From contig NZ_JAQFFK010000003.1 of the NCBI RefSeq assembly GCF_027594145.1, positions 434,001 to 498,000 of the forward strand: 64,000 nucleotides of DNA, given 5' to 3'. Positions 1 to 64,000 of this stretch are shown here, piece after piece; the first letter of the stretch is position 1, and each line of letters opens with the position of its first letter. The notes below the pieces were generated by a model. The model did not search any database and was not told the DNA's origin. It saw nothing but the letters and a program-made list of their open reading frames with translations. The position numbers were made by a program, and so were the translations under genes. The DNA is from Methanococcoides alaskense (GTDB taxonomy: Archaea; Halobacteriota; Methanosarcinia; Methanosarcinales; Methanosarcinaceae).

Positions 1-10
1 AGACGGTGAA

Positions 11-385
11 ATGGTTTCGAAAAAGTTCAAGGCTGCGCCTTATGAATTTACTATCGCCACCCGCGCAAAGTGGAAGATGGTAATATCTAATGAGGACCTG
101 GAACTTCGTGCTGGCGAATATAAGAAGATCGCAATTAAGGAAGTCATATTGGATGCTGACACACTTGCAATTCCATGTGCGTTCACTTATCATGCAGTTG
201 CTTCCGTTCTGAAGGTCTCTTCAAAGGAAGGGAATTGCCTTGTTGAAAGCCCGCGTACCATCAATCATGCATATGTATTCGGACAGGAGTCCGGAAAGGT
301 TAGGGCAGGGGACCTGCTTGGTGTACTGAATGTCTTCCCTATCATGTTCACAAGGGAAGCTATGAAACCTATGCTTGTAAAATGA
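11..385 (+). CDS. DUF22-like protein, possibly 5' partial
   Basis: A 124-residue soluble protein that resembles the archaeal DUF22 family in its conserved N-terminal AAPYEFTIATRAKWKMV stretch and the central AFTYHAVASVL segment. No enzymatic function is known to me for this family. The reading frame is open to the left edge of the window, so the true start could lie upstream. The visible GGTGA at 5-9 is too close to the ATG at 11 to be its ribosome site, unless it belongs to the end of an upstream gene. It is followed after 22 bases by a zinc-binding protein in the same direction. Family assignment is from memory of the sequence pattern and is moderately sure. Confidence 0.65.
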   Translation: MVSKKFKAAPYEFTIATRAKWKMVISNEDLELRAGEYKKIAIKEVILDADTLAIPCAFTYHAVASVLKVSSKEGNCLVESPRTINHAYVFGQESGKVRAGDLLGVLNVFPIMFTREAMKPMLVK

Positions 386-407
386 ACTGATCCAAGGGGG
401 CCTTTAA

Positions 408-914
408 ATGGAAAAATGCGTGATCTGTGGAGATGATCAGGATTTCAAGCAATATGAGGGCTATAATATCTGTACCTCCTGTGCCGACATCATGGAAGAT
501 GTGATGAGCGAGTATTTCATGAAAACGGTGAGTGATGCTACAAAACCGAAGGCGCATGAAGGCTATCTGCACTATCTTGATAATACCAGTCGATATGTGA
601 GTGATTACAAGAAGATCCTCTCTAAATCACACAAGTATACTGTAGATGCTTCTGAACGCGCAGATGATGCTCTTAATGAGAGTAAGATGCCCTCAAAGCA
701 GCGTTATTTTGAACGAATGCATGAGGTGCTTGATTGGCTTGAGAAGACGCCACAGTTCTATCATTATTATTTCAGGGAATATTATACCTGTCCGAGCTGT
801 GATTCCTCGATCTTTGATAAGTATGAAACTGAAGAAGTGGGGGAGTGGCTTGTGATAACTTGTTCCAATTGTGGCGAAATGGTCAAGAAGTATTACTCTC
901 CAAAGATGATCTGA
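408..914 (+). CDS. Zinc-binding hypothetical protein with two CxxC pairs
   Basis: A 168-residue protein with an N-terminal CVICGDD...CTSC pair (residues about 4-23) and a C-terminal CPSCDSS...CSNCGEM pair (about 129-156). These are two separate zinc-ribbon-like knuckles around a charged helical middle. An AGGGGGCC-like stretch precedes the ATG. It follows the DUF22-like gene closely and could share its transcript. The lack of catalytic motifs suggests a binding or regulatory protein, but I do not recognise a named family. Confidence 0.6.
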   Translation: MEKCVICGDDQDFKQYEGYNICTSCADIMEDVMSEYFMKTVSDATKPKAHEGYLHYLDNTSRYVSDYKKILSKSHKYTVDASERADDALNESKMPSKQRYFERMHEVLDWLEKTPQFYHYYFREYYTCPSCDSSIFDKYETEEVGEWLVITCSNCGEMVKKYYSPKMI

Positions 915-1158
915 TATTTGTAAAGCAGGTATATTCTGCTTTCTTTGACTTTTTTAAATTTTACTGAATACGTACTTTTGGTACTTTTAATAAGCTTAAA
1001 TATGCGTTTTTCTGCTAAATTTCTATTCAAAATCCACACAGTCCTTCTATTCTTCTCCTGTTAATATTTAGTCATCTTTTGTTATGTATGTGTGTTTTTT
1101 GGAAATAGTTATATAGAGACTACTATATCTACGATTATTAATCTTCAGGTGATTCATC
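915..1158 (+). promoter_or_regulatory. Leader and promoter region of the fpo operon
   Basis: This AT-rich gap separates the zinc protein from fpoA. A TATA-like element (TAGTTATATA, about 1106-1115) lies about 45 bases before the fpoA start, which would place the transcription start near 1138-1142. The ribosome site AGGTGA at 1147-1152 is well spaced from the ATG at 1159. No riboswitch-like fold is evident. Confidence 0.5.
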
Positions 1159-1554
1159 ATGTCAGTAATAATCGATAGTAGCAGTATTATCAATAGTTAC
1201 ATTCCGGTTGCTGTGTTTCTTGTTGTTTCGCTTCTGATGCCTCCGGCAACGATGGCTATGGTTAAGTTGGTAAGCCCCAGAAGCAAATCACCTAACAAAT
1301 ACACGACCTATGAATGTGGTTCAGATCCGTTAGGAGATGCGCGAATACAGTTCAATGTTGAGTATTATCTTTATGCGATAGCATTTGTTCTGTTCGATAT
1401 CGAAGTTCTTTTCCTGTACCCATGGGCAATGATCTATCAGGGTACCTCTGTCGATATGGTAACAGCGATCGTTGAGATGCTTATCTTCATTTTTGTTCTG
1501 TTGTTCGGATATGCATACTTATGGAAGAAGGGTGCTCTTAAATGGATGAATTAA
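1159..1554 (+). CDS. fpoA: F420H2 dehydrogenase subunit FpoA
   Basis: NuoA-like membrane subunit (131 aa) of the F420H2:methanophenazine oxidoreductase, the proton-pumping complex I relative of Methanosarcinales. Three transmembrane segments are visible (about residues 12-35, 70-95 and 100-122). The loop with YECGSDP and the segment FNVEYYLYAIAFVLFDIEVLFLYPW are hallmarks of the NuoA family. It is the first gene of a 13-gene operon and overlaps fpoB by 13 bases. The start is supported by AGGTGA six bases upstream. Confidence 0.95.
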   Translation: MSVIIDSSSIINSYIPVAVFLVVSLLMPPATMAMVKLVSPRSKSPNKYTTYECGSDPLGDARIQFNVEYYLYAIAFVLFDIEVLFLYPWAMIYQGTSVDMVTAIVEMLIFIFVLLFGYAYLWKKGALKWMN

Positions 1555-2096
1555 ACGATAACGAAACAGTCGAGAATCAGGAGGGGCATGTGGAAGAGAT
1601 CCCCGGTGTAATCACCACCACTTCCATAGCTATCACTGAATTCTTGAAAAAGACAAAAGCTCAGGATGTAATTAACTGGGGTAGGAAGAACTCTTTGTGG
1701 TTCCTGACTCAGCCAATGGGTTGCTGTGGTGTGGAAATGATCGCTACAGGTTGTGCACACTATGATACTGACAGGTTCGGTATTATACCACGTAATTCTC
1801 CAAGGGCTGCAGATGTCATGATCATTAGTGGATATGTGACAAAGAAATACCTTCCTGCTCTTAATACGCTCTGGGAACAGATGGCTGCACCAAAGTGGGT
1901 AATTTGCATGGGTGACTGCTCTATTAGTGGTGGTCCTTTCTATGAATCTTACAGCACAGTGCAGAACATCGATAAAATGTTCCCTATAGATGTTTTTATT
2001 CCAGGATGTCCGCCAAGGCCAGAAGCCCTGCTTCAGGGATTCATTGAGCTTCAGAAGAAGATCATGGCTAAAAAGGACCGTGGGACGGATTATTGA
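1542..2096 (+). CDS. fpoB: F420H2 dehydrogenase subunit FpoB
   Basis: NuoB-like peripheral subunit (184 aa) that carries the terminal N2-type [4Fe-4S] cluster passing electrons to methanophenazine in the membrane arm. The ligand pattern is visible: GCCGVEM with adjacent cysteines (about residue 60), CMGDCSISGG and the C-terminal GCPPRPEALLQG. The first 25 residues are acidic and probably disordered. It overlaps the end of fpoA, consistent with coupled translation, and is followed by fpoC after nine bases. Confidence 0.95.
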   Translation: MDELNDNETVENQEGHVEEIPGVITTTSIAITEFLKKTKAQDVINWGRKNSLWFLTQPMGCCGVEMIATGCAHYDTDRFGIIPRNSPRAADVMIISGYVTKKYLPALNTLWEQMAAPKWVICMGDCSISGGPFYESYSTVQNIDKMFPIDVFIPGCPPRPEALLQGFIELQKKIMAKKDRGTDY

Positions 2097-2105
2097 GGTG
2101 ATCAC

Positions 2106-2582
2106 ATGGATGCAAAAACCATTATTGATTCATTGGTTAATAAGTTCCAGGATTCCCTCGTGGATGCAAAAGTGGATTCTGATATCAGAGTCTCTGCTTA
2201 TCTGGAACCGGAAAAGATCGTGGAAGTCTGCCAGTACATGAAAGATGAACTTTTATTTGATCATCTCTCAAGCGAGACTGCTGTAGATTATCCTAAAAGG
2301 AACGAGATCGTGGTTGTCTATCATATTGGTTCATATGACCATTCTGTTCTAATGACCATCAAAGTTAAACTTCCTCGTGATGCTCCGGAGATCGAGTCTA
2401 TTGTTCCTGTTCATTGGAATGCAAATTGGTATGAAAGAGAAACATACGAACTGTTCGGTGTTAAATTTAACAATCACCCCGACCTCAAACCTCTGGTCCT
2501 TCCAGATGAATTGATGGGAGATTGGCCTTTGAGAAAGGATTACGAAGGCTTCCCGAACAGAACTGCTAGAAATTTGGTGTGA
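2106..2582 (+). CDS. fpoC: F420H2 dehydrogenase subunit FpoC
   Basis: NuoC (30-kDa) family subunit, 158 aa, part of the connecting module between the electron-input device and the membrane arm. The family signature is visible as WYERETYELFGVKFNNHPDL followed by LRKDYEG near the C-terminus. A GAGGTGATC ribosome site precedes the ATG. As in other archaeal Fpo complexes, it is a separate gene, not fused to the NuoD-like subunit. Confidence 0.93.
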   Translation: MDAKTIIDSLVNKFQDSLVDAKVDSDIRVSAYLEPEKIVEVCQYMKDELLFDHLSSETAVDYPKRNEIVVVYHIGSYDHSVLMTIKVKLPRDAPEIESIVPVHWNANWYERETYELFGVKFNNHPDLKPLVLPDELMGDWPLRKDYEGFPNRTARNLV

Positions 2583-2592
2583 GGGTATAAAT

Positions 2593-3717
2593 ATGGATGA
2601 AACAGTTGGCCCATCAGAAATGATCGTTCACCTTGGACCTCAACATCCGATGCAACCAGGACCATTTAGGTTAAACCTGAAACTTAAAGGTGAAACCGTG
2701 GTCGATGGTGATATCGAGTTGGGATTTATTCACAAGGGTATTGAAAAGATCTTAGAAAACAAAACGTACCTTCAAGGCATACCTATCGTTGACAGAATTT
2801 GCTATCTTACAGCAATGACAAACGAAGAGGCTTATGTCGGTGCTGTTGAAAAACTTGCAGACATTGAAGTTCCTGAAAAATCCCAGTATATCAGGGTTAT
2901 TGTTGAAGAACTGTCAAGATTACAGAGCCACCTTCTTGGAATGGGTGAGTTCGGTGAGTTCATTGGTTTCGTATCAATGTTCATGTATACTATCAAGGAA
3001 AGGGAAGAAATTCTCTCTTTGATGGACATGGTGACAGGAGCACGTATCACACACACATTCCTCAGGTTTGGCGGTGTACGTGACGATCTTCCTGAAGGAT
3101 TCAAGGAAAAATCTGTAGCCGTATTTGCAAGTCTCAGGGAACAGATAGCAGATTATGATAAGCTGTTCAACCATGATGAGATCTACAAGTTACGTTGTTT
3201 CGGTGTTGGTATTCTTGATTCAAAGACCGCAAGGGACCTTGGGGTATCAGGACCGGCACTTCGTGCAACAGGTGTTCCTTTCGATATAAGGAAAGATGAA
3301 CCTTATCTTGTTTACAAGGACCTTGATTTCAAAGTATGTACAGCTACTGACGGCGACATCGCAGCCCGTATCAATGTGAGGCTCGAAGAAATGCTAGAGG
3401 CCATGTACATAATAGAACAATGTCTTGACCAGATGCCAAGCGGCCCTATCTTCTTCGAGGACTCATTATACGGTGTAAGGACACCTGTGATGAGGGTTCC
3501 TGAAGGAGAGGTTTTCCACAGGGTAGAAGATCCACGTGGAGAAATGGGATTCTATATGGTATCAGATGGTTCAGACAAACCATATCGTGTAAAGATAAGG
3601 GGACCGGTATTTCCAACAATGCAGGCATTGCCTCCACTGATCAAAGGCACTACTATTGCCGATGTGGCTGCAATTGCAGGGAGTATGGACGGATGTACGA
3701 GTGAGGCGGACAGGTGA
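2593..3717 (+). CDS. fpoD: F420H2 dehydrogenase subunit FpoD
   Basis: NuoD (49-kDa, [NiFe]-hydrogenase large-subunit-like) family, 374 aa. It forms the methanophenazine-binding site with FpoB. The N-terminal HLGPQHPMQPGPFR motif and the central YVGAVEKL and SRLQSHLLGMGEF segments are typical. The nickel-ligating CxxC pairs of hydrogenases are absent, as expected for a complex I subunit. The TGA overlaps the upstream part of fpoH, so the two are translationally coupled. Confidence 0.95.
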   Translation: MDETVGPSEMIVHLGPQHPMQPGPFRLNLKLKGETVVDGDIELGFIHKGIEKILENKTYLQGIPIVDRICYLTAMTNEEAYVGAVEKLADIEVPEKSQYIRVIVEELSRLQSHLLGMGEFGEFIGFVSMFMYTIKEREEILSLMDMVTGARITHTFLRFGGVRDDLPEGFKEKSVAVFASLREQIADYDKLFNHDEIYKLRCFGVGILDSKTARDLGVSGPALRATGVPFDIRKDEPYLVYKDLDFKVCTATDGDIAARINVRLEEMLEAMYIIEQCLDQMPSGPIFFEDSLYGVRTPVMRVPEGEVFHRVEDPRGEMGFYMVSDGSDKPYRVKIRGPVFPTMQALPPLIKGTTIADVAAIAGSMDGCTSEADR

Positions 3718-3722
3718 TCATG

Positions 3723-4757
3723 ATGTCTTCAGAAGTTATAGATATTCTTTTCAACCCCTGGGTTCGTACTCTGATCGGTCTTTGTCTGATCGGTGTAGTT
3801 TTCGGCGGCGCAATGGTAGTTGTCTGGTTCGAACGTAAACTATCAGGCGATATTCAGTTCAGGCTTGGCCCTAAATATGTAGGTCCTTTCGGTATGTTCC
3901 AGCTTGTGGCCGATGCTATCAAGTTGATGACCAAAGAAGATCTTATTCCGTCAAAGGCAGACCGTTTACTGTTCGTATCAGCACCTATCGTGCTCATGGG
4001 TTCAGTGTTCCTGATGCTTGTGGCAATTCCATTCGGTGCAGTCTTTGTCAATGGTGTCGAGTATCCGATCGTGGGTACGGAAATGGATATAAGTATTCTT
4101 TATATTGAAGCAGTGTCTTCGATCTCTATTATCGGTGCTTTCATGTATGCATACAGTTCCAACAACAAGTATTCACTTCTTGGTGCTTTCAGGAACTTTG
4201 CAAGGATGATCGGATATGAAGTTCCACTCGGTATCACTATAGTAAGTGTAGCGATCATGGTAGGTTCATTGAACATTATCGAGATAGCACAGGCACAGAG
4301 CCCGATCTGGTTCATATTCCTTCAGCCTCTCGGATTCATCGTGTTCTTTATTGCATTGATGGCCGATATGGGTCGTCTTCCGTTCGATCAGAACGAATCT
4401 GAAGAAGAACTGGTCGCAGGATGGATCACAGAATACACAGGTATGAGATTCGGTCTTGGTTTCTTTGCTGAATATATTCACCTTATTCTTGGTTCAATGC
4501 TTGTTGTACTCTTGTTCCTCGGTGGCTGGAACCTCCCTTCATTCCTGACAAATGTCACGATACTTGGAATCTTCCTTCCAACATTGTTCTATCTGTTGAA
4601 GGTTGCTCTTGTTATACTGACCATCATCATGCTTAGATGGGCTGTTCCAAGGTTCAGGATCGATCAGGTTGTTGACCTGAGCTGGAAAAGACTTCTCCCA
4701 CTTTCATTATTGAACCTTGGATGGGCAATAATGCTGGGTATTTACCTGGGAATGTGA
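3723..4757 (+). CDS. fpoH: F420H2 dehydrogenase subunit FpoH
   Basis: NuoH-like membrane subunit (344 aa from this start) with about eight transmembrane helices. It docks the quinone-like carrier cavity to the hydrophilic arm. The family motifs ERKLSGDIQFRLGPKYVGPFG and the acidic loop PFDQNESEEELVAGWITEYTG are clear. A GTG at 3714 and an ATG at 3720 are possible starts. The ATG at 3723 is preferred because AGGTGA (3712-3717) then has a five-base spacing; this site is also the end of fpoD. Confidence 0.94.
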   Translation: MSSEVIDILFNPWVRTLIGLCLIGVVFGGAMVVVWFERKLSGDIQFRLGPKYVGPFGMFQLVADAIKLMTKEDLIPSKADRLLFVSAPIVLMGSVFLMLVAIPFGAVFVNGVEYPIVGTEMDISILYIEAVSSISIIGAFMYAYSSNNKYSLLGAFRNFARMIGYEVPLGITIVSVAIMVGSLNIIEIAQAQSPIWFIFLQPLGFIVFFIALMADMGRLPFDQNESEEELVAGWITEYTGMRFGLGFFAEYIHLILGSMLVVLLFLGGWNLPSFLTNVTILGIFLPTLFYLLKVALVILTIIMLRWAVPRFRIDQVVDLSWKRLLPLSLLNLGWAIMLGIYLGM

Positions 4758-4761
4758 TACC

Positions 4762-5169
4762 ATGGTATTGAAAAATATTGTTAGAGCTGTTAAAAATATC
4801 TACAAGCCCCCTATTACCAGAAGGTATCCTGAGGTGCCCACCGAATTACCTGACAGGTTCAGAGGGCTTCAAAAACTTGATAAAAGTAAGTGTATAGGCT
4901 GTGGTATTTGTGCAAACACCTGCCCCAACAGTGCGATCAAGATCGTAAGGGCAAGGGTAAGCAAAGACAGTGACAAAACAAGATGGTTCCCTGCTATCGA
5001 TATTAGCCACTGTATGTTCTGTGGTCTTTGTATCGATCAGTGTCCACAGGATGCGCTTTCAAGCACAAAGGTCTACACAACCGGTGTGATCAGATTGACC
5101 CATGAAGAATTATTGTACACTCCGGACATGTTAGCACGTGAAACTCCGGTAGGGGAGAATGGTGAGTGA
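4762..5169 (+). CDS. fpoI: F420H2 dehydrogenase subunit FpoI
   Basis: NuoI-like polyferredoxin subunit of 135 aa with two [4Fe-4S] motifs, CIGCGICANTCP and CMFCGLCIDQCP (about residues 41-52 and 80-91). It relays electrons from the F420-oxidising side to the N2 cluster on FpoB. The reading frame ends in TGA at 5167-5169, immediately before the likely fpoJ1 start. The F420H2-oxidising subunit gene fpoF is not in this window, which is normal because it is usually unlinked. Confidence 0.95.
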   Translation: MVLKNIVRAVKNIYKPPITRRYPEVPTELPDRFRGLQKLDKSKCIGCGICANTCPNSAIKIVRARVSKDSDKTRWFPAIDISHCMFCGLCIDQCPQDALSSTKVYTTGVIRLTHEELLYTPDMLARETPVGENGE

Positions 5170-5170
5170 A

Positions 5171-5440
5171 ATGGTAGGTATAATCGAAGGCATCATTTTC
5201 TTGATCGTTGCTCTTGTACTGATCTCATTTGCGATCCTTTCAGTAGTAACAAGGGATATAGTCCGTGCAGCACTTGCATTGATCATCTCTATGTTCACAG
5301 TAGCCGCTGTTTACATAATGCTGAATGCACAGTTTTTGGGTGTTGTCCAGATCCTTGTGTATGTAGGAGCAATTGGAGTTCTGATACTGTTCGCAGTGAT
5401 GCTGACTAAGAAAACAATGGGGCGTGAGAACAATGACTAA
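5171..5440 (+). CDS. fpoJ: F420H2 dehydrogenase subunit FpoJ, N-terminal part
   Basis: This is the first half of a NuoJ-like membrane subunit (89 aa from this start) with three transmembrane helices. The ALALIISMFTVAAVYIMLNAQFLG segment and VYVGAIGVLILFAVML are typical of NuoJ. In Methanosarcina relatives NuoJ is also encoded by two adjacent genes. An ATG at 5159 is open, but its purine-rich site is only about one base away. The ATG at 5171 has GGTGA at 5161-5165 with good spacing and does not overlap fpoI, so it is preferred. Confidence 0.88.
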   Translation: MVGIIEGIIFLIVALVLISFAILSVVTRDIVRAALALIISMFTVAAVYIMLNAQFLGVVQILVYVGAIGVLILFAVMLTKKTMGRENND

Positions 5441-5783
5441 TGATCGTCCAACAATTTTGGATTCATTCATTCATCAGTTCCATCCTAAGAAACAGATAAT
5501 AAAGTTGCTGGACATAGAGGCACCTTCTTTGAGAGGGGTCCTTGATACGATGTTCAGGTTAACCATCGCGGCTCTGTTCCTTGCGGTGATCTTTGTATCA
5601 TTATATGGTACTGGATGGACAACGGTGGACCAGCTTCCACAGAATATTGCTGATCAAAGTAACATCAAAGCACTGGGTGTATTGATATTCACAGACTTTG
5701 TAGTTCCATTTGAGATACTTTCCATAGTATTGCTCTCTTCATTGATCGGTGCAATCTACATGGCAAAAGGAGATGATAACTGA
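5433..5783 (+). CDS. fpoJ: F420H2 dehydrogenase subunit FpoJ, C-terminal part
   Basis: Second half of the split NuoJ-like subunit (116 aa from the ATG at 5433; a GTG at 5424 is an alternative). After a charged N-terminal extension of about 45 residues come two transmembrane helices, including the end segment [24 protein letters not shown], which matches the C-terminal helix of NuoJ. It overlaps the end of fpoJ1 by eight bases and its TGA overlaps the fpoK ATG. The split appears native because both parts have coding overlaps and starts. Confidence 0.85.
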
Positions 5784-6085
5784 TGATCCCATTGAATTGG
5801 TATCTGGCTCTTTCAGCTATCGTGTTCTCCATAGGGCTCTATGGTTTGATGACTCATAAGAACGGTATCAGGATGCTGATGTGCGTGGAACTTATGTTAA
5901 ACTCCGCAAACATTAATCTTGTTGCCTTCTCAAGTTACAACGATGATATGACGGGACAGGTATTTGCTCTGTTCTCTATTGCACTCGCTGCAGCAGAAGC
6001 AGCTATTGGATTTGCAATACTCATGTCAATTTACAGGATGCGAGATATGATAGATGTTGATAAACTTAACATATTGAGGTGGTAA
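5783..6085 (+). CDS. fpoK: F420H2 dehydrogenase subunit FpoK
   Basis: NuoK (MnhC-like) membrane subunit, 100 aa, three transmembrane helices. The conserved glutamate of helix 2 is visible in [17 protein letters not shown], and the second in [13 protein letters not shown]; both lie on the central proton-conducting axis of complex I. The ATG overlaps the fpoJ2 stop (TGATG). Confidence 0.94.
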
Positions 6086-6087
6086 AA

Positions 6088-8085
6088 ATGGCAATGGAAA
6101 ATCTTGCATTTTTAATACCACTACTCCCTGCACTCGCCTTTGTGCTGACTTTTTTCCTTGGGAAGAAGTTGCCATCCGGTGGTGCAATTATTCCGATCAT
6201 TGCAATCGCGATATCCTGTGTGATCTCTCTTTCGATCACAGCAGGTCTGTTAGCTAACCCCGGACATGTTGTAACACAATCTGTTCACTGGTTTGCAATA
6301 CTCAATCTCGGAATATTGATCGATCCGCTTGCAGCGGTAATGCTTTCAATGGTCTCTTTTGTGAGCTTGCTCATCCACATCTATGCTGTGGGTTACATGT
6401 CACATGACCCTGCAAAGCCACGTTACTTTGCAGAGACCGCACTTTTCACAGCAGCTATGCTTGGTCTTATCCTTTCAGACAACATTCTTCAGCTGTTCGT
6501 TTGCTGGGAACTTGTTGGTCTTAGCTCATACCTGCTTATCGGATTCTGGTTCCACAAGCCTGGAGCTGCTTCAGCAGCAAAGAAGGCGTTTTTGACCACC
6601 AGGATCGGAGATGTCATGTTCCTTGCAGGTATCGTTCTGCTTTTCGCAGACATATTTGCAATACTCGAAGGCAAGCTTCCAGAAGGCGTTTATCTCCTTC
6701 AGTTCGAAGAGATATTCAAGTTCATACCTGAACTCGTTGCGATCAACTCAACGATCCTTGGTATGGAAGTAAGTCATTTGACCATTGTAACACTGTTGTT
6801 CTTCGGTGGTGCGGTTGGTAAGTCAGGTCAGTTCCCACTACATGTGTGGCTTCCTGATGCAATGGAAGGTCCAACTACCGTTTCAGCACTTATCCACGCA
6901 GCAACAATGGTTACAGCTGGTGTCTATCTTGTAGCACGTACGTTCCCAATGTTCCTTGCAGCACCTGGTACTTTGATGGTCGTTGCAATGCTCGGTGCTT
7001 TCACTGCACTGTTCGCAGCAACAATGGGTATAGTAATGAACGATCTTAAGAGAGTTCTTGCTTTCTCGACTATCAGCCAGCTTGGTTACATGGTGCTTGG
7101 TCTTGGTCTTGGTGCAGTTATTGGTGCAGAGGCTGTTGGAGTTTCAATGTTCCACCTCATCAACCATGCATTCTTCAAGGCATTGCTCTTCCTCTGTGCA
7201 GGAAGTGTTATTCACGCTGTAGGTACGCATGACATGAGGCAGCTTGGTGGTGTAGGTAAAGTAATGCCTATAACATTCGCTACAATGACCGCAGCAGCAC
7301 TTGCATTGGCAGGTTTTGGTATTCCTGGCACCAGCATTGGTTTCAGTGGTTTCCTCAGTAAGGATCCGATAATCGAATATGCATACGTGTTCGCAACAGA
7401 GACCGGTAATTGGATGCCATACCTGTTCGCTATAACAGCAGCATTCCTGACCTCCCTGTATATCTTCAGGTTGATCTTCATGACCTTTACAGGAAAACCA
7501 AGGACCGATTATGGCGGCCACGAGTCCCCATCATCAATGACAATTCCATTGGCGATACTTGGTGTCCTCGCTGTGATCTTCGGTGCACTCACTAGAGGTA
7601 CGTTCATGAAGTTCATTGAATCGAACTTTGAACATCTTGATATGAATGCACTTGCAGAACTCGGTGGCTATCATCTTGGTCCTCATGGGCATGAACCACT
7701 TCTTATCCTCTGGATGCCTCTGATCGTAGCAGTTGCAGGTCTTGTGATCGCTTATCTGATCTACAACAAGAGGGTCATTGACATGAGCAGGATCGTATCA
7801 AGTGAAAATCCTGTTTACAAGTTGCTCTATAACAGATATTATCAGCATCAGATATTTGTTGAGATCTTTTCCGTAAAGATCATCTATGAAGGTCTTGCAC
7901 TTGCAAGCTTCTATTCAGACAAGATGCTGGATTGGCTTGTCAACGGAACCAGTACCTTCCTTATTGAGGCAGGAGACTCCCTCAGGAAATTCCAGACCGG
8001 AGTTATACAGGATTATGCAGCAGCAGTTGTTGCAGGAGTCGGACTACTGGTAATATTGGTCAAGCTGATCATGGAGGTCTTCTAA
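6088..8085 (+). CDS. fpoL: F420H2 dehydrogenase subunit FpoL
   Basis: NuoL antiporter-like subunit (665 aa), with about 16 transmembrane helices and the long lateral C-terminal extension. Motifs include [19 protein letters not shown] (key glutamate), the channel lysine region [26 protein letters not shown]-like stretch (here ...[14 protein letters not shown]) and [13 protein letters not shown]. A GTG at 6079 opens the frame, but the ATG at 6088 is well placed after GAGGTGG (6076-6082) and does not overlap fpoK. Confidence 0.95.
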   Translation: [665 protein letters not shown]

Positions 8086-9572
8086 TGTTACCAATATTAT
8101 CTTTGATCGTGCTGATCCCAATTTTGTTCTCAGCCGTAACATTCTTTACAAAAACAAAGGAGCAGGCAAGGATATCTGCATTAGTGGGTACTCTTATTAC
8201 CCTGGTCCTGACAATGTACATGTACTTCTCTTTCGATAGTACATCTGCAGCAATGCAGTTCGAAGAAGCGGCTAACTGGATCCCTTCATTGGGTATCACC
8301 TATCACCTTGGTGTCGATGGTGTTTCCATGCCTCTTATATTGCTCAATGCAATAGTCATTCCACTGTTGATCATCTACACCTGGAATGATGTCAGAGCAG
8401 CACCTAACAGGTTCTATGCTCTGATCCTTGCAATGCAGGGTGCAGTCATCGGTGTTTTCATATCACTTGACTTCTTCCTGTTCTACGTATTCTGGGAGCT
8501 TACCCTCGTACCATTGTTCTTCATGGTCAATATATGGGGAGGAGCCAAAAAGAAACATGCAGCTATCAAGTTCTTCATTTACACTCACGTAGCATCTCTT
8601 GTGATGCTTTTGGGTATCTTTGGATTGTACTATAACGCATGGTCTCTTAACGGAGTTCCAAATATGGATATGGCTTACCTGATAGGTCAGTTCCAGTTCT
8701 TGGAATCCGAAATTGCCAGGGATGCGATCTTCCTTGCATTGCTGTTCGGTTTCATTGTGAAGACGCCTGTAGTGCCATTCCATTCCTGGTTACCTGATGC
8801 ATATTCCGAAGCACCTACCGCAGGCAGTGTGCTCTTTATATTGCTCAAGATCGGTGGGTATGGTCTGTTCAGGGTAATGCTTCCAATGTTGCCATTCACA
8901 GCAACTCCAAGCCTTATGATAACTATCATGGGAGCTCTTGGTGCAATAAGCATTATTTACGGTGCATTCCTTGCACTCGCACAGAAGGACCTCAAGAGAA
9001 TGATCGCATATTCCAGTATCAGCCACATGGGATACGTAACCCTTGGTGCTGCTGGTCTTGTGAGCCTTTCAATATCCGGTGCAATGTTCCAGCAGTTCTC
9101 ACACGGTTTGATAATGAGCATTATGTTCATGTCATGTGGTGTGATACAGACCAAAACTGGTACAAGTATCATCAATAATCTTGGTGGGCTTGCACAGAAG
9201 ATGCCTAAGCTCACAGTGATCATGGTACTCGGTTTCATGGCTTCACTTGGATTACCGGGACTTACCGGTTTCATCGCAGAGTTCCTTGTGTTGACATTCA
9301 GTTTCATTAACTTGCCTATCTACGTGATGATCGCTCTGCTGGCTATTGTAATTACAGCAGCATATCACCTGTGGGCATTGCAAAGGGCAATGTTTGGTCC
9401 TTTCAATGAAAAGCTTGGTGATATCGTGGATATTTCGTCCTTACAGACGTTCTCCATGGGGATCATTGCCCTTCTCGTACTGTACTTTGGATTGAACCCA
9501 AGTCCGGTGCTGGATATGATGATAACGAATTCAGAACATATTGTCAGCCTGATGGCTGTAATGGGGGTCTAA
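8085..9572 (+). CDS. fpoM: F420H2 dehydrogenase subunit FpoM
   Basis: NuoM antiporter-like proton channel subunit, 495 aa, about 14 transmembrane helices. Recognisable stretches are FYVFWELTLVPLFFMVNIWGG, KTPVVPFHSWLPDAYSEAPT and KRMIAYSSISHMGYVTLG. The ATG overlaps the fpoL stop codon (TAATG), so translation is coupled. Confidence 0.95.
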   Translation: MLPILSLIVLIPILFSAVTFFTKTKEQARISALVGTLITLVLTMYMYFSFDSTSAAMQFEEAANWIPSLGITYHLGVDGVSMPLILLNAIVIPLLIIYTWNDVRAAPNRFYALILAMQGAVIGVFISLDFFLFYVFWELTLVPLFFMVNIWGGAKKKHAAIKFFIYTHVASLVMLLGIFGLYYNAWSLNGVPNMDMAYLIGQFQFLESEIARDAIFLALLFGFIVKTPVVPFHSWLPDAYSEAPTAGSVLFILLKIGGYGLFRVMLPMLPFTATPSLMITIMGALGAISIIYGAFLALAQKDLKRMIAYSSISHMGYVTLGAAGLVSLSISGAMFQQFSHGLIMSIMFMSCGVIQTKTGTSIINNLGGLAQKMPKLTVIMVLGFMASLGLPGLTGFIAEFLVLTFSFINLPIYVMIALLAIVITAAYHLWALQRAMFGPFNEKLGDIVDISSLQTFSMGIIALLVLYFGLNPSPVLDMMITNSEHIVSLMAVMGV

Positions 9573-9575
9573 GCA

Positions 9576-11018
9576 ATGGTGGATCTAATGTTACTTGCAC
9601 CTGAGATCACAATCCTGGTAACAGGTTTGATCGTGCTTTTGGCAGGTCTTTTCCTGTCAGCCCAGTCTAAGAAAATACTCGGATACATAGCAACACTTGG
9701 TTGTCTCGTTGCCATGCTGCTGACCATCAGCAGCTTTGGTACTACTGCAGTGATGTTTTCGAACTCACTGAGCATCGATGCACTATCGCAGTTCTTTAAG
9801 ATAGTGTTCCTTACAGTTACGACCCTTGTGTGTATTGCATCCGTAAAATACACTGATGGCAACGACCATGCAGATGAATACTATGTACTGGTGCTCTTCG
9901 CGACCATCGGTATGATGATGGTAGCATCTGCGAATGACCTCATGGTCCTGTTCGTTGCATTCGAACTAGCAAGTCTTGCAACCTATGCTCTTGCAGGTTT
10001 CGAGAAAAAGAACCCTGCTTCCATTGAAGCTTCAATGAAGTACTTCATCATAGGTTCCCTTTCAGCTGCTCTGTTGCTGCTTGGTATCGGATATGTTTAT
10101 GGTGCAACAGGCACTACAAACATTGAGGGAATTGCTCAGAACATCGATCTTCTGCTTAACAGTCCAATGGGTATTCTTTCCCTTGTACTGCTTATCGCAG
10201 GATTCGGTTTCAAGATAGCTCTCGTGCCATTCCACATGTGGGCACCTGACACTTATCAGGGAGCACCTTCTCTTGTGTCTGCGCTTCTGGCAGCAGGTTC
10301 CAAGAAGATGGGTATCATCGCAGCGTTCAAAGTGTTCATAGGAGCTCTCATTGCCCTTCAGGCAGACTGGCAGATCGCTTTTGCGATCCTCGCAGTCCTG
10401 ACAATGACCTATGGTAACATCGTTGCTCTGTCCCAGACAAGTGTAAAACGCATGCTTGCTTACTCGTCTCTTGCACAGGCAGGATACATCACAATGGCAT
10501 TTGTGGTCATGACCCCTATGGCATTAACTGGTGGTATCCTCTATGCATTATCACACGGTTTCATGAAAGCAGGAGCTTTCATTGCAACAGCAGCTGTGGT
10601 CTACATGGTAACATCAGAGAACAAGGACATTCTAAATGCTGACCATCTTGACAACTTCAAGGGTCTTGGCAGAAGAATGCCAATAACTGCTCTCAGTATG
10701 ACCGTGTTCGTATTCGCACTGTCCGGTATCCCACCAACAGCAGGTTACATGAGCAAGTTCATTTTGTTCTCATCAACTATCCAGTCAGGTCTTGTATGGC
10801 TCGCAGTGATCGCTATTCTTAACAGCGCACTTTCACTGTACTACTATGCAAGGGTTGTCAGGTACATGTATGCAAAACCAACTGTTGGAGATAGGGTCTC
10901 AGAACCACTTCCATACGTCGTTGCACTGCTTCTTGCAGTTGCAGGGGTATTGGTAATAGGTATCTGGCCAGAGCCTTTCGTAAATATGGCAATGGAAGCC
11001 GCAAGTGTATTGATCTAA
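9576..11018 (+). CDS. fpoN: F420H2 dehydrogenase subunit FpoN
   Basis: NuoN antiporter-like subunit, 480 aa, about 13-14 transmembrane helices. Signatures are LFVAFELASLATYALAGF, KIALVPFHMWAPDTYQGAP and KRMLAYSSLAQAGY. With fpoL and fpoM it gives the usual three antiporter-like modules. It starts three bases after the fpoM stop. Confidence 0.95.
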   Translation: MVDLMLLAPEITILVTGLIVLLAGLFLSAQSKKILGYIATLGCLVAMLLTISSFGTTAVMFSNSLSIDALSQFFKIVFLTVTTLVCIASVKYTDGNDHADEYYVLVLFATIGMMMVASANDLMVLFVAFELASLATYALAGFEKKNPASIEASMKYFIIGSLSAALLLLGIGYVYGATGTTNIEGIAQNIDLLLNSPMGILSLVLLIAGFGFKIALVPFHMWAPDTYQGAPSLVSALLAAGSKKMGIIAAFKVFIGALIALQADWQIAFAILAVLTMTYGNIVALSQTSVKRMLAYSSLAQAGYITMAFVVMTPMALTGGILYALSHGFMKAGAFIATAAVVYMVTSENKDILNADHLDNFKGLGRRMPITALSMTVFVFALSGIPPTAGYMSKFILFSSTIQSGLVWLAVIAILNSALSLYYYARVVRYMYAKPTVGDRVSEPLPYVVALLLAVAGVLVIGIWPEPFVNMAMEAASVLI

Positions 11019-11032
11019 TGGAGGAATAAGAT

Positions 11033-11383
11033 ATGGCAGATTGTGATCTTTGCGGAGTATCGATTCCAACCGTATGTCCTGTAAGGGTATTCTCACCAAG
11101 GTTTGAGCAATCCTACCCTGAAGGTGTATGGAAAGGTCTTTGTGGCGGCTGTCTGGCTGCTGCTAAAAAGGCCTATGACGAATCTAGCGAAAAAGTGGCT
11201 GCAGGCACATTTGGAAAATGTGATCTTTGTGGTACAAAGACCCAGTTGCAAGATGTAGGGGTAAATGTCCCCTCATTTTCAAAAGGGTCTATTATCAAAA
11301 CAAGAAAGATATGCCTGAAATGCCTTGAAGAATCCAGTGAATCTTTTGAGAAAAAGGATGAACTGTGTGGTGAACATCACTGA
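11033..11383 (+). CDS. fpoO: F420H2 dehydrogenase subunit FpoO
   Basis: Small soluble iron-sulfur subunit (116 aa) that is specific to the Fpo complex of Methanosarcinales and has no bacterial Nuo counterpart. It has two CDLCG pairs (about residues 4-7 and 63-66), CGGC in the middle and CLKC near the end: eight cysteines in four pairs. GGAGG precedes the ATG. It is the last gene of the operon and is followed at once by a strong terminator. Confidence 0.9.
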   Translation: MADCDLCGVSIPTVCPVRVFSPRFEQSYPEGVWKGLCGGCLAAAKKAYDESSEKVAAGTFGKCDLCGTKTQLQDVGVNVPSFSKGSIIKTRKICLKCLEESSESFEKKDELCGEHH

Positions 11384-11426
11384 AGGTCAGTACTAATACT
11401 GACCTTTCCTTTTTTTTCTTTTTTTT
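11383..11426 (+). terminator. Strong terminator of the fpo operon
   Basis: A perfect 10-bp inverted repeat, AAGGTCAGTA (11383-11392) and TACTGACCTT (11397-11406) with the loop CTAA, runs directly into a long thymine tract to 11426. The last base of the fpoO stop codon begins the stem. Confidence 0.85.
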
Positions 11427-11430
11427 GATC

Positions 11431-12375
11431 TCATTGCATTTTCGCTATTGATAACAGTATTATCAAAATGATGAACCTTATCGCCATGCTCATTCCTGTG
11501 GAGAACGCCACTATCCTAAAACCTACCTTAGGTCCGAATATGGATACATAACGTGGGAGGATCGACCTGATGCTTAGTATGGGTAGCATGAACATACTTC
11601 CAAGCATGAGCACTATCATTGCCTGAAGATATGTTATCCCACCGTCACTTATCAGTGGTCCCAGTAATGATATTCCAATTATCGGGCTTGCCACATAGGT
11701 AGTAAGGGGAATTATGCTCTCTGCCGGGATCCCAAATATATCTGCCAGTGGCAGTACGTTGAGTGTCTCGAATGCACCTCTTTCCCTCAAAGCGAAGACA
11801 AGTGTGGTCATCGTAAGGTAAATGATGGCTATTTTAGTGAAAAGTCTCTTTTGTCTGTTGAATGCTTTTCGAATAGCCTCTTTTAATTTTGGTCTCTCTT
11901 TCTTTTCAGGTTCTATTAATGGACAGTTATGTTCCTTGAACCAGAGTCTGCTCAGGATCATTACAACACTAATTTTCACCAACGCACTGATAATGAACAC
12001 GAGTACGTAGAATCCACCAACAATAGGGCCGAGTGCGGGAAGGACGATCGGGATCTGGTAGGTCAATATCTCTCTTATATAGGCAGGTGTACTGTTCAGG
12101 ATCGCGCATAACATCGTTTCACGATCGTCAATACACCCTTCATCCTTCACTTTCATTACCATACTATTTGCAGCTACTGTGGATCCGAGGGATACCATGA
12201 ATGCGGATGCACAGGACTGTGGGAGATGGGTATGTTTGAAAATGGGTTCTGTGAAACGGGAAAACTTTTGCATGAGTCCCATTTCAATTAGAACACCTGT
12301 CCCGAAAAGACCAATGAAAATTGTGATGATGACCGGAAGTGCAAAATCAAGAACCCTGGTGAGTAGATCGAACAT
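11431..12375 (-). CDS. Nucleoside-recognition (Gate) domain membrane protein
   Basis: Integral membrane protein of 314 aa with about eight hydrophobic helices. The paired sequences with SLGSTVAANSMVMKV and LNSTPAYIRE in the first half, and LTTYVASPIIGISLLGPL in the second half, are typical of the nucleoside-recognition/Gate superfamily as found in methanogens. The transported or sensed molecule is not known. It is convergent with the fpo operon and its gene end lies just beyond the fpo terminator. Stop codon is TGA. Confidence 0.7.
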   Translation of the reverse strand: MFDLLTRVLDFALPVIITIFIGLFGTGVLIEMGLMQKFSRFTEPIFKHTHLPQSCASAFMVSLGSTVAANSMVMKVKDEGCIDDRETMLCAILNSTPAYIREILTYQIPIVLPALGPIVGGFYVLVFIISALVKISVVMILSRLWFKEHNCPLIEPEKKERPKLKEAIRKAFNRQKRLFTKIAIIYLTMTTLVFALRERGAFETLNVLPLADIFGIPAESIIPLTTYVASPIIGISLLGPLISDGGITYLQAMIVLMLGSMFMLPILSIRSILPRYVSIFGPKVGFRIVAFSTGMSMAIRFIILIILLSIAKMQ

Positions 12376-12517
12376 ATATGTATGATTATAGAAGATGTAA
12401 ATTAAGTTTATCTACAATGGTTTCTACTAATTGCAGGTATCAGGTAGCATCATAATGGATAATTTAAAACCAAAACCTTGATATGAATTGTAATGCTCTT
12501 TTGTCTGGTGAAATTAA
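12376..12517. promoter_or_regulatory. Divergent intergenic region
   Basis: This gap holds promoters for the minus-strand membrane protein and the plus-strand Trm112-like gene. An AT-rich TATA-like element (around 12461-12470) precedes the latter. GGTGA at 12507-12511 is its ribosome site. Confidence 0.35.
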
Positions 12518-12700
12518 ATGAAGAAAGATCTCATGAATATTCTGGCGTGCCCTATATGCAAAGGTGACCTTGTTCTGAATATTACCAAAGAAGATGAGAA
12601 AGAGATCATTTCAGGAACTCTTTATTGTTCAAAATGTAATGAATATTACCCGATCACGGATGGGATTCCTAACATGCTCCCGCCAGAATTGCGGGAATAA
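12518..12700 (+). CDS. Trm112-like zinc protein
   Basis: Sixty-residue Trm112/UPF0434-type protein. CPICKGDL near residue 11 and CSKCNEYYPITDGIPNMLP form the typical one-zinc knuckle and the conserved ITDGIP tail. In archaea Trm112 binds and activates several methyltransferases that act on tRNA, rRNA and release factors. The ATG is preceded by GGTGA with six-base spacing. The next gene starts 20 bases downstream, probably on the same transcript. Confidence 0.85.
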   Translation: MKKDLMNILACPICKGDLVLNITKEDEKEIISGTLYCSKCNEYYPITDGIPNMLPPELRE

Positions 12701-12720
12701 TATAAACTGAGGTTGAATTC

Positions 12721-13395
12721 TTGCAGCAGGTACACATTAACCGTCTTGGTGTTAATTCCATTGAATTTGAAACAGATATATTGGATATACCCCTGTCTCC
12801 TGGTGGTGAACAAAGCTTTGAGATAGTGATAATCAACTATGGCTCTCCAACGCATGTTCATCTGTCTGCAAGTGACGATCTCTATGACAACCTGACATTT
12901 CTTGAAGACAACCCTTACGTTTCACACGAAGAATATATTCCGGTCATTGCAAGGATACCTTATGATGGTCGTCTGGTGAACAAAGGCAAAGTGGCAGTCA
13001 CAGTTGGTTATGGTTCAAAGACCGAAAGCTTTTCTGTGAGCATAGGTGGTTCAGGGTCCGGTGATGGTCTTGCTCCAATTGACATCGATGAAAGTCTCTC
13101 GTTACCCTCGAAGGCAATTCCGGTTCAAAGGAAGAACGATCTCAATATGCAGTTCTCAGACAGGTTTTCAACGCTCCTTTCATCTTTTGACCAGTCAATT
13201 AATATAAAACATATAATCGTTGTATTGTCATCCATTGTTATCGTAGCTCTTATCTACATGTTGATACTTTCATTACCTTCAGGCGATACGAGTTACAGCA
13301 TTGATATCGGCTTTTATCCCGCCGTAGCATTATCTATATTGTTCACTTCACTGATGGCATATCTGTTCATCAAACTTCCAGCGTTGAAAAAGTAA
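12721..13395 (+). CDS. DUF7524-like membrane protein
   Basis: A 224-aa protein with an N-terminal beta-rich, Ig-like domain (about 1-110), a linker, and two C-terminal transmembrane helices (about 160-182 and 195-218). It resembles the euryarchaeal family of putative membrane proteins usually found beside Trm112 (DUF7524-like). The start is a TTG, supported by GAGGT at 12709-12713 and by the lack of a better ATG before the conserved VHINRLGVN stretch. It is the last core gene before the accessory island. Confidence 0.6.
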   Translation: MQQVHINRLGVNSIEFETDILDIPLSPGGEQSFEIVIINYGSPTHVHLSASDDLYDNLTFLEDNPYVSHEEYIPVIARIPYDGRLVNKGKVAVTVGYGSKTESFSVSIGGSGSGDGLAPIDIDESLSLPSKAIPVQRKNDLNMQFSDRFSTLLSSFDQSINIKHIIVVLSSIVIVALIYMLILSLPSGDTSYSIDIGFYPAVALSILFTSLMAYLFIKLPALKK

Positions 13396-13410
13396 TTGAG
13401 GTAGTTGAGT

Positions 13411-13450
13411 CCATATGAAATATATGATGTGTTACATATGGTACACATGA
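13411..13450. repeat. Inverted repeat before the integrase gene
   Basis: CCATATG (13411-13417) and CATATGG (13435-13441) form a 7-bp inverted repeat, immediately followed by GGTACACATGA (13440-13450). This is the junction between core gene and island, so it may be the recombination site or the integrase promoter. GGTACACATGA recurs in the opposite orientation at the far end of the island (50719-50729). Confidence 0.35.
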
Positions 13451-13466
13451 AAGGAGACTTTTAATC

Positions 13467-15122
13467 ATGAATCTCATCATAAAAGGCACAGTGGCGACAC
13501 TATTCAATGAACTAAAATCCGATAAAGCGGTAAATAAGTGGGTTAAAGAGAGAATAAGTGATAAAAAGGTCGAACAAGGGCAAATTGCAAAATCCTCTGT
13601 TGAAAATTATAAAAGAGGTTTTGCATATTATATCAATCATTTAAGAACTAATTTTGATGGTCTTGAAGATGTTACTGGTGAGATGCTCATAATGGAAGCA
13701 AAAGATGAGCTAATTAGTAATACCATGTATGGTTTTGATGAAACCCTTGACACTTACCTTTCTGAATTTTTTGATTTTTTGATAGATAATTACAGACCTA
13801 AAACCGTTAATAATTATATGCAAGGGGTCAAAGACTTTTACTATACCAATAAAATAACTATCAATTCTAAGAAATATACTATCCAATCTAAATATCCTGA
13901 TGAAAAAAATGTTTATAATTTAAGTAAAGATGAAATTTTGAAATGCTTTGAAAATTTGAGCCTACGTGATAAATGCATTTGTCTAGTCCAAACATCATCA
14001 GGTATGGGTAGAGATGAAGTAGTCAGGCTAACCGTATCAACTTTCAAAGATGGTTATGATGAGAAAGATAATGTCTGCTTCATTGCCGAAAGCCCACGCC
14101 CAAAGACAAGCGTAAAACGGCATACATGGTTATCGTCTGAATGTTGTGATTATATTAACGAATATATTGAATGGCGAAACCATAAACCGATTGCTGAAAA
14201 AGGTACTAAAGAATATAATGATTATTTGAAACGTAAAATCTATTCAGATGATGATATTTTATTTGCTAAACAACTTGATAGTAATGATTTTTTAAATTAC
14301 ATCAATGAATCCGAAGACGATTATTCTGAAAAATATCATGTCATTAAAAAAATGAATGATGAAAAGAAAGTCATAGTTGATGTTCATTTTAGACAATTTA
14401 AAGAGGGTTCTCTTTCTAAGGCATACAGGAATGCTGAAAAACATGCATGTCTTTCAAACAAACATAATGAATTAGGTGAGAAAAAGTATTATGGTATTTT
14501 TAGAGCAAATAATTTAAGAGGTTTCTTCTCATCGTCACTTTTGGATAGTCCATGTGACCATATTTGGAAAGAATATTGGATTGGTCATTCGGTTGGTACG
14601 TCAGAATTTTATGATGAAAGAAAATATGATGTTAGTAAGGCTCAATACCTCAAATCAATGTCATTTTTAGCTATAACATCAAAATATGAACTTGAAAAAT
14701 ATAAGAACCGTGAACTTGACCTCTCAACTAGATATGAGGATATGCAAAGGCAAAACGAAGAGCTTCAAAAACAAAATAAAGCTGGTTTCAAACAATTTGA
14801 ACTTAAAAACCAAATCGAAAGGCAGATTGACATGTTCAACTTGAAGATGGAGATGGAACTGCAACCATATGATATTCAAATTAAGAACTCTGAGAGAGAG
14901 AACGAACACTTTGAAGAGGAATGTGCGGAATTGGTGGAATCATTGAGTGAGGGCGTTCCTAGTGACAGTGAGAAGAAGCTGATGGATAAAGCTCAATTGA
15001 GATTCAATATTGAGAACAATAATAGAAGTATTGAGGTCAACAATGAAAGAATGGCTGAAATAAAAACGAAATATTCTGAACAAATCAATTCATTGCAGGA
15101 GCAGTTGAAGGAATTTGAATGA
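13467..15122 (+). CDS. Tyrosine-family site-specific integrase
   Basis: A 551-aa archaeal tyrosine recombinase. An N-terminal SAM-like core-binding domain (about 25-140) precedes the catalytic domain. That domain shows an arginine box near GMGRDEVVRLT, NNLRGFFSS in place of the HxxR box, WIGHSVGTSEFYDERKY (second histidine) and a tyrosine candidate in the KYDVSKAQYLKSM stretch. The last 150 residues are a long charged coiled coil, unusual for the family. AAGGAGA precedes the ATG. It stands at the left edge of the AT-rich island, as expected for the integrase of an integrated element. Confidence 0.8.
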   Translation: MNLIIKGTVATLFNELKSDKAVNKWVKERISDKKVEQGQIAKSSVENYKRGFAYYINHLRTNFDGLEDVTGEMLIMEAKDELISNTMYGFDETLDTYLSEFFDFLIDNYRPKTVNNYMQGVKDFYYTNKITINSKKYTIQSKYPDEKNVYNLSKDEILKCFENLSLRDKCICLVQTSSGMGRDEVVRLTVSTFKDGYDEKDNVCFIAESPRPKTSVKRHTWLSSECCDYINEYIEWRNHKPIAEKGTKEYNDYLKRKIYSDDDILFAKQLDSNDFLNYINESEDDYSEKYHVIKKMNDEKKVIVDVHFRQFKEGSLSKAYRNAEKHACLSNKHNELGEKKYYGIFRANNLRGFFSSSLLDSPCDHIWKEYWIGHSVGTSEFYDERKYDVSKAQYLKSMSFLAITSKYELEKYKNRELDLSTRYEDMQRQNEELQKQNKAGFKQFELKNQIERQIDMFNLKMEMELQPYDIQIKNSERENEHFEEECAELVESLSEGVPSDSEKKLMDKAQLRFNIENNNRSIEVNNERMAEIKTKYSEQINSLQEQLKEFE

Positions 15123-15123
15123 A

Positions 15124-15162
15124 AATTGATTTTCGTATTTCCTCTTTTTTTACGAATCAATT
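15124..15162 (+). terminator. Weak terminator-like hairpin after the integrase
   Basis: AATTGATTTTCGT (15124-15136) pairs with ACGAATCAATT (15152-15162) with a two-base bulge. The thymine tract lies in the loop and not after the stem, so termination is only tentative. Confidence 0.35.
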
Positions 15163-15764
15163 TATGACCACATGACTGCTCATATGAGCCACACGCTTCC
15201 ATCATGACCTTCATTCCTGTAATTAATACATATACACATTTGAAAATTAGAAGCTCTTAAAACGAGGTTGTAAGAGATTCGATTGAAAATGATAGGGATG
15301 GTAAAGCCCTTCAAACATAGCAAATATTAATAATATGTTACTAAATATAGTTGCTCTGACATGGGTTATAACGGTTTTCTTACTATTGGTGAACCCAATC
15401 TTTCATGCCCATAAGATGGGCTGTCACACACTCCATACAGCCCATATCCTTTCACCATCGACTTTGAATCTAATATATGTATCAATACTCATTTAAAAAC
15501 AACTCTTCTTAGAATGGCTCTAAATCTATATTTCCAATATCGTGAAAACGCATCGTTGTGAAGGAATTTGATTTTAATAAGAACGATTATATATAAGCAA
15601 TTCCTAGTTGTATTAGGGTTTTGCGACCTCTAAAAGTTTTTGCCAAATTCAACATTTCTATGCAAAACCCTACTAACTGTATCAATGAAGAATATGGGTT
15701 TTATTTATCATAAAAACTTGTATCTTTATCTAAATTAATTACAGTTCTGCTTTTTTAAGTGCTA
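15163..15764. other. Noncoding stretch with two inverted repeats
   Basis: No convincing gene is visible. It contains a 9-bp inverted repeat ATGGGCTGT/ACAGCCCAT (15416-15424 and 15437-15445) and an 11-bp inverted repeat TAGGGTTTTGC/GCAAAACCCTA (15614-15624 and 15662-15672). Such structures would fit a plasmid-type regulatory or small-RNA region, but nothing decides this. Confidence 0.35.
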
Positions 15765-15807
15765 CAAGTATACGCAAGTATACACAATAGTATATATTTC
15801 ATACTAT
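15765..15807 (+). promoter_or_regulatory. Operator-like repeat and promoter of the small regulator gene
   Basis: CAAGTATACGCAAGTATACA (15765-15784) holds two GTATAC palindromes exactly ten bases apart. It is followed by an inverted repeat ATAGTAT/ATACTAT (15787-15793 and 15801-15807) around a TATATATTT element. One-turn spacing of short palindromes is a common arrangement for ribbon-helix-helix repressors, and the downstream gene looks like one, so autoregulation is inferred. Confidence 0.55.
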
Positions 15808-15831
15808 GCATTTAACTTATGGTGAAATAAA

Positions 15832-16188
15832 ATGGAACGTAAGCCACTAAATGTAAAAATCCCTGAAAATATCCATAACGAATTAGATAGTCGTGGTGAA
15901 AACAAGACCCAAGCAACTATATCTGCTCTTGAAGCATATCTTTGGGGTGATAAGAATGTAGATGTGGAACATCTGATGGAAAAGCTTGCTACACAAGAGA
16001 AACATCATGAATTGCAAATAGCTGAAAAGGACAAGCATCATGCGGCACAGATAGCTGAAAAGGATAGGCGCATTGTCGACTTGAAAGAAGCAAATGCTCT
16101 AAGAGGGGGTAATACAGAATTTAGCAAATGCATTCCAGAAAAAATAAAAATAATAACTGAAAAGACAACATATATAATACGAGAATAA
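15832..16188 (+). CDS. Ribbon-helix-helix-like regulator with coiled-coil tail
   Basis: A 118-aa protein. The first 35 residues (PLNVKIPENIHNELD... followed by a helix) resemble a CopG/MetJ-type ribbon-helix-helix DNA-binding fold. Residues 45-85 are a charged heptad-like segment with a near repeat (LQIAEKDKHH and AQIAEKDRRI), probably a coiled coil for oligomerisation. The same 20-bp operator-like sequence stands before and after the gene, which suggests that it controls itself and the genes on both sides, typically copy number or replication in plasmids. Confidence 0.55.
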   Translation: MERKPLNVKIPENIHNELDSRGENKTQATISALEAYLWGDKNVDVEHLMEKLATQEKHHELQIAEKDKHHAAQIAEKDRRIVDLKEANALRGGNTEFSKCIPEKIKIITEKTTYIIRE

Positions 16189-16205
16189 TTTTTTTTACAT
16201 TTCTC

Positions 16206-16225
16206 CAAGTATACGCAAGTATACA
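16206..16225. repeat. Second copy of the 20-bp operator-like repeat
   Basis: Identical over 20 bases to 15765-15784, with two GTATAC palindromes ten bases apart. It lies 17 bases after the stop of the regulator gene and upstream of the candidate origin and replication gene. Confidence 0.6.
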
Positions 16226-16440
16226 TTTTTCAGTATCGCTCCATTCATTTTCCAAAAGGTATAAATGTATTTATTAATATGTACTCTCGATATATATTGA
16301 AGTTTATATTGATAAAGATAATAAATATTGAGACTGATGGATAAAAATACTTTATAAGATTTATATTGTCCATTATTCAAAACGATGACCCCCCACAAAG
16401 CAAATATATCAATGCTGATTAAGCAAAATTTGCCACAGCT

Positions 16441-16588
16441 TGACAAGAACATATGCATGTTCTAAAATAATTATAAAAGATTGTGCCAATGGCAGGAAAT
16501 TTGTCGAATCCTTTCCCACCATGACAGAACAATATACCATATAATTGATAAGTGGTTAGCATATAAACCATTCTTTCATGTTCTGTCA
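16441..16588. other. Candidate replication origin with iteron-like repeats
   Basis: The motif TGACA(A)GAACA occurs at 16441-16451 and 16522-16531, and inverted as TGTTCTGTCA at 16579-16588. The last two form a perfect 10-bp inverted repeat 47 bases apart. AGAACAT/ATGTTCT (16446-16452 and 16457-16463) forms a second hairpin. All of this lies in the 200 bases before the replication-protein gene, which is where plasmid and viral origins with iterons usually sit. Origin function is inferred. Confidence 0.45.
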
Positions 16589-16629
16589 CTAAGTCCTGCT
16601 TTTGTTCCTGGTGCAATCAGGAGAATTAG

Positions 16630-19542
16630 ATGTCATCCATTTTTGAAGAAAGAAAGAAAAATTCATTGGTAAACGGTGTCAATAAAGCTAAAGCAAATCC
16701 TGCTGACAAGAACAAGATAATAAAGAAAGCTGTTGAGGATTATATTCAGTATAACCGCATTGAAATATGCATTGACGATACTTGGAAACAGGAATATGTG
16801 AGACAACGCACTCGTTATACAAGCAATGCATCTTTTTTAACTTTAGATGAAGATGAAGATATTCCGCTTAAAACTAATTTAATTGATGATAAACAAGAGT
16901 ATCTTCAGGATGGAGCTGACAAACGTTCTGTACATGCATACAATATTGTTGAGGATAACAAACACAATATATTCTTCGTTGAAAAGACAACAAGAGCAGG
17001 CGGTACAACATCATTTGTGAAGAATTCAATTGAAAATGGAGAAAAATTTCTCTTAATAGCACCAACCAATAAAATTGCTAAAGGTACCGTCCAGGATGCA
17101 AAAAAGTTCTGTTCAAAAGACGCACTTATACAACATGTTCATCCGAATTCGGCATGCAAATATGTTCAAGAAATGAAGCTAGATGACGAAAAATATGAAG
17201 AGCTTCCATTCATTCTATTGCCTGAAGAATGCTCAGAATGTGATAGTGTCCTTACTTGTGAAATGAATGAAATCTTAGTTACTGAGAGCAATAAATATTT
17301 GCCTGATGAGCCCACCTGTGACGGCTATACCATCACTTATACCAAAGCTATAATGATGGCTTCACAATTTGGAAATCTGGTCTATGATGGAGATGGAGAT
17401 GACCATATTAATTTGGATGAGGAAGATGATGAAAAGAGTGAGGACAACAAGAAAGACTTCAGGAAAACAAAAATTATAAGAAAATCAATTTATAAAATTA
17501 TCAATGATGTTCAAACTGTAATAATTGATGAATTCCATTCCTTTTTCAATGGGAAAATATCTTCAGTTAACTTGTCTGAATTTGACATTGAAGATTATAA
17601 TTTAATAATGAAATCTGACAATAATAAAGAATTGTTTCCTGAAATTATAGGGATGTTAGAAAATTTTGGAAAAACTCAAAACGAAATAAATGAGTTATTA
17701 AAAGTAATCGAGTCAAATCAAGAAAAATATGTACGGGAAAAAGTAGAAAAAGGTAAGATTGAATCGAAGAAGGATTATTATACTGAAACATTTGAAAATC
17801 CCCGTCCTATTAATAGAAAATCTGATACACCAGGTTTGATTTTAAGAGAAATTGAAAACATCATATGGAACAAAATTGGACTTGATATGGATAAAGTCCT
17901 TCAATTATACAAAATTGTGGATATTGTATCTTCTGAAATCATATTCATCAACTTTAACAAGAAAAATAATATTACCATATCTGCTTTAAAAATTTATCAA
18001 ATTGAGGCTTTTGAAAATTTCATTAGAGAGCTGGTCAGACGAAGGAAGACTGTTCTAATAACTACTGCCACTCCAATATATTATGACTATGAAAAGCTCT
18101 TGCATCCTGAAAGGGAAGACCTTGATGGAATGAATTTGGTTACATTTGGAGAAGGTGGCGACCCTAAGAAAACGAATGAGAATATGTATATTTTCCCAGA
18201 TAGAAAGAAATTTGAACCTGACGATAATCCTTGTAAAAACAAGTATGTGTTGAATAAAATTAAATTTTTAATTGATACATTTGGTATTTCCAAGTGTATG
18301 ATAGTTGCAGGTAACAAGATAAAAACAGGTCAGCTTGAAAAAGAACTTAAGAAAATGGGGTGCGAGTTTGATGAAGAAAAAGGTGACAAAGTATATTATT
18401 ATCGTTCTTCAGAGTTAATGGGAGTTTCTTCAAGTAAAAGGATATTCATTTCAGTAGATATAGCATACTCACCTCTGGATTCATATGATTTGTTTGTGCA
18501 TTTCTATAAGGCGATTGCAAACCAATCGGATTTTATCAAACAGTTGTATTTCGAACATGTCTATGCCGACACTTGGCAAGCTTGGTCTCGTGCCAAAGAC
18601 CCTGAAGGCAAAGAAGCATCAATAGTAATGACTTTTGGAGTTCGTGCTGATAACTGTAAAAATGTATCCATACATGGGGTCAACAAGCAAGTAATAGTAA
18701 CAGAACCTTCGAAGTCTGGTAAGGGAAAAAGAATTGATGTCATTCCAGAACCCGATAACATTACAAAACCGAATGTTATCGAAGAGGAAAACCATCAGAA
18801 GAGCGTATTAAAAATTCTTCATTACAAAGAGAATTACATTGCAAATAAAGACTCTCTGTTCAACAATTACGTGAATACTTTCGGAGATACAACATTTGCA
18901 GAAAAGATTTCCAATTTCAAAAATCAATTTGCAATCGAAAAAGAAAGTCCTTTGTCGTTAAATAAAGCCGAAATATTGAATGAATTTTTCATTTCAGAAG
19001 GTTATGATTACACCATAAATGGAAGTTCCATTGATGGAATAAATGTAACCAGCGATGATATTCATAACCATCTCAACGGAAAAACTTCTATTAGTGCACA
19101 TTCCCTGTCAAAATCCAACAAAATGATGTGGGTACGCTTGGAAGTTGATGAAAATCAAATGTCATCATTGCATGGTCTTTTCCTTTTAATGGACATACCT
19201 TCCTTTGTTGAAAAGGTCAATGATACCTACAAAATTTGGATATTGTTAACCGAAACAGATGCAAGTGTCATTGATAAATTTGCAAAAGAAGCCATCAAAA
19301 AAGCCGGATTTAATGTGGAAGGAGATGGAAAAGTTGTCCGTTCATCTGCAATAATGAAAAGGAACAAGAACAAGAAACAAAAAGGTGTTGAAGTTCTTCT
19401 GCCATTTTCCAGCGATTCCAAAATTTGGATTAATGGGACATTTACAGATGAATTTGATGATATGGTGGTCTGTCCAGTGTCAATAAATGAAATTGATATG
19501 CCATATCCAGAACTGGAAGCATATGATGATGAAGCATTTTGA
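16630..19542 (+). CDS. Replication protein: SF2 helicase-like plus primase-like C-terminus
   Basis: A 970-aa protein that I read as the replication protein of the element. The N-terminal half is helicase-like: a P-loop-like EKTTRAGGTTSF (about residue 118) in which the usual lysine is missing, VIIDEFHSFF (Walker B, about 297) and the motif-III-like ITTATPIYY (about 478). The C-terminal 150 residues (WVRLEVDEN, then a TYKIWILLTE stretch, then VVRSSAIMKR) follow the order of archaeo-eukaryotic primase core strands, but with degenerate catalytic residues. AGGAG at 16619-16623 fixes the start. The first domain is fairly clear; the primase assignment is tentative. Confidence 0.55.
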   Translation: MSSIFEERKKNSLVNGVNKAKANPADKNKIIKKAVEDYIQYNRIEICIDDTWKQEYVRQRTRYTSNASFLTLDEDEDIPLKTNLIDDKQEYLQDGADKRSVHAYNIVEDNKHNIFFVEKTTRAGGTTSFVKNSIENGEKFLLIAPTNKIAKGTVQDAKKFCSKDALIQHVHPNSACKYVQEMKLDDEKYEELPFILLPEECSECDSVLTCEMNEILVTESNKYLPDEPTCDGYTITYTKAIMMASQFGNLVYDGDGDDHINLDEEDDEKSEDNKKDFRKTKIIRKSIYKIINDVQTVIIDEFHSFFNGKISSVNLSEFDIEDYNLIMKSDNNKELFPEIIGMLENFGKTQNEINELLKVIESNQEKYVREKVEKGKIESKKDYYTETFENPRPINRKSDTPGLILREIENIIWNKIGLDMDKVLQLYKIVDIVSSEIIFINFNKKNNITISALKIYQIEAFENFIRELVRRRKTVLITTATPIYYDYEKLLHPEREDLDGMNLVTFGEGGDPKKTNENMYIFPDRKKFEPDDNPCKNKYVLNKIKFLIDTFGISKCMIVAGNKIKTGQLEKELKKMGCEFDEEKGDKVYYYRSSELMGVSSSKRIFISVDIAYSPLDSYDLFVHFYKAIANQSDFIKQLYFEHVYADTWQAWSRAKDPEGKEASIVMTFGVRADNCKNVSIHGVNKQVIVTEPSKSGKGKRIDVIPEPDNITKPNVIEEENHQKSVLKILHYKENYIANKDSLFNNYVNTFGDTTFAEKISNFKNQFAIEKESPLSLNKAEILNEFFISEGYDYTINGSSIDGINVTSDDIHNHLNGKTSISAHSLSKSNKMMWVRLEVDENQMSSLHGLFLLMDIPSFVEKVNDTYKIWILLTETDASVIDKFAKEAIKKAGFNVEGDGKVVRSSAIMKRNKNKKQKGVEVLLPFSSDSKIWINGTFTDEFDDMVVCPVSINEIDMPYPELEAYDDEAF

Positions 19543-20254
19543 GTTTATGAATGCTGCACATTCACCTGAGTTCGAGGAAAACCCCATGTAACTAATATAT
19601 GGACTTTTGCCAAAACTGAGGTGAATCCATTTTCATGGATGGGGTAGTAGGTCGAAATCTTATGAAATGAATGGACAGGAATGATGTTGAAGACTTGGAT
19701 GAGCGATGTAATGTTGTGATGCCATCGTCCACTTACATCAATTCCTGACCTTCAGCATCATTAACTAACACTTCTGCTACGTAAGATATCTTATTTCCAA
19801 CTATCGTTGAAAGAACATAGAAGCTACTCATGCATCTTCAGACCATACAACATACCATACTCAGTTTTGCTTCTAAAATTTCAATCACAATCAAATATGA
19901 CCCACTGAAAGCTATTCTCTGTCAGCGGTTGAGTTCTGGATATAGCATCATTATCAAATCTGAAAAACTCACCCCACATATACTAACATAGTGTACCTTA
20001 TATATTATCATGAGAATGAAGATTTTGTAACCTTGGGACGTAAAGGTTGCAATGAGGCGAAATTTAGTGAACTTAAATATGATATGATTTGCATATCGTC
20101 ATGATAGTTCCTTTTACATGGGTAACCAACAAACGATAGCGTTAGCTCTTGAATTTCTTGGATACTATCCCTTTTGTAAGGGGCTATTGGCGAAAATTTG
20201 TGAGGATTACTTAAAAATAAAAATAGCATTAAAAATTAAGAAAGGTGAAAAAAA
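19543..20254. other. Noncoding stretch with imperfect inverted repeat
   Basis: No supported gene. AATGATGTTGAAG (19680-19692) and CTTCAGCATCATT (19750-19762) are an inverted repeat with one mismatch in 13. The last 40 bases carry an A-rich promoter-like segment and AGGTGA before the next gene. Confidence 0.35.
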
Positions 20255-20722
20255 ATGATGAATTATGATGAAGCTTTACATAAGCACGGGCTGGAAAAAA
20301 TTAAAAAGTTTAATGGGAAGATGCAAGTACTGGAATCTAAAATGGATACGTTAAAAAATGATGTGGTGGACGGTGTTTACAACTATTATTATTACGACAA
20401 GGTATCAGATGATATTAACGTGGAAGATTTTCATGAACAATCTTTATTGCCGCCCTATCGTTTTATCATATCAAAGATGGAGGAAATCTTTCCCAAACCA
20501 TATACTACAATGGAATGTGATGAAATATTCGAATCTCAGTTGACTATTGAAGATAGAAACAATCTGTTAAATGCAGTATCAATGCGAGAGAAGCTTGCGG
20601 GAAAAATGAAGGATTTCGTGAATCCTCCCATATCTCTAAACGATATCATTGACGATTCCACCTATTCATTCTATTTACGCAGGCGAGCACATTTTAAAGA
20701 CGATAGGGAGCGTATGGAATGA
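20255..20722 (+). CDS. Hypothetical island protein
   Basis: A 155-residue, highly charged soluble protein with no signal peptide and a short tyrosine-rich run (YNYYYYDK, about residue 43). The likely true start is the first or second ATG after a good AAAGGTGAAAA ribosome site. I do not recognise a family. It lies between the replication protein and the winged-helix regulator and ends in TGA before a hairpin terminator. Confidence 0.55.
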   Translation: MMNYDEALHKHGLEKIKKFNGKMQVLESKMDTLKNDVVDGVYNYYYYDKVSDDINVEDFHEQSLLPPYRFIISKMEEIFPKPYTTMECDEIFESQLTIEDRNNLLNAVSMREKLAGKMKDFVNPPISLNDIIDDSTYSFYLRRRAHFKDDRERME

Positions 20723-20777
20723 AATATGGTATGTCATCGCCATAATGAGCAAATGCCTCTATCTAGCCATTAAAGAT

Positions 20778-20799
20778 AAGGTGATGTAATTATCACCTT
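20778..20799 (+). terminator. Hairpin after the hypothetical gene
   Basis: Perfect 8-bp stem AAGGTGAT (20778-20785) and ATCACCTT (20792-20799) with the loop GTAATT, followed by a pyrimidine-rich stretch. It lies 55 bases after the gene stop. Confidence 0.5.
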
Positions 20800-21096
20800 C
20801 TCTCAATCACCTATTGTCTATCACTTCCCTGCTATTTGGAGCTTTTCAGACCTCATTATTCCAGATATCTTACTAACCTACATAGATGCCATCTCGATAT
20901 TTTCAACGATGATTCATACAAATCTTATTTGGTAAAAGCGAAGGAACATCGTCAGATAGAGGATGAACGGTGGAATTATGGGACGAATATGCGATAGATG
21001 CTATTGTAGACAGGGATGCTATTTGAAGCATCCAATCATCCACGAACTTCTGCTACTTACTGTCGTCTGTATCTACTGAAGGAGAAGGCAGTGCCC
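20800..21096. other. Noncoding gap between convergent genes
   Basis: I see no coding potential, repeat or RNA that I can support here. Confidence 0.3.
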
Positions 21097-22152
21097 TCAA
21101 ACCCTTTTCTTTTCCAATGAACTACACTTGCTATAATCAGCCCTTTTCATTACTCTGTATGCCTTAACCCCAGGCACTTCAGAGGCTATATATGTGCCAT
21201 CCCTTTGCCATTCCAAGTGGAAGGCTTGCTCCAGTATCTCTTTCGCATTCAACTCTCTACAGAAACGATTGTTGACCATGCTGGAAGCTGAACGCTTGTC
21301 CATAATAACAATCTCATTCCGCTTCAGCTTCATCATCATCAACTCTTTCACATTGGATGAACCTGTAATGATATACGGCTGGAAATGACCGAGATTATCA
21401 AAAAATATTTTCTTCAAATACCTCTTTTGCCAGTCATTAATAAGATTGAAACGCTTTATCATGTCCACAGAGGGGTCTTTTCTTTCAGGGGACTTTGGTG
21501 GTGCATTTGCTGGTTTCTTTGGAGCTATCGTCCGCTTTTGCATCTGCAAGCCCATATTAAGTGATTGATTACGTAAGCGGTTGATTTCAGCATTCAATTC
21601 AGTGATTTTAGAATTGGCAAGCTCATTTCCCTTCAATAGCTCCTCATAAGAATGAACACGCACTTCACCATATTCATCATCAATGGGTTCAATTTCCTGT
21701 GGGACAGGCATCACCTCAATGACCTTCTGAACAGTTTCGACTACATCAGGCTTATCGTCCTGAATGGATTTTAGATACTCTTCAATTTGGAGTTTGGCAT
21801 CATCATCACCTGATAGGTACTTCACAGCTACATCCATCCCAATATCAGTTCCATATTTGGAAACAATAACATCGAGCTTGTTTGCAAACCTTTCACGGCA
21901 GATGTATGGGTTATGGGCATGGAGCTTGCCTTTTTCCGTTAATGAATAATAGTATGGCTTCCTGCCTTCCTTTTGAATGTATCCTTGTTTACAGTATTTA
22001 TTCAAGCTCACCTTGAATGAGTTATAGTTTTCATATGAGATACCATCAAAGAGGTCACGTGACCTCAATGGTGCCGGTAACAGGGCTTGTAGAACTATGG
22101 ACTTAACTTGGCAGTCTTTCGAAGAGATTTTGTTTTTTGAAAATTTCACCAT
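21097..22152 (-). CDS. Winged-helix DNA-binding protein with C-terminal effector domain
   Basis: A 351-aa protein. The first 85 residues look like a winged-helix domain: the YENYNSFKVSLNKYCKQGYI recognition-helix region followed by a wing YYYSLTEKGK. A glutamate-rich middle (about 120-180), a short coiled coil (about 180-200) and a basic/proline linker lead to a C-terminal globular domain (about 230-351) of unknown function. A 7-bp inverted repeat flanks its TATA-like box, so it may repress itself. Likely the regulator of the plasmid-like left part of the island. Confidence 0.6.
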   Translation of the reverse strand: MVKFSKNKISSKDCQVKSIVLQALLPAPLRSRDLFDGISYENYNSFKVSLNKYCKQGYIQKEGRKPYYYSLTEKGKLHAHNPYICRERFANKLDVIVSKYGTDIGMDVAVKYLSGDDDAKLQIEEYLKSIQDDKPDVVETVQKVIEVMPVPQEIEPIDDEYGEVRVHSYEELLKGNELANSKITELNAEINRLRNQSLNMGLQMQKRTIAPKKPANAPPKSPERKDPSVDMIKRFNLINDWQKRYLKKIFFDNLGHFQPYIITGSSNVKELMMMKLKRNEIVIMDKRSASSMVNNRFCRELNAKEILEQAFHLEWQRDGTYIASEVPGVKAYRVMKRADYSKCSSLEKKRV

Positions 22153-22185
22153 TTCATATCATCTCAAAAATTCAAATTATTATTC

Positions 22186-22209
22186 AAGTTAACTTTATAT
22201 GATTAACTT
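22186..22209 (-). promoter_or_regulatory. Operator-like inverted repeat around the TATA element
   Basis: AAGTTAA (22186-22192) and TTAACTT (22203-22209) enclose CTTTATATGA, which reads as a TATA-like element on the minus strand 40-50 bases before the winged-helix gene. This geometry suits steric autorepression. Confidence 0.45.
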
Positions 22210-22639
22210 AGAATTTTCAACTGATATATACATTACTATAATGTCGCAGCAATGCCTTTTTGTATATGCTGCCAAGGTGAATCTGAAAATGAATAGATGG
22301 TAATGAATTTTACATCGATGTTACTATTAGTAATAATATTTCAAAATCAATGAATTTTATTAGTAATAATAATATTCTGATTACTTAAAAGTTGCAACAT
22401 TTCTTTGGTTTTATGATAGATTTATGGAATTCAAGATATTATAACAATTTCATACATTTACTCACATTTGTGTGTTGATTCAAGGAAATATATGAATATG
22501 CACTTGTTCCTGTGAAAATTCCATCCCAATGATTCAATATCTAGTCAAAAAAGATTGAAGATAAGAAGATGTTGTATCATTTAATGCACTTATAATCAAA
22601 AATGTGATACTAAATTAAAATCGCAAAAAATTTATAGTA
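22210..22639. other. AT-rich noncoding stretch with direct repeat
   Basis: No gene is supported. TATTAGTAATAATATT (22325-22340) recurs, with a three-base insertion, at 22358-22376. The rest is very AT-rich and may hold the promoter of the transglutaminase-like gene. Confidence 0.35.
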
Positions 22640-23800
22640 ATGATGCAATTTTGGGTACTGATGTCTTTTGCAAAAGCAGTTCTAATATCAATTACAATTT
22701 TCACCATATTTACTTTCTTTACAATTGGGTATCCAGTGCTAGCAGATTATTTAAGCGAACTTTCTGAAGAGCCTATTGAAATATATGAAAACAACATTGA
22801 AACAATGACTACAATTGCAGAGGCTACAAAGACACTTGCCTTTCACGAACCATATGGGTCTTTTGATGATTTCGATTTTAAGATGCCGGATGATACTGGT
22901 CGGACACAAGAGAAGACCTATAAGTGGGAATACCGTACGTATGAATGTTCAATTTATACAACTTATGACACCGACATATATGATTTTTATTCGAATCGCA
23001 ATCGTGATAGGGATTATTCATCATTCATAACTGACCCATATGATGACAAACTGATTGAAAGCATTGCAAACTCATTGGATAATTTAACAATGACAATGGA
23101 ACTGCCAGATTCTGAAATACCTTACCTTGCTATATCCTTTGTTCAAGCCCTTCCATATACTTCAGACAGTATTAGTTCGGGATACGATGAATATCCACGA
23201 TTTCCTTATGAAACCTTATACCTTGGAGGGGGAGATTGTGAAGATACTGCAATACTCTCAGCAGCAATACTTAGAGAACTTGGATATGATGTTGTATTTA
23301 TTACGCTACCCAGCCATGCAGCTATTGGTATAAAGGGGTCTGATGACATATCAGGTTCTTATTATACATACAATAATGAGAATTATTACTACTTAGAGAC
23401 AACAAATACTGGTTGGAATGTAGGAGCTATTCCTGAAGAGTACCAAAGTGAAGATGCTCAAATTTTGCCAATTTATGAAAAAACAGAACTTTTTACTACA
23501 TTTGATGCAACTGTAAGAAGTAATGGGAATGCTGATTACGTTGATGTTACTGTCACTGTAACCAATGTAGGTTCATTAGAAGCAAACAATGTCGAAATAT
23601 ATGTTGCTTTACAAACATTGGATGAGAATACGGTGTATGCCCACATAACAAGTGAAGAACTGCCAAAGTTACCAACTGATATTCCGATAACTTACGAAGT
23701 AACTGACTTAAAAGTAAATTCAGATGAACTGTATCGAATACTTGTTCAAGCAAGAGGAGATAATGTTGTTTCAGACCCCTCATATAGCGAGTGGAGGTAA
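22640..23800 (+). CDS. Membrane-anchored transglutaminase-like protein
   Basis: A 386-aa protein with one N-terminal transmembrane helix (about 8-30) and a large outside domain. Residues about 130-265 carry a transglutaminase/papain-like core: GGGDCEDTAIL supplies the cysteine, LPSHAAIGI the histidine, and YYYLETTNTGWNVG the third strand where the acid residue is expected. Residues about 290-386 form a CARDB/Ig-like beta domain. Likely acts outside the cell on surface protein or as a non-catalytic protease-like fold. A second member of this broad family lies in the core region at 53801-54967. Confidence 0.7.
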   Translation: MMQFWVLMSFAKAVLISITIFTIFTFFTIGYPVLADYLSELSEEPIEIYENNIETMTTIAEATKTLAFHEPYGSFDDFDFKMPDDTGRTQEKTYKWEYRTYECSIYTTYDTDIYDFYSNRNRDRDYSSFITDPYDDKLIESIANSLDNLTMTMELPDSEIPYLAISFVQALPYTSDSISSGYDEYPRFPYETLYLGGGDCEDTAILSAAILRELGYDVVFITLPSHAAIGIKGSDDISGSYYTYNNENYYYLETTNTGWNVGAIPEEYQSEDAQILPIYEKTELFTTFDATVRSNGNADYVDVTVTVTNVGSLEANNVEIYVALQTLDENTVYAHITSEELPKLPTDIPITYEVTDLKVNSDELYRILVQARGDNVVSDPSYSEWR

Positions 23801-23994
23801 TTCATTCCCAAGATTCGATATGAAGTTGGGAAAACAATGATGTTCTTGCTTTCCAATTGTTTCGATAATGATATGGGAAAGATTCATGCGTTCTTTGATG
23901 AATGGGGACAGTTATTGAATTAAGAACAAATGGGAAGCTTTCAAAAATATATGCATTAATTTTGATTGGTAAATTATTGAAGATGTGATTGAAA

Positions 23995-24315
23995 ATGACG
24001 ACAGAGGCACAAGAACACTATATTAATGCTCTAATTTCGGAATATGCAAGTGTAGAAGATGATAAAATATTCTACAATGATTTCATGGAAAAGTTGGGTG
24101 AAGCTTCACTTGATACTTTAAGTACAAAGGAAGCAAGTGCTTTGATTCAAGGTCTTATCGGAATAAAAGTTCCCCTTGAAATGCAATGTGGGAAGATTAT
24201 GATGGTTGAAAAAGATGAAATTATGAGAGGGCAAACAATGGGCAGATTGGATGAATGTATGCATAATTGTGAAATTGATTTTAATGAATGTGAATATCTG
24301 AAGAATCAAGAGTAA
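23995..24315 (+). CDS. Small acidic hypothetical protein
   Basis: A 106-residue acidic protein. Residues about 40-55 (LSTKEASALIQGLIGIK) resemble the short helical hairpin found in several uncharacterised plasmid and phage proteins. Four cysteines lie in the last 50 residues (MQCGK, DECMHNCEIDFNECEY), perhaps a metal site. The ATG at 23995 is preferred over the TTG at 23989. The gene ends eight bases before the HNH endonuclease, so the two are likely one unit. Confidence 0.5.
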   Translation: MTTEAQEHYINALISEYASVEDDKIFYNDFMEKLGEASLDTLSTKEASALIQGLIGIKVPLEMQCGKIMMVEKDEIMRGQTMGRLDECMHNCEIDFNECEYLKNQE

Positions 24316-24323
24316 GTGATACT

Positions 24324-25142
24324 ATGACAAATTATTGGAGAATGGCATTCCGATGGGGAAATCAAGGGACTGAGGTGTGGGAACAATGTCGTGACCAAGG
24401 AATTGCAGCTATTGGATACTATTTCAATGGTGAACCTGTTGTTGGTGACTGTTCTGAAATTGATGAAAAAGAGTTTTATACCGTATGGAGAAGTAAAGCT
24501 CTTCCTTCACCAACTAGGCAGAGTAGTCTTAAACATGTGGCTTACCACATGGATAAGGGTGACACAATTTATGCTAAAGAAGGAACACAAATCGTGGGAA
24601 AAGGTACAGTTAAAAGCAAATACAAGTATCGACCAGGGATAGTAAAACAAAAAGGTATTCTCTGGGAGCATTATGTTGAAGTTGATTGGGACAAAAATTT
24701 CAAACCATTCACTCTTAATCTTGAGGCAAATCAAAATACAGTATTAAAACTAGATACGGAACGTCTTGACAAAATACATGCAATGGAATCAAAAACAAAT
24801 TTTTTGTATGATTGCGTTGATGAAATTTTTGAAGAAAATGAAGGTGAACAATACATTAAAGAAGCTGTATTTAGGAAAAGAAACAAAAAAATCATTGACA
24901 AAAAGAAGAAAAAATCAGATTATCGATGTGAAGTTTGCGATATGAATTATAAAGAGGTCTATGGGGAAATAGGCAAGAACTACATAATTGCACACCATAT
25001 AGAACCGATTGGCAGCAGAGATGGTTCATCTCCAACAACAATTGATGATATTGCTTTAGTGTGCTCAAATTGCCATAATATGATTCATAAAAAAAAGCCA
25101 CCACTGAGTATTGAAGAATTATCCAATCTAATAAACAAATGA
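24324..25142 (+). CDS. PUA-like/HNH endonuclease, probable modification-dependent nuclease
   Basis: A 272-aa protein with two domains. The first 150 residues (MTNYWRMAFRWGNQG..., AIGYYFNGE, the YHMDKGDTIYAKEG barrel strand) resemble EVE/PUA-like folds that read modified bases. The C-terminal domain (about 195-265) is an HNH nuclease: CEVCDMNYKEVYG, then IIAHHIEPIGSRDG, then CSNCHNMIHKK. The paired cysteines are zinc ligands and the double histidine is catalytic. Reader-plus-HNH architecture is typical of type IV restriction. It directly follows the 106-aa gene. Substrate is inferred only from architecture. Confidence 0.75.
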   Translation: MTNYWRMAFRWGNQGTEVWEQCRDQGIAAIGYYFNGEPVVGDCSEIDEKEFYTVWRSKALPSPTRQSSLKHVAYHMDKGDTIYAKEGTQIVGKGTVKSKYKYRPGIVKQKGILWEHYVEVDWDKNFKPFTLNLEANQNTVLKLDTERLDKIHAMESKTNFLYDCVDEIFEENEGEQYIKEAVFRKRNKKIIDKKKKKSDYRCEVCDMNYKEVYGEIGKNYIIAHHIEPIGSRDGSSPTTIDDIALVCSNCHNMIHKKKPPLSIEELSNLINK

Positions 25143-25189
25143 AATATTGTGTATCTTAATATCTTGTGAAGTTTAAGATGAATTGATTT

Positions 25190-25411
25190 TTAACAGACTA
25201 ATTTATTCTGTTTTGTCTTCATTGACTGAGCTTCTCTATTTAAGAAAAATTGATACATCAGTAGTTTTCGGAATATTATATGTATCAACAGAAATGGTAT
25301 GCCATTGATGACATGCCATTTAGGAAGATAGAAATTCAAAGAGATAATCACCGCTGCTAAAATAATATTTTTAACCTTACCAATTTGAGATTTAGAAATA
25401 ATTAGAATCAC
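25190..25411 (-). CDS. Possible small membrane protein
   Basis: A 73-residue frame from a GTG, with two hydrophobic stretches (about 14-32 and 37-58) and a basic tail. It starts five bases after the stop of the KwaB-like gene on the same strand. No clear ribosome site exists, so it may be a chance frame. If real, it would be a third member of the Kiwa-like unit. Confidence 0.3.
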   Translation of the reverse strand: MILIISKSQIGKVKNIILAAVIISLNFYLPKWHVINGIPFLLIHIIFRKLLMYQFFLNREAQSMKTKQNKLVC

Positions 25412-25416
25412 AATAT

Positions 25417-26430
25417 TTATAAAAGTTCTTCAAACTTTGTTCCCATAACATTTCTTCCAAGGAGGCAAGTTTTTGCAACACCATCATTGATTATGTACAG
25501 TAGTGCTTTGAGTTGTGTTGGATTTTCTGGAATAATATGCACTTGACCGTCTGTTTTCACATTATATTCTATTTTCTTAGAAGTGAAAGCCATTTTAATT
25601 TCATTATCTTCTTTTGAACGTAAATCTTGTAGCATAAATTCAATACATTCTTCAACTCTTTCATAATTTGAAATTGAATAACAGTACCTCTTAATGTACA
25701 ATGTTGGCTCTGTTTTACCCCACTCAATAAAGTCCAGTTTGGAAGATAACATTGAATAGGCATCTTCATATTTTTCATGATAACCAAACAAATCCTCAAA
25801 TTTTCGACGGTTTTGTACAAAAATAAAAGAAGCGTTCATATCATCCAAATATGCTGCTATTTCAAAATTATCATCGAATATAATGTCTTTTTTATTATCT
25901 AGATATTTTACCTTTAGGGAATGATTTTCGTTGTAAGGAGATAAAGTGAATTTGTTTTTAGCAGTATAGTAATTTTGAGAAATTCCTTTAAATAGAACCA
26001 ATTTTTTAGAACTAGCTTCATCCAAATTAAGTTCAATAACCAAAAAAACATGTTTAAATCTGGATGGTTTTAAGAAATCCACTACTTTTATATCGGGGTC
26101 AATCAATGAGGAATTTGTTAATTGAATAAGTGTTTCCAAATCAAATTCATCAACTTTTTTATAAAAAAAACCAGAATCTTTGTCGTCACCTTTTAGTTCA
26201 GCAATATTAAGTGACCCTTGAATATATCCATTGATATTTAGAGAGAAACCATTTAATATTTTTATAAACTCATCAAAATCATTTTCACTGGCAATAGTAA
26301 AAGCACTTGTTTTTTTGTTACCTGATTTAATCTCTTCACCAACTATGGTAACATAGGGTGGAATTCTTGAACTCGATATTATGTAATTCTTAAGCTCATC
26401 ATAAATTAATTCTATTTTTGCTCTTTCCAC
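25417..26430 (-). CDS. kwaB: KwaB-like (DUF4868) anti-phage protein
   Basis: A 337-aa soluble protein whose size, alpha/beta pattern and C-terminal segment (LKALLYIINDGVAKTCLLGRN) resemble KwaB, the DUF4868 effector of the Kiwa defence system. The start is a GTG one base after the stop of the upstream four-helix membrane gene. The KwaA-KwaB order, sizes and tight spacing match Kiwa loci. In Kiwa the membrane partner senses phage attack and KwaB acts on DNA to block phage replication and late transcription. Assignment is by pattern and context, not by alignment. Confidence 0.65.
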   Translation of the reverse strand: MERAKIELIYDELKNYIISSSRIPPYVTIVGEEIKSGNKKTSAFTIASENDFDEFIKILNGFSLNINGYIQGSLNIAELKGDDKDSGFFYKKVDEFDLETLIQLTNSSLIDPDIKVVDFLKPSRFKHVFLVIELNLDEASSKKLVLFKGISQNYYTAKNKFTLSPYNENHSLKVKYLDNKKDIIFDDNFEIAAYLDDMNASFIFVQNRRKFEDLFGYHEKYEDAYSMLSSKLDFIEWGKTEPTLYIKRYCYSISNYERVEECIEFMLQDLRSKEDNEIKMAFTSKKIEYNVKTDGQVHIIPENPTQLKALLYIINDGVAKTCLLGRNVMGTKFEELL

Positions 26431-26431
26431 T

Positions 26432-27028
26432 TTAAACCCTCTTTAATATGAAAGTATTTTCATCAATGTTATTAACAATAGTTGTAGAAGATATTTTTCG
26501 AATATCGAATTTATTATCGGACAATAAAACTCCTTCAAACACAATATCGGGGATGTTCTCATAACAGAAATTGATTTTATTAATGGAATAACCAAAAATA
26601 ATAAGCATTGGATTAACTACTACGAGATTTGAATTCACGTATAATATAGAAATGAAAATCAATATAGTGAAGGTAGAAAAAAGATTGGTCCAATCACTAA
26701 CCACTATAAATGATGAAACGCTCCCAATAAGTGGAATCACAATTGTAATCAAATATGATATTATTTCTTGACTACTATTTGAAACTGATTTAATTGTTAT
26801 TGTTGTTTTATCATTAAAGGAACCAAAGCGATAACTTGATTTAAAGTACCAAATTGAAATCAAAGAAAATATGAATAATACCGAATAAACAATCATTTTT
26901 ATTGTATTCGGTATTGTTGAAACACTGGATTCAAGTGACAAAAAGTGTTCAATTTCTCCAATTAGTAGTATTAAAAAAAGCAATGAATATGAAGAAAAAA
27001 ATAACAATATTTTGCCAATTATCTTCAT
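26432..27028 (-). CDS. kwaA: KwaA-like four-helix membrane protein
   Basis: About 198 aa from the ATG at 27028; an earlier ATG at 27052 would add eight residues. Four transmembrane segments are visible: near the N-terminus (KILLFFSSYSLLFLILLIG), about 40-62, about 90-112 and about 115-150. The third and fourth include LYVNSNLVVVNPMLIIFGYS, a pattern I associate with KwaA. It precedes the KwaB-like gene with one base between stop and start. Presumed to detect phage-induced membrane change. Confidence 0.6.
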   Translation of the reverse strand: MKIIGKILLFFSSYSLLFLILLIGEIEHFLSLESSVSTIPNTIKMIVYSVLFIFSLISIWYFKSSYRFGSFNDKTTITIKSVSNSSQEIISYLITIVIPLIGSVSSFIVVSDWTNLFSTFTILIFISILYVNSNLVVVNPMLIIFGYSINKINFCYENIPDIVFEGVLLSDNKFDIRKISSTTIVNNIDENTFILKRV

Positions 27029-27429
27029 ATGATGTACATGAACAATACGCATAAATATTTATCTATTAACTTAAAGAATCGGAAAACTGTTTTCTATCAC
27101 AAACTAATATAATTTTTATAATTTTTTATCCCTATAATCAGCTAATAATTTTAATCTGTATTTAGGTCAACTATAATCATAGATTCATTTCTATTAGGCT
27201 TTCATGGTGGTGCATGAAGTTACATAGCATCGAGTACACAAATTTTATGTATGTCATACTTATAGAGGGTTGAAAACGTCCTTGATACAAATTGTATAAG
27301 CAACCATTTCGGCATACCATATGTACCCCGATGAAGATGATATGCCTCATTGGGCATGTTTTCAAGGAAGATAGAATTCGTTATTGGTTTTATTATATTA
27401 TTCAGAAAAGAAGTTGTTTCTCAGAACCA
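27029..27429. other. Noncoding stretch with degraded coding remains
   Basis: The left part holds the AT-rich promoter of the Kiwa-like pair. From about 27370 the three frames hold fragments resembling the middle of an endonuclease/exonuclease/phosphatase protein (for example FRKEVVS in a frame different from the gene below), so this is decayed coding sequence. Nothing else is supported. Confidence 0.35.
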
Positions 27430-27894
27430 GAGGGAACAGACCCATTCCACAGGCAACCCTACATAGCATCGTTCAAGTCACTCCATGGTGATTATGATGC
27501 TGTTCTAATAGTAATCCACACAGACCCTGACGAAGCCACCGAAGAAATCAATGCCCTAGACGAAGCCTTGGAACATGCACAGGATGTATATCCTGATGAG
27601 CAGGATTTCATAATCCTAGGAGATTTCAATGCTGATGGGAGATACTTCGATGAGGATTCAAGTTCAGACCTTGAAGACTACTACTGGGCTATTGATGACA
27701 CACATGACACCACAACGAAGTCAACGGACTATACCTATGACAGAATAATTCTGACAGACACATCTGACCTGTATGGTCAAGCCAGTGTTTTCAGGTATGA
27801 CTTGGAGTATCAACTGACAGAAGAGGAAACTGTAGCCGTGTCTGACCATTATCCAGTGTATGCAGAGTTCAATGTTAGTGGAGATGTGGATTAA
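27430..27894 (+). pseudogene. 5'-truncated DNase I-like (EEP family) gene
   Basis: About 155 codons encode the C-terminal half of an endonuclease/exonuclease/phosphatase protein. FHRQPYIASF is the strand before the core, LIVIHTDPDEATEEI holds the catalytic histidine region, FIILGDFNADG has the metal-binding DxN pair and AVSDHYPVYAEF the final catalytic DH. The N-terminal half with the first metal-binding glutamate is missing, and upstream fragments lie in another frame. It is therefore a broken secreted- or intracellular-nuclease gene. A GGGGAA/TTCCCC terminator follows. Confidence 0.6.
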
Positions 27895-27955
27895 GGCTGC
27901 TTTGTTTCCAAGGAAAAGAGAAGGTTGTAAGGATTTTTTATTCAGAGGGATGAAT

Positions 27956-27981
27956 GGGGAAAGAGTATTCCCCTATTTTTT
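27956..27981 (+). terminator. Terminator after the EEP remnant
   Basis: GGGGAA (27956-27961) and TTCCCC (27968-27973) form a 6-bp GC-rich stem with a six-base loop, followed by TATTTTTT. Confidence 0.6.
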
Positions 27982-28248
27982 CATTGTCAGAGTACTAATA
28001 TTGAATTATTGTAAATGAAGGCGAGTATCCCCATAACTTATTATCAAACCAAATCTCCGATGTTATCATCATTGTACATTTGATAATCTTATTGATTGAA
28101 ATCATAATATTAAATTTTGAGGAATTTTTAAATATATTACATGGATAGGTGCTACCAATGATATGAAGATTAATTTCGATTCCAACAGATAATACTTATA
28201 TTGAATGTAAGTTTTTTTAAAAAATATTAAAGTGTAAAGGTTCATACC

Positions 28249-28971
28249 ATGTTAATTCAGCAAATAATTATCCCACTTATTGATGAAAGCTCGATAATCA
28301 TGGAATGGTCTACAGTAGCGCTTGTATTGATTACCGCAATTTATGCTACTTTGACTTGGTTAATTGTCAGAAAAACAGATTCTGCACTTGAGCAAACTGA
28401 TGATATAATCAAGCTAAATCAAGCTAGTCTTAAAAAAACTGATGCTATAATCAAGCAAAATCAAGATAGCCTTGAACAAAACAAAAAAATAATTAGACAA
28501 AATGGACATAGTCATGCCCAAACAGATAGAATGATTAGACAAGGCATTGTTGAAAAGAACATCTTATATATTGAAAAAAGACTTGAAAGACTTTACTATC
28601 CATTGCAGGATGCTTTGAAATCAGACGAAGTATATGTTCCTCTACATTATGAAGAACTAATGTTGGAAGAATATTATGGTCATAGTGATAATGGAGAAGT
28701 ACCACGGTCGTGGTTAGTTAATGAAAACACTAGAAGATATTCTATTGATGACGTGATTCCATATCTTTATCTTGCTAGTGACAAATTAAGAATCCCATTA
28801 GATGAATTTCTTGGTAGGATAAGAGAGTTTAATCCCTATGAATCTGATACTCCAGAAGGTAGACAAGAATTAGAATATTTAGAAAAAACAGTGATATCTG
28901 ACATTAATATTATTGAACAAAAATTAGGAAAATTACGAGAGTCATATCTTGAAATTGAAGATGATGAATAA
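28249..28971 (+). CDS. Membrane-anchored coiled-coil protein of unknown function
   Basis: A 240-aa protein with one N-terminal transmembrane helix (about 19-42) and a long heptad-rich helix with three near repeats (QTDDIIKLNQASL, KTDAIIKQNQDSL, QNKKIIRQNGHSH; about 47-90). A C-terminal acidic domain follows. It probably faces the cytoplasm, anchored by its N-terminus. A weak AAAGGTT site precedes the ATG. The architecture of anchor, coil and small domain is common in defence islands, but no family is recognised. Confidence 0.55.
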   Translation: MLIQQIIIPLIDESSIIMEWSTVALVLITAIYATLTWLIVRKTDSALEQTDDIIKLNQASLKKTDAIIKQNQDSLEQNKKIIRQNGHSHAQTDRMIRQGIVEKNILYIEKRLERLYYPLQDALKSDEVYVPLHYEELMLEEYYGHSDNGEVPRSWLVNENTRRYSIDDVIPYLYLASDKLRIPLDEFLGRIREFNPYESDTPEGRQELEYLEKTVISDINIIEQKLGKLRESYLEIEDDE

Positions 28972-29000
28972 CTACAAATTGATGAATTTATAATATAATT

Positions 29001-30125
29001 TTAAATCCATCCTTTTTTAATATCTTTTACAATAAGAGTTCCAGAACATCTATTATTTTCATCCGCAGTTATGGAACTATATGCTGAAGGAGTCCCATTT
29101 CGATAAAATTTCGGAATCTCCTCGTGGTTGTAGCTTATCCTTCCTTGAATCCACTTTTGTATTCTTATGCCATTATCGTTTGATTCAATAATTTTGCATC
29201 CCAAATGGACTTTCTTAATCCAATTTTCGTTATGACTATATATTTGAGTTTCAGCAAGTATTGTTACTTTTTGTTCATCATATTCTCTGAAAAATTGTTC
29301 ATCAATATTTCTATTGGCTTCTCTTAATCGTATATCATTATACAACTTCTTCATACTATGTAGTTTCGGAACACTTGATTTTGGATTTTCTTTTGTTTGG
29401 TTATTATTATGCACGCCTTTAATATGCTGCTCCAAACCATTTGCTGATTTGAATTTTTTATGACAATATTTGCATTTGCGATGGACGTCTTTAATGTGCT
29501 TCTTCAAATTATTTATTGATTGGAACTCTTTCTCACAAAATTTGCATATGATGTGGGCATCTTTAATATGTTTATTCAAGAGAATTTCTGATTGGAAATA
29601 TTCTCCACAGTATTTGCAGATGCTATGTTTGTCTTTAATGTGCTGCTTCAAAAGAATTTCTGACTGGAAATTGTTGTCACAATATTTACAATTGTAATGC
29701 ACATTTATAAGATGCTGTTGCAAAATATCTTTTGATTGGAAGTATTCTCCACAGTATTTGCATGTGGTATGCACGTCTTTAATATGCTGTTTCAAGAGAA
29801 TTTTTGATTGGAAGTATTTATGACAATATTTGCATATGATATGGTCGTCTTCAATATGCCGTTGCAAAATATCTTTTGATTGGAATTTTTCATCACAATA
29901 TTTGCAAAAATAAGTATTCAGGATATTAGAAGAATATGCTAGGTGCTTCCCTTCATCCTCTACATGAATTGTTGGTAGTGGAGGTTTCACAGTTGATAAT
30001 GATACTGTCTTTGCTAGACCAAGTTCATCTTCATCTTTTACTTCCTTTACGTATGCAGAAGTCATACAATTGCTACAAAATTCATTAAATCCAACAGATT
30101 GCCCACAACTTCTACACATTAGCAT
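29001..30125 (-). CDS. Seven-finger C2H2 zinc-finger protein
   Basis: About 374 aa (GTG at 30140 is another start). An N-terminal zinc ribbon CRSCGQSVGFNEFCSNC is followed by a 60-residue linker and seven tandem C2H2 fingers with strict C-x2-C-x12-H-x4-H spacing and only two residues between fingers (period 24 residues, 72 nt). The fingers are alike (CKYC..FQS..LL..HIKDVH), which shows recent tandem expansion. A 130-residue C-terminal domain of unknown type follows. Multi-finger C2H2 arrays are rare in archaea. It starts about 80 bases after the BglII-like endonuclease gene on the same strand. Nucleic-acid binding is likely; the target is unknown. Confidence 0.8.
   Translation of the reverse strand: MLMCRSCGQSVGFNEFCSNCMTSAYVKEVKDEDELGLAKTVSLSTVKPPLPTIHVEDEGKHLAYSSNILNTYFCKYCDEKFQSKDILQRHIEDDHIICKYCHKYFQSKILLKQHIKDVHTTCKYCGEYFQSKDILQQHLINVHYNCKYCDNNFQSEILLKQHIKDKHSICKYCGEYFQSEILLNKHIKDAHIICKFCEKEFQSINNLKKHIKDVHRKCKYCHKKFKSANGLEQHIKGVHNNNQTKENPKSSVPKLHSMKKLYNDIRLREANRNIDEQFFREYDEQKVTILAETQIYSHNENWIKKVHLGCKIIESNDNGIRIQKWIQGRISYNHEEIPKFYRNGTPSAYSSITADENNRCSGTLIVKDIKKGWI
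29465..29965 (-). repeat. 72-bp tandem repeat array encoding the zinc fingers
   Basis: Seven units of 72 bases, each encoding one C2H2 finger plus a two-residue linker. The DNA units are still clearly alike (for example the recurring ACAGTATTTGCA and TTTAATATG segments), so slippage or unequal recombination could change the finger number. Confidence 0.6.
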
Positions 30126-30207
30126 ATTATAGCCTATCACTTAAAATCATATAACGGTTTCTGAAAATCATTGAGATGTTCAGGTGGAAGTTAAATATGA
30201 AAAAACA

Positions 30208-30711
30208 TCAATTTTCTGGCAGTAATCCAAGTAATAATATGGGAACTGGAATAGGCAATAATTTGAAATATCTGTATGCGAAATCAAATTCTGCCATGTT
30301 GCTAACGCTTGATGGTCTTGTTGGGAAGAAATCTTTAGGAGTAGTTGGAACAATCAACACCGCCAGCGAAAGCAAGTTCTTTGATAATCCATAATGGAAT
30401 TTATAGTAATCACGATAGATAGTGGCACTGTTTCCAAATTGAACTTCTATGAATACATCATCCTTTTGAAAATCTCCTATCAGCTTCGGATTATCGTGAA
30501 GTAATGGTTTCGTTTGCCAATCATATTTTGAAAATTCAGCTTCAAATGCTTTATTATATGCCGTTTGGTGATGGAATGTGTTATTTCCAACCTCAATTTC
30601 AAATTCAGGTTCCCATTCTATAGCATCAATACAAGCAAATATCTCATGGACTTCATCGACATTGCGTAGAAGCTTGGGACTGCAAAAGAAATATTCTTCT
30701 TTGAATTTCAT
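30208..30711 (-). CDS. BglII-like type II restriction endonuclease
   Basis: A 167-aa protein with the BglII/BstYI-type PD-(D/E)XK core. IGDFQKDDVFIEVQFGN gives D-x8-E-x-Q, exactly the spacing of the BglII catalytic residues, followed by YRDYYKFHYG and the strand LLSLAVLIVPTTPKDFFP. The end LLPIPVPILLLGLLP matches the last strand of that family. An AGGATTAAAAG stretch precedes the ATG. No methyltransferase gene lies nearby, unusual for a type II enzyme. The next gene downstream is the seven-finger protein. Confidence 0.8.
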   Translation of the reverse strand: MKFKEEYFFCSPKLLRNVDEVHEIFACIDAIEWEPEFEIEVGNNTFHHQTAYNKAFEAEFSKYDWQTKPLLHDNPKLIGDFQKDDVFIEVQFGNSATIYRDYYKFHYGLSKNLLSLAVLIVPTTPKDFFPTRPSSVSNMAEFDFAYRYFKLLPIPVPILLLGLLPEN

Positions 30712-30744
30712 AACTTTTAATCCTTTAAGAATACTTTTTGTAAT

Positions 30745-31296
30745 TTATTTATAACGTTTGGTTGAGTAAGTATACAATGCTTTACAAGCATGATTAAACC
30801 TATTTATTGGTGCATACATTGAAGCTATAGTTATTATGGCTAGAAGCAATACTACAGTAATTGCAATGGAATCAGACCGTTGAACAAGAAGTAGATAGAT
30901 AAAAGTCCACTCAAAGTTTATTAGAACCCCTATTGCTATGTTGTGAGACATAAAAAATTGGGCTACGATACGTTCAACATTGTAACCCTTTTCAGAATCC
31001 ACTGTTGCAATGATTTCATATCTTTGTTCAAAGGCATGTTGATATTTTTGCTATTTATGCTTATAAATATCAGTTTTGATAGCTAATGATTCTATAGCAA
31101 TACCAAATAATTGTATTATGAAGCCTAAGGAAATTATGACGCCAATAAAGAGAGTATCTGATGTATCCACATATGTAAGGAAGGGTATGTTTATTTCCAA
31201 TACAAGTGTTAGAACTCTAAATATGGTGTAAAAAATGATACCTGGAATTAATACCGTTAATGTAATCCATAAGTTTTCAACTAATGATTTTGCCAT
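30745..31296 (-). CDS. Four-helix membrane protein interrupted by an in-frame TAG
   Basis: One continuous frame of 183 codons if TAG at 31051-31053 (codon 82) is read as an amino acid. The first part (residues 1-81) has two transmembrane helices (about 12-34 and 45-68) and a charged end. The second part continues without a break (QKYQHAFEQRYEIIATVDS..., then FFMSHNIAIGVLINF) with two more helices and a basic tail. No ribosome site or close ATG exists for the second part alone. Either TAG is translated, as with pyrrolysine in this lineage, or it is a recent nonsense mutation. The ATG at 31296 has a GGGGG site; a GTG at 31308 is the alternative. Confidence 0.6.
31051..31053 (-). other. In-frame TAG, candidate amber readthrough codon 1
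   Basis: TAG between the AAG CAT AAA and CAA AAA TAT codons. The frame is open for 101 further sense codons to TAA at 30745-30747. Confidence 0.5.
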
Positions 31297-31404
31297 ACTA
31301 GCCCCCACGTATTAGCCCATTAATGGATATACAATATGTATTACGTAATAATCTATTATAAATTCCACTATACTTAACAGAATTATAAATGAAGAATGGA
31401 ATTA

Positions 31405-32562
31405 TCATTCTTCATAATCGGGTGTTGGATTTCCAATATTCGAACGCTGTACAAGTGAATCAGTAATCTGTGTTCCAATAGTATCCCCATAATGATAGTT
31501 GTAGACAATATTGCTATCAATAAGTCCTTTCACATGAATCCTTTTCTCGATTTCATCAAGAATACCGTGATAGAAGCCCGTGAGAGCTTCTTCAGCTTCT
31601 GCCCATGCCTTCAGTATGAGCTTGGACTTCTTTGAACCACCAACGACCTCAATCTGTGCTGCATAGCGAAGTTCTTTCACACCTTCACCGTAGAACTTAG
31701 CTACCACCCGATAGAGGTTGGCAGAATCATTCACTTTTGGTTCAAGCATAAAGAGATTCATATCCTGTAACACATCAGATGTGACATCAAAGAGTGTGGA
31801 TGCAGGTATATCAATCTCTTTGGTGGTCTCTTCAGCTTTAGCAAAATTGGTTAAAGAACTACGCCATTCTGTTTCTGCAATTGATTTTGAATGAAGTAAT
31901 GGACAGACAATGCTAAGGGATTTTGTTTCAAGGTCAATCTCATTACGCTTTTTCATTGAATAATCGTAGTAATTTACCTTACCTGAAACATGACAATCCC
32001 CACATTCACCGGTTGGACGAATTTCAAACGTTACCGTTTTGCTTTCGTTTGCTTCCAACATTGAAATGGTTTTTTGTTTATTCTCTAATAGGAATACATC
32101 TGGAACGAAGAGTGATATCTGTAAATCTGCAATTGGTTCTGGTGTATTGTTCTCTGTTTTGACCTTATAGATTATTGTGGCACCCTTGTAATGGAAAGCC
32201 GATTTTGTTGCAATGTTTATAGATTCATTTTCATTCTGAATTTCATTAGCATCACTCCTCACAAAAGGCTTGAGTTTATTTTTAACATTTCTATTATTTT
32301 CAATTGATTTGAATGTGGGTTCAGCATTTTGAATATTTTCAACTTCATCTGTTACTAAGTATGAAGATTTTTTATCCATGGATTTATATATAAATACTAG
32401 AAGACTTACCCCAGCAACAATTATTAAAAATAATAGTAAAATAATATCTGAAAAAGAATTGTTAGTATCAAAACCACTTGCGGCATAACAAGGAACAATA
32501 AACACATATAATATTAAAAATAACGTGATTCCAATGATAATTGGTATATGCACTCTTTTCAC
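31405..32562 (-). CDS. Membrane protein with large soluble domain, unknown function
   Basis: A 385-aa protein. The N-terminus has a signal-anchor-like helix (about 7-28) and a second helix (about 40-62). A beta-rich Ig-like domain follows (about 110-210), then a C-terminal alpha/beta domain (about 225-350). The tail IGTQITDSLVQRSNIG resembles the short DSVVxRSNIG end seen in many archaeal proteins of unknown role. GTG start with GAGAGGT seven bases upstream. Upstream of the split membrane protein and endonuclease on the same strand, so these may form one transcript. Confidence 0.5.
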   Translation of the reverse strand: MKRVHIPIIIGITLFLILYVFIVPCYAASGFDTNNSFSDIILLLFLIIVAGVSLLVFIYKSMDKKSSYLVTDEVENIQNAEPTFKSIENNRNVKNKLKPFVRSDANEIQNENESINIATKSAFHYKGATIIYKVKTENNTPEPIADLQISLFVPDVFLLENKQKTISMLEANESKTVTFEIRPTGECGDCHVSGKVNYYDYSMKKRNEIDLETKSLSIVCPLLHSKSIAETEWRSSLTNFAKAEETTKEIDIPASTLFDVTSDVLQDMNLFMLEPKVNDSANLYRVVAKFYGEGVKELRYAAQIEVVGGSKKSKLILKAWAEAEEALTGFYHGILDEIEKRIHVKGLIDSNIVYNYHYGDTIGTQITDSLVQRSNIGNPTPDYEE

Positions 32563-32749
32563 AAAAATAACCTCTCATAATTATTAATTCAATTGTTCAA
32601 CAGTTTAAAGCTATATAACAAATTTGATATAATAATATATAGTTTTTGCACACGTTTTTATTATATATAGTAGCTGAATTGCATTCTCATCAAAAAAACA
32701 GATATTCAAGAATATTAAAATTCCTAATCACACAATACAGGTGTATTTC

Positions 32750-32806
32750 GTTACATATTATACAACTAGTAAAGATATATATACTGTGTAACATATAACA
32801 TATTTT
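32750..32806 (+). promoter_or_regulatory. Promoter and possible binding site of the serine recombinase
   Basis: A TATATATA element (about 32774-32783) lies 25-30 bases before the ATG at 32807, so the transcript is probably leaderless. GTTACA (32750-32755) and TGTAAC (32787-32792) flank it as an inverted repeat, a possible site for the recombinase itself. Confidence 0.45.
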
Positions 32807-33439
32807 ATGGAAGAATTGAAAAACGCAGTTGGATATGCTAGGACTAGCACCAAAGACCAGAACATCGAAACCCAGATTTTGCAATTGAAAAACAAGGGTA
32901 TAATTGCTGAACAGATATTTTTCGATGAGGGTGTCAGTGGAAGTGTCCCTGCCGACAAAAGACCAGGGTTCAAGCAATTACTGAAATGCATTGAATCAAA
33001 CAATATCGATACCATCTATCTTTTTGAAATCTCAAGGTTGGGTAGAACATTCATTGACACCTTGAATTTGGTGATGGAGTTTGAAGATAAAGGTGTCAGG
33101 GTCGTTTCATTGAGTCCAAGCGAATCGTGGTCTACCATTGAGGATGCTCATTACAGGAGGCTGCTGACATCATTGTTTGGATGGGTGGCTGAGAATGAGA
33201 AGAGGATTCTACAGGAACGTATCAAGGTCGGTATCGAGCGGTATAAGAAAGAGAATGATAAATGGGGTAGACCTACCAAAGAACCCGATAAGAAAGAGGT
33301 TATGAAATACCGGAAGAAAGGGTTGACCTGGGCTGAGATTTCAAGGGTTTTGAATATTCCAGCCAGTACGTTGTATAAGTACAGGGATATTTGGGAAGAA
33401 CGGAGCAGGGTGGAGAAGGTTAAGGGTGTGGGAAGTTGA
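32807..33439 (+). CDS. Serine recombinase (resolvase/invertase family)
   Basis: A 210-aa small serine recombinase. The catalytic serine lies in VGYARTSTKDQNIETQ (about residues 7-22). FDEGVSGSVPADKRPGF and LFEISRLGRTFIDTL supply the conserved active-site arginines, and the E-helix LLTSLFGWVAENEKRILQERIKVG is complete. The last 45 residues are a helix-turn-helix for site binding. All landmarks are intact. It could resolve multimers or invert DNA within the island. It converges with the KAP ATPase gene, whose stop lies nine bases away. Confidence 0.9.
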   Translation: MEELKNAVGYARTSTKDQNIETQILQLKNKGIIAEQIFFDEGVSGSVPADKRPGFKQLLKCIESNNIDTIYLFEISRLGRTFIDTLNLVMEFEDKGVRVVSLSPSESWSTIEDAHYRRLLTSLFGWVAENEKRILQERIKVGIERYKKENDKWGRPTKEPDKKEVMKYRKKGLTWAEISRVLNIPASTLYKYRDIWEERSRVEKVKGVGS

Positions 33440-33447
33440 AATAATTT

Positions 33448-35538
33448 TCAATTCCCTTCTGCTAATTCAATTCCATTCAAAAAAGCTTCAAGAGCAACTT
33501 TCATATTTTCATTTAAATCAACATAATTTACTGATTCTTTAATCTCGATAAGTCTCTCTTTTATATAACTCACTTCAATAAGTTGATTCAAACTAATAAC
33601 AAGTTGAACCCAATTAGCCCAATTTTTTTGCGTAAAATCGATAGGCTGTATTGCATGATGTTCCATAACATTAGTTATTAACAGTAATAATGCGTCATCA
33701 TCTAAAGCTATCAATTTCGTGTAATTCTCAAGTTCATCTTTAGCACGCCATTTACCCATAAATTGTAGTATGGGGTAGAAATGAGGTGAATGTATTAATT
33801 TTCCCTCTTTTAGACATGCACTAAATCTATTACATATCAATTGCTTCAGTTCATCAAGGTCTTCATAACTTATGAATTCATTTTCATCATTTTCAAGCGA
33901 AGCTATTTCTTTTGCAACAATATAGAGACTATTATTCGCATAATTGGTACTCTTTTTAAGGATATTATATCTTTCTTTTCGAGATTCAATTTTTTTGAGC
34001 AAAGAATAAATTATCTCTTGAATATAAAAAGAATTTGTAGACGTTTCCTCAAGTGAATCGCCAACAACAAAAATGGCTGTAACAAACGATTCGATATCTT
34101 CGACTGGAATTATATCGGTTTTATCAAGTAAACTAATAAGAAAGTCTGAACCTTTTCCATCCTTGATAATATTTTGAATTGATTCCAATATTGTCACAAC
34201 ATCGTTTCCTTTGCTAAGAAGAATTTTCATTTCTGCTTGAGAGATTTTTGTTTCTGAAACAGCAAATCTGAAATAGACATTAAAAAAATATTCACTGCAT
34301 ATGCGACGATTTTTTCTCCATAATACATAAGCTTCAGAGCTATGGGTGGTATTTCCATAAAAAGAGCTAAGTTTTGGAAATAACATAGTTAAGAAATTCT
34401 GCAAAATGTTTCTACGTTTGATATCGTACCTATTGAGAATTTCCACACAAATTGCTTTGTCATTATCATTTTGTGAATTGCTAGAAACTTCAGTACTTAA
34501 AAAGACATGACGGTTGGATTTTATTTCTTGATATAATTCTGGTAAAAATACTTGAATTGCTGTTATTCCAATGAAATCGATAACATTGACTTCTTCTTTT
34601 AATACCTCATAGTTGAAATTTGCAACATTAATGTACCTGTTTATGTCCCTAATGTTATTAAAAAAATGATAAACTCCACGATTAAGCATCTCGATGTAAG
34701 CTTTTTCATAAAAGTCGTCGTGTGGATTTCTAACAATGATTTTTGAAATTTGAGTGTCTAATAAGGAAATTAATTCTGACCTTGAAATTTCTGGCAATTC
34801 AAAAGGAATTTGAACTATCTTTTCCAAATATTGATTCCCGTTTCCACATTGTTCAGTTTCTAAAGCTTTTGAAACAACTTCTCTATCAAAAGTTAGAACA
34901 TATGTTGTATTTGGGAAATCAGCTATAGATTTAACAAGTTGAAATATTTGTTTGATTTCAATTTCATTCAAACGGTCAATGTCATCTATCACAATAATTA
35001 TGCGTCCATCGTATTTAATCTGATTTTCACAAATTTCATTTTTAATTTCTTCTATACTTTTATTGTGATGACCAACAATTTCAGCAAGTTTGCCAACAAG
35101 ACCTGATGCGACTGAAGTGCTAATCACAAATGGAAGAAACTGTGGTACTATAGATAATGGCAAAATTGCTTTTGAATACGTTTTGAACATTTTTCCACTA
35201 TTTTTTAACCATTCACTATTGTCTTCTCTACAAAAGTCGTTAGATAATTGATTAAAAAACTGGCTTATCAGTTGATTTTGATTTGAAAAATTCCATGGGT
35301 TGAAGTTTATGATAATTGGACTTTTGTTTTTATCAAAATTTGTTGATTCATTTTCAACATGCTCTAAAACCATATTAATAAATGATGTTTTTCCATAACC
35401 CCATTTTCCATAAATGCCGATTACATGACTTTCTTTATTCGAATCTGCTAATAATGCATCACCCAATTCCTTAGCAACACCTTTCCTTCCAAGAGCATCA
35501 TCATCAATGGACGTAATTGGTTTGTCTGGATTGAACAT
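33448..35538 (-). CDS. KAP-family P-loop NTPase
   Basis: About 696 aa from the ATG at 35538, which has an AAGGTG site upstream; a GTG at 35550 is an alternative. GIYGKWGYGKTSFINM is the Walker A (about residue 45), IIINFNPWNFSNQNQL the KAP-typical strand, and IIVIDDIDRLNE the Walker B. Two hydrophobic segments between them (about 118-145) match the membrane insertion found in KAP proteins. The C-terminal half is helical and unassigned. KAP ATPases occur in many defence loci, often as membrane-linked signalling ATPases. Confidence 0.85.
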   Translation of the reverse strand: MFNPDKPITSIDDDALGRKGVAKELGDALLADSNKESHVIGIYGKWGYGKTSFINMVLEHVENESTNFDKNKSPIIINFNPWNFSNQNQLISQFFNQLSNDFCREDNSEWLKNSGKMFKTYSKAILPLSIVPQFLPFVISTSVASGLVGKLAEIVGHHNKSIEEIKNEICENQIKYDGRIIIVIDDIDRLNEIEIKQIFQLVKSIADFPNTTYVLTFDREVVSKALETEQCGNGNQYLEKIVQIPFELPEISRSELISLLDTQISKIIVRNPHDDFYEKAYIEMLNRGVYHFFNNIRDINRYINVANFNYEVLKEEVNVIDFIGITAIQVFLPELYQEIKSNRHVFLSTEVSSNSQNDNDKAICVEILNRYDIKRRNILQNFLTMLFPKLSSFYGNTTHSSEAYVLWRKNRRICSEYFFNVYFRFAVSETKISQAEMKILLSKGNDVVTILESIQNIIKDGKGSDFLISLLDKTDIIPVEDIESFVTAIFVVGDSLEETSTNSFYIQEIIYSLLKKIESRKERYNILKKSTNYANNSLYIVAKEIASLENDENEFISYEDLDELKQLICNRFSACLKEGKLIHSPHFYPILQFMGKWRAKDELENYTKLIALDDDALLLLITNVMEHHAIQPIDFTQKNWANWVQLVISLNQLIEVSYIKERLIEIKESVNYVDLNENMKVALEAFLNGIELAEGN

Positions 35539-35700
35539 AATATAGTACACCTTCTACTTTATTGATGAAGTATGCACATGTTATAAGATATTATCGAAAA
35601 TTTATTGGTGCATAAACAAAAATCACAATAAAATTAATCAGAAATGTTTGATAGGAGATGGAATACTTCGAACGCCCACTATATGCTGAGATGGTGAAAA

Positions 35701-35778
35701 TCATTTTGCTTTTTTCATTTTATGGACTTTACAATGATAGTTATATCCTGCCACTGACCTAAACGATTCGTTACACTA
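35701..35778 (-). other. In-frame extension past TAG completing a C2H2 finger (candidate 2)
   Basis: Beginning with TAG at 35776-35778 the frame stays open for 24 sense codons to TGA at 35701-35703. The two cysteines flank the TAG (C-K-TAG-C), then twelve residues, H, three residues, H: a perfect C-x2-C-x12-H-x3-H. The TAG sits where the seven-finger protein has tyrosine, one base change from TAT or TAC. The W-x-C-x2-C-x-E-S/T-F...GY..H pattern matches the last finger of the 155-aa paralog. Confidence 0.6.
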
Positions 35779-36336
35779 TTTACAAACCCATATCGAATGC
35801 ATATATTCATAACCCTTAATTATATATGTCTTTTTTTTCTTTGAACGCCCGAGTTCAATATATATGGAATGTTTTTTTCGAAGGTGAGCAGCAACCTCCT
35901 CCATATTGTTTCCTATTTTTTCACAAAGTGCACACCTATACTTTCTTGAATTGTGCATTTTTAGAATATGGTCATGAAAACTCTTATTATCAGTAAATTC
36001 CAAATCACAAAAACCGCAAATATTGTCAAATTTAGAGTTTGGGCTGTATTTTATAACTTTTTTACTTGTGTGTTTGTCTTTCACATGCTCTTTAAGTGAA
36101 ATTTCACTCGGAAATAACTGATTACAATGTTTGCAGCGGTTGAATAGGGATGATGTTGTTCCTTCAATAGGCTTATAGCGTGTATCGGGATTGTCTTTTG
36201 TTCCAACTTTCAGCTCGATTGTTGAATATGGCTTTTCTTCAGGTTTAACATCTACATAACAGCAACAATTCATACAGTAATGTCCTGCTCCCGAATTCGA
36301 GCTTGTTGGCTCCCCACAGCGTCTGCATAATGCCAT
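35776..36336 (-). CDS. Zinc-ribbon/C2H2 zinc-finger protein, TAG-terminated
   Basis: 186 aa to a TAG, 211 residues if the TAG is read through. N-terminal zinc ribbon CRRCGEP...CMNCCC (residues 4-27), then C2H2-type fingers at CKHCNQLFPSEISLKEHVKDKH, CGFCDLEF...HILKMH and CALCEKI...HLRKKH. The frame ends WVCK-TAG, inside what is clearly a fourth finger (see the extension feature). ATG with GAGG eight bases upstream. It lies downstream of the paralogous 155-aa gene and hsdR on the same strand. Confidence 0.75.
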   Translation of the reverse strand: MALCRRCGEPTSSNSGAGHYCMNCCCYVDVKPEEKPYSTIELKVGTKDNPDTRYKPIEGTTSSLFNRCKHCNQLFPSEISLKEHVKDKHTSKKVIKYSPNSKFDNICGFCDLEFTDNKSFHDHILKMHNSRKYRCALCEKIGNNMEEVAAHLRKKHSIYIELGRSKKKKTYIIKGYEYMHSIWVCK

Positions 36337-36378
36337 TGTTTATCCTCTAATTATTACGTTTTCATGACTAAATTCCAG

Positions 36379-36846
36379 TCAGCATATCTCACGAAGATGA
36401 TTTTTATAACCCACTTCAAAATCAAATGTTTCACCGCACTCAACACATTCCCATGTTTTTGTCAGATATCGCTCTAAAATTACTGGTGAAGGAATAATTC
36501 CATCATTTCTTTTTTTAATTTCAAAAGGATGTTCTTTTATTATGTGACTAATACTTTCGGATTTATTTTTAATTTCTAACTTGTCACAAAAAAGGCATTG
36601 GTATGTGATAGGATGAACAGCATCTAAGTGAGATTCAAATTCTTCTTTTGAATACGATAAAAAACTGCAATATTTGCAATTATATATAGGTTTGATTTCC
36701 GTGAATATCGATTCTTTTATCACATAATCCGCTTTTCTAAAAAAGAATACATAGCAACCACATTTCCGACAGAAATGTCCCAATTCCGATGTCGTTCCTG
36801 TTATTGTTGTATCCCCACAATGTGGACATTTAGTCAAAATACTCAC
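36379..36846 (-). CDS. Zinc-ribbon/C2H2 zinc-finger protein
   Basis: 155 aa from a GTG; a TTG four codons in is better spaced from GGGAG. N-terminal ribbon CPHCGDT...CRKCGCYV, then finger-like units CKYCSFLSYSKEEFESHLDAVH, CLFCDKLEI...HIIKEH and a final CVECGETFDFEVGYKNHLREIC in which the last ligand is cysteine. It begins 36 bases after the hsdR stop and precedes the 186-aa paralog, so both look like accessory genes of the type I restriction operon. Function is unknown; DNA or RNA binding is likely. Confidence 0.72.
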   Translation of the reverse strand: MSILTKCPHCGDTTITGTTSELGHFCRKCGCYVFFFRKADYVIKESIFTEIKPIYNCKYCSFLSYSKEEFESHLDAVHPITYQCLFCDKLEIKNKSESISHIIKEHPFEIKKRNDGIIPSPVILERYLTKTWECVECGETFDFEVGYKNHLREIC

Positions 36847-36882
36847 TCTCCCACTTAGTCGATATCGCTTCCAGTTCTACTT

Positions 36883-39876
36883 TCATGAAGACAAAGCCAC
36901 GACTTCTTCATTCAGCTTCTTGTAGACGCTCCGAATGAGTATCTCTTTCACCTTACTCGCAAAGTCAGTATCATCCATTATCTTCGCAAAGATGTCCCCA
37001 TTTTGTTCCATACGACCAATCAGAACATCTGTGAAAACGTCCTCAAACCCAAATTTGAAATTGTCTACGGTATTGTTCCTTGCCTGCTTTGAAAGACCTT
37101 CATTTGCTACAAGGTCTGCTTCTATCTGTTCAAAGAAAAGGCGGTCTGCATCAGTGAAATCTGTTCCGAAGCGGTCGTTGAGCACTTTTATGATTTCGGA
37201 AAGATGAGCTAGCTCTTCCTTTTCTTTCCTCATACCTGCTTCAGAAGTAGGGTCAAGTACTCCATTTTCGGGCTGGAGACTGATTGAACCTTCGTTTATC
37301 TTCTGCAAGCGGTAATACTCCAATGCTACTTCATCGTCAAGCTTCAGCATTTTGGAATTATCTGTTCGTGGCAACTTCTTCAGGAGCATGCGACCATATG
37401 CATAGAGTTTTTCCAGTTCCATATCCTGGAATGGCATTATCTGTGACAGGAACGAATAGAGTCTGACGAAGGATGTGAGTGTGTGCCTGAAGTCTTCCTG
37501 TTCTTCTTCGGGTGCAATTCCCCTGTAACGTTCAACGGCAGGGTCTATGTAAGCATTAAGCTGTGCATTGTCCTTCTGAGTATGTCTGTTCTCTGAGCGG
37601 AAGAAAACATTGCAGAAATTGTTGACCTCGGTCTGCCAGAATACCTGTGCAGATTCCAGTCTACCCTTAAGGTCGTAGAGAAGGTTTGGGTTTGTGCTTT
37701 CGCTAAGACTCGTTTGCTGGTAGTAAGGCTGGAATGACAACAGGATATCATCTTTGTCATTTACGAAATCGAGAATGAAAGTGTCTTCCTTACCTGCATG
37801 AGTTCTGTTCAGTCGGGAAAGGGTCTGTACGGCTTTGACACCAGAGAGTGCCTTGTCAACATACATTGTGTGAAGAAGAGGCTGGTCGAATCCGGTCTGA
37901 TACTTCTCAGCTACAAGAAGCAAACGATATTCTTCAGTATTGAACTTCTCAGGCAGTTCTTTTTCACTGAATCCGTTCATTTCAGGTTCTGTAAATGAGT
38001 TGCTATATTCGTCAGTCACTGTTCCTGAAAATGCAACGAGTGCTTTGATATCGGAGTAACCTTTTTCTTTGATGTAGCGGTCGAATTCTTGTTTGTACTT
38101 AACAACGTGTGGGCGTGAAGATGTAACGACCATCGCTTTTGCCTGCCCACCAATCTTTTTCATGGTGACCTGGCGGAAGTGTTCTATCATGACCTCTGTT
38201 TTCTGGGCAATGTTGTAAGGATGAAGTGATACAAACCTTGCAGCTGCTCGTTTTGCCTTCTTCTTGTTAAGAGAGGGGTCGTCCTCAATAGTCTTAGAGA
38301 GCTCGAAGAATGTCTTATAGGTGACATAGTTCTTGAGAACGTCCATGATGAACCCTTCTTCGATTGCCTGTCGCATAGAGTAGAGATGGAATGGCTTTTT
38401 CTGACCGGATTCATCCTCTGTTCCAAAAACATCGAGAGTTTTGGATTTAGGGGTTGCTGTAAAGGCATAGAAGCTCAGGTTTTTCTGTTGTCCCCTAGAT
38501 GCCATCACCTTTCGCATCTGGTCTTCAGCATCGTCATCTTCTTCCCCACCCTCTTTAGAAATAGTATCCATGTCGGTAGCTGCAAGTATTACCTTCATCT
38601 TTTCCGAGGATTTGCCACCCTGAGAACTGTGAGCTTCATCAACGATTACGGCATACTTCCTTGCAGGCATATCTTCCACTTTGTCGATGATGAATGGGAA
38701 TTTCTGCAATGTAGTAATGATGATGTTTGTACCGGAATTGAGAGCGGATGCCAGTTGCTTTGAATCCTTGTCAATCTTCTGGACAACGCCTTGTGTATGT
38801 TCGAACTGGAAAATAGTATCCTGAAGCTGTTTGTCAAGCACCCTACGGTCGGTGATGACTACTACTGAATCGAATACCCTGTTGTCATCGTTGTCATAGA
38901 GGCACGATAGATGGTAGGCAAGCCATGCGATTGAATTGCTTTTCCCACTGCCTGCGGAGTGCTCTATGAGATAGTTCTTGCCTGAACCGTTCTTGTGTGT
39001 GTCTGCTGAAAGTTTGCGTACCACATCGAGCTGGTGGAACCGTGGGAAAATCATGGATTCCTTTTTGAGAAGTTTTCCGTCCATCTCATATTTTTCAACC
39101 TGCAAGTGCAGGAACCGACCGATGATATCAAGCCAACTATCTTTCTCCCACACTTGTTCCCAGAGATATGATGTTCTGTAACCGTGAGGATTGACCGGAT
39201 TACCTTCTCCTCCATCACATCCACGATTGAATGGAAGGTATCGTGTGGTTTTACCGGTCAATTTTGTGGTCATGTACGCTTCATCGGTATCAACTGCAAA
39301 GTGTACAAGAGCCCTCTTCTTGAACTTGAACAGAAGCTCGTTCGGTTCTCTGTCGAACATGAACTGCTTTTTGGCATTATCCACGTTCTGTCCTGTGAAC
39401 TGATTCTTCAATTCCACAGTAGCTACAGGCAACCCATTGATGCTTAACAGCATGTCAATGGATTTCTCGCTTTTAAGACTATAATGAACCTGTCTGGTGA
39501 CAGTTAGATTGTTCATCCTATACAGCTTCTGGGTTTCAGGATTAAGACCGCTCACGGGCTTGAAGAACACAGTGTCATAATGGACACCCATGTCTGTGAA
39601 CCCATTGCGAAGTACATCCAACATCCCCTTGTTGTCAAGTTCATTCTGGAGCCTTTTCAGAACCTTAGTCTCAACGATTCCTCCATGTATGGAAACTGAC
39701 TTATCCCATTTATCTGGTTGGCTTTCCTTCAGGAACGATAACATCACACCCTTATCCAATGCAAGTTCCTTGTCATAATTAGCAGGGTTCCCTTGTTTGT
39801 ACCCGCCTTCTTCAAGGAGGTGGCTTTCAATAGCTTCTTCAAAGGCTTTTTCTGTGTGAATCTGAGTTGAAGTCAT
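36883..39876 (-). CDS. hsdR: Type I restriction enzyme subunit R
   Basis: About 997 aa. The N-terminal nuclease domain has the PD-(D/E)XK core near LPVATVELKNQFTG (about residue 160). The translocase follows: EHSAGSGKSNSIAWLAYHL (Walker A), VVITDRRVLDKQL, IVDEAHSSQGG (DEAH box), FTATPKSKTLDVFG and the QTLSRLNRTHAGK motif VI region. A helical C-terminal domain that contacts the methylase completes it. The ATG at 39876 has GGAG nine bases upstream; one at 39891 is also open. Fourth gene of the operon after the GmrSD-like gene; intact. Confidence 0.93.
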   Translation of the reverse strand: MTSTQIHTEKAFEEAIESHLLEEGGYKQGNPANYDKELALDKGVMLSFLKESQPDKWDKSVSIHGGIVETKVLKRLQNELDNKGMLDVLRNGFTDMGVHYDTVFFKPVSGLNPETQKLYRMNNLTVTRQVHYSLKSEKSIDMLLSINGLPVATVELKNQFTGQNVDNAKKQFMFDREPNELLFKFKKRALVHFAVDTDEAYMTTKLTGKTTRYLPFNRGCDGGEGNPVNPHGYRTSYLWEQVWEKDSWLDIIGRFLHLQVEKYEMDGKLLKKESMIFPRFHQLDVVRKLSADTHKNGSGKNYLIEHSAGSGKSNSIAWLAYHLSCLYDNDDNRVFDSVVVITDRRVLDKQLQDTIFQFEHTQGVVQKIDKDSKQLASALNSGTNIIITTLQKFPFIIDKVEDMPARKYAVIVDEAHSSQGGKSSEKMKVILAATDMDTISKEGGEEDDDAEDQMRKVMASRGQQKNLSFYAFTATPKSKTLDVFGTEDESGQKKPFHLYSMRQAIEEGFIMDVLKNYVTYKTFFELSKTIEDDPSLNKKKAKRAAARFVSLHPYNIAQKTEVMIEHFRQVTMKKIGGQAKAMVVTSSRPHVVKYKQEFDRYIKEKGYSDIKALVAFSGTVTDEYSNSFTEPEMNGFSEKELPEKFNTEEYRLLLVAEKYQTGFDQPLLHTMYVDKALSGVKAVQTLSRLNRTHAGKEDTFILDFVNDKDDILLSFQPYYQQTSLSESTNPNLLYDLKGRLESAQVFWQTEVNNFCNVFFRSENRHTQKDNAQLNAYIDPAVERYRGIAPEEEQEDFRHTLTSFVRLYSFLSQIMPFQDMELEKLYAYGRMLLKKLPRTDNSKMLKLDDEVALEYYRLQKINEGSISLQPENGVLDPTSEAGMRKEKEELAHLSEIIKVLNDRFGTDFTDADRLFFEQIEADLVANEGLSKQARNNTVDNFKFGFEDVFTDVLIGRMEQNGDIFAKIMDDTDFASKVKEILIRSVYKKLNEEVVALSS

Positions 39877-39920
39877 TAATAAATACTCCATACATGAGGA
39901 ATTATTGACAAATTATGATG

Positions 39921-41717
39921 TTATAGAGAGTAGTAATACTCTTTAATCTTTTTTGCAATCAATTCTCTTCTTTTTATCAAGAACTCATCATAATCTTTGA
40001 TGTCCATTGAGAATACATCTTCAGGAATACAGTTCATCTTCAGGTTCTCATGGAAAACGTTTTCATCACAGATTGCACCATACTTTGCATTTCCTGTAGC
40101 ACATTGCTCTTTCAATTCATTGAAATATATGTCTGGAGCTTTGCTACCAACCTGTATATTGATTTCACTCTGCATGTAAACATAGTTGGCAATCTGATTG
40201 TAGCGTCCTCTTTTGAGACCGTTTTTCTTCAGATATTCTCTTGGAAATATATGGTGGATATCTCCATGATGACTGATTAAATCGTCTACAGTGATGTCTT
40301 TTGACAGAAAACCCTGGTCTTTGTTCTTTACCTGTGATGCAAGATATACGTTGAAATAAGGGCTGCTTGAAACTGAGGAGTCCAGATTCTGTATCAGTCC
40401 GACATCAAAGAAGGTGTCTGAAAGTTCTGCCTGTTCAACGCTCCTCAGATATTCTCCAAAGTCCTTGGTAGCGATGTTTTTGATATCTCGGTCAAATTCA
40501 GATTCAGGAGAACTGGAGTATCTTCCGGTGAGAACTGAAAGTACAAACCATCTACGTACATATTTCCCGATGTCAGCTGGTTTGTAACCCATTGATTTTA
40601 ATTTTAAGTAAACTATGTAGGCAAAGTTTAGGGAATTCTGTGAACGGATAAGTTTGGAAGAAATAAATCCTGCCGACCTTATTATCATCAGGAATCTCTG
40701 GAAACTATGTTCGTTCATAAACTTGTAAATACCCTGTTCCAGTGTCTCAAATGACTGTTTTGCAATCTCTTCTTCATAGGTTCTGGTTTCGAAATTCCTT
40801 CCTGAAAGCAAACCTACTAGGTCAGAAAGTCTTCCTCTTTCAAATTCCGATGTGAAAACTACCCTTAGCATATCTGTGTACCTTGGGTCGTAAAGGTCAT
40901 CATTCTCATTCTTCAACCAGGACATTTTTCGGAAGTATTCTGTTGAAGAGAACTCCGTATCAACATCTCTTATCTGTTCATAAAATTCCGGTGCTACAGC
41001 CATATGGCAAAAGTAGTCGATAGCTTTTCTGATAGTGGAACCATTATAATCTTCATTTGCAGCTATCTTTGACATTGCAAAATCAGCCTGACTTAAAGTT
41101 ACTCCCTTGGAGTTTATCCTTATGAAAACCTCAGTTACTGTTTCAATGTCAAGGTCAGAATCCAATTCTATCAGACCGAGTTGTTTGTTGGTAATATTCT
41201 TCAGATTTTCAAGGGTATTTTCAACATGTATTTCATCAACATCTGGATTTTTCTCACAATAATCTTTGAAAAACCGAATTAATCCCACTTCTTTATTGAT
41301 AAGTGGAGATATATCATGAATCCAAGAATTGTCTTTCTCAATTGCAGAATTTAGAACCTCAAATCGTTCTTTAATAGGATGGAAAGCTATCCTTATCTTT
41401 GTTTTTTTGTAATTACTATCGATAATATAATTGCCCAGAATGGCAGCATTTAGAGCCATCACTCTCTGTTGACCATCAATCAGAATTTTCTTTCCTTCGG
41501 AAACGGTTCCATCCTTAAGTTTAACATTTGGATTTCTCCATGCAATGAGATAACCAATCGGATAACCCTGATACAATGAATCCATAAGGTCTCTGACCTG
41601 TGTAGAATTCCATACAAAGGGTCTCTGAATCTCAGGTATTGCTATCTCACCAGACTTTACCCAGCTCAATACTGCCTCAATTGACTGTGGGTTTACTGTA
41701 TATTTTTGAGTTTTCAT
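39921..41717 (-). CDS. DUF262/DUF1524 GmrSD-like protein inside the type I operon
   Basis: A 598-aa protein. The N-terminal DUF262 ParB-like nucleotidase domain carries [31 protein letters not shown] and [11 protein letters not shown]. The C-terminal part has an HNH-like site, [18 protein letters not shown], as in DUF1524. The fused two-domain form resembles GmrSD, a modification-dependent nuclease against glucosylated phage DNA. Its ATG overlaps the hsdS stop by four bases (ATGA), so it is translated with the S subunit. Confidence 0.82.
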
Positions 41718-42991
41718 TCAAGTACCCCAATTTCTTTTCTAACATCAATTTTACCTGTTACTGCTTCAGAGATGAGTGATGTGCGATATTCTTGTAGGAA
41801 GGAGATTTGACTTTGGATTTTGGCTATCATTCTAGTTGAATTTATGATAGTTGAATTTATTAAATCTGTAATTAAATTCTGTTCGGAACAAGTTGGAAAT
41901 GGAATTAATAGATTAGCAATAAAATCCCAATTTGCACGTGGCATCTTTGAACCATAAGTGGAACTATTTACTTCTGTTATAAAATCTTCAGATAAACATC
42001 GATAGTACAAGAAATCAGAGGTAATGAGATTACTATGTCTTAAAACTAATATTTCACTTACACAAATTCCAGCCTCTTGAGCTTTATAGACTTTTGCAAG
42101 ATATGGTCTCAATTTTCCAAATAGAACATCGTCTTCATTAAAAACAATACCTTCAGATTCAAAAGCATTATCAGAATCTAAATTAACCAATTTTCCAGTC
42201 CAACTTTCAATATTTTCTAAGGCAATTTTTAAAGAACCATATGCTTCTTGTTTTTCCCTTGTTTGATTTGCCAAATACTTTAATTTCTTAATCTCCCAAT
42301 GCTCCGGCACTTCTCCCAGCCACTCAATACCCGAATCCTTCATAGGCACATCTGGATTAAGTCCCTTCGTCACTGCCTGATTGATAATTGCAGTTCGTTC
42401 CTCTTTTAGCAGTTCGATTTGCTTCTGCTTCTTTTCGATGAGGGCGCCAATTTGAGATGTTTTTTGGTCGAGGAAGGTGCCGATGGATTGTTGTTCAGTA
42501 AGAGGTGGAAATGCTAATCGGAGGTTCTGAAAATTTTCTTTTGAGAGATATTGTTGGATTGCACCTGAACCAAGTGATTGTAGTCTTTCACTACTTGCAT
42601 TCATTAAATGATAAAGATAGTTGGAATTTAATTTACTATCAGGTACTATCCCAATGAATGTCTGGTTGGAGAGAAGAGGTTCTTTTACAATTGCTGTTGA
42701 ACCCATAGTACAGCTGCAAGAACAAAGGACTGTTCCAATAGGATAAACCTTGAGGTTCATTGATTCAATTACTTCATTACTAACAAGTTGATTGGATTTT
42801 GATTTTGAGATATCTTTTCCTTCAAAATCTTCAATTCTAATCCATGGGGTGCCAATGTTAGAAAAAGTGGGTTTGTCGCGCATTGGGACTATCATTTGTG
42901 TATGATAACCAAGTTTGTTAACTACCCAATGCTCCGGCACTTCTCCCAGCCACTCAATACCCGAATCCTTGTATGCAGGATATGGCTTCAT
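41714..42991 (-). CDS. hsdS: Type I specificity subunit S
   Basis: A 425-aa subunit with two target recognition domains, each opened by the same block, [15 protein letters not shown] (residues about 7-22 and 212-227), and each ended by a conserved helix (for example [17 protein letters not shown]). The two blocks are identical over 46 bases of DNA. Each domain reads one half of a bipartite site; the sites cannot be deduced here. Its start overlaps the hsdM stop and its stop overlaps the DUF262 gene. Confidence 0.93.
42295..42340 (-). repeat. 46-bp direct repeat in hsdS, inner copy
   Basis: Identical to 42925-42970. Encodes the conserved block that opens the second target recognition domain. 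Confidence 0.85.
42925..42970 (-). repeat. 46-bp direct repeat in hsdS, outer copy
   Basis: Identical to 42295-42340. Encodes the conserved block that opens the first target recognition domain. Confidence 0.85.
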
Positions 42992-44991
42992 TCACTTACA
43001 GCCTCCTTAAGCAGACCTTCCATCTCTTCTTCAAGAACCATGATATCTGTCCTTATATCATCGAGACTGCGAAGTGGAGTGTAATTGTAGAATTCCTTTG
43101 TGAAATTAAGCTCGTAGCCAATCTTCGTCTTGCTATCATCAATCCATGCATCAGGAATGTGTGGGATGACTTCACGCTCGAAATATGCCTGTACATCTTC
43201 CTTCAAATGAATGTTCTCATAGTCACGGAGGTTTGCATCGGGTTCTTGTTCACCTTTCTTTGTGCAGACATCAGCAGTTTCATCCTGTTCGGAGAGAGCT
43301 TTGAGAATGGTCTTGAGAAGTGGTGGATTGATATCGATGCCAGACTTCTTGATATGCTGTTTCAGAACTTTTGTGAATTCATCACGGTTCTTATAGAGCT
43401 TGTCGGAATCCATGGACGAAAGCATCTTAAGGAGGGAATCCTGCAAACGTTTGCCTTCCACTATTTCCTTCTCTGCCGCTTCACCTTTCTTCTTGCTCGA
43501 AGCAATATTGACGAAACCCTTTTCTTCCTTCAGCCTCTCGATTCGTTCTTCACTTGCCTGGAAATTGAGCTTCAGAGGTCTTTCTATGGTAATTCGCTGA
43601 TATCCGAAATCCTCATTGTCGAAAATCTTAGAGAACTCGCTTTCCTTGAAATCGCCATAGAGTTTAGTGATAGTGTTGATGTTGTCAGAACTAACCTCAT
43701 TGCGTTTGTTACCTAGGCTTTTCTTCATCTTATTGTAGAAGTCCACGGCATTGATAAGCTGTATTTTTCCTGCCCTTTTAGCTTCTTTTCGGTTAGTAAC
43801 TATCCATATGTAGGTAGAGATGGGGGTGTTATAGAACAACTGGTTAGGTAAAGCCACGATAGCCTCAAGCATATCGTTCTCGATAATCCATCTTCTAATC
43901 TCACTTTCACCTTTTCCAGCACTTCCTGTGAAAAGCGTAGAACCATTAAAGACGATACCTATACGTGAACCGATGTTGTCATGTTTCATCTTTGAAATCA
44001 TGTGCTGAAGGAAAAGGAACGAACCATCATTTATCTTTGGCAAACCTGCACCGAATCTTCCATCATGTCCCCTACCTTCACTCTCGGCTTTGATGAACTT
44101 CTCCACCTTCTTCCATTCGACACCAAACGGAGGATTGGAAAGCATATAATCAAATTTTTCAGCTTCTAACCCATCTTCTGTAAAGGAATTACCGAATTTC
44201 ATGTTGTAAGCATTCTGACCCTTGATGAGCATGTCTGATTTGCATATTGCATAGGATTCATCATTGAGTTCCTGTCCAAATACTTCCAGCCTTGCATCAG
44301 GATTGAGCTCTTTAAGATATTCTTCTGCAACAGAGAGCATACCTCCGGTACCACAGGCAGGGTCATAGAGTGTTTTAACAATACCTTCCTGTGTAAGTAT
44401 GTCTCTATCATTTACGAAAAGTAGGTTTACCATTAGTCTGATAACTTCTCTTGGTGTAAAATGATGTCCAGCAGTCTCGTTGGAAAGCTCAGAGAATTTG
44501 CGTATCAGTTCTTCAAAGAGATATCCCATTTCGACATTACTTACTTTATCAGGATGTAAGTCTACCTCGGCAAATCTCTTGACAACAAGATAGAGAAGGT
44601 CTTTTTTATCTAATTCTCTTATTTGCTCATCAAATTTGAAATACTCAATGATATTTCTAGCATCCTCTGAAAAACCGTTGATGTAGTTTGAGAGATTGGC
44701 AGCAATGTTGTTAGGGTCTGCTTTCAAGCTCTGGAAATCATACTTGCTTTGGTTATGAAAATTAAAGCCTGCGACCTTATTGAGTACGGGGTCAGTGTTC
44801 TCGATATTCATACTTGCCATTTTTGGAAGATAATCCAGAACCTTCTGTTTTGTGGGTTCAAGGACACAATCCAGCCTTCTCAATACAGTGAGTGGAAGAA
44901 TGACCTTACCATAATCTGCCTGTTTGTAGTCGCCCCTAAGAAGGTCAGCGATGCTCCAAAGGAAATTAGCGTTTTCTGTTACGTTGACCAT
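42988..44991 (-). CDS. hsdM: Type I DNA methyltransferase subunit M
   Basis: A 667-aa N6-adenine methyltransferase. An N-terminal helical domain (about 1-160) is followed by the methylase: HHFTPREVIRLM, YDPACGTGGMLSVAEEYL (AdoMet motif I) and MLSNPPFGVEWKK (catalytic NPPF). The C-terminal part, from about 470, is a long helical extension. With two S-bound copies it methylates host DNA and guides R. First gene of the operon hsdM-hsdS-gmrSD-hsdR; complete. Confidence 0.94.
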   Translation of the reverse strand: MVNVTENANFLWSIADLLRGDYKQADYGKVILPLTVLRRLDCVLEPTKQKVLDYLPKMASMNIENTDPVLNKVAGFNFHNQSKYDFQSLKADPNNIAANLSNYINGFSEDARNIIEYFKFDEQIRELDKKDLLYLVVKRFAEVDLHPDKVSNVEMGYLFEELIRKFSELSNETAGHHFTPREVIRLMVNLLFVNDRDILTQEGIVKTLYDPACGTGGMLSVAEEYLKELNPDARLEVFGQELNDESYAICKSDMLIKGQNAYNMKFGNSFTEDGLEAEKFDYMLSNPPFGVEWKKVEKFIKAESEGRGHDGRFGAGLPKINDGSFLFLQHMISKMKHDNIGSRIGIVFNGSTLFTGSAGKGESEIRRWIIENDMLEAIVALPNQLFYNTPISTYIWIVTNRKEAKRAGKIQLINAVDFYNKMKKSLGNKRNEVSSDNINTITKLYGDFKESEFSKIFDNEDFGYQRITIERPLKLNFQASEERIERLKEEKGFVNIASSKKKGEAAEKEIVEGKRLQDSLLKMLSSMDSDKLYKNRDEFTKVLKQHIKKSGIDINPPLLKTILKALSEQDETADVCTKKGEQEPDANLRDYENIHLKEDVQAYFEREVIPHIPDAWIDDSKTKIGYELNFTKEFYNYTPLRSLDDIRTDIMVLEEEMEGLLKEAVSE

Positions 44992-45308
44992 GTTAACAAT
45001 CTCTTTGATGAAAGGGTATGTTTGATTATTATTAATAATAAAATTAAAGTGAATATTTTATGATGGCTGATACTGATTGCTAAGCATTATAAATTTATTG
45101 ATTTTATTTCAATATCAACATCTCTCCCAATCCTATTAATTTAGGTTCAAGCTTTGAATGATGGGAAGATGGTATAATACTGCATTTTGAGAATAAATTT
45201 GGTCGTGTACCCATATGCAATGGTCAAATACCGCCTGCTGAATGATGGGACTTTACAATAGGCGATATAACTTCTATGTAACTCTTTTTTCATTCAAAAC
45301 AGTATTAG
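44992..45308. other. Upstream region of the type I operon
   Basis: AT-rich stretch that must contain the hsdM promoter on the minus strand. No gene or clear repeat is seen apart from short AT runs. Confidence 0.3.
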
Positions 45309-45535
45309 GATTCCATAAAGACCATCTTGCCGGACTATGATATAAGGAAAGAATGGTTGAGGGTCAATGGGAAAATGTTGAATGTTTGATGAGTATTATT
45401 TATTATTTAGGTATGAAATTACTAATTTAAGGCATCAGTATTATCTTAAAAGGCTTGTATCATGGGCTGAAATTGAACTTGATGCAAATCCTTTATTATC
45501 AATGGAAATGAAAGAGAAGATTAAGAAAACATAAC
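45309..45535 (+). pseudogene. Fragment of a YgjP-like metallopeptidase gene plus small downstream frame
   Basis: A fragment of about 220 bases homologous to 50263-50490. It encodes the C-terminal end of the DUF45/YgjP-like hydrolase (DYDIRKEWLRVNGKMLNV) and then the end of a short frame (HQYYLKRLVSWAEIELDAN...). The HExxH part is missing and the short frame is broken near its start. Differences from the other copy are mainly at third codon positions, so both copies derive from once-coding genes. Confidence 0.65.
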
Positions 45536-45618
45536 CTTCTTAACTTTTTAGAATTTATGGGCTTCAAAAGTAACAAAGCAGGGACATACTCTATTTGTAA
45601 GTTGCCAATACTTTATTA

Positions 45619-47607
45619 TCACCTTAATTTATTGTTCAATTTTATTAGTTCTCTAATCCTTTTAGAAATGTCTTTCGGAACTTCCTTTTCTATTTCATAT
45701 GCAATTAAAGTTGGAATAATTGGTATACTAAATTTTAATTTTTGCTCAGTTGATTTAGATTTATCAATAAATCCATCTAATACATCATTAATCTGAGTGC
45801 TAAGTTCTGGGATTTCATTTTTAATTATTTCTAAGTTCTGAATTATGAAATCTAAAGCTTCATGGTTATTAGTAAGTTCATCCACTTTTAAGTTGACACC
45901 ATCAATCTTTTTATCAATCGAATTTAACTGTTGAACCGTTTCCTCTAAATTTAATTTCAGTAGTTGCGGGATTAGCAAAGAGATAATAGAATAATGGTTG
46001 CTTACGTCATTAGTAAGTTCAATTTCATCGATTTTTTTCAAAATATTTTCATTATCTCTATTCTTTGGTATGTTTTCTTTTAAAATAAAAATTAGATTAT
46101 TGATATTTTGCTTCAATGTTACTTGATTTCCAATAGTCCACTGTTTAATTTGCCTATTAACTTCACATGCAACATGTTCAAGAGCTGTTCCTTTTGCGTT
46201 TTCAAGTATACCTTCTGATTCATTGCGAATTCTTGTGATACTTGACAAAATTCCTTTATCCAAATAATTTTCAAAAAATTCCTTTTCAATCGTAAATTCA
46301 GTTACATCAATTAAATTTTTCTCTAAATTTTCATTAATGAAAAGTTCAATGTTCTGCTGTAAACTTCCTCCAAATCCTGAGTAATCTGTTGCACAATCAA
46401 AGAAGGCATACCATACTGAATAGTCACTAAAAGTAGAATAGCTTTCAATCAATATTGCATAGCTATAATCAAATCTACCCAAATCTATAGAAGGATGCTT
46501 AATTCGAAGAATTTGAATTTTATCTTCAACTTCGTAATATTTGTTTTTTTCTACAGCACCTATCAATAAATCAGTAAATACAGCAGCTCCATCGATAATA
46601 ATCTGTTTGCAGTCCATTTTAAAAAACATTTGCCACAAGAAGTAAGAATCTAATTTTTTAATTTTAGATTCATTGTCACTGCTGCTCATATAATCGGGAT
46701 TAGAAAGCTTTTTTGGAGATAGCAGAAAGCTCAGCACCTTTTTATTAAATGTGCCATCCAAAACTAAAATGCTATTTTTGGACAAGTTTATTCCAATATT
46801 ATCCTCCAATGGTTCAATAATCTCAGATTTAATAATGGGGAAAAAATAGTCAATAGATTCCCATTTAATTAATGCTGATAATTCCGCATCACTATAATCA
46901 ATGCCAAATGGGTCATGTTCATAATCCTCTATTACATTTTTTGAAAATTTCTCATAAGCTCGATGTAGTTCTGTTAGGGAACATATCTCAAACTGTTCTT
47001 CTCCCAATAAGACATACCAAACATATTGTAAACAAAAAATGTAGCCATAATAGCTTTTTTCCATTAGTTCAGGAGACATCTTGTTTTTAAGAATTGAAGC
47101 AGGATATGTATGAGGTTTACCTCTTTCCGTATCATTCAAAAAAATATAATTGTAAAAAATACTTGTTGCGTTTAATACCAAATCCTTACCAATATCTTTG
47201 GTGCAGATTATGTTGTTTCTATATATGGAATCAAATATTGAAAAAAAATCATGGTTATTTTGCCAATAACACTTGATATCATCCCAGGAAGATGCATTTT
47301 CTATTTCCTTTAAGTTGTTCCATATATTCTTTATAAAAACTGTTTTTTCGCTTGTATTAGGTATGTCATCTATGTTGACACCAACAAATTGTGCCCTATA
47401 ATAGGTCATATCATCTTCTAAATCAAATGCGGAAGATAGATGTAATGATTCAAGTAAATCACTTGTAACAACTTCTATGAAGAAATTATATCCATCAAGC
47501 AAAAAAGAATCTTCTTCTATCTGATGATACTGATTAATCCAGTTCCTAAATCCATCCGTATTTGAAATAATTTTCAAAATATTCAGGAATGAGAATATTC
47601 TATCCAT
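45619..47607 (-). CDS. Large unknown protein of the defence cargo
   Basis: About 662 aa from the ATG at 47607; a TTG at 47646 would add 13 residues. Mostly helical and acidic, with aromatic-rich segments (for example YGYIFCLQYVWYVLLG). The last 180 residues contain coiled-coil heptads (VQQLNSIDKKIDGVNLKVDEL). No P-loop, nuclease or membrane signature is visible. It follows a CxxC protein on the same strand and sits between the two homologous fragments at 45.3 and 50.3 kb beside the OLD nuclease. Possibly a new defence component. Confidence 0.6.
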   Translation of the reverse strand: MDRIFSFLNILKIISNTDGFRNWINQYHQIEEDSFLLDGYNFFIEVVTSDLLESLHLSSAFDLEDDMTYYRAQFVGVNIDDIPNTSEKTVFIKNIWNNLKEIENASSWDDIKCYWQNNHDFFSIFDSIYRNNIICTKDIGKDLVLNATSIFYNYIFLNDTERGKPHTYPASILKNKMSPELMEKSYYGYIFCLQYVWYVLLGEEQFEICSLTELHRAYEKFSKNVIEDYEHDPFGIDYSDAELSALIKWESIDYFFPIIKSEIIEPLEDNIGINLSKNSILVLDGTFNKKVLSFLLSPKKLSNPDYMSSSDNESKIKKLDSYFLWQMFFKMDCKQIIIDGAAVFTDLLIGAVEKNKYYEVEDKIQILRIKHPSIDLGRFDYSYAILIESYSTFSDYSVWYAFFDCATDYSGFGGSLQQNIELFINENLEKNLIDVTEFTIEKEFFENYLDKGILSSITRIRNESEGILENAKGTALEHVACEVNRQIKQWTIGNQVTLKQNINNLIFILKENIPKNRDNENILKKIDEIELTNDVSNHYSIISLLIPQLLKLNLEETVQQLNSIDKKIDGVNLKVDELTNNHEALDFIIQNLEIIKNEIPELSTQINDVLDGFIDKSKSTEQKLKFSIPIIPTLIAYEIEKEVPKDISKRIRELIKLNNKLR

Positions 47608-47749
47608 TCGATGCTCTCTCTGTGATTTGCTATTCGTATGAACCAACTCAAAATCATTTTGTTTTTTAATTCGTTTACAAAGATAAAATATGTTTTAGAA
47701 ATATCCCTAAAACTAACCAAACAAGATATCAAAGTTTAATCTCGATTGA

Positions 47750-48073
47750 TTAAACAACCGTTCCCTGACAACTACCAATTTGCCGGAGAACAGATAGACA
47801 TACTGGGCAGGCGAAAATGGTTATAGATGACTCCTGCATAGACGGACTTAAATCCGTAAATGCACTTCTTTCGAGGCTATACATTTTGATAAAATCAGAC
47901 AATTGAATGTCATATTCCTTTATTTCGAACACGCCACATAAATCAAAAAAAGCAAAAGAATCGGTTTGAGTCACATTTTCACTAAATACGTGGAACAGGT
48001 CTTTTCCGTCTTCATCAGTTCGTCCACAAAAATAACACTTTCTTTCGTCATCTAAATATATTTTCCCATTCAT
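47750..48073 (-). CDS. Small zinc-binding-like protein
   Basis: 107 aa from the ATG at 48073; TTG codons at 48082 and 48079 are alternatives. CYFCGRTDED near the N-terminus and CPVCLSVLRQIG near the end form two CxxC pairs, as in a split zinc knuckle. It lies about 140 bases upstream of the large unknown gene on the same strand, probably as its partner. Confidence 0.5.
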   Translation of the reverse strand: MNGKIYLDDERKCYFCGRTDEDGKDLFHVFSENVTQTDSFAFFDLCGVFEIKEYDIQLSDFIKMYSLERSAFTDLSPSMQESSITIFACPVCLSVLRQIGSCQGTVV

Positions 48074-48118
48074 GTACAACAATATATTAGGACTAAGCTT
48101 AAATTTTGTGGTCAGTTA

Positions 48119-48211
48119 GCAACAAAAAAATATTTGTATGGTCTGGAAGAACTTAAAAAAGGTCTCATGCAAGATTTACTAACAGGCAAAGTCAGAGTGG
48201 ATGTGAATTAA
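48119..48211 (+). pseudogene. C-terminal fragment of a second type I S subunit
   Basis: Thirty codons ending in TAA (48209-48211) encode LEELKKGLMQDLLTGKVRV, the typical last helix of HsdS proteins. Everything before is missing; a TAG precedes it. It shows that a second type I locus once stood here. Its stop codon touches the start of the OLD-family gene. Confidence 0.75.
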
Positions 48212-50038
48212 TTGTTACTGAAGAAAATAATTATTGAAAATTATCGGAGCATTGAACATCTTGAAATCGATATTAGAGAAATTGCAGGATGTAAGTTCCA
48301 TTCCTTTTTTGGGATAAATGAAGCTGGGAAAAGTAACATACTAAAAGCAATTGCTCTGCTATCACCTGATAAAAAAGTGGAATACAATAATGATTGTAAT
48401 AAATCTGCATTAAAAAAGAGCAAACCAATAATTTTGAGATATATTTTTGGAATAACAAAAGAAGACGAACTAGAGAAGAAGCTAGCTTCTTATGATATTT
48501 CACTTACTTTGCCAACAGGATTAACCAATGTATCTGAGCCTTATTATATTGAAAAAATAATTCAATTTGGTGAAAATTCACATCGGCAAGAAGGTTATGT
48601 CGTTCATCAATCAAAAGGAGTCTCAGACATTCTACAACCAGATGATGAAGAAAATTGGGGGACATTTCTTGGAAAGTTGATAGTGGGAGTAGCTGACTAT
48701 GCTGATAGGACTAACCTTGAAAAAATTGTGAACGAGCAAGCAAAAGCAGCTATCGATACATTAATTCCACAAATCATCTATTGGAAATATTCCGATGAAT
48801 ATCTTATAACCAATCCTATCAACCTAGAAAATTTCAAAAACAATCCAGATACATCCATTCCACTGAAGCATATTTTTCAATTGTTTGGTTACAATGGAGA
48901 GGATATTGCAAAGATTGTGGCTAGAATACAAACGAGTTTTGATATTCGAAGAGAAGTTGAAAGGGATTTGTCTAAAGCCATTACTGACCACATAAATGAA
49001 ATTTGGTCAGACCATCCAATAAATATCGGAATAAGGATGGAAAGCAACAATCTGTGCGATATTTATGTTGAAGACAAAGACAACACTAACCAAACATTCA
49101 GTATGGAACAAAGAAGTGATGGTTTCAAACAATTTATCTCCATACTACTTTCTATATCAATAAAAAATAAGGCAAAACAATTAAAGAATAATATAATTCT
49201 ATTGGATGAACCTGAAATAAGTCTCCATCCTGGAAGCATCAAGTGTCTCCGTGATGAACTAATGCAAATTGGAATCAGGAATATTGTTCTTGCTTCTTCA
49301 CACTCCATTTTTATGGTTGACAAAAAGAATCTGGATAGACATTATACTGTCAAAAAAGATAACTCAAAAACAGTTATTAAAAAGGTTGACCCAAAAAATC
49401 CACTTGAGGATGAAGTTATATATAATGCATTAGGAACTTCTATTTTTGAATTGATTCAACCCAATATCTTGGTATTAGAAGGAAGGACGGACAAAGATAT
49501 TTTTGATATATTTACAGACAAATTTGAAGATGAAATCCAGCCTGCAAAAATTCAAACAATAGTAGCCACAGGTACTGGTGAAATTGCCAAATATGTAAAT
49601 TTTTTCCATAGTAGGTTTATCAATGGATTTGTTTTAGTAGATTCAGATAATGCTGGCAGAGGAGCATTAGAATCAATACGTGTGGCTAATGCTGAATTTA
49701 CAGATAATTCTTTCGAGTTAAAAGATTTTGTTGATATTTCTAAAAGGGATGCAGAAATGGAAGATATTCTTCCAGAAAATCTTGTTATTAGCTCTGTGAA
49801 TGGACTGTATGGACTGAGTTTCACCCCTACAAAAGATAAGCCCATTATGAGCCAGATAAAAGCAATATTAAGAACACAATCTGAATCTAAATATGACCCT
49901 ACAGTTTTGAAAAAACATATTGTACAAACAGTAATTAATGACATAAGAAGCAAATCTGTTGGACAACTAAAAGATGAATATCCAACATACGTTCAGTTCC
50001 TTACAAACATACACGCTAAAATAAAAGAAGTTGAATAA
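48212..50038 (+). CDS. OLD-family ATPase/TOPRIM nuclease
   Basis: A 608-aa OLD-type protein. IENYRSIEHLEIDI opens an ABC-ATPase; FGINEAGKSNILKAI is the Walker A, EQRSDGFKQFISILLS the signature and IILLDEPEISLHP the Walker B. The C-terminal TOPRIM domain has VLEGRTDKDIFDIF (catalytic glutamate) and FVLVDSDNAGRG (DxD). The start is a TTG directly after the stop of the hsdS fragment, with no ribosome site, so it was probably translated by coupling with that lost gene. OLD nucleases act in several anti-phage systems. Confidence 0.85.
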   Translation: MLLKKIIIENYRSIEHLEIDIREIAGCKFHSFFGINEAGKSNILKAIALLSPDKKVEYNNDCNKSALKKSKPIILRYIFGITKEDELEKKLASYDISLTLPTGLTNVSEPYYIEKIIQFGENSHRQEGYVVHQSKGVSDILQPDDEENWGTFLGKLIVGVADYADRTNLEKIVNEQAKAAIDTLIPQIIYWKYSDEYLITNPINLENFKNNPDTSIPLKHIFQLFGYNGEDIAKIVARIQTSFDIRREVERDLSKAITDHINEIWSDHPINIGIRMESNNLCDIYVEDKDNTNQTFSMEQRSDGFKQFISILLSISIKNKAKQLKNNIILLDEPEISLHPGSIKCLRDELMQIGIRNIVLASSHSIFMVDKKNLDRHYTVKKDNSKTVIKKVDPKNPLEDEVIYNALGTSIFELIQPNILVLEGRTDKDIFDIFTDKFEDEIQPAKIQTIVATGTGEIAKYVNFFHSRFINGFVLVDSDNAGRGALESIRVANAEFTDNSFELKDFVDISKRDAEMEDILPENLVISSVNGLYGLSFTPTKDKPIMSQIKAILRTQSESKYDPTVLKKHIVQTVINDIRSKSVGQLKDEYPTYVQFLTNIHAKIKEVE

Positions 50039-50039
50039 A

Positions 50040-50201
50040 ATGCCTGATGAACCCCAAATCCAGATGAATGAATATGCCCTTGTAGAAGAGTCAGTATTGA
50101 TTTATATTCAGGATTTGAAAGGGGGAATGGGGCAACTGCCCCAAGAAGAACTAATTGCGATTCAATTGGAAGATTGTGATGGCAAAAACATCCATTATTG
50201 A
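50040..50201 (+). pseudogene. Possible N-terminal fragment of a second hsdR
   Basis: A 53-codon frame one base after the OLD stop. Its MNEYALVEESVLIYIQDL resembles the short N-terminal helix of some type I R subunits (NEYxLVExP). It then runs out of frame into the metallopeptidase fragment. Assignment is tentative. Confidence 0.4.
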
Positions 50202-50343
50202 TTATGTGGTTGTTCATGAAATGTGCCATTTGAAGTACAAAGACCATTCAAAAAAATATTGTAATTCCATTAAGACCATTCTGCCAGATTATAAGATAAG
50301 GAAAGAATGGTTGAGGGTCAATGGGAAAATGTTGAATGTTTGA
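50155..50343 (+). pseudogene. C-terminal fragment of YgjP-like (DUF45) metal-dependent hydrolase
   Basis: Sixty-two codons carry the catalytic end of the family: VVVHEMCHLKYKDHSKKY (HExxH zinc motif) and DYKIRKEWLRVNG. The N-terminal two thirds are missing. YgjP-like genes commonly follow hsdR in type I loci, so this supports the decayed second locus. It partly duplicates 45309-45400. Confidence 0.75.
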
Positions 50344-50361
50344 TGAGTATTTTTTAGGTAT

Positions 50362-50490
50362 GTGAAATTAATAATTTTAAAAGAAAAGCTTCATTATTAT
50401 CTTGAAAAAATAGTAACATGGGCTGAAAGAGAAATGGATGCAAATAATCTACTATTTGCTGAAACTAAGAACAAGATTAGGAATATGTGA
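50362..50490 (+). CDS. Possible 42-aa protein downstream of the DUF45 fragment
   Basis: A short frame from GTG, LHYYLEKIVTWAEREMDANN in its centre, ending TGA. A diverged copy of its C-terminus exists at 45440-45535 with mostly synonymous changes, which is the main reason to consider it coding. No good ribosome site is seen. Confidence 0.35.
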   Translation: MKLIILKEKLHYYLEKIVTWAEREMDANNLLFAETKNKIRNM

Positions 50491-50740
50491 TGTGCGTGAG
50501 AGCTAATCTCACAGCCACACAGTAGACATTTCATACTGTAACATATATTTATATTTTGATATTATAGCATCTCTACAATGAGCTTAGATTAACATTTTAT
50601 GAGCTTCCTGGTTCTACTTTTTTTGACAGTACATTTTTATTATCGTGTGATATTGTACTCATGTTAAAATCATCTATTCACACAGGAGGAAGTAGGTACA
50701 CCATAAAGGGAATGTCTATCATGTGTACCGAAAAGCATAA
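50491..50740 (+). promoter_or_regulatory. Island edge and pyrG upstream region
   Basis: Contains a small hairpin GTGAGA/TCTCAC (50496-50501 and 50507-50512), an AT-rich promoter stretch and the inverted repeat GGTACAC/GTGTACC (50695-50701 and 50723-50729) just before pyrG. The latter could be a regulatory site of pyrG or part of the recombination site of the island. Confidence 0.4.
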
Positions 50741-52351
50741 ATGAAATATATCATAGTTACCGGCGGTGTCATGAGTGGTCTTGGAAAAGGGATCACAACG
50801 GCTTCAGTCGGCAGGAATCTGAAAAACAAAGGTTATAAGGTAACAGCAATAAAGATCGACCCCTACATCAATATTGATGCAGGTACAATGAGTCCTTACC
50901 AGCACGGTGAGGTCTATGTCCTTAAAGATGGGGGCGAGGTCGATCTTGATCTGGGTAATTATGAAAGGTTCCTTGATACTGAACTCACAAGGGACCACAA
51001 CCTAACTACTGGAAAGATCTATCAGACGGTCATTGACAAGGAACGAAAAGGTGAATACCTGGGTAAGACCGTACAGATCATCCCTCATATAACGAACGAG
51101 ATCAAGGGTCGTATTAGGAGGATCGCTGCTAAAAGTGGTGCTGATGTCTGTCTTATTGAAGTAGGTGGAACTGTCGGTGATATTGAAAGTATGCCTTTCC
51201 TTGAAGCAGTAAGGCAGATGTACAGGGAAGAATCACCTGAGAATATTGCATTCCTTCATGTGACCCTGGTACCCATTGACTCTCAAGGGGACCAAAAAAC
51301 AAAGCCAACACAGCATTCTGTTAAAGAACTAAGGGAACTGGGTCTGACCCCGCATGTAATTGTTGCAAGAGGCAAAAAAGCACTTACGGAAAGTACCCGG
51401 TCCAAGATCGCTCTTTTCTGTGACGTGCCTGTAGAGGCTGTCATTAGTGCACATGATTCTGCAGATATTTATGAAGTGCCCCTCCAGCTTGAAAATGAGG
51501 GGATGAGCAATTTCCTCTTAAAGAAGCTACTCCTCGAATCCAAACTTGAGGTCGAGGACACCAGATGGAAAGAGATGGTCGTGAGGATGAACAATTGCAA
51601 GGGCAGAGTGAATGTGGCAATTGTCGGTAAATATACACACCTCGAGGATTCATATATCAGTATTGTGGAATCCCTCAAACACGGAGCGATTGAAACCGGT
51701 TGTAATTTCGATATAACCTGGTTCGATGCTGAAGCGTTCGATGACGATCCCAGTGAGGTCGAAAAATTGACTGGTTTTGACGGAATTCTCGTTCCCGGAG
51801 GATTTGGCGAACGTGGGACCGAAGGAAAGATGCTTGCTATCCAGTATGCCCGTGAGAACAACATCCCGTATCTTGGACTTTGTCTGGGTATGCAGCTTGC
51901 TGTCATAGAGTTTGCAAGGAATGTCGCTGGACTCGAAGGTGCAAATAGCAGTGAGTTCAATGAGAACACCCCTTATCCGGTGATCGATCTGTTGCCTGAA
52001 CAGGAGGATGTGGTGGACATGGGAGCTACCATGCGTCTTGGTGATTATGAGGCCACTCTTAAGGAGGGTTCCCTTGCTGAATCCATATACGGCGAATCGG
52101 TCATTACCGAGCGCCATAGGCATAGGTATGAAGTAAACCCTAACTATGTGGATAGGATCGAAGAAGCTGGCATGATCTTTTCCGGAAAGAACAAGAACAG
52201 GATGGAAATTGCAGAAGTTCCTTCAAATGATTTCTACTTCGCATCCCAATTCCACCCGGAGTTCAAATCCCGACCTGGCAGACCTTCCCCACCCTTCAAG
52301 GCCTTTATGGATGCAATGCTTAAAAAGAGCAAAGAAATGAAAGATCAGTAA
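50741..52351 (+). CDS. pyrG: CTP synthase
   Basis: A 536-aa enzyme that makes CTP from UTP, ATP and glutamine. The synthase domain begins [20 protein letters not shown] (P-loop). The C-terminal class I glutamine amidotransferase has the nucleophile in [18 protein letters not shown] and the [16 protein letters not shown] site with the catalytic His and Glu. Full length. It marks the return to core sequence. A hairpin follows the stop. Confidence 0.96.
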
Positions 52352-52361
52352 GCGATCTTTC
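52339..52361 (+). terminator. Hairpin at the end of pyrG
   Basis: GAAAGATC (52339-52346) and GATCTTTC (52354-52361) form a perfect 8-bp stem across the stop codon, followed by a T-rich stretch. Confidence 0.5.
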
Positions 52362-52469
52362 TTCCTTTCATATTATATTATTTGTAACACTTTTTGACCA
52401 GTGTTACAATTCTATTTATTTATGTATCTCTGTCTTCTCGAAATGCTCTTTATCTTTTAGGGCCAAGGC

Positions 52470-53789
52470 TCAGCTCATCTTCAAAGGCTCGACCTTCATA
52501 TATTCTCTTAGTATGGTCGTGGCGTAACTGCCCTTTGGGAGACTGAAATCAAGTGTCACCTTGTATTTCCCTTCGTTGAGTTCATCCTCTCCGATGGTGT
52601 ATTTCGGATCTGCTGATAACAATATCTCTCGCCTCAATCCCTTTGAGCTCAGCTCTTCCATGGAAGGCACCTTGAAACCTTCTATGGGCACGTTCAACTC
52701 CTCAATGGCCTCTCTCTCTATCTCTCCGGGAACTCCAGCTGCAAGTTCTGAGCTATGTCCTATAAGAGGTGCTGTGACAAAGGCCCTGTTCCTTCTGACA
52801 AGATTGTTCATGCCATCGATATTGTCTTCTGTGACCCTTTCATTTCTAGATTTGTCAGGCAGTCCTGCCTTGTTCTTAAAACAGACTATATCTCCCACGA
52901 CAGCACGGTTCAAAGGTAATCCTTTCTTTATCCTGGTACATATTATGGTGTTATATATGTACGACTGGTAAGCATGGACGAACATCTTCCTGATGTTTGC
53001 TGGCAGTGTCTCAAAAGAACCTGCATAGTCTTCAGGGCTGGAGACAAGGTGATGCATCATTGCACGTTCATACCTTAATTGCAGAGGGTATTCTTTCAGC
53101 CCTTCGACGTAGTTCCTTGTTTCGAACACGCGGTCGCGTACTTGTTGTGTATCTTCAGGTTCATCGGGATATGATGCTGCAATATATGCCAGTGCCGCTT
53201 TTTCAATATCATTTCTTACAATTGATTCGCCGACCACATGCGTGATGGGTCTTAATGCACCGAAGCGCTGTATCCCGAAAAAGTTAGGTACGCCGCCCTG
53301 TTCTTTAATGGATGCAGTGGTCTGGGAAAGCCTGCTCTCAAGCTCATTCTCATCGATGTCGATATCTCTTACCGTGATGATGAACTCATTTCCGGTCAGA
53401 TCTCCAAGTTCCAGACTCTTATTTGATCGGCCCAGTATCTTCAACTCTGTGTCTTTAAGATGGACATTTTGTAGTTCTTCCTCGTCCATGTCATAGATAC
53501 TGATCTTCTGAGTTGTCACAGCTCTCTTGTCCTTGGTACCTGCAAAACCAACACGTTTCTGGCTGATCCTTAATATTCGTGTCAGGTCCCTGATAAGGTG
53601 ATGGGTTTCCCAGTTGCGTTTTGTAAGTTCTACTATCAGATATTTACCTTCGGCACCTTCTTCCCTGTTCGTGATCTCTATGACCCCGAAGTCCTCGGTC
53701 TGTTGGCGCAGTTTACCTCCAATACCTGGAGTTTTAGTTGTGTATAGGTCAATTCCTATCTTTTTTTCTACATTTGGAACGTTATTCAT
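52470..53789 (-). CDS. truD: tRNA pseudouridine synthase D
   Basis: A 439-aa TruD-family enzyme that forms pseudouridine 13 in tRNAs. The catalytic aspartate lies in VGFAGTKDKRAVTTQ (about residue 85). IPNFFGIQRFG-type sequence (here VPNFFGIQRFGALRP) and NAxxG-like ELGDLTGNEF stretches are typical. The insertion domain, as in archaeal TruD, is present. It follows the transglutaminase-like gene by 11 bases on the same strand. Confidence 0.93.
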   Translation of the reverse strand: MNNVPNVEKKIGIDLYTTKTPGIGGKLRQQTEDFGVIEITNREEGAEGKYLIVELTKRNWETHHLIRDLTRILRISQKRVGFAGTKDKRAVTTQKISIYDMDEEELQNVHLKDTELKILGRSNKSLELGDLTGNEFIITVRDIDIDENELESRLSQTTASIKEQGGVPNFFGIQRFGALRPITHVVGESIVRNDIEKAALAYIAASYPDEPEDTQQVRDRVFETRNYVEGLKEYPLQLRYERAMMHHLVSSPEDYAGSFETLPANIRKMFVHAYQSYIYNTIICTRIKKGLPLNRAVVGDIVCFKNKAGLPDKSRNERVTEDNIDGMNNLVRRNRAFVTAPLIGHSSELAAGVPGEIEREAIEELNVPIEGFKVPSMEELSSKGLRREILLSADPKYTIGEDELNEGKYKVTLDFSLPKGSYATTILREYMKVEPLKMS

Positions 53790-53800
53790 GTGTCTCTCCT

Positions 53801-54967
53801 TTATTTGGGGACTATGTCGATGATAATTACTTCTTCAGTATCGGTGAACTTCCAGCCATCTGCGGAAGGCGTGGCATCTGCAGAAAGACCGCCTGCATAA
53901 AGTCCTGATGTTGTGTCCATTATAAGCCAGGAACCATATTCATCGGTGGCATAATATACGGGTATACAACCATACTTATCTTTCACAGCATCGGTTATCT
54001 TCGAGGCCTCTTCACCTTTTCCTATATATGCAGTAGCAAAGACATGGGTGTCGGTGATATATAACCGGCTCGTACCTCCAATGGCCTCAATAAGGGATGA
54101 AAGGAGGATCGCTGAATCATCGCAGTCACCGGCCTTAACTTTAAGGGTTTCATTTGGAGTTGCCCAGTAATCATTTCCCCTTGGATCGCTCATGTATTTG
54201 ACATCGTTCTTTACATGATCGAACAAAGCACAGAGCTGGTAAACATTATATTCTCCCGGATACATGGCAATTGCAGATGCAGCGACTGCCCGAACATCCT
54301 CGTTGCGTGGATCGATCTTGTCATTGGTAGCCGTAAAGAATGGTTCTGTATTGTAAAAGTATTCTATATCGGTAGTTGGTGGAATGGGCTCGATATCTAT
54401 CTCTATCTCTTCGAAGAACTCAGTTCCGTAATCGTACCATGTACCTGAGCTTCCTTTTGCAAGAATTCCCAGTCCGATCTTCATCTCAACAGTATCTGTA
54501 TTTGTTGGGACATCTATGCAAATGAACCCTATGTGCTCTTCATCTCCCGGTTCGATGGTATAACCTGTGGAATAGCTCCTGAAACTTCCGCCATAGGGCT
54601 CTATACCGTATTCGTATATGAAAAGGGTCGTTTCTCCTGAATTCTCAACCGTGATGTCAACCACCCCTGTACTTCCCTTGTAAAGTCCAGTGTGCTGATA
54701 AGATGTAGATATTGCGTAACCCGGTGAAAATGTTGAGCTGGCATGTGGTTTATTCTCTATTGGTGTACTACGTTCTCCATTCACTGTCGGGATGGTCAGT
54801 TCACCGTTCTCCAGAATATTCTTGCCATTTCCTGTAAATAAACTGTTGATAGACAGGTCCTTTACATCTGTGATATCCACGGTGGAAGTGAATGTCAGGA
54901 ACAATGCAACAATTACAACTACCATTACAGTAGCCAATGCTGTCAGCAATGACCTACCATCTACCAT
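53801..54967 (-). CDS. Secreted or membrane-anchored transglutaminase-like protein
   Basis: A 388-aa protein with an N-terminal transmembrane anchor (about 6-27), a beta-sandwich domain (about 90-190) and a C-terminal transglutaminase core: AGDCDDSAILLSSLIEA (cysteine), DTHVFATAYIG (histidine), SWLIMDTTSG (aspartate). The triad is complete. A GAGG site precedes the ATG. It is the third gene of the mptN-pth2-truD run. The island gene at 22640-23800 is a distant relative with a reversed domain order. Confidence 0.75.
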   Translation of the reverse strand: MVDGRSLLTALATVMVVVIVALFLTFTSTVDITDVKDLSINSLFTGNGKNILENGELTIPTVNGERSTPIENKPHASSTFSPGYAISTSYQHTGLYKGSTGVVDITVENSGETTLFIYEYGIEPYGGSFRSYSTGYTIEPGDEEHIGFICIDVPTNTDTVEMKIGLGILAKGSSGTWYDYGTEFFEEIEIDIEPIPPTTDIEYFYNTEPFFTATNDKIDPRNEDVRAVAASAIAMYPGEYNVYQLCALFDHVKNDVKYMSDPRGNDYWATPNETLKVKAGDCDDSAILLSSLIEAIGGTSRLYITDTHVFATAYIGKGEEASKITDAVKDKYGCIPVYYATDEYGSWLIMDTTSGLYAGGLSADATPSADGWKFTDTEEVIIIDIVPK

Positions 54968-54982
54968 TCTATAGCCTCTTTC

Positions 54983-55330
54983 TTAAACCAGTTTAAGGTT
55001 ACCTGTGACCTTATCTATGTAGTCCGCTCTGGCAGGACCGATGCCCAATACGGTAACTGTTCCGGGAGCTATCTCGGTAAGTCCGGCATCTGTTATCAGT
55101 GCGGTAGATAATCCTTCCCGTCTTGCCTTTTCTTTAAGTTCGAAAAGGTCCTGAAGTTTCTCCACACGCAAGACCACTTTCTTTTGTCCGCCTTCTTTCC
55201 AGTTCTCAAGGTCTGATCGGCTTGCCCACTCTGCAGCAGATACAGCAGCATGAGCTACCTGTACTGCAAGCTTTCCCTTTGAAAGTTTCAGGTCATCCCT
55301 GATAATGATACACTGCTTATATTCTACCAT
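54983..55330 (-). CDS. pth2: Peptidyl-tRNA hydrolase, archaeal type
   Basis: A 115-aa Pth2 that releases tRNA from stalled peptidyl-tRNA. The family motifs are complete: [33 protein letters not shown] and [22 protein letters not shown]. Full length and well conserved. Confidence 0.96.
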
Positions 55331-55372
55331 CTAAAAGTTCTCCGGTTAACAACGAATATGGTATCTCCATTA

Positions 55373-56299
55373 TTATAGCTCGCTGCTAATATCGCTGACT
55401 ATATATTCTGCAGCATTAATTCCCCATGCTTTATAAATGCCTGCCACAGAAGGTGTGGCATTTATCTCCAGTATCAGGCTTTTATCACTGTCATCGTTCC
55501 CATTCAAGTCCTCTATCAGATCGACCCCTGCAAAGTGTGTACCTATTGATCTTGAAGCCTTTATGCAAAGTTCTATCTGTTGCGAGGACAGTTCGCAGCG
55601 GGACTCGCTGCCACCCTGGCTCAGATTATTGATCCAAGCACCTTCCGGCGCAGTCCTGTATATCGATGCTATCACTTTTCCATTGACCACGAAGGCACGT
55701 ATGTCCCTTCCCGGATTGACAATATATTCCTGTATGTGTAACATTCCTCTCTGCTCAAGGATCGAATCGATCGTCCCTTCCAAGTCGGAGTCATTTATGG
55801 TTCCATCATTGTTGATGATAGCTCCGTCCTTTATTCGAACAATGTCTTTACCCTTATATCCGAAAATAGGCTTGATCACCGCATCTTCCAGCGTGTCAAT
55901 GACCTTCAATGCATCTCCTGTGTCCTGAAATACCATTGTTTTGGGTATGGGTAGTCCTGCCTTTGCCATGAGGCTGGATGCATAATACTTGTTGGCAGCG
56001 CTCTGTATCGATCCCGGTGAATTCACTATCAGCACACCTTCCTGTTCCAGCTGCCTTAGTACATCGAAACGGAACGAAACCCCATCAAAAGCCCCTGCTC
56101 CAACATCTCTTACTATTATCGCATCCAATTGTTGAAGGTCAATATCTGTGATCTGTGAACTTAGACTTTCTCCAACGGTGACGTTCCTTCTCCGAAGGTC
56201 GATCATGTGAGGTCTTATATTGTTAGACTCACAACCTTTTTGAAATGCCTGAGCCGTTGGATCGCTCTGGTCCGTGATGATGATTCCAATATGTTTCAT
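55373..56299 (-). CDS. mptN: ATP-grasp ligase, tetrahydromethanopterin:glutamate ligase-like
   Basis: A 308-aa RimK-type ATP-grasp protein. The central part has VIKPIFGYKGKDIVRI (ATP-binding loop), IQEYIVNPGRDIRAFVV and the C-terminal metal ligands LILEINATPSVAGIYKAWGI. In Methanosarcinales the homolog MptN adds glutamate to tetrahydromethanopterin to give tetrahydrosarcinapterin. The specific substrate is inferred from family and organism; RimK/CofF-like alternatives are possible. Confidence 0.8.
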   Translation of the reverse strand: MKHIGIIITDQSDPTAQAFQKGCESNNIRPHMIDLRRRNVTVGESLSSQITDIDLQQLDAIIVRDVGAGAFDGVSFRFDVLRQLEQEGVLIVNSPGSIQSAANKYYASSLMAKAGLPIPKTMVFQDTGDALKVIDTLEDAVIKPIFGYKGKDIVRIKDGAIINNDGTINDSDLEGTIDSILEQRGMLHIQEYIVNPGRDIRAFVVNGKVIASIYRTAPEGAWINNLSQGGSESRCELSSQQIELCIKASRSIGTHFAGVDLIEDLNGNDDSDKSLILEINATPSVAGIYKAWGINAAEYIVSDISSEL

Positions 56300-56590
56300 T
56301 GGAATAAATCTCTTTTATGAGTACATCAATATATCGCAAAGTGATCGATCTTTATGTAAAGTTCTCAAGTATCCATTCTCAAAAAGTTTAAATCTGTAAT
56401 ACTTTCGCCATGTTTGGTAAGGATAATACTATATTTGGATAAAAGGACCATTAGTACAAATTGGTCCCAGTGTTTCTATCCAAAATAATAAGTTAAGAAT
56501 AGACAATTTGACGAAATATCATGAATATGGCAGCAATAACAAGTAACAAATATGTATTTCACATTATGGGACAATAAGGAGTGATTTTAA

Positions 56591-57010
56591 ATGCTTGGTG
56601 ATATTTTTGGAATTTTCAAAGATGTCTATTCATATTACAAATATTGGAATGATATGAAAGGTAAAGAGATTATAATAATCACTCATTCGCTTAAACAACC
56701 ACGCAAAGATCATGATGCTGAACTGATTAACCAATATTTTGAAATCGAAGGCACTATTGATGATGTCATGCTTTTGCCTGCTGGATTTAAGTTAAAAAAT
56801 GTTAAAGAAAGGTATAGAGAAAGTAAGTATATCCTGTACTACCCACTAAGTGGGACAGGAGGGCGTGTTCGCCCTAGTGGTGAGGCGAAGTTTGTAGTGC
56901 GAGAAACAAAAGAAAAAATCATTTCATTCTCAGCAATTGAACAATTGGAATTTAAAGATGTTTATGATGAATCCTTTGAACCAGCTCGTTTACCATCAAA
57001 TAAAAATTAA
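56591..57010 (+). CDS. Hypothetical protein
   Basis: A 139-residue protein with an aromatic N-terminus (IFKDVYSYYKYWNDMK) and a later beta-rich part with GTGGRVRPSGEAKF. AAGGAG precedes the ATG by seven bases. It is AT-richer than neighbouring core genes, and a tRNA-like fragment follows. Possibly a small mobile or recently acquired gene. No family recognised. Confidence 0.55.
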   Translation: MLGDIFGIFKDVYSYYKYWNDMKGKEIIIITHSLKQPRKDHDAELINQYFEIEGTIDDVMLLPAGFKLKNVKERYRESKYILYYPLSGTGGRVRPSGEAKFVVRETKEKIISFSAIEQLEFKDVYDESFEPARLPSNKN

Positions 57011-57126
57011 TGAGGTCAACGCATAGTAAGTCGGGGATATGGCTAACACCAAAAATCCGAGTTTTTGAGGAAGTGCGTCAAAGGTTCGATTCCCGTTCTG
57101 GTGAATTCAATACTTGACCTTTGCCA

Positions 57127-57447
57127 TTAGATAACCAGCTGAATGGGTGAATACCCATAATAAATGACTATAATATTGTTCACTGTGGCAAATATTCCGA
57201 TCAATACTATTGTGTGCCTTGTGAAATTCCATAAGATCGGTCTTTCAAGCGTTCTGATGTAGAGGATACCTAACAGGCATATGTATAAGAGCTTTAATAG
57301 AAAGGTCAGGCCAAAGGATGGAAGGAATGGATTCGATTCGAACCCATGTCCTCCATTTATTCCTATGTATGTGGTCAGGAGATCCCCGACTATGTAGAAC
57401 AAAAGGACGTATCGGATGTCATGTAAGAAAGATAATAACTTACTCAT
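57127..57447 (-). CDS. DUF5658-like membrane protein
   Basis: About 106 aa from the ATG at 57447, which has GGAGG seven bases upstream; the open frame reaches 57567. Three transmembrane helices; YIVGDLLTTYIGI, then FESNPFL, is the pattern of DUF5658-type small membrane proteins. Role unknown. Confidence 0.65.
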   Translation of the reverse strand: MSKLLSFLHDIRYVLLFYIVGDLLTTYIGINGGHGFESNPFLPSFGLTFLLKLLYICLLGILYIRTLERPILWNFTRHTIVLIGIFATVNNIIVIYYGYSPIQLVI

Positions 57448-57766
57448 AACATTGCCTCCGGGAAAGAGCCTGTTGGCTACGGGGGGTATTGCCATTATCG
57501 AGAGTAGAATCTCTACTAAAACGTGTTTCAATTCTTCTCTTAATTGTTTAATGCCGTAATCAACCACACCACTTTCCGATATTTAGTCGGATATATCAAC
57601 TATGTTACAAATTCTATTTATGTCTTATTACATTCAAAAAAACTGAAAATATAAATATACTCATATAATTACGCCAATTATGCATATTATAGTTAAAACC
57701 GAGAAATAAAAATTCTCCAGTAAGTTTATAGCTTTCACTGCCATTTAATTATTGGGGTTATATAAC

Positions 57767-58747
57767 ATGGATATTCTATGGTTGGATCAGAATGACGTAA
57801 GATCGATTCTCGAGCTTTCTGCGGTAATGGAAGCTGTTGAAAAGGCATTTGAACAACATGGTAGAAAGAAAGTTCAAATGCCTCCTAAATCCTATCTGTA
57901 TTTTGATAAACACAACGGTGACCTTCGAACAATGCCTGCCTATCTTGAGGAGCAGGATGTTACGGGTGTGAAGATAGTCAATGTTCACCCGGATAATCGT
58001 TCTAAAGGTCTGCCTTCGGTGATGGCTCTGGTAGTCCTGAACTCAACAGAGACCGGTCAGCCTCTTGCGGTGATGGATGGGACCTATCTTACTGATCTGC
58101 GTACTGGTGCTGCCGGAGGGGTTGCTGCAAAATATCTTGCGCGTAAGGATTCACATGTTGTAGGTATCGTTGGTACTGGAAATCAGGCAAAGACCCAGTT
58201 GATGGCACTTTCTCTTGTCTTTGATATTCATCAAGTAAAAGCCTATGATAGAAGCACGGACCGGGCTGAAGGGTTCAGGGGGGATATGATGCAAAAGATA
58301 GGTGCTGAAATAATTGTGGCATCTTCTGTGGAGGAGGTCTGTGATTGTGATATCCTTGTTACTGTGACCCCTGTCAGAGAACCGGTCGTTATGTCCAAAT
58401 GGGTCAAACCTGGCACTCATATCAATGCCATAGGTGCGGATGCTGCTGGTAAAGAAGAACTTGATCCGATGCTTCTGACCCGTGCAAAGGTGGTCGTGGA
58501 TGATATTGTTCAGGCATCACATTCAGGGGAAGTGAATGTTCCTTTGTCAGATGGGGTCATAACCTCCGATGACATCTGGGCTGAAATTGGGGAAGTGATC
58601 GCCGGGGTCAAAGCTGGCAGGGAGAATGAGTCGGAAATTACTGTTTTTGATTCCACTGGGCTTGCAATTCAGGATATTGCAACTGCAACTATCGTTTATA
58701 ATGCTGCAAAGGAAAGGGGATTGGGTAGATCTCTTTCAATGTTCTAA
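57767..58747 (+). CDS. ala: Alanine dehydrogenase (ornithine cyclodeaminase/mu-crystallin family)
   Basis: 326 aa from the ATG at 57767; a TTG at 57752 opens the frame. The substrate loop MPPKSYLYF and KIVNVHPDN, the TDLRTGAAGGVAAKYLA segment and the Rossmann motif VGIVGTGNQAKTQLMAL are typical. The sequence is closer to the archaeal alanine dehydrogenase branch than to ornithine cyclodeaminase, as judged by memory. It interconverts alanine and pyruvate with NAD. Confidence 0.8.
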   Translation: MDILWLDQNDVRSILELSAVMEAVEKAFEQHGRKKVQMPPKSYLYFDKHNGDLRTMPAYLEEQDVTGVKIVNVHPDNRSKGLPSVMALVVLNSTETGQPLAVMDGTYLTDLRTGAAGGVAAKYLARKDSHVVGIVGTGNQAKTQLMALSLVFDIHQVKAYDRSTDRAEGFRGDMMQKIGAEIIVASSVEEVCDCDILVTVTPVREPVVMSKWVKPGTHINAIGADAAGKEELDPMLLTRAKVVVDDIVQASHSGEVNVPLSDGVITSDDIWAEIGEVIAGVKAGRENESEITVFDSTGLAIQDIATATIVYNAAKERGLGRSLSMF

Positions 58748-59002
58748 AATATGTTATATCTGCCAGTTAATTCTACACTATTATATATTGCTGATTATCT
58801 ATTCTATACGATAAGCCGATTTAAATATTCCTGGTGAATATATATTCTGATGCTTTTCGCATCCTTTTTTTTGAAATAAAAACATTGCAGCCACGCATGT
58901 CATTATAATTATAATTATATTGTTTGATATAGATATATTTATATATTATTCATCTTTATCCCTGCAATTAAGTAGCGATTAAATAGTTTGTTGGTGGTGT
59001 AT

Positions 59003-60202
59003 ATGAAATCAGTTATAATACCTGTGTTACTCTTATTGTTTATCACTTTACTTTTGAGTGGCTTCACTACAATCACAAATGTTCCTCCTGAACTTCCGCA
59101 GAATCCGGGTAGCGGCAGTCATGAAAGTAATTTCACCGAGTCGTATAATAAAACCACATTAAAGGTCGATGAAGTTCTTCCTATTATGGTGTCAAATGGA
59201 GACTATGTTCCTCAAGAACCTGCAAGTCCATTGAGTCCGGTTACTGCATCGATCCTACCTGTGGCTGATCTTGCTTCCAATGTGACAGTTGGTTCTGTTC
59301 CTCTTAGCGTTAAGTTTACTGACCGTTCCTCAAATGCTACCAGTATTTCCTGGGACGTTAATGGAGATGGTATCGAAGATTCCAGCTCCTCTGAGTTCGT
59401 GTATGTTTACAATTCAGCAGGTACCTATAATGTCTCGATAAATGCAACCAATACAAACGGCAGTGATACAAAGACAATTGTTGGCCATATCTCAGTAAGT
59501 ATCTCTGAAGTTGGTCCTTCAATATCGATTGAGAAGTTTACTAACGGACAGGATGCAGATACTGGTACGGGTCCAATTATACCGGTCGGTTCTGAGGTTA
59601 ACTGGACATATGTGGTTACGAATACTGGTACTATCGCATTGACCTCTGTTAATGTGACTGATGACATTGAAGGGCATATTGGATCGATCGGTACCCTTGG
59701 CGTTGGTGAGAATCATACCCTTTTCAAGTCCGGTGTCTCTACAGAAGGGCAGTATTCGAACATAGGTTATGTCAGTGCAGAATCTGGTACTGATGGGCTA
59801 AATGCCTACGGTGAAGAAACTATCCAGGATGGTGACCCAAGCCATTATTATGGTAGTTCTTTACAATCGCTTGTGGTGATCGCTGATTTCACTACAAATG
59901 TGTCTTCCGGGGTACCCCCATTCAGTGTCATGTTCACTGATCTTTCCCAAAATGCTACCAGCATTTCCTGGGATGTGAATGGGGATGAGGTTGAGGATTC
60001 CAATGCATCGGAGTTTGTTTATGTGTACAATACTTCAGGCACTTACGATGTGTCATTGACAGCTACCAATTTCAATGTTAATGATGTCAAGGTTGACACG
60101 GTTATATCATATTTTTCAGAAGAGGTCCCTGAATTCCCAACGATAGCACTTCCTGTGCTTATTGTGTTGGGATCGATGTTCCTTTTTCAAAGAAAAAAAT
60201 AA
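59003..60202 (+). CDS. PKD-domain surface protein with PEF-CTERM signal
   Basis: About 399 aa from the ATG at 59003. A signal peptide (residues about 1-24) is followed by two PKD domains (about 80-160 and 290-365) each with SISWDVNGDG/E and EFVYVYN. A DUF11-like repeat domain (about 170-270) lies between. The end PEFPTIALPVLIVLGSMF plus FQRKK is a PEF-CTERM sorting signal, processed by an archaeosortase and attached to a lipid. Many N-glycosylation-type NxS/T sites. Extracellular surface protein. Confidence 0.85.
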   Translation: MKSVIIPVLLLLFITLLLSGFTTITNVPPELPQNPGSGSHESNFTESYNKTTLKVDEVLPIMVSNGDYVPQEPASPLSPVTASILPVADLASNVTVGSVPLSVKFTDRSSNATSISWDVNGDGIEDSSSSEFVYVYNSAGTYNVSINATNTNGSDTKTIVGHISVSISEVGPSISIEKFTNGQDADTGTGPIIPVGSEVNWTYVVTNTGTIALTSVNVTDDIEGHIGSIGTLGVGENHTLFKSGVSTEGQYSNIGYVSAESGTDGLNAYGEETIQDGDPSHYYGSSLQSLVVIADFTTNVSSGVPPFSVMFTDLSQNATSISWDVNGDEVEDSNASEFVYVYNTSGTYDVSLTATNFNVNDVKVDTVISYFSEEVPEFPTIALPVLIVLGSMFLFQRKK

Positions 60203-60214
60203 AGGTGGTACGAT

Positions 60215-60364
60215 ATGGAACTTGTAAAAGTAAAATGTAAGAATTGTGGTGGTGAGATGGTCGTTTATGATACTCGCATGAAGGAGCAGTATTGTACGAT
60301 CCACTGTCTTGAATCCGCAATGGTGGACCAGTCAGGGATCATCCCAGTCAGGATGGCATGCTGA
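60215..60364 (+). CDS. Small two-CxxC protein
   Basis: A 49-residue frame that starts with ATG after AAAGGTGG. CKNCGGEM near the N-terminus and YCTIHC form a four-cysteine zinc knuckle, and the last residue is also cysteine. The short tail may be disordered. It follows the PEF-CTERM gene by 12 bases. Unassigned. Confidence 0.55.
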   Translation: MELVKVKCKNCGGEMVVYDTRMKEQYCTIHCLESAMVDQSGIIPVRMAC

Positions 60365-60554
60365 TCCTTTTCCCTTCTTTTTTCAAATTTAGTTTCAATA
60401 TATTTTTACAAAATCTATTTTCTCTTTTTTAATGGTCTGATGATCACGTTTTCATGGATCGATCTGCTGCTATTTTTTATTCTCGGCAACTTTAAATAAT
60501 ACTGGGATATTACTAAGGTAATATCTGCATAATATATTATTTCGGAGTTTTGTC
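60365..60554 (+). promoter_or_regulatory. Upstream region of the que cluster
   Basis: T-rich run at about 60366-60430 that may terminate the previous transcript, then a TTTAAATAAT element near 60490 as TATA box of queC. Confidence 0.35.
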
Positions 60555-61253
60555 ATGAGGTCAATATTATTACTGAGCAGTGGTCTTGATTCAGTAGCCG
60601 CTCTTGCAATTGCATTACAGGACCATGAAGTTGTAATGGCACTGACATTCGATTATGGTCAACGCTCCGTTGAAAAGGAGATCGAAAATTCCCGAGCTGT
60701 CTGTGAGCACTATGATATCGAGCATAGGATCATTCCACTGAAATGGCTTGGTTCCATAACGAACACCTCTCTTGTGAACAAGGAGCTTGATGTTCCGGAA
60801 CTGTCTATTGAAGACATTGTGGATGATGCTTCTAACATCACTGTGGATTCTGCAAAGAACGTCTGGGTGCCCAACAGGAATGGGGTCTTCATTAATATTG
60901 CAGCAAGCTTTGCTGAAAACTATGGATGTGAATATGTCATCGCAGGCTTCAATGGTGAAGAGGCAAAAACATTTCCAGATAATTCCAAAGAGTTCGTGAA
61001 CGCAGTGGATGAATGTTTTTCCTATTCAACTGCTAACGGTGTAAAAGTACTCGCACCACTTATTGATATGGATAAGGTCTCAATAGTGCGCAAAGCAATG
61101 GAATTGGGTGCACCACTTGAATGGAGCTGGAGCTGCTACCATGGGGCTGAAGTGCCTTGTGGGGTTTGTGAAAGTTGCATGAGGAGGAAGCGTGCATTCC
61201 TGGTCTCTGAGTTCGAAGATCCTCTTACTAAAAAACGAGCTGACTTAAAATGA
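60555..61253 (+). CDS. queC: 7-cyano-7-deazaguanine synthase QueC
   Basis: A 232-aa enzyme that converts 7-carboxy-7-deazaguanine to preQ0 with ATP and ammonia. The N-terminal PP-loop [12 protein letters not shown] and the C-terminal zinc site [19 protein letters not shown] are visible. In archaea preQ0 is the precursor of archaeosine in tRNA. First gene of a queC-DUF366-queE-queD unit. Confidence 0.95.
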
Positions 61254-61257
61254 TAAG

Positions 61258-61824
61258 GTGTTTGTAATGGAATGTATCGTTCTAGATGAAAAAGTACATT
61301 ATGATGGCAGCCAGATATCTTCGCTCTGGGCGTATAACCTGAAAGGTGTTCAGTATGATTCCATCGTTGCCTTCAGAGGCGGATGCGATGTCAAGATAGA
61401 ACATATGATAGACCTTGAAGACAAAAGGATGGGCGATTCCATCTATTCTACGGATATGCTGCATTTCTTAATAGAGCACTTCGATTCCACTGACCTTAAA
61501 TTGGTATATGCGAGACAGCGGCTCTTTACTTCAATTGTTGCAGAATCTTTGTTTGCTAATGGTATCGTTACCACCCGTCAGGGGGATGACCTTTTTGTAA
61601 ATGGCAAAAAACTGACGATATCGATTGCCAGCACTTCGGCAGTATCCCAGAAGATCCATTTTGGGATAAATGTCTACCATGATTTCTATGGTAACCTCAC
61701 TGATGTCGGTATCGATGAGGCCAGGGCAGTAAGCTTACTTGCTGACATTGGTGATCGATATGTTGCTGAGATCCATGATATTGAAAAAGACCTGCGAAAA
61801 TCAAGGCCCTTGGATGTGATCTGA
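61258..61824 (+). CDS. DUF366 family protein
   Basis: A 188-aa archaeal DUF366 protein (or a shorter one from ATG at 61267, the second methionine). LKLVYARQRLFTSIVAESL and KIHFGINVYHDF are the recognisable stretches. It lies between queC and queE with four-base and one-base junctions, so a role in the same deazaguanine pathway is likely though not established here. Confidence 0.75.
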   Translation: MFVMECIVLDEKVHYDGSQISSLWAYNLKGVQYDSIVAFRGGCDVKIEHMIDLEDKRMGDSIYSTDMLHFLIEHFDSTDLKLVYARQRLFTSIVAESLFANGIVTTRQGDDLFVNGKKLTISIASTSAVSQKIHFGINVYHDFYGNLTDVGIDEARAVSLLADIGDRYVAEIHDIEKDLRKSRPLDVI

Positions 61825-62540
61825 TGGAAGCTCCCATAAGTGAGATATTCTGTTCAGTTCAGGGCGAAGGTCCTCATGTTGGTGTGAGGCAGGCATTCGT
61901 GCGTTTCATTGGATGCAATCTGAATTGTTCCTATTGTGATACCGAACCGGTAGACCCCAGTGTCTGCATGTTTGAAAGAACACCGGGTTCGAACAGCTTT
62001 GAGAACATCCCGAATCCTCTTGTGATCTCTCAGGTCAGTGAACTCCTTGGCAATTATGGCAATATCCATTCAGTTTCCCTGACTGGGGGTGAACCTCTTC
62101 TCCATGCGGATTTCATTTCCAAGATGGATATCCCTCATCCATTGTATCTGGAATCGAATATGACATTGCCTAATATGGCGGAAAAGATCAAAGATAAGGT
62201 CTCTTACGTTTCAGGAGACATTAAACTCATAGATGAGTTCGAAGGTGAGGACCTTGTGACACATCTTGAACAGACCATCGAATGTTTTAGAACACTCAGA
62301 CAGACAAAGGACAGGGAATGTTTCTGTAAACTGGTGGTCACAAAGGATACTGTTCCGGATGATGTATACAGGATGGTGGATGCTATATCCGACTATGTTT
62401 CCTGTGTTGTGCTTCAACCGGTAACACAAAAACATTTTTCATCAGGCATTGAATTTTTGCTTCAATTGCAAAAAGACCTGCTTGATTCAGTGGATACATT
62501 AATAATTCCTCAGACACACAAAATGTGGGGTTGTTTATAA
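61824..62540 (+). CDS. queE: 7-carboxy-7-deazaguanine synthase QueE
   Basis: A 238-aa radical SAM enzyme. The N-terminus EIFCSVQGEGPHVGVRQAFVRF and the cluster motif GCNLNCSYCDTEP (C-x3-C-x2-C) identify QueE, with VSLTGGEPLLH for SAM binding. The ATG overlaps the DUF366 stop. It contracts the pterin ring made from the QueD product. Confidence 0.94.
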   Translation: MEAPISEIFCSVQGEGPHVGVRQAFVRFIGCNLNCSYCDTEPVDPSVCMFERTPGSNSFENIPNPLVISQVSELLGNYGNIHSVSLTGGEPLLHADFISKMDIPHPLYLESNMTLPNMAEKIKDKVSYVSGDIKLIDEFEGEDLVTHLEQTIECFRTLRQTKDRECFCKLVVTKDTVPDDVYRMVDAISDYVSCVVLQPVTQKHFSSGIEFLLQLQKDLLDSVDTLIIPQTHKMWGCL

Positions 62541-62890
62541 TGACAAAAATGAGACTTGGAATAATAGAATACATTGACAGTGCACACTATTTGCCGGAAC
62601 ACGAGACCTGTGGTATAGTCCACGGTCACACCTATAAAATAGAGATAGTTCTGGAAGGCGAGAAACAAGAGAATGGAATGGTCATGGATTTTTACATTAT
62701 TAAGAAGATCGTAAAGGAGATCCTCAAAACATACGACCATAAGCTCTTGAATGACGTTCTTCCTTTCCCAAGTGCCGAAAATATCTGTGAACACATGCAT
62801 GGTCAGCTTTTTGAGCAGCTTGGGCTTCCAGTATCTGTAAAGGTATGGGAAGGTCATGGAAAATGGTGCGAATTGAATGGGTTTGACTGA
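62525..62890 (+). CDS. queD: 6-carboxy-tetrahydropterin synthase QueD
   Basis: A 121-aa QueD/PTPS protein. Zinc ligands in DSAHYLP and HGHTYKIEI, the catalytic CGIVHGH cysteine and VMDFYIIK...DHKLLND are visible. It overlaps queE by 16 bases; the methionine at 62540 (MTKMRL) is the likely start if the first is too early. Confidence 0.93.
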   Translation: MGLFIMTKMRLGIIEYIDSAHYLPEHETCGIVHGHTYKIEIVLEGEKQENGMVMDFYIIKKIVKEILKTYDHKLLNDVLPFPSAENICEHMHGQLFEQLGLPVSVKVWEGHGKWCELNGFD

Positions 62891-62969
62891 TACATTCCAA
62901 AACCTATATCTATATCTTTAAGAATCTTAATTTAAGTTCAGATGCTTTATTACTGCCGGAGGACATATT

Positions 62970-63908
62970 TTGCCTGATACAAATAAAATCACTGAAGAAT
63001 GTCATGATGTAAATGATATGGATCGAGAGACTATGCGTAAGATCTCAGAACATCCTTGTTATGATAAGAACGCGCAGCATAAATTTGGCCGAATACATTT
63101 GGCTGTTGCTCCAAAATGCAATATACAGTGCAACTATTGTGACCGTAAGTTCGATTGTGTGAACGAAAGCCGCCCTGGTGTGACAAGTGAAATATTAACT
63201 CCACAGGAAGCCCTTGAAAAGACTCGGCAGGTTCTCAAAGACCATCCTTTCATTAAGGTGGTAGCTGTGGCAGGTCCAGGTGATCCTTTAGCTAACGATG
63301 AGACCTTTGAGACCCTCGAACTTATCAGGAACGAGTTCCCGGATGTAACTCTTTGTCTTAGTACTAATGGTCTTGCTCTGCCGGAGAAAATGGACGAGCT
63401 ACTCAGGGTAGGGGTCAGTACACTTACTGTGACCCTTAATGCCATCGATCCTAAGATCCAGGCACAGATAGTTGACCATATATCTTACAAAGGCAAATAC
63501 TACACAGGCGTTGAAGCTGCAGAGATCCTCATTGCCAACCAGCTTGAAGGAATAGAGAAAGCTGTTAAGGCAGGGATGGTCATAAAGGTGAACACCGTCC
63601 TGATCCCGGAGATCAATAAAGACCATATTATAGAGGTTGCAAAGAAGATACGCGAAATGGGTGTTTTCATCATGAACATCATGCCTCTCATATGTCAGGC
63701 AAAGTTCGCGGACATGGAACCTCCATCCAATGAAGTACGTAAAGAGATGCAGGACTCCTGTGAACCTTACGTACAGCAGATGAGGCACTGTCGCCAATGC
63801 AGGTCTGATGCTTACGGTCTTATCGGTAAGGACCTTTCACAGATGAGCGAAGAGCGCAGGAACGTCATTAAGATGGAGTCGATCGAAAAGAAAGATCACA
63901 GTGAATGA
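62970..63908 (+). CDS. nifB: NifB radical SAM protein (FeMo-cofactor biosynthesis)
   Basis: A 312-aa NifB of the archaeal type without the NafY domain. HPCYDKNAQHKFGRIHLAVAP and CNIQCNYCDRKFDC (radical SAM cysteines), VAGPGDPLAN, LSTNGLALP, and the C-terminal CRQCRSDAYGLIGKD cysteines for the K-clusters are all present. TTG start with GGAGG eight bases upstream. It makes NifB-co, the precursor of nitrogenase cofactors. Confidence 0.95.
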   Translation: MPDTNKITEECHDVNDMDRETMRKISEHPCYDKNAQHKFGRIHLAVAPKCNIQCNYCDRKFDCVNESRPGVTSEILTPQEALEKTRQVLKDHPFIKVVAVAGPGDPLANDETFETLELIRNEFPDVTLCLSTNGLALPEKMDELLRVGVSTLTVTLNAIDPKIQAQIVDHISYKGKYYTGVEAAEILIANQLEGIEKAVKAGMVIKVNTVLIPEINKDHIIEVAKKIREMGVFIMNIMPLICQAKFADMEPPSNEVRKEMQDSCEPYVQQMRHCRQCRSDAYGLIGKDLSQMSEERRNVIKMESIEKKDHSE

Positions 63909-63924
63909 TCTTTCATTCTTTTTT
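63890..63924 (+). terminator. Terminator of nifB
   Basis: GAAAGATCA (63890-63898) and TGATCTTTC (63906-63914) form a 9-bp stem spanning the stop codon, followed by TTCTTTTTT. Confidence 0.75.
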
Positions 63925-63948
63925 AAGGACATTTAAGGGTGGATCCGA

Positions 63949-64000
63949 TTGGATATTGAACAATTAGCCGTGAAACTTTGTAATTTTGAAGGTGTGACCC
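63949..64000 (+). CDS. Start of a gene running off the window
   Basis: A frame from TTG (63949), preceded by AGGGTGGAT, continues to the window edge with MDIEQLAVKLCNFEGV as its visible start. Too short to name. Confidence 0.4.
   Translation, partial: MDIEQLAVKLCNFEGVT

Follow-up and report, generated by a model that had tools for sequence, protein, structure and literature searches.

Genomic surroundings of the zinc-finger gene

The window, that is, the whole 64,000-nucleotide stretch of Methanococcoides alaskense DNA analysed here, contains a type I restriction/KAP-NTPase island of seven genes, all located on the minus strand. The island comprises the genes of the type I methyltransferase HsdM (42988–44991), the specificity subunit HsdS (41714–42991) and the restriction subunit HsdR (36883–39891), with an HEC-05-like protein (39921–41717; best PADLOC match HEC-05) encoded between hsdS and hsdR. 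Directly downstream of hsdR lies a pair of zinc-finger genes. The first encodes a protein of 155 aa (36379–36846); the second (35704–36336), the sixth gene of the seven, encodes the C2H2 zinc-finger protein considered here and is directly followed by the gene of a KAP-family P-loop NTPase (33448–35550; best PADLOC match PifA). The GC content around the zinc-finger gene is 31–36%, compared with 42% in a sample of 21 stretches of the same genome. From the position of the gene, one might guess at a nucleic-acid-binding accessory role of its product in defence.

Architecture of the protein and the interrupted finger

The reading frame starts with an ATG at 36336 and runs for 186 codons to a TAG at 35778–35776, so that the open reading frame (36336 to 35776, minus strand) ends in SIWVCK-TAG. 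Beyond the TAG, the same frame continues with 24 sense codons (35775–35704), CNESFRSVAGYNYHCKVHKMKKAK, and is closed by a TGA at 35703–35701; the TAG is the sole stop before this TGA. Taken as a whole, the frame has 211 codons, with the TAG as residue 187. The protein consists of an N-terminal CxxC..CxxC zinc ribbon (ligands C4, C7, C21 and C24) and four C2H2 fingers with ligands at positions 68/71/84/89, 107/110/123/128, 135/138/151/156 and 185/188/201/205; all of the zinc ligands are intact, and the spacing conforms to C-x2-C-x12-H-x3-5-H. Finger 4 reads C185-K-TAG187-C188-x12-H201-x3-H205, the TAG being the second residue between the two zinc-binding cysteines, and the 24 codons that follow complete the finger. 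Translation of the minus-strand frame thus reproduced exactly, coordinates included, what the initial annotation had described, namely a TAG inside a C2H2 finger and a C-x12-H-x3-H continuation directly after C-K-TAG.

The 211-residue protein taken whole matches zf-C2H2 above the Pfam cut-off, and the two-finger model zf-C2H2_2 spans residues 135–205, across the TAG, with a score below the cut-off. Neither the 24-residue continuation nor finger 4 by itself passed a Pfam cut-off, and finger 4 was absent from the zf-C2H2 profile matches at E 0.05. The AlphaFold2 model of the protein, with a mean pLDDT of 45, is of too low a quality for finger 4 to be assessed.

Paralogues and distribution

The last finger of the adjacent 155 aa paralogue, WECVECGETFDFEVGYKNHLREIC, carries a glutamate codon, GAG, at the position of the TAG. 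A second paralogue (29001–30140, minus strand) of 379 aa has seven C2H2 fingers; six of them contain the motif C-K-Y-C, with tyrosine encoded by TAT in four and by TAC in two, and the seventh has phenylalanine at this place. The suggestion that the TAG takes the place of a tyrosine therefore agrees with the larger paralogue and disagrees with the adjacent one. Tyrosine is also the commonest residue at that place among the finger-like stretches of the sampled loci (44 of 97 distinct stretches, chance stretches included), and it is a possible ancestral residue at the TAG site; GAG, TAT and TAC are each one base change away from TAG. Since tyrosine, glutamate, phenylalanine and other residues occupy this position of the finger, pyrrolysine may be tolerated at the turn of finger 4.

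Searches of 11 genomes of the genus, 60 relatives and 236 genomes of the class besides its own gave no orthologue of the zinc-finger protein, and the genome_contigs, viral_contigs, plasmids and phages collections likewise had none. At E 1e-5, the protein and its adjacent paralogue were both confined to their own genome among 237 genomes of the class. Distant multi-finger proteins do exist: a family profile search matched 7 of 111 genomes, the genome under study included. Among the listed matches of the family-profile and zf-C2H2 searches, there was no other lone in-frame TAG. A multi-finger C2H2 family with an N-terminal CRSCG...C..C ribbon is present in 4 of the 11 genomes of the genus (29001–30140 of the window; loci L013, L014, L017 and L046).

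Coding status of the continuation

The probability of a finger arising by chance after a stop was assessed with all TAG, TAA and TGA triplets in six frames of 22 stretches of the same genome (the window plus 21 further stretches, each 20 kb long), which cover about a quarter of the genome. A single triplet of 46,790, the TAG of the zinc-finger gene, directly precedes C-x12-H-x3-H without a further stop. It is likewise the only one of the 46,790 for which the next 18 residues score at least 30 (BLOSUM62) against the last finger of the adjacent paralogue, which bears out the resemblance to that finger pointed out in the initial annotation. Similarity to the adjacent paralogue crosses the TAG (query residues 106–203, 26% identity, E 2.4e-6). 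Judging by the unique finger continuation and the paralogue match across the TAG, the 24 codons code for protein now or did so until recently.

Codon usage, scored with a model trained on the same genome, gave −0.07 for the gene and −0.09 for the continuation. The scores of the two paralogues are also below zero (−0.14 and −0.10), and this test lends no support to the zinc-finger gene as a typical gene; atypical codon usage would not be surprising in a GC-poor island. A codon-usage test of post-stop extensions was also tried and was found to be weak, because a following gene in the same frame confounds its TAA and TGA controls.

The same observations can be set within another scheme, in which the TAG mainly terminates, the working product is a 186-residue protein with three fingers and the 24 codons are a recent remnant of a nonsense mutation. 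Three fingers could suffice, and the lack of an orthologue in the 236 other genomes of the class, the GC-poor island and the atypical codon usage would all suit a gene in decay; moreover, UAG still commonly acts as a stop in Methanosarcina (PMC2933860). The remnant has, however, preserved the ligand spacing of the finger and, considering also the use of TAG in the rest of the genome and genus described below, termination as the main outcome appears unlikely.

Pyrrolysine machinery

The genome contains the tRNA-Pyl gene pylT, with a CUA anticodon, and beside it, adjoining mtbA, the genes of PylS, PylB, PylC and PylD, each of which scored above its NCBIfam cut-off (PylC was identified by TIGR03909). 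The presence of pylTSBCD had been put forward as one check of the pyrrolysine idea, which survives it with all five genes found. PylS is present in 11 of the 11 genomes of the genus. The PylS of the genome under study is 97% identical to its counterparts in three Methanococcoides records; with that of M. vulcani, the identity is 85%. Across the 22 stretches, no tRNA other than tRNA-Pyl has a CUA anticodon. A profile search with PF21360, a poor choice of family, gave no match, and Rfam models yielded nothing at the gathering score on the pyl stretch; the PYLIS-type RNA element has been reported as not essential (PMC2933860). The pylB gene (L007:8706–9818) itself ends in TAG, and the extension beyond it looks non-coding; M. 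burtonii, M. mazei and M. acetivorans are reported to have a pylB with the same ending (PMC2933860).

Sequence evidence for TAG as a sense codon elsewhere in the genome and genus

TAG is a rare terminator in this genome: it ends 9 of 371 gene-like open reading frames of the 22 stretches, a set without the zinc-finger gene, which fails the codon-usage filter. This rarity counts against termination as the main fate of the zinc-finger TAG. The window and the 21 stretches contain 41 TAG-ended frames of at least 120 aa, seven of which were chosen by eye as looking interrupted. When read through, all seven match Pfam families. In one of them, a winged-helix protein, the matched domain follows the TAG; in the other six (MtbB, two histidine kinases, TnpB, a DDE transposase and an N6 methylase) it extends across it. 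Many of the remaining 34 frames resemble antisense shadow frames; the 34 also include pylB, the gene of a 2437-residue surface-like protein and the zinc-finger gene.

Single coordinates of genes with an in-frame TAG are as follows: TnpB, L023:12942–14060; an IS5-type transposase, L035:3628–4587; the N6 DNA methylase, L037:5623–6608, whose Pfam match begins at profile position 64; the winged-helix protein, L022:12379–13259; and the surface-like protein, L025:5206–12519.

The use of stop codons inside a conserved domain was followed in HATPase_c across the 11 genomes of the genus, where the best 150 of 426 matches were examined. Twenty-nine of these 150 contain a stop: one TAG in 24, one TAA in three and one TGA in two. 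All 24 TAG codons are internal. Of the five TAA and TGA codons, four coincide with the last residue of the match and terminate the gene itself, which leaves one internal TAA. Within the best 150 of 426 matches, TAG is thus commoner than TAA and TGA inside the domain, by 24 to 1 when matches are counted and by 3 to 1 when sites are counted, and this too argues against a TAG that mainly terminates. The 24 matches represent three sites and hence are not independent: 20 have [IV]-TAG-[ILV] after KFT, three have GG-TAG-[IV] and one has its TAG elsewhere (best 150 of 426).

The main site belongs to a clade of histidine kinases carrying one in-frame TAG at a shared HATPase_c position in 11 of 11 Methanococcoides genomes (L023:2614–4218 and L025:14964–16301; loci L097–L116, L142 and L143). 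In a search of 111 genomes of the family with one of these kinases, the 20 best matches have exactly one TAG each and all belong to this genus; the listed matches of lower rank, whether from this genus or from others, are mostly without a TAG, and the two TAA-bearing matches that come right after the 20 are ordinary gene ends. For one quartet of kinase orthologues, dN/dS is 0.12–0.24 over the 150 codons before the TAG and 0.08–0.26 over the 85 codons that follow it; one pair of the six depends on two changes in the latter part. The low values after the TAG show protein-level selection on the downstream part. On this sequence evidence, the genome and the genus use TAG as a sense codon in other genes as well, and the main-site kinase clade is a conserved candidate for pyrrolysine outside methylamine metabolism.

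The second kinase site, GG-TAG-[IV]MVR, is common to genomes G000, G009 and G008 (L099, L144 and L145). The internal TAA, unique among the listed matches, is found at residue 99 of 111 of a histidine kinase domain (L137, G004:C4:356565–356897).

Reading of the TAG in finger 4

Given the pyl genes and the sense use of TAG elsewhere in the genus, the TAG at 35776–35778 is most likely a pyrrolysine codon. According to this reading, to which we assign a probability of roughly three in four, tRNA-Pyl (CUA) charged with pyrrolysine would decode the TAG, and translation would run on to the TGA at 35701, yielding a protein of 211 residues with a zinc ribbon and four fingers. As residue 187, pyrrolysine would sit in the finger 4 turn that separates the two zinc cysteines. 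A single base change in GAG, TAT/TAC or another neighbouring codon is the most likely origin of the TAG, and such a change would have been tolerated because the genus reads TAG as sense. The TAG was probably brought about by neutral drift, with no special job for pyrrolysine. Weighing against this reading are the lack of an orthologue in the genomes and collections searched, the ambiguous decoding of UAG in archaea with pyl genes, the atypical codon usage of the gene, its GC-poor island, the poor structural model and the pylB gene that ends in TAG. The initial annotation's candidate pyrrolysine thus gains from the pyl genes and from TAG in other genes; we infer the incorporation itself, as well as the identity of the inserted residue, its efficiency and the lack of a special role.

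The decoding of UAG in archaea with pyl genes is described as ambiguous: termination is the usual outcome, and a UAG introduced into M. acetivorans was read through at 20–30% (PMC2933860). This ambiguity, together with the fact that a complete three-finger protein precedes the TAG and a fourth finger is completed after it, would also suit a regulated branch point, at which the pyrrolysine supply (growth on methylamines) sets the ratio of three- to four-finger products in the defence island. The other TAG codons of the genome are situated in unrelated genes, a better fit to drift than to regulation, and such a branch point is decidedly improbable. In its strict form, a pyrrolysine-gated switch would give the four-finger nucleic-acid-binding protein when tRNA-Pyl is charged during growth on methylamines and the three-finger protein otherwise; if this long shot were true, methylamine status would tune a restriction/KAP defence operon through the decoding of a stop codon.

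A sequencing or assembly error in place of a sense codon is scarcely credible: the assembly is incomplete (completeness 76.6%) and a single base change from GAG, TAT or TAC would be enough, but the listed neighbouring genes are open and in-frame TAG recurs in the genus across independent assemblies.

If pyrrolysine at position 187 is confirmed, a zinc-binding knuckle would be shown to hold the 22nd amino acid. Confirmation would also be a further sign that TAG can be an ordinary codon in Methanococcoides, and TAG-ended annotations in this genus may therefore shorten real proteins. For the role of pyrrolysine outside methylamine metabolism, the kinase clade with TAG in 11 of 11 genomes is the better conserved target.

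Comparison with known and predicted pyrrolysine-containing proteins

The initial annotation expected a pyrrolysine in a zinc finger to be new; no earlier report of one was found in the literature searched, and novelty is claimed to that extent. A Science paper of 2025 is said to describe an archaeal ‘Pyl code’ in which all TAG codons consistently encode pyrrolysine, and it may list genes of this kind. The present genome resembles that description, with TAG rare as a gene end and present inside frames, in a genus of Methanosarcinaceae that has the pyl genes.

The methylamine methyltransferases MtmB, MtbB and MttB share with the zinc-finger gene an in-frame TAG and the same decoding machinery; MtbB with a TAG is encoded in the same genome. 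In these enzymes, however, pyrrolysine is conserved and thought to be catalytic (PMC2933860), whereas the turn of a zinc finger is structural and no catalytic role is expected there.

For M. acetivorans, M. mahii and M. barkeri, PMC3639795 predicts a cluster of histidine kinases with an in-frame UAG. The word ‘zinc’ is absent from the main text of that 2013 prediction paper, the ranked list of which is placed in the supplement. Like the zinc-finger gene, the genes of the cluster have a TAG and lie outside methylamine metabolism; unlike it, they encode kinases and occur in several genomes.

A further likeness is offered by the tRNA-His guanylyltransferase Thg1 of M. acetivorans, the pyrrolysine of which is attributed to neutral evolution (PMC2933860, PMC8211752). 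Like the zinc-finger gene, the gene of Thg1 has a lone in-frame UAG, lies outside methylamine metabolism and belongs to a methanogen that bears pyl genes. The pyrrolysine of Thg1 has been physically observed and is reported as not essential, whereas that of the zinc-finger protein is predicted from its gene.
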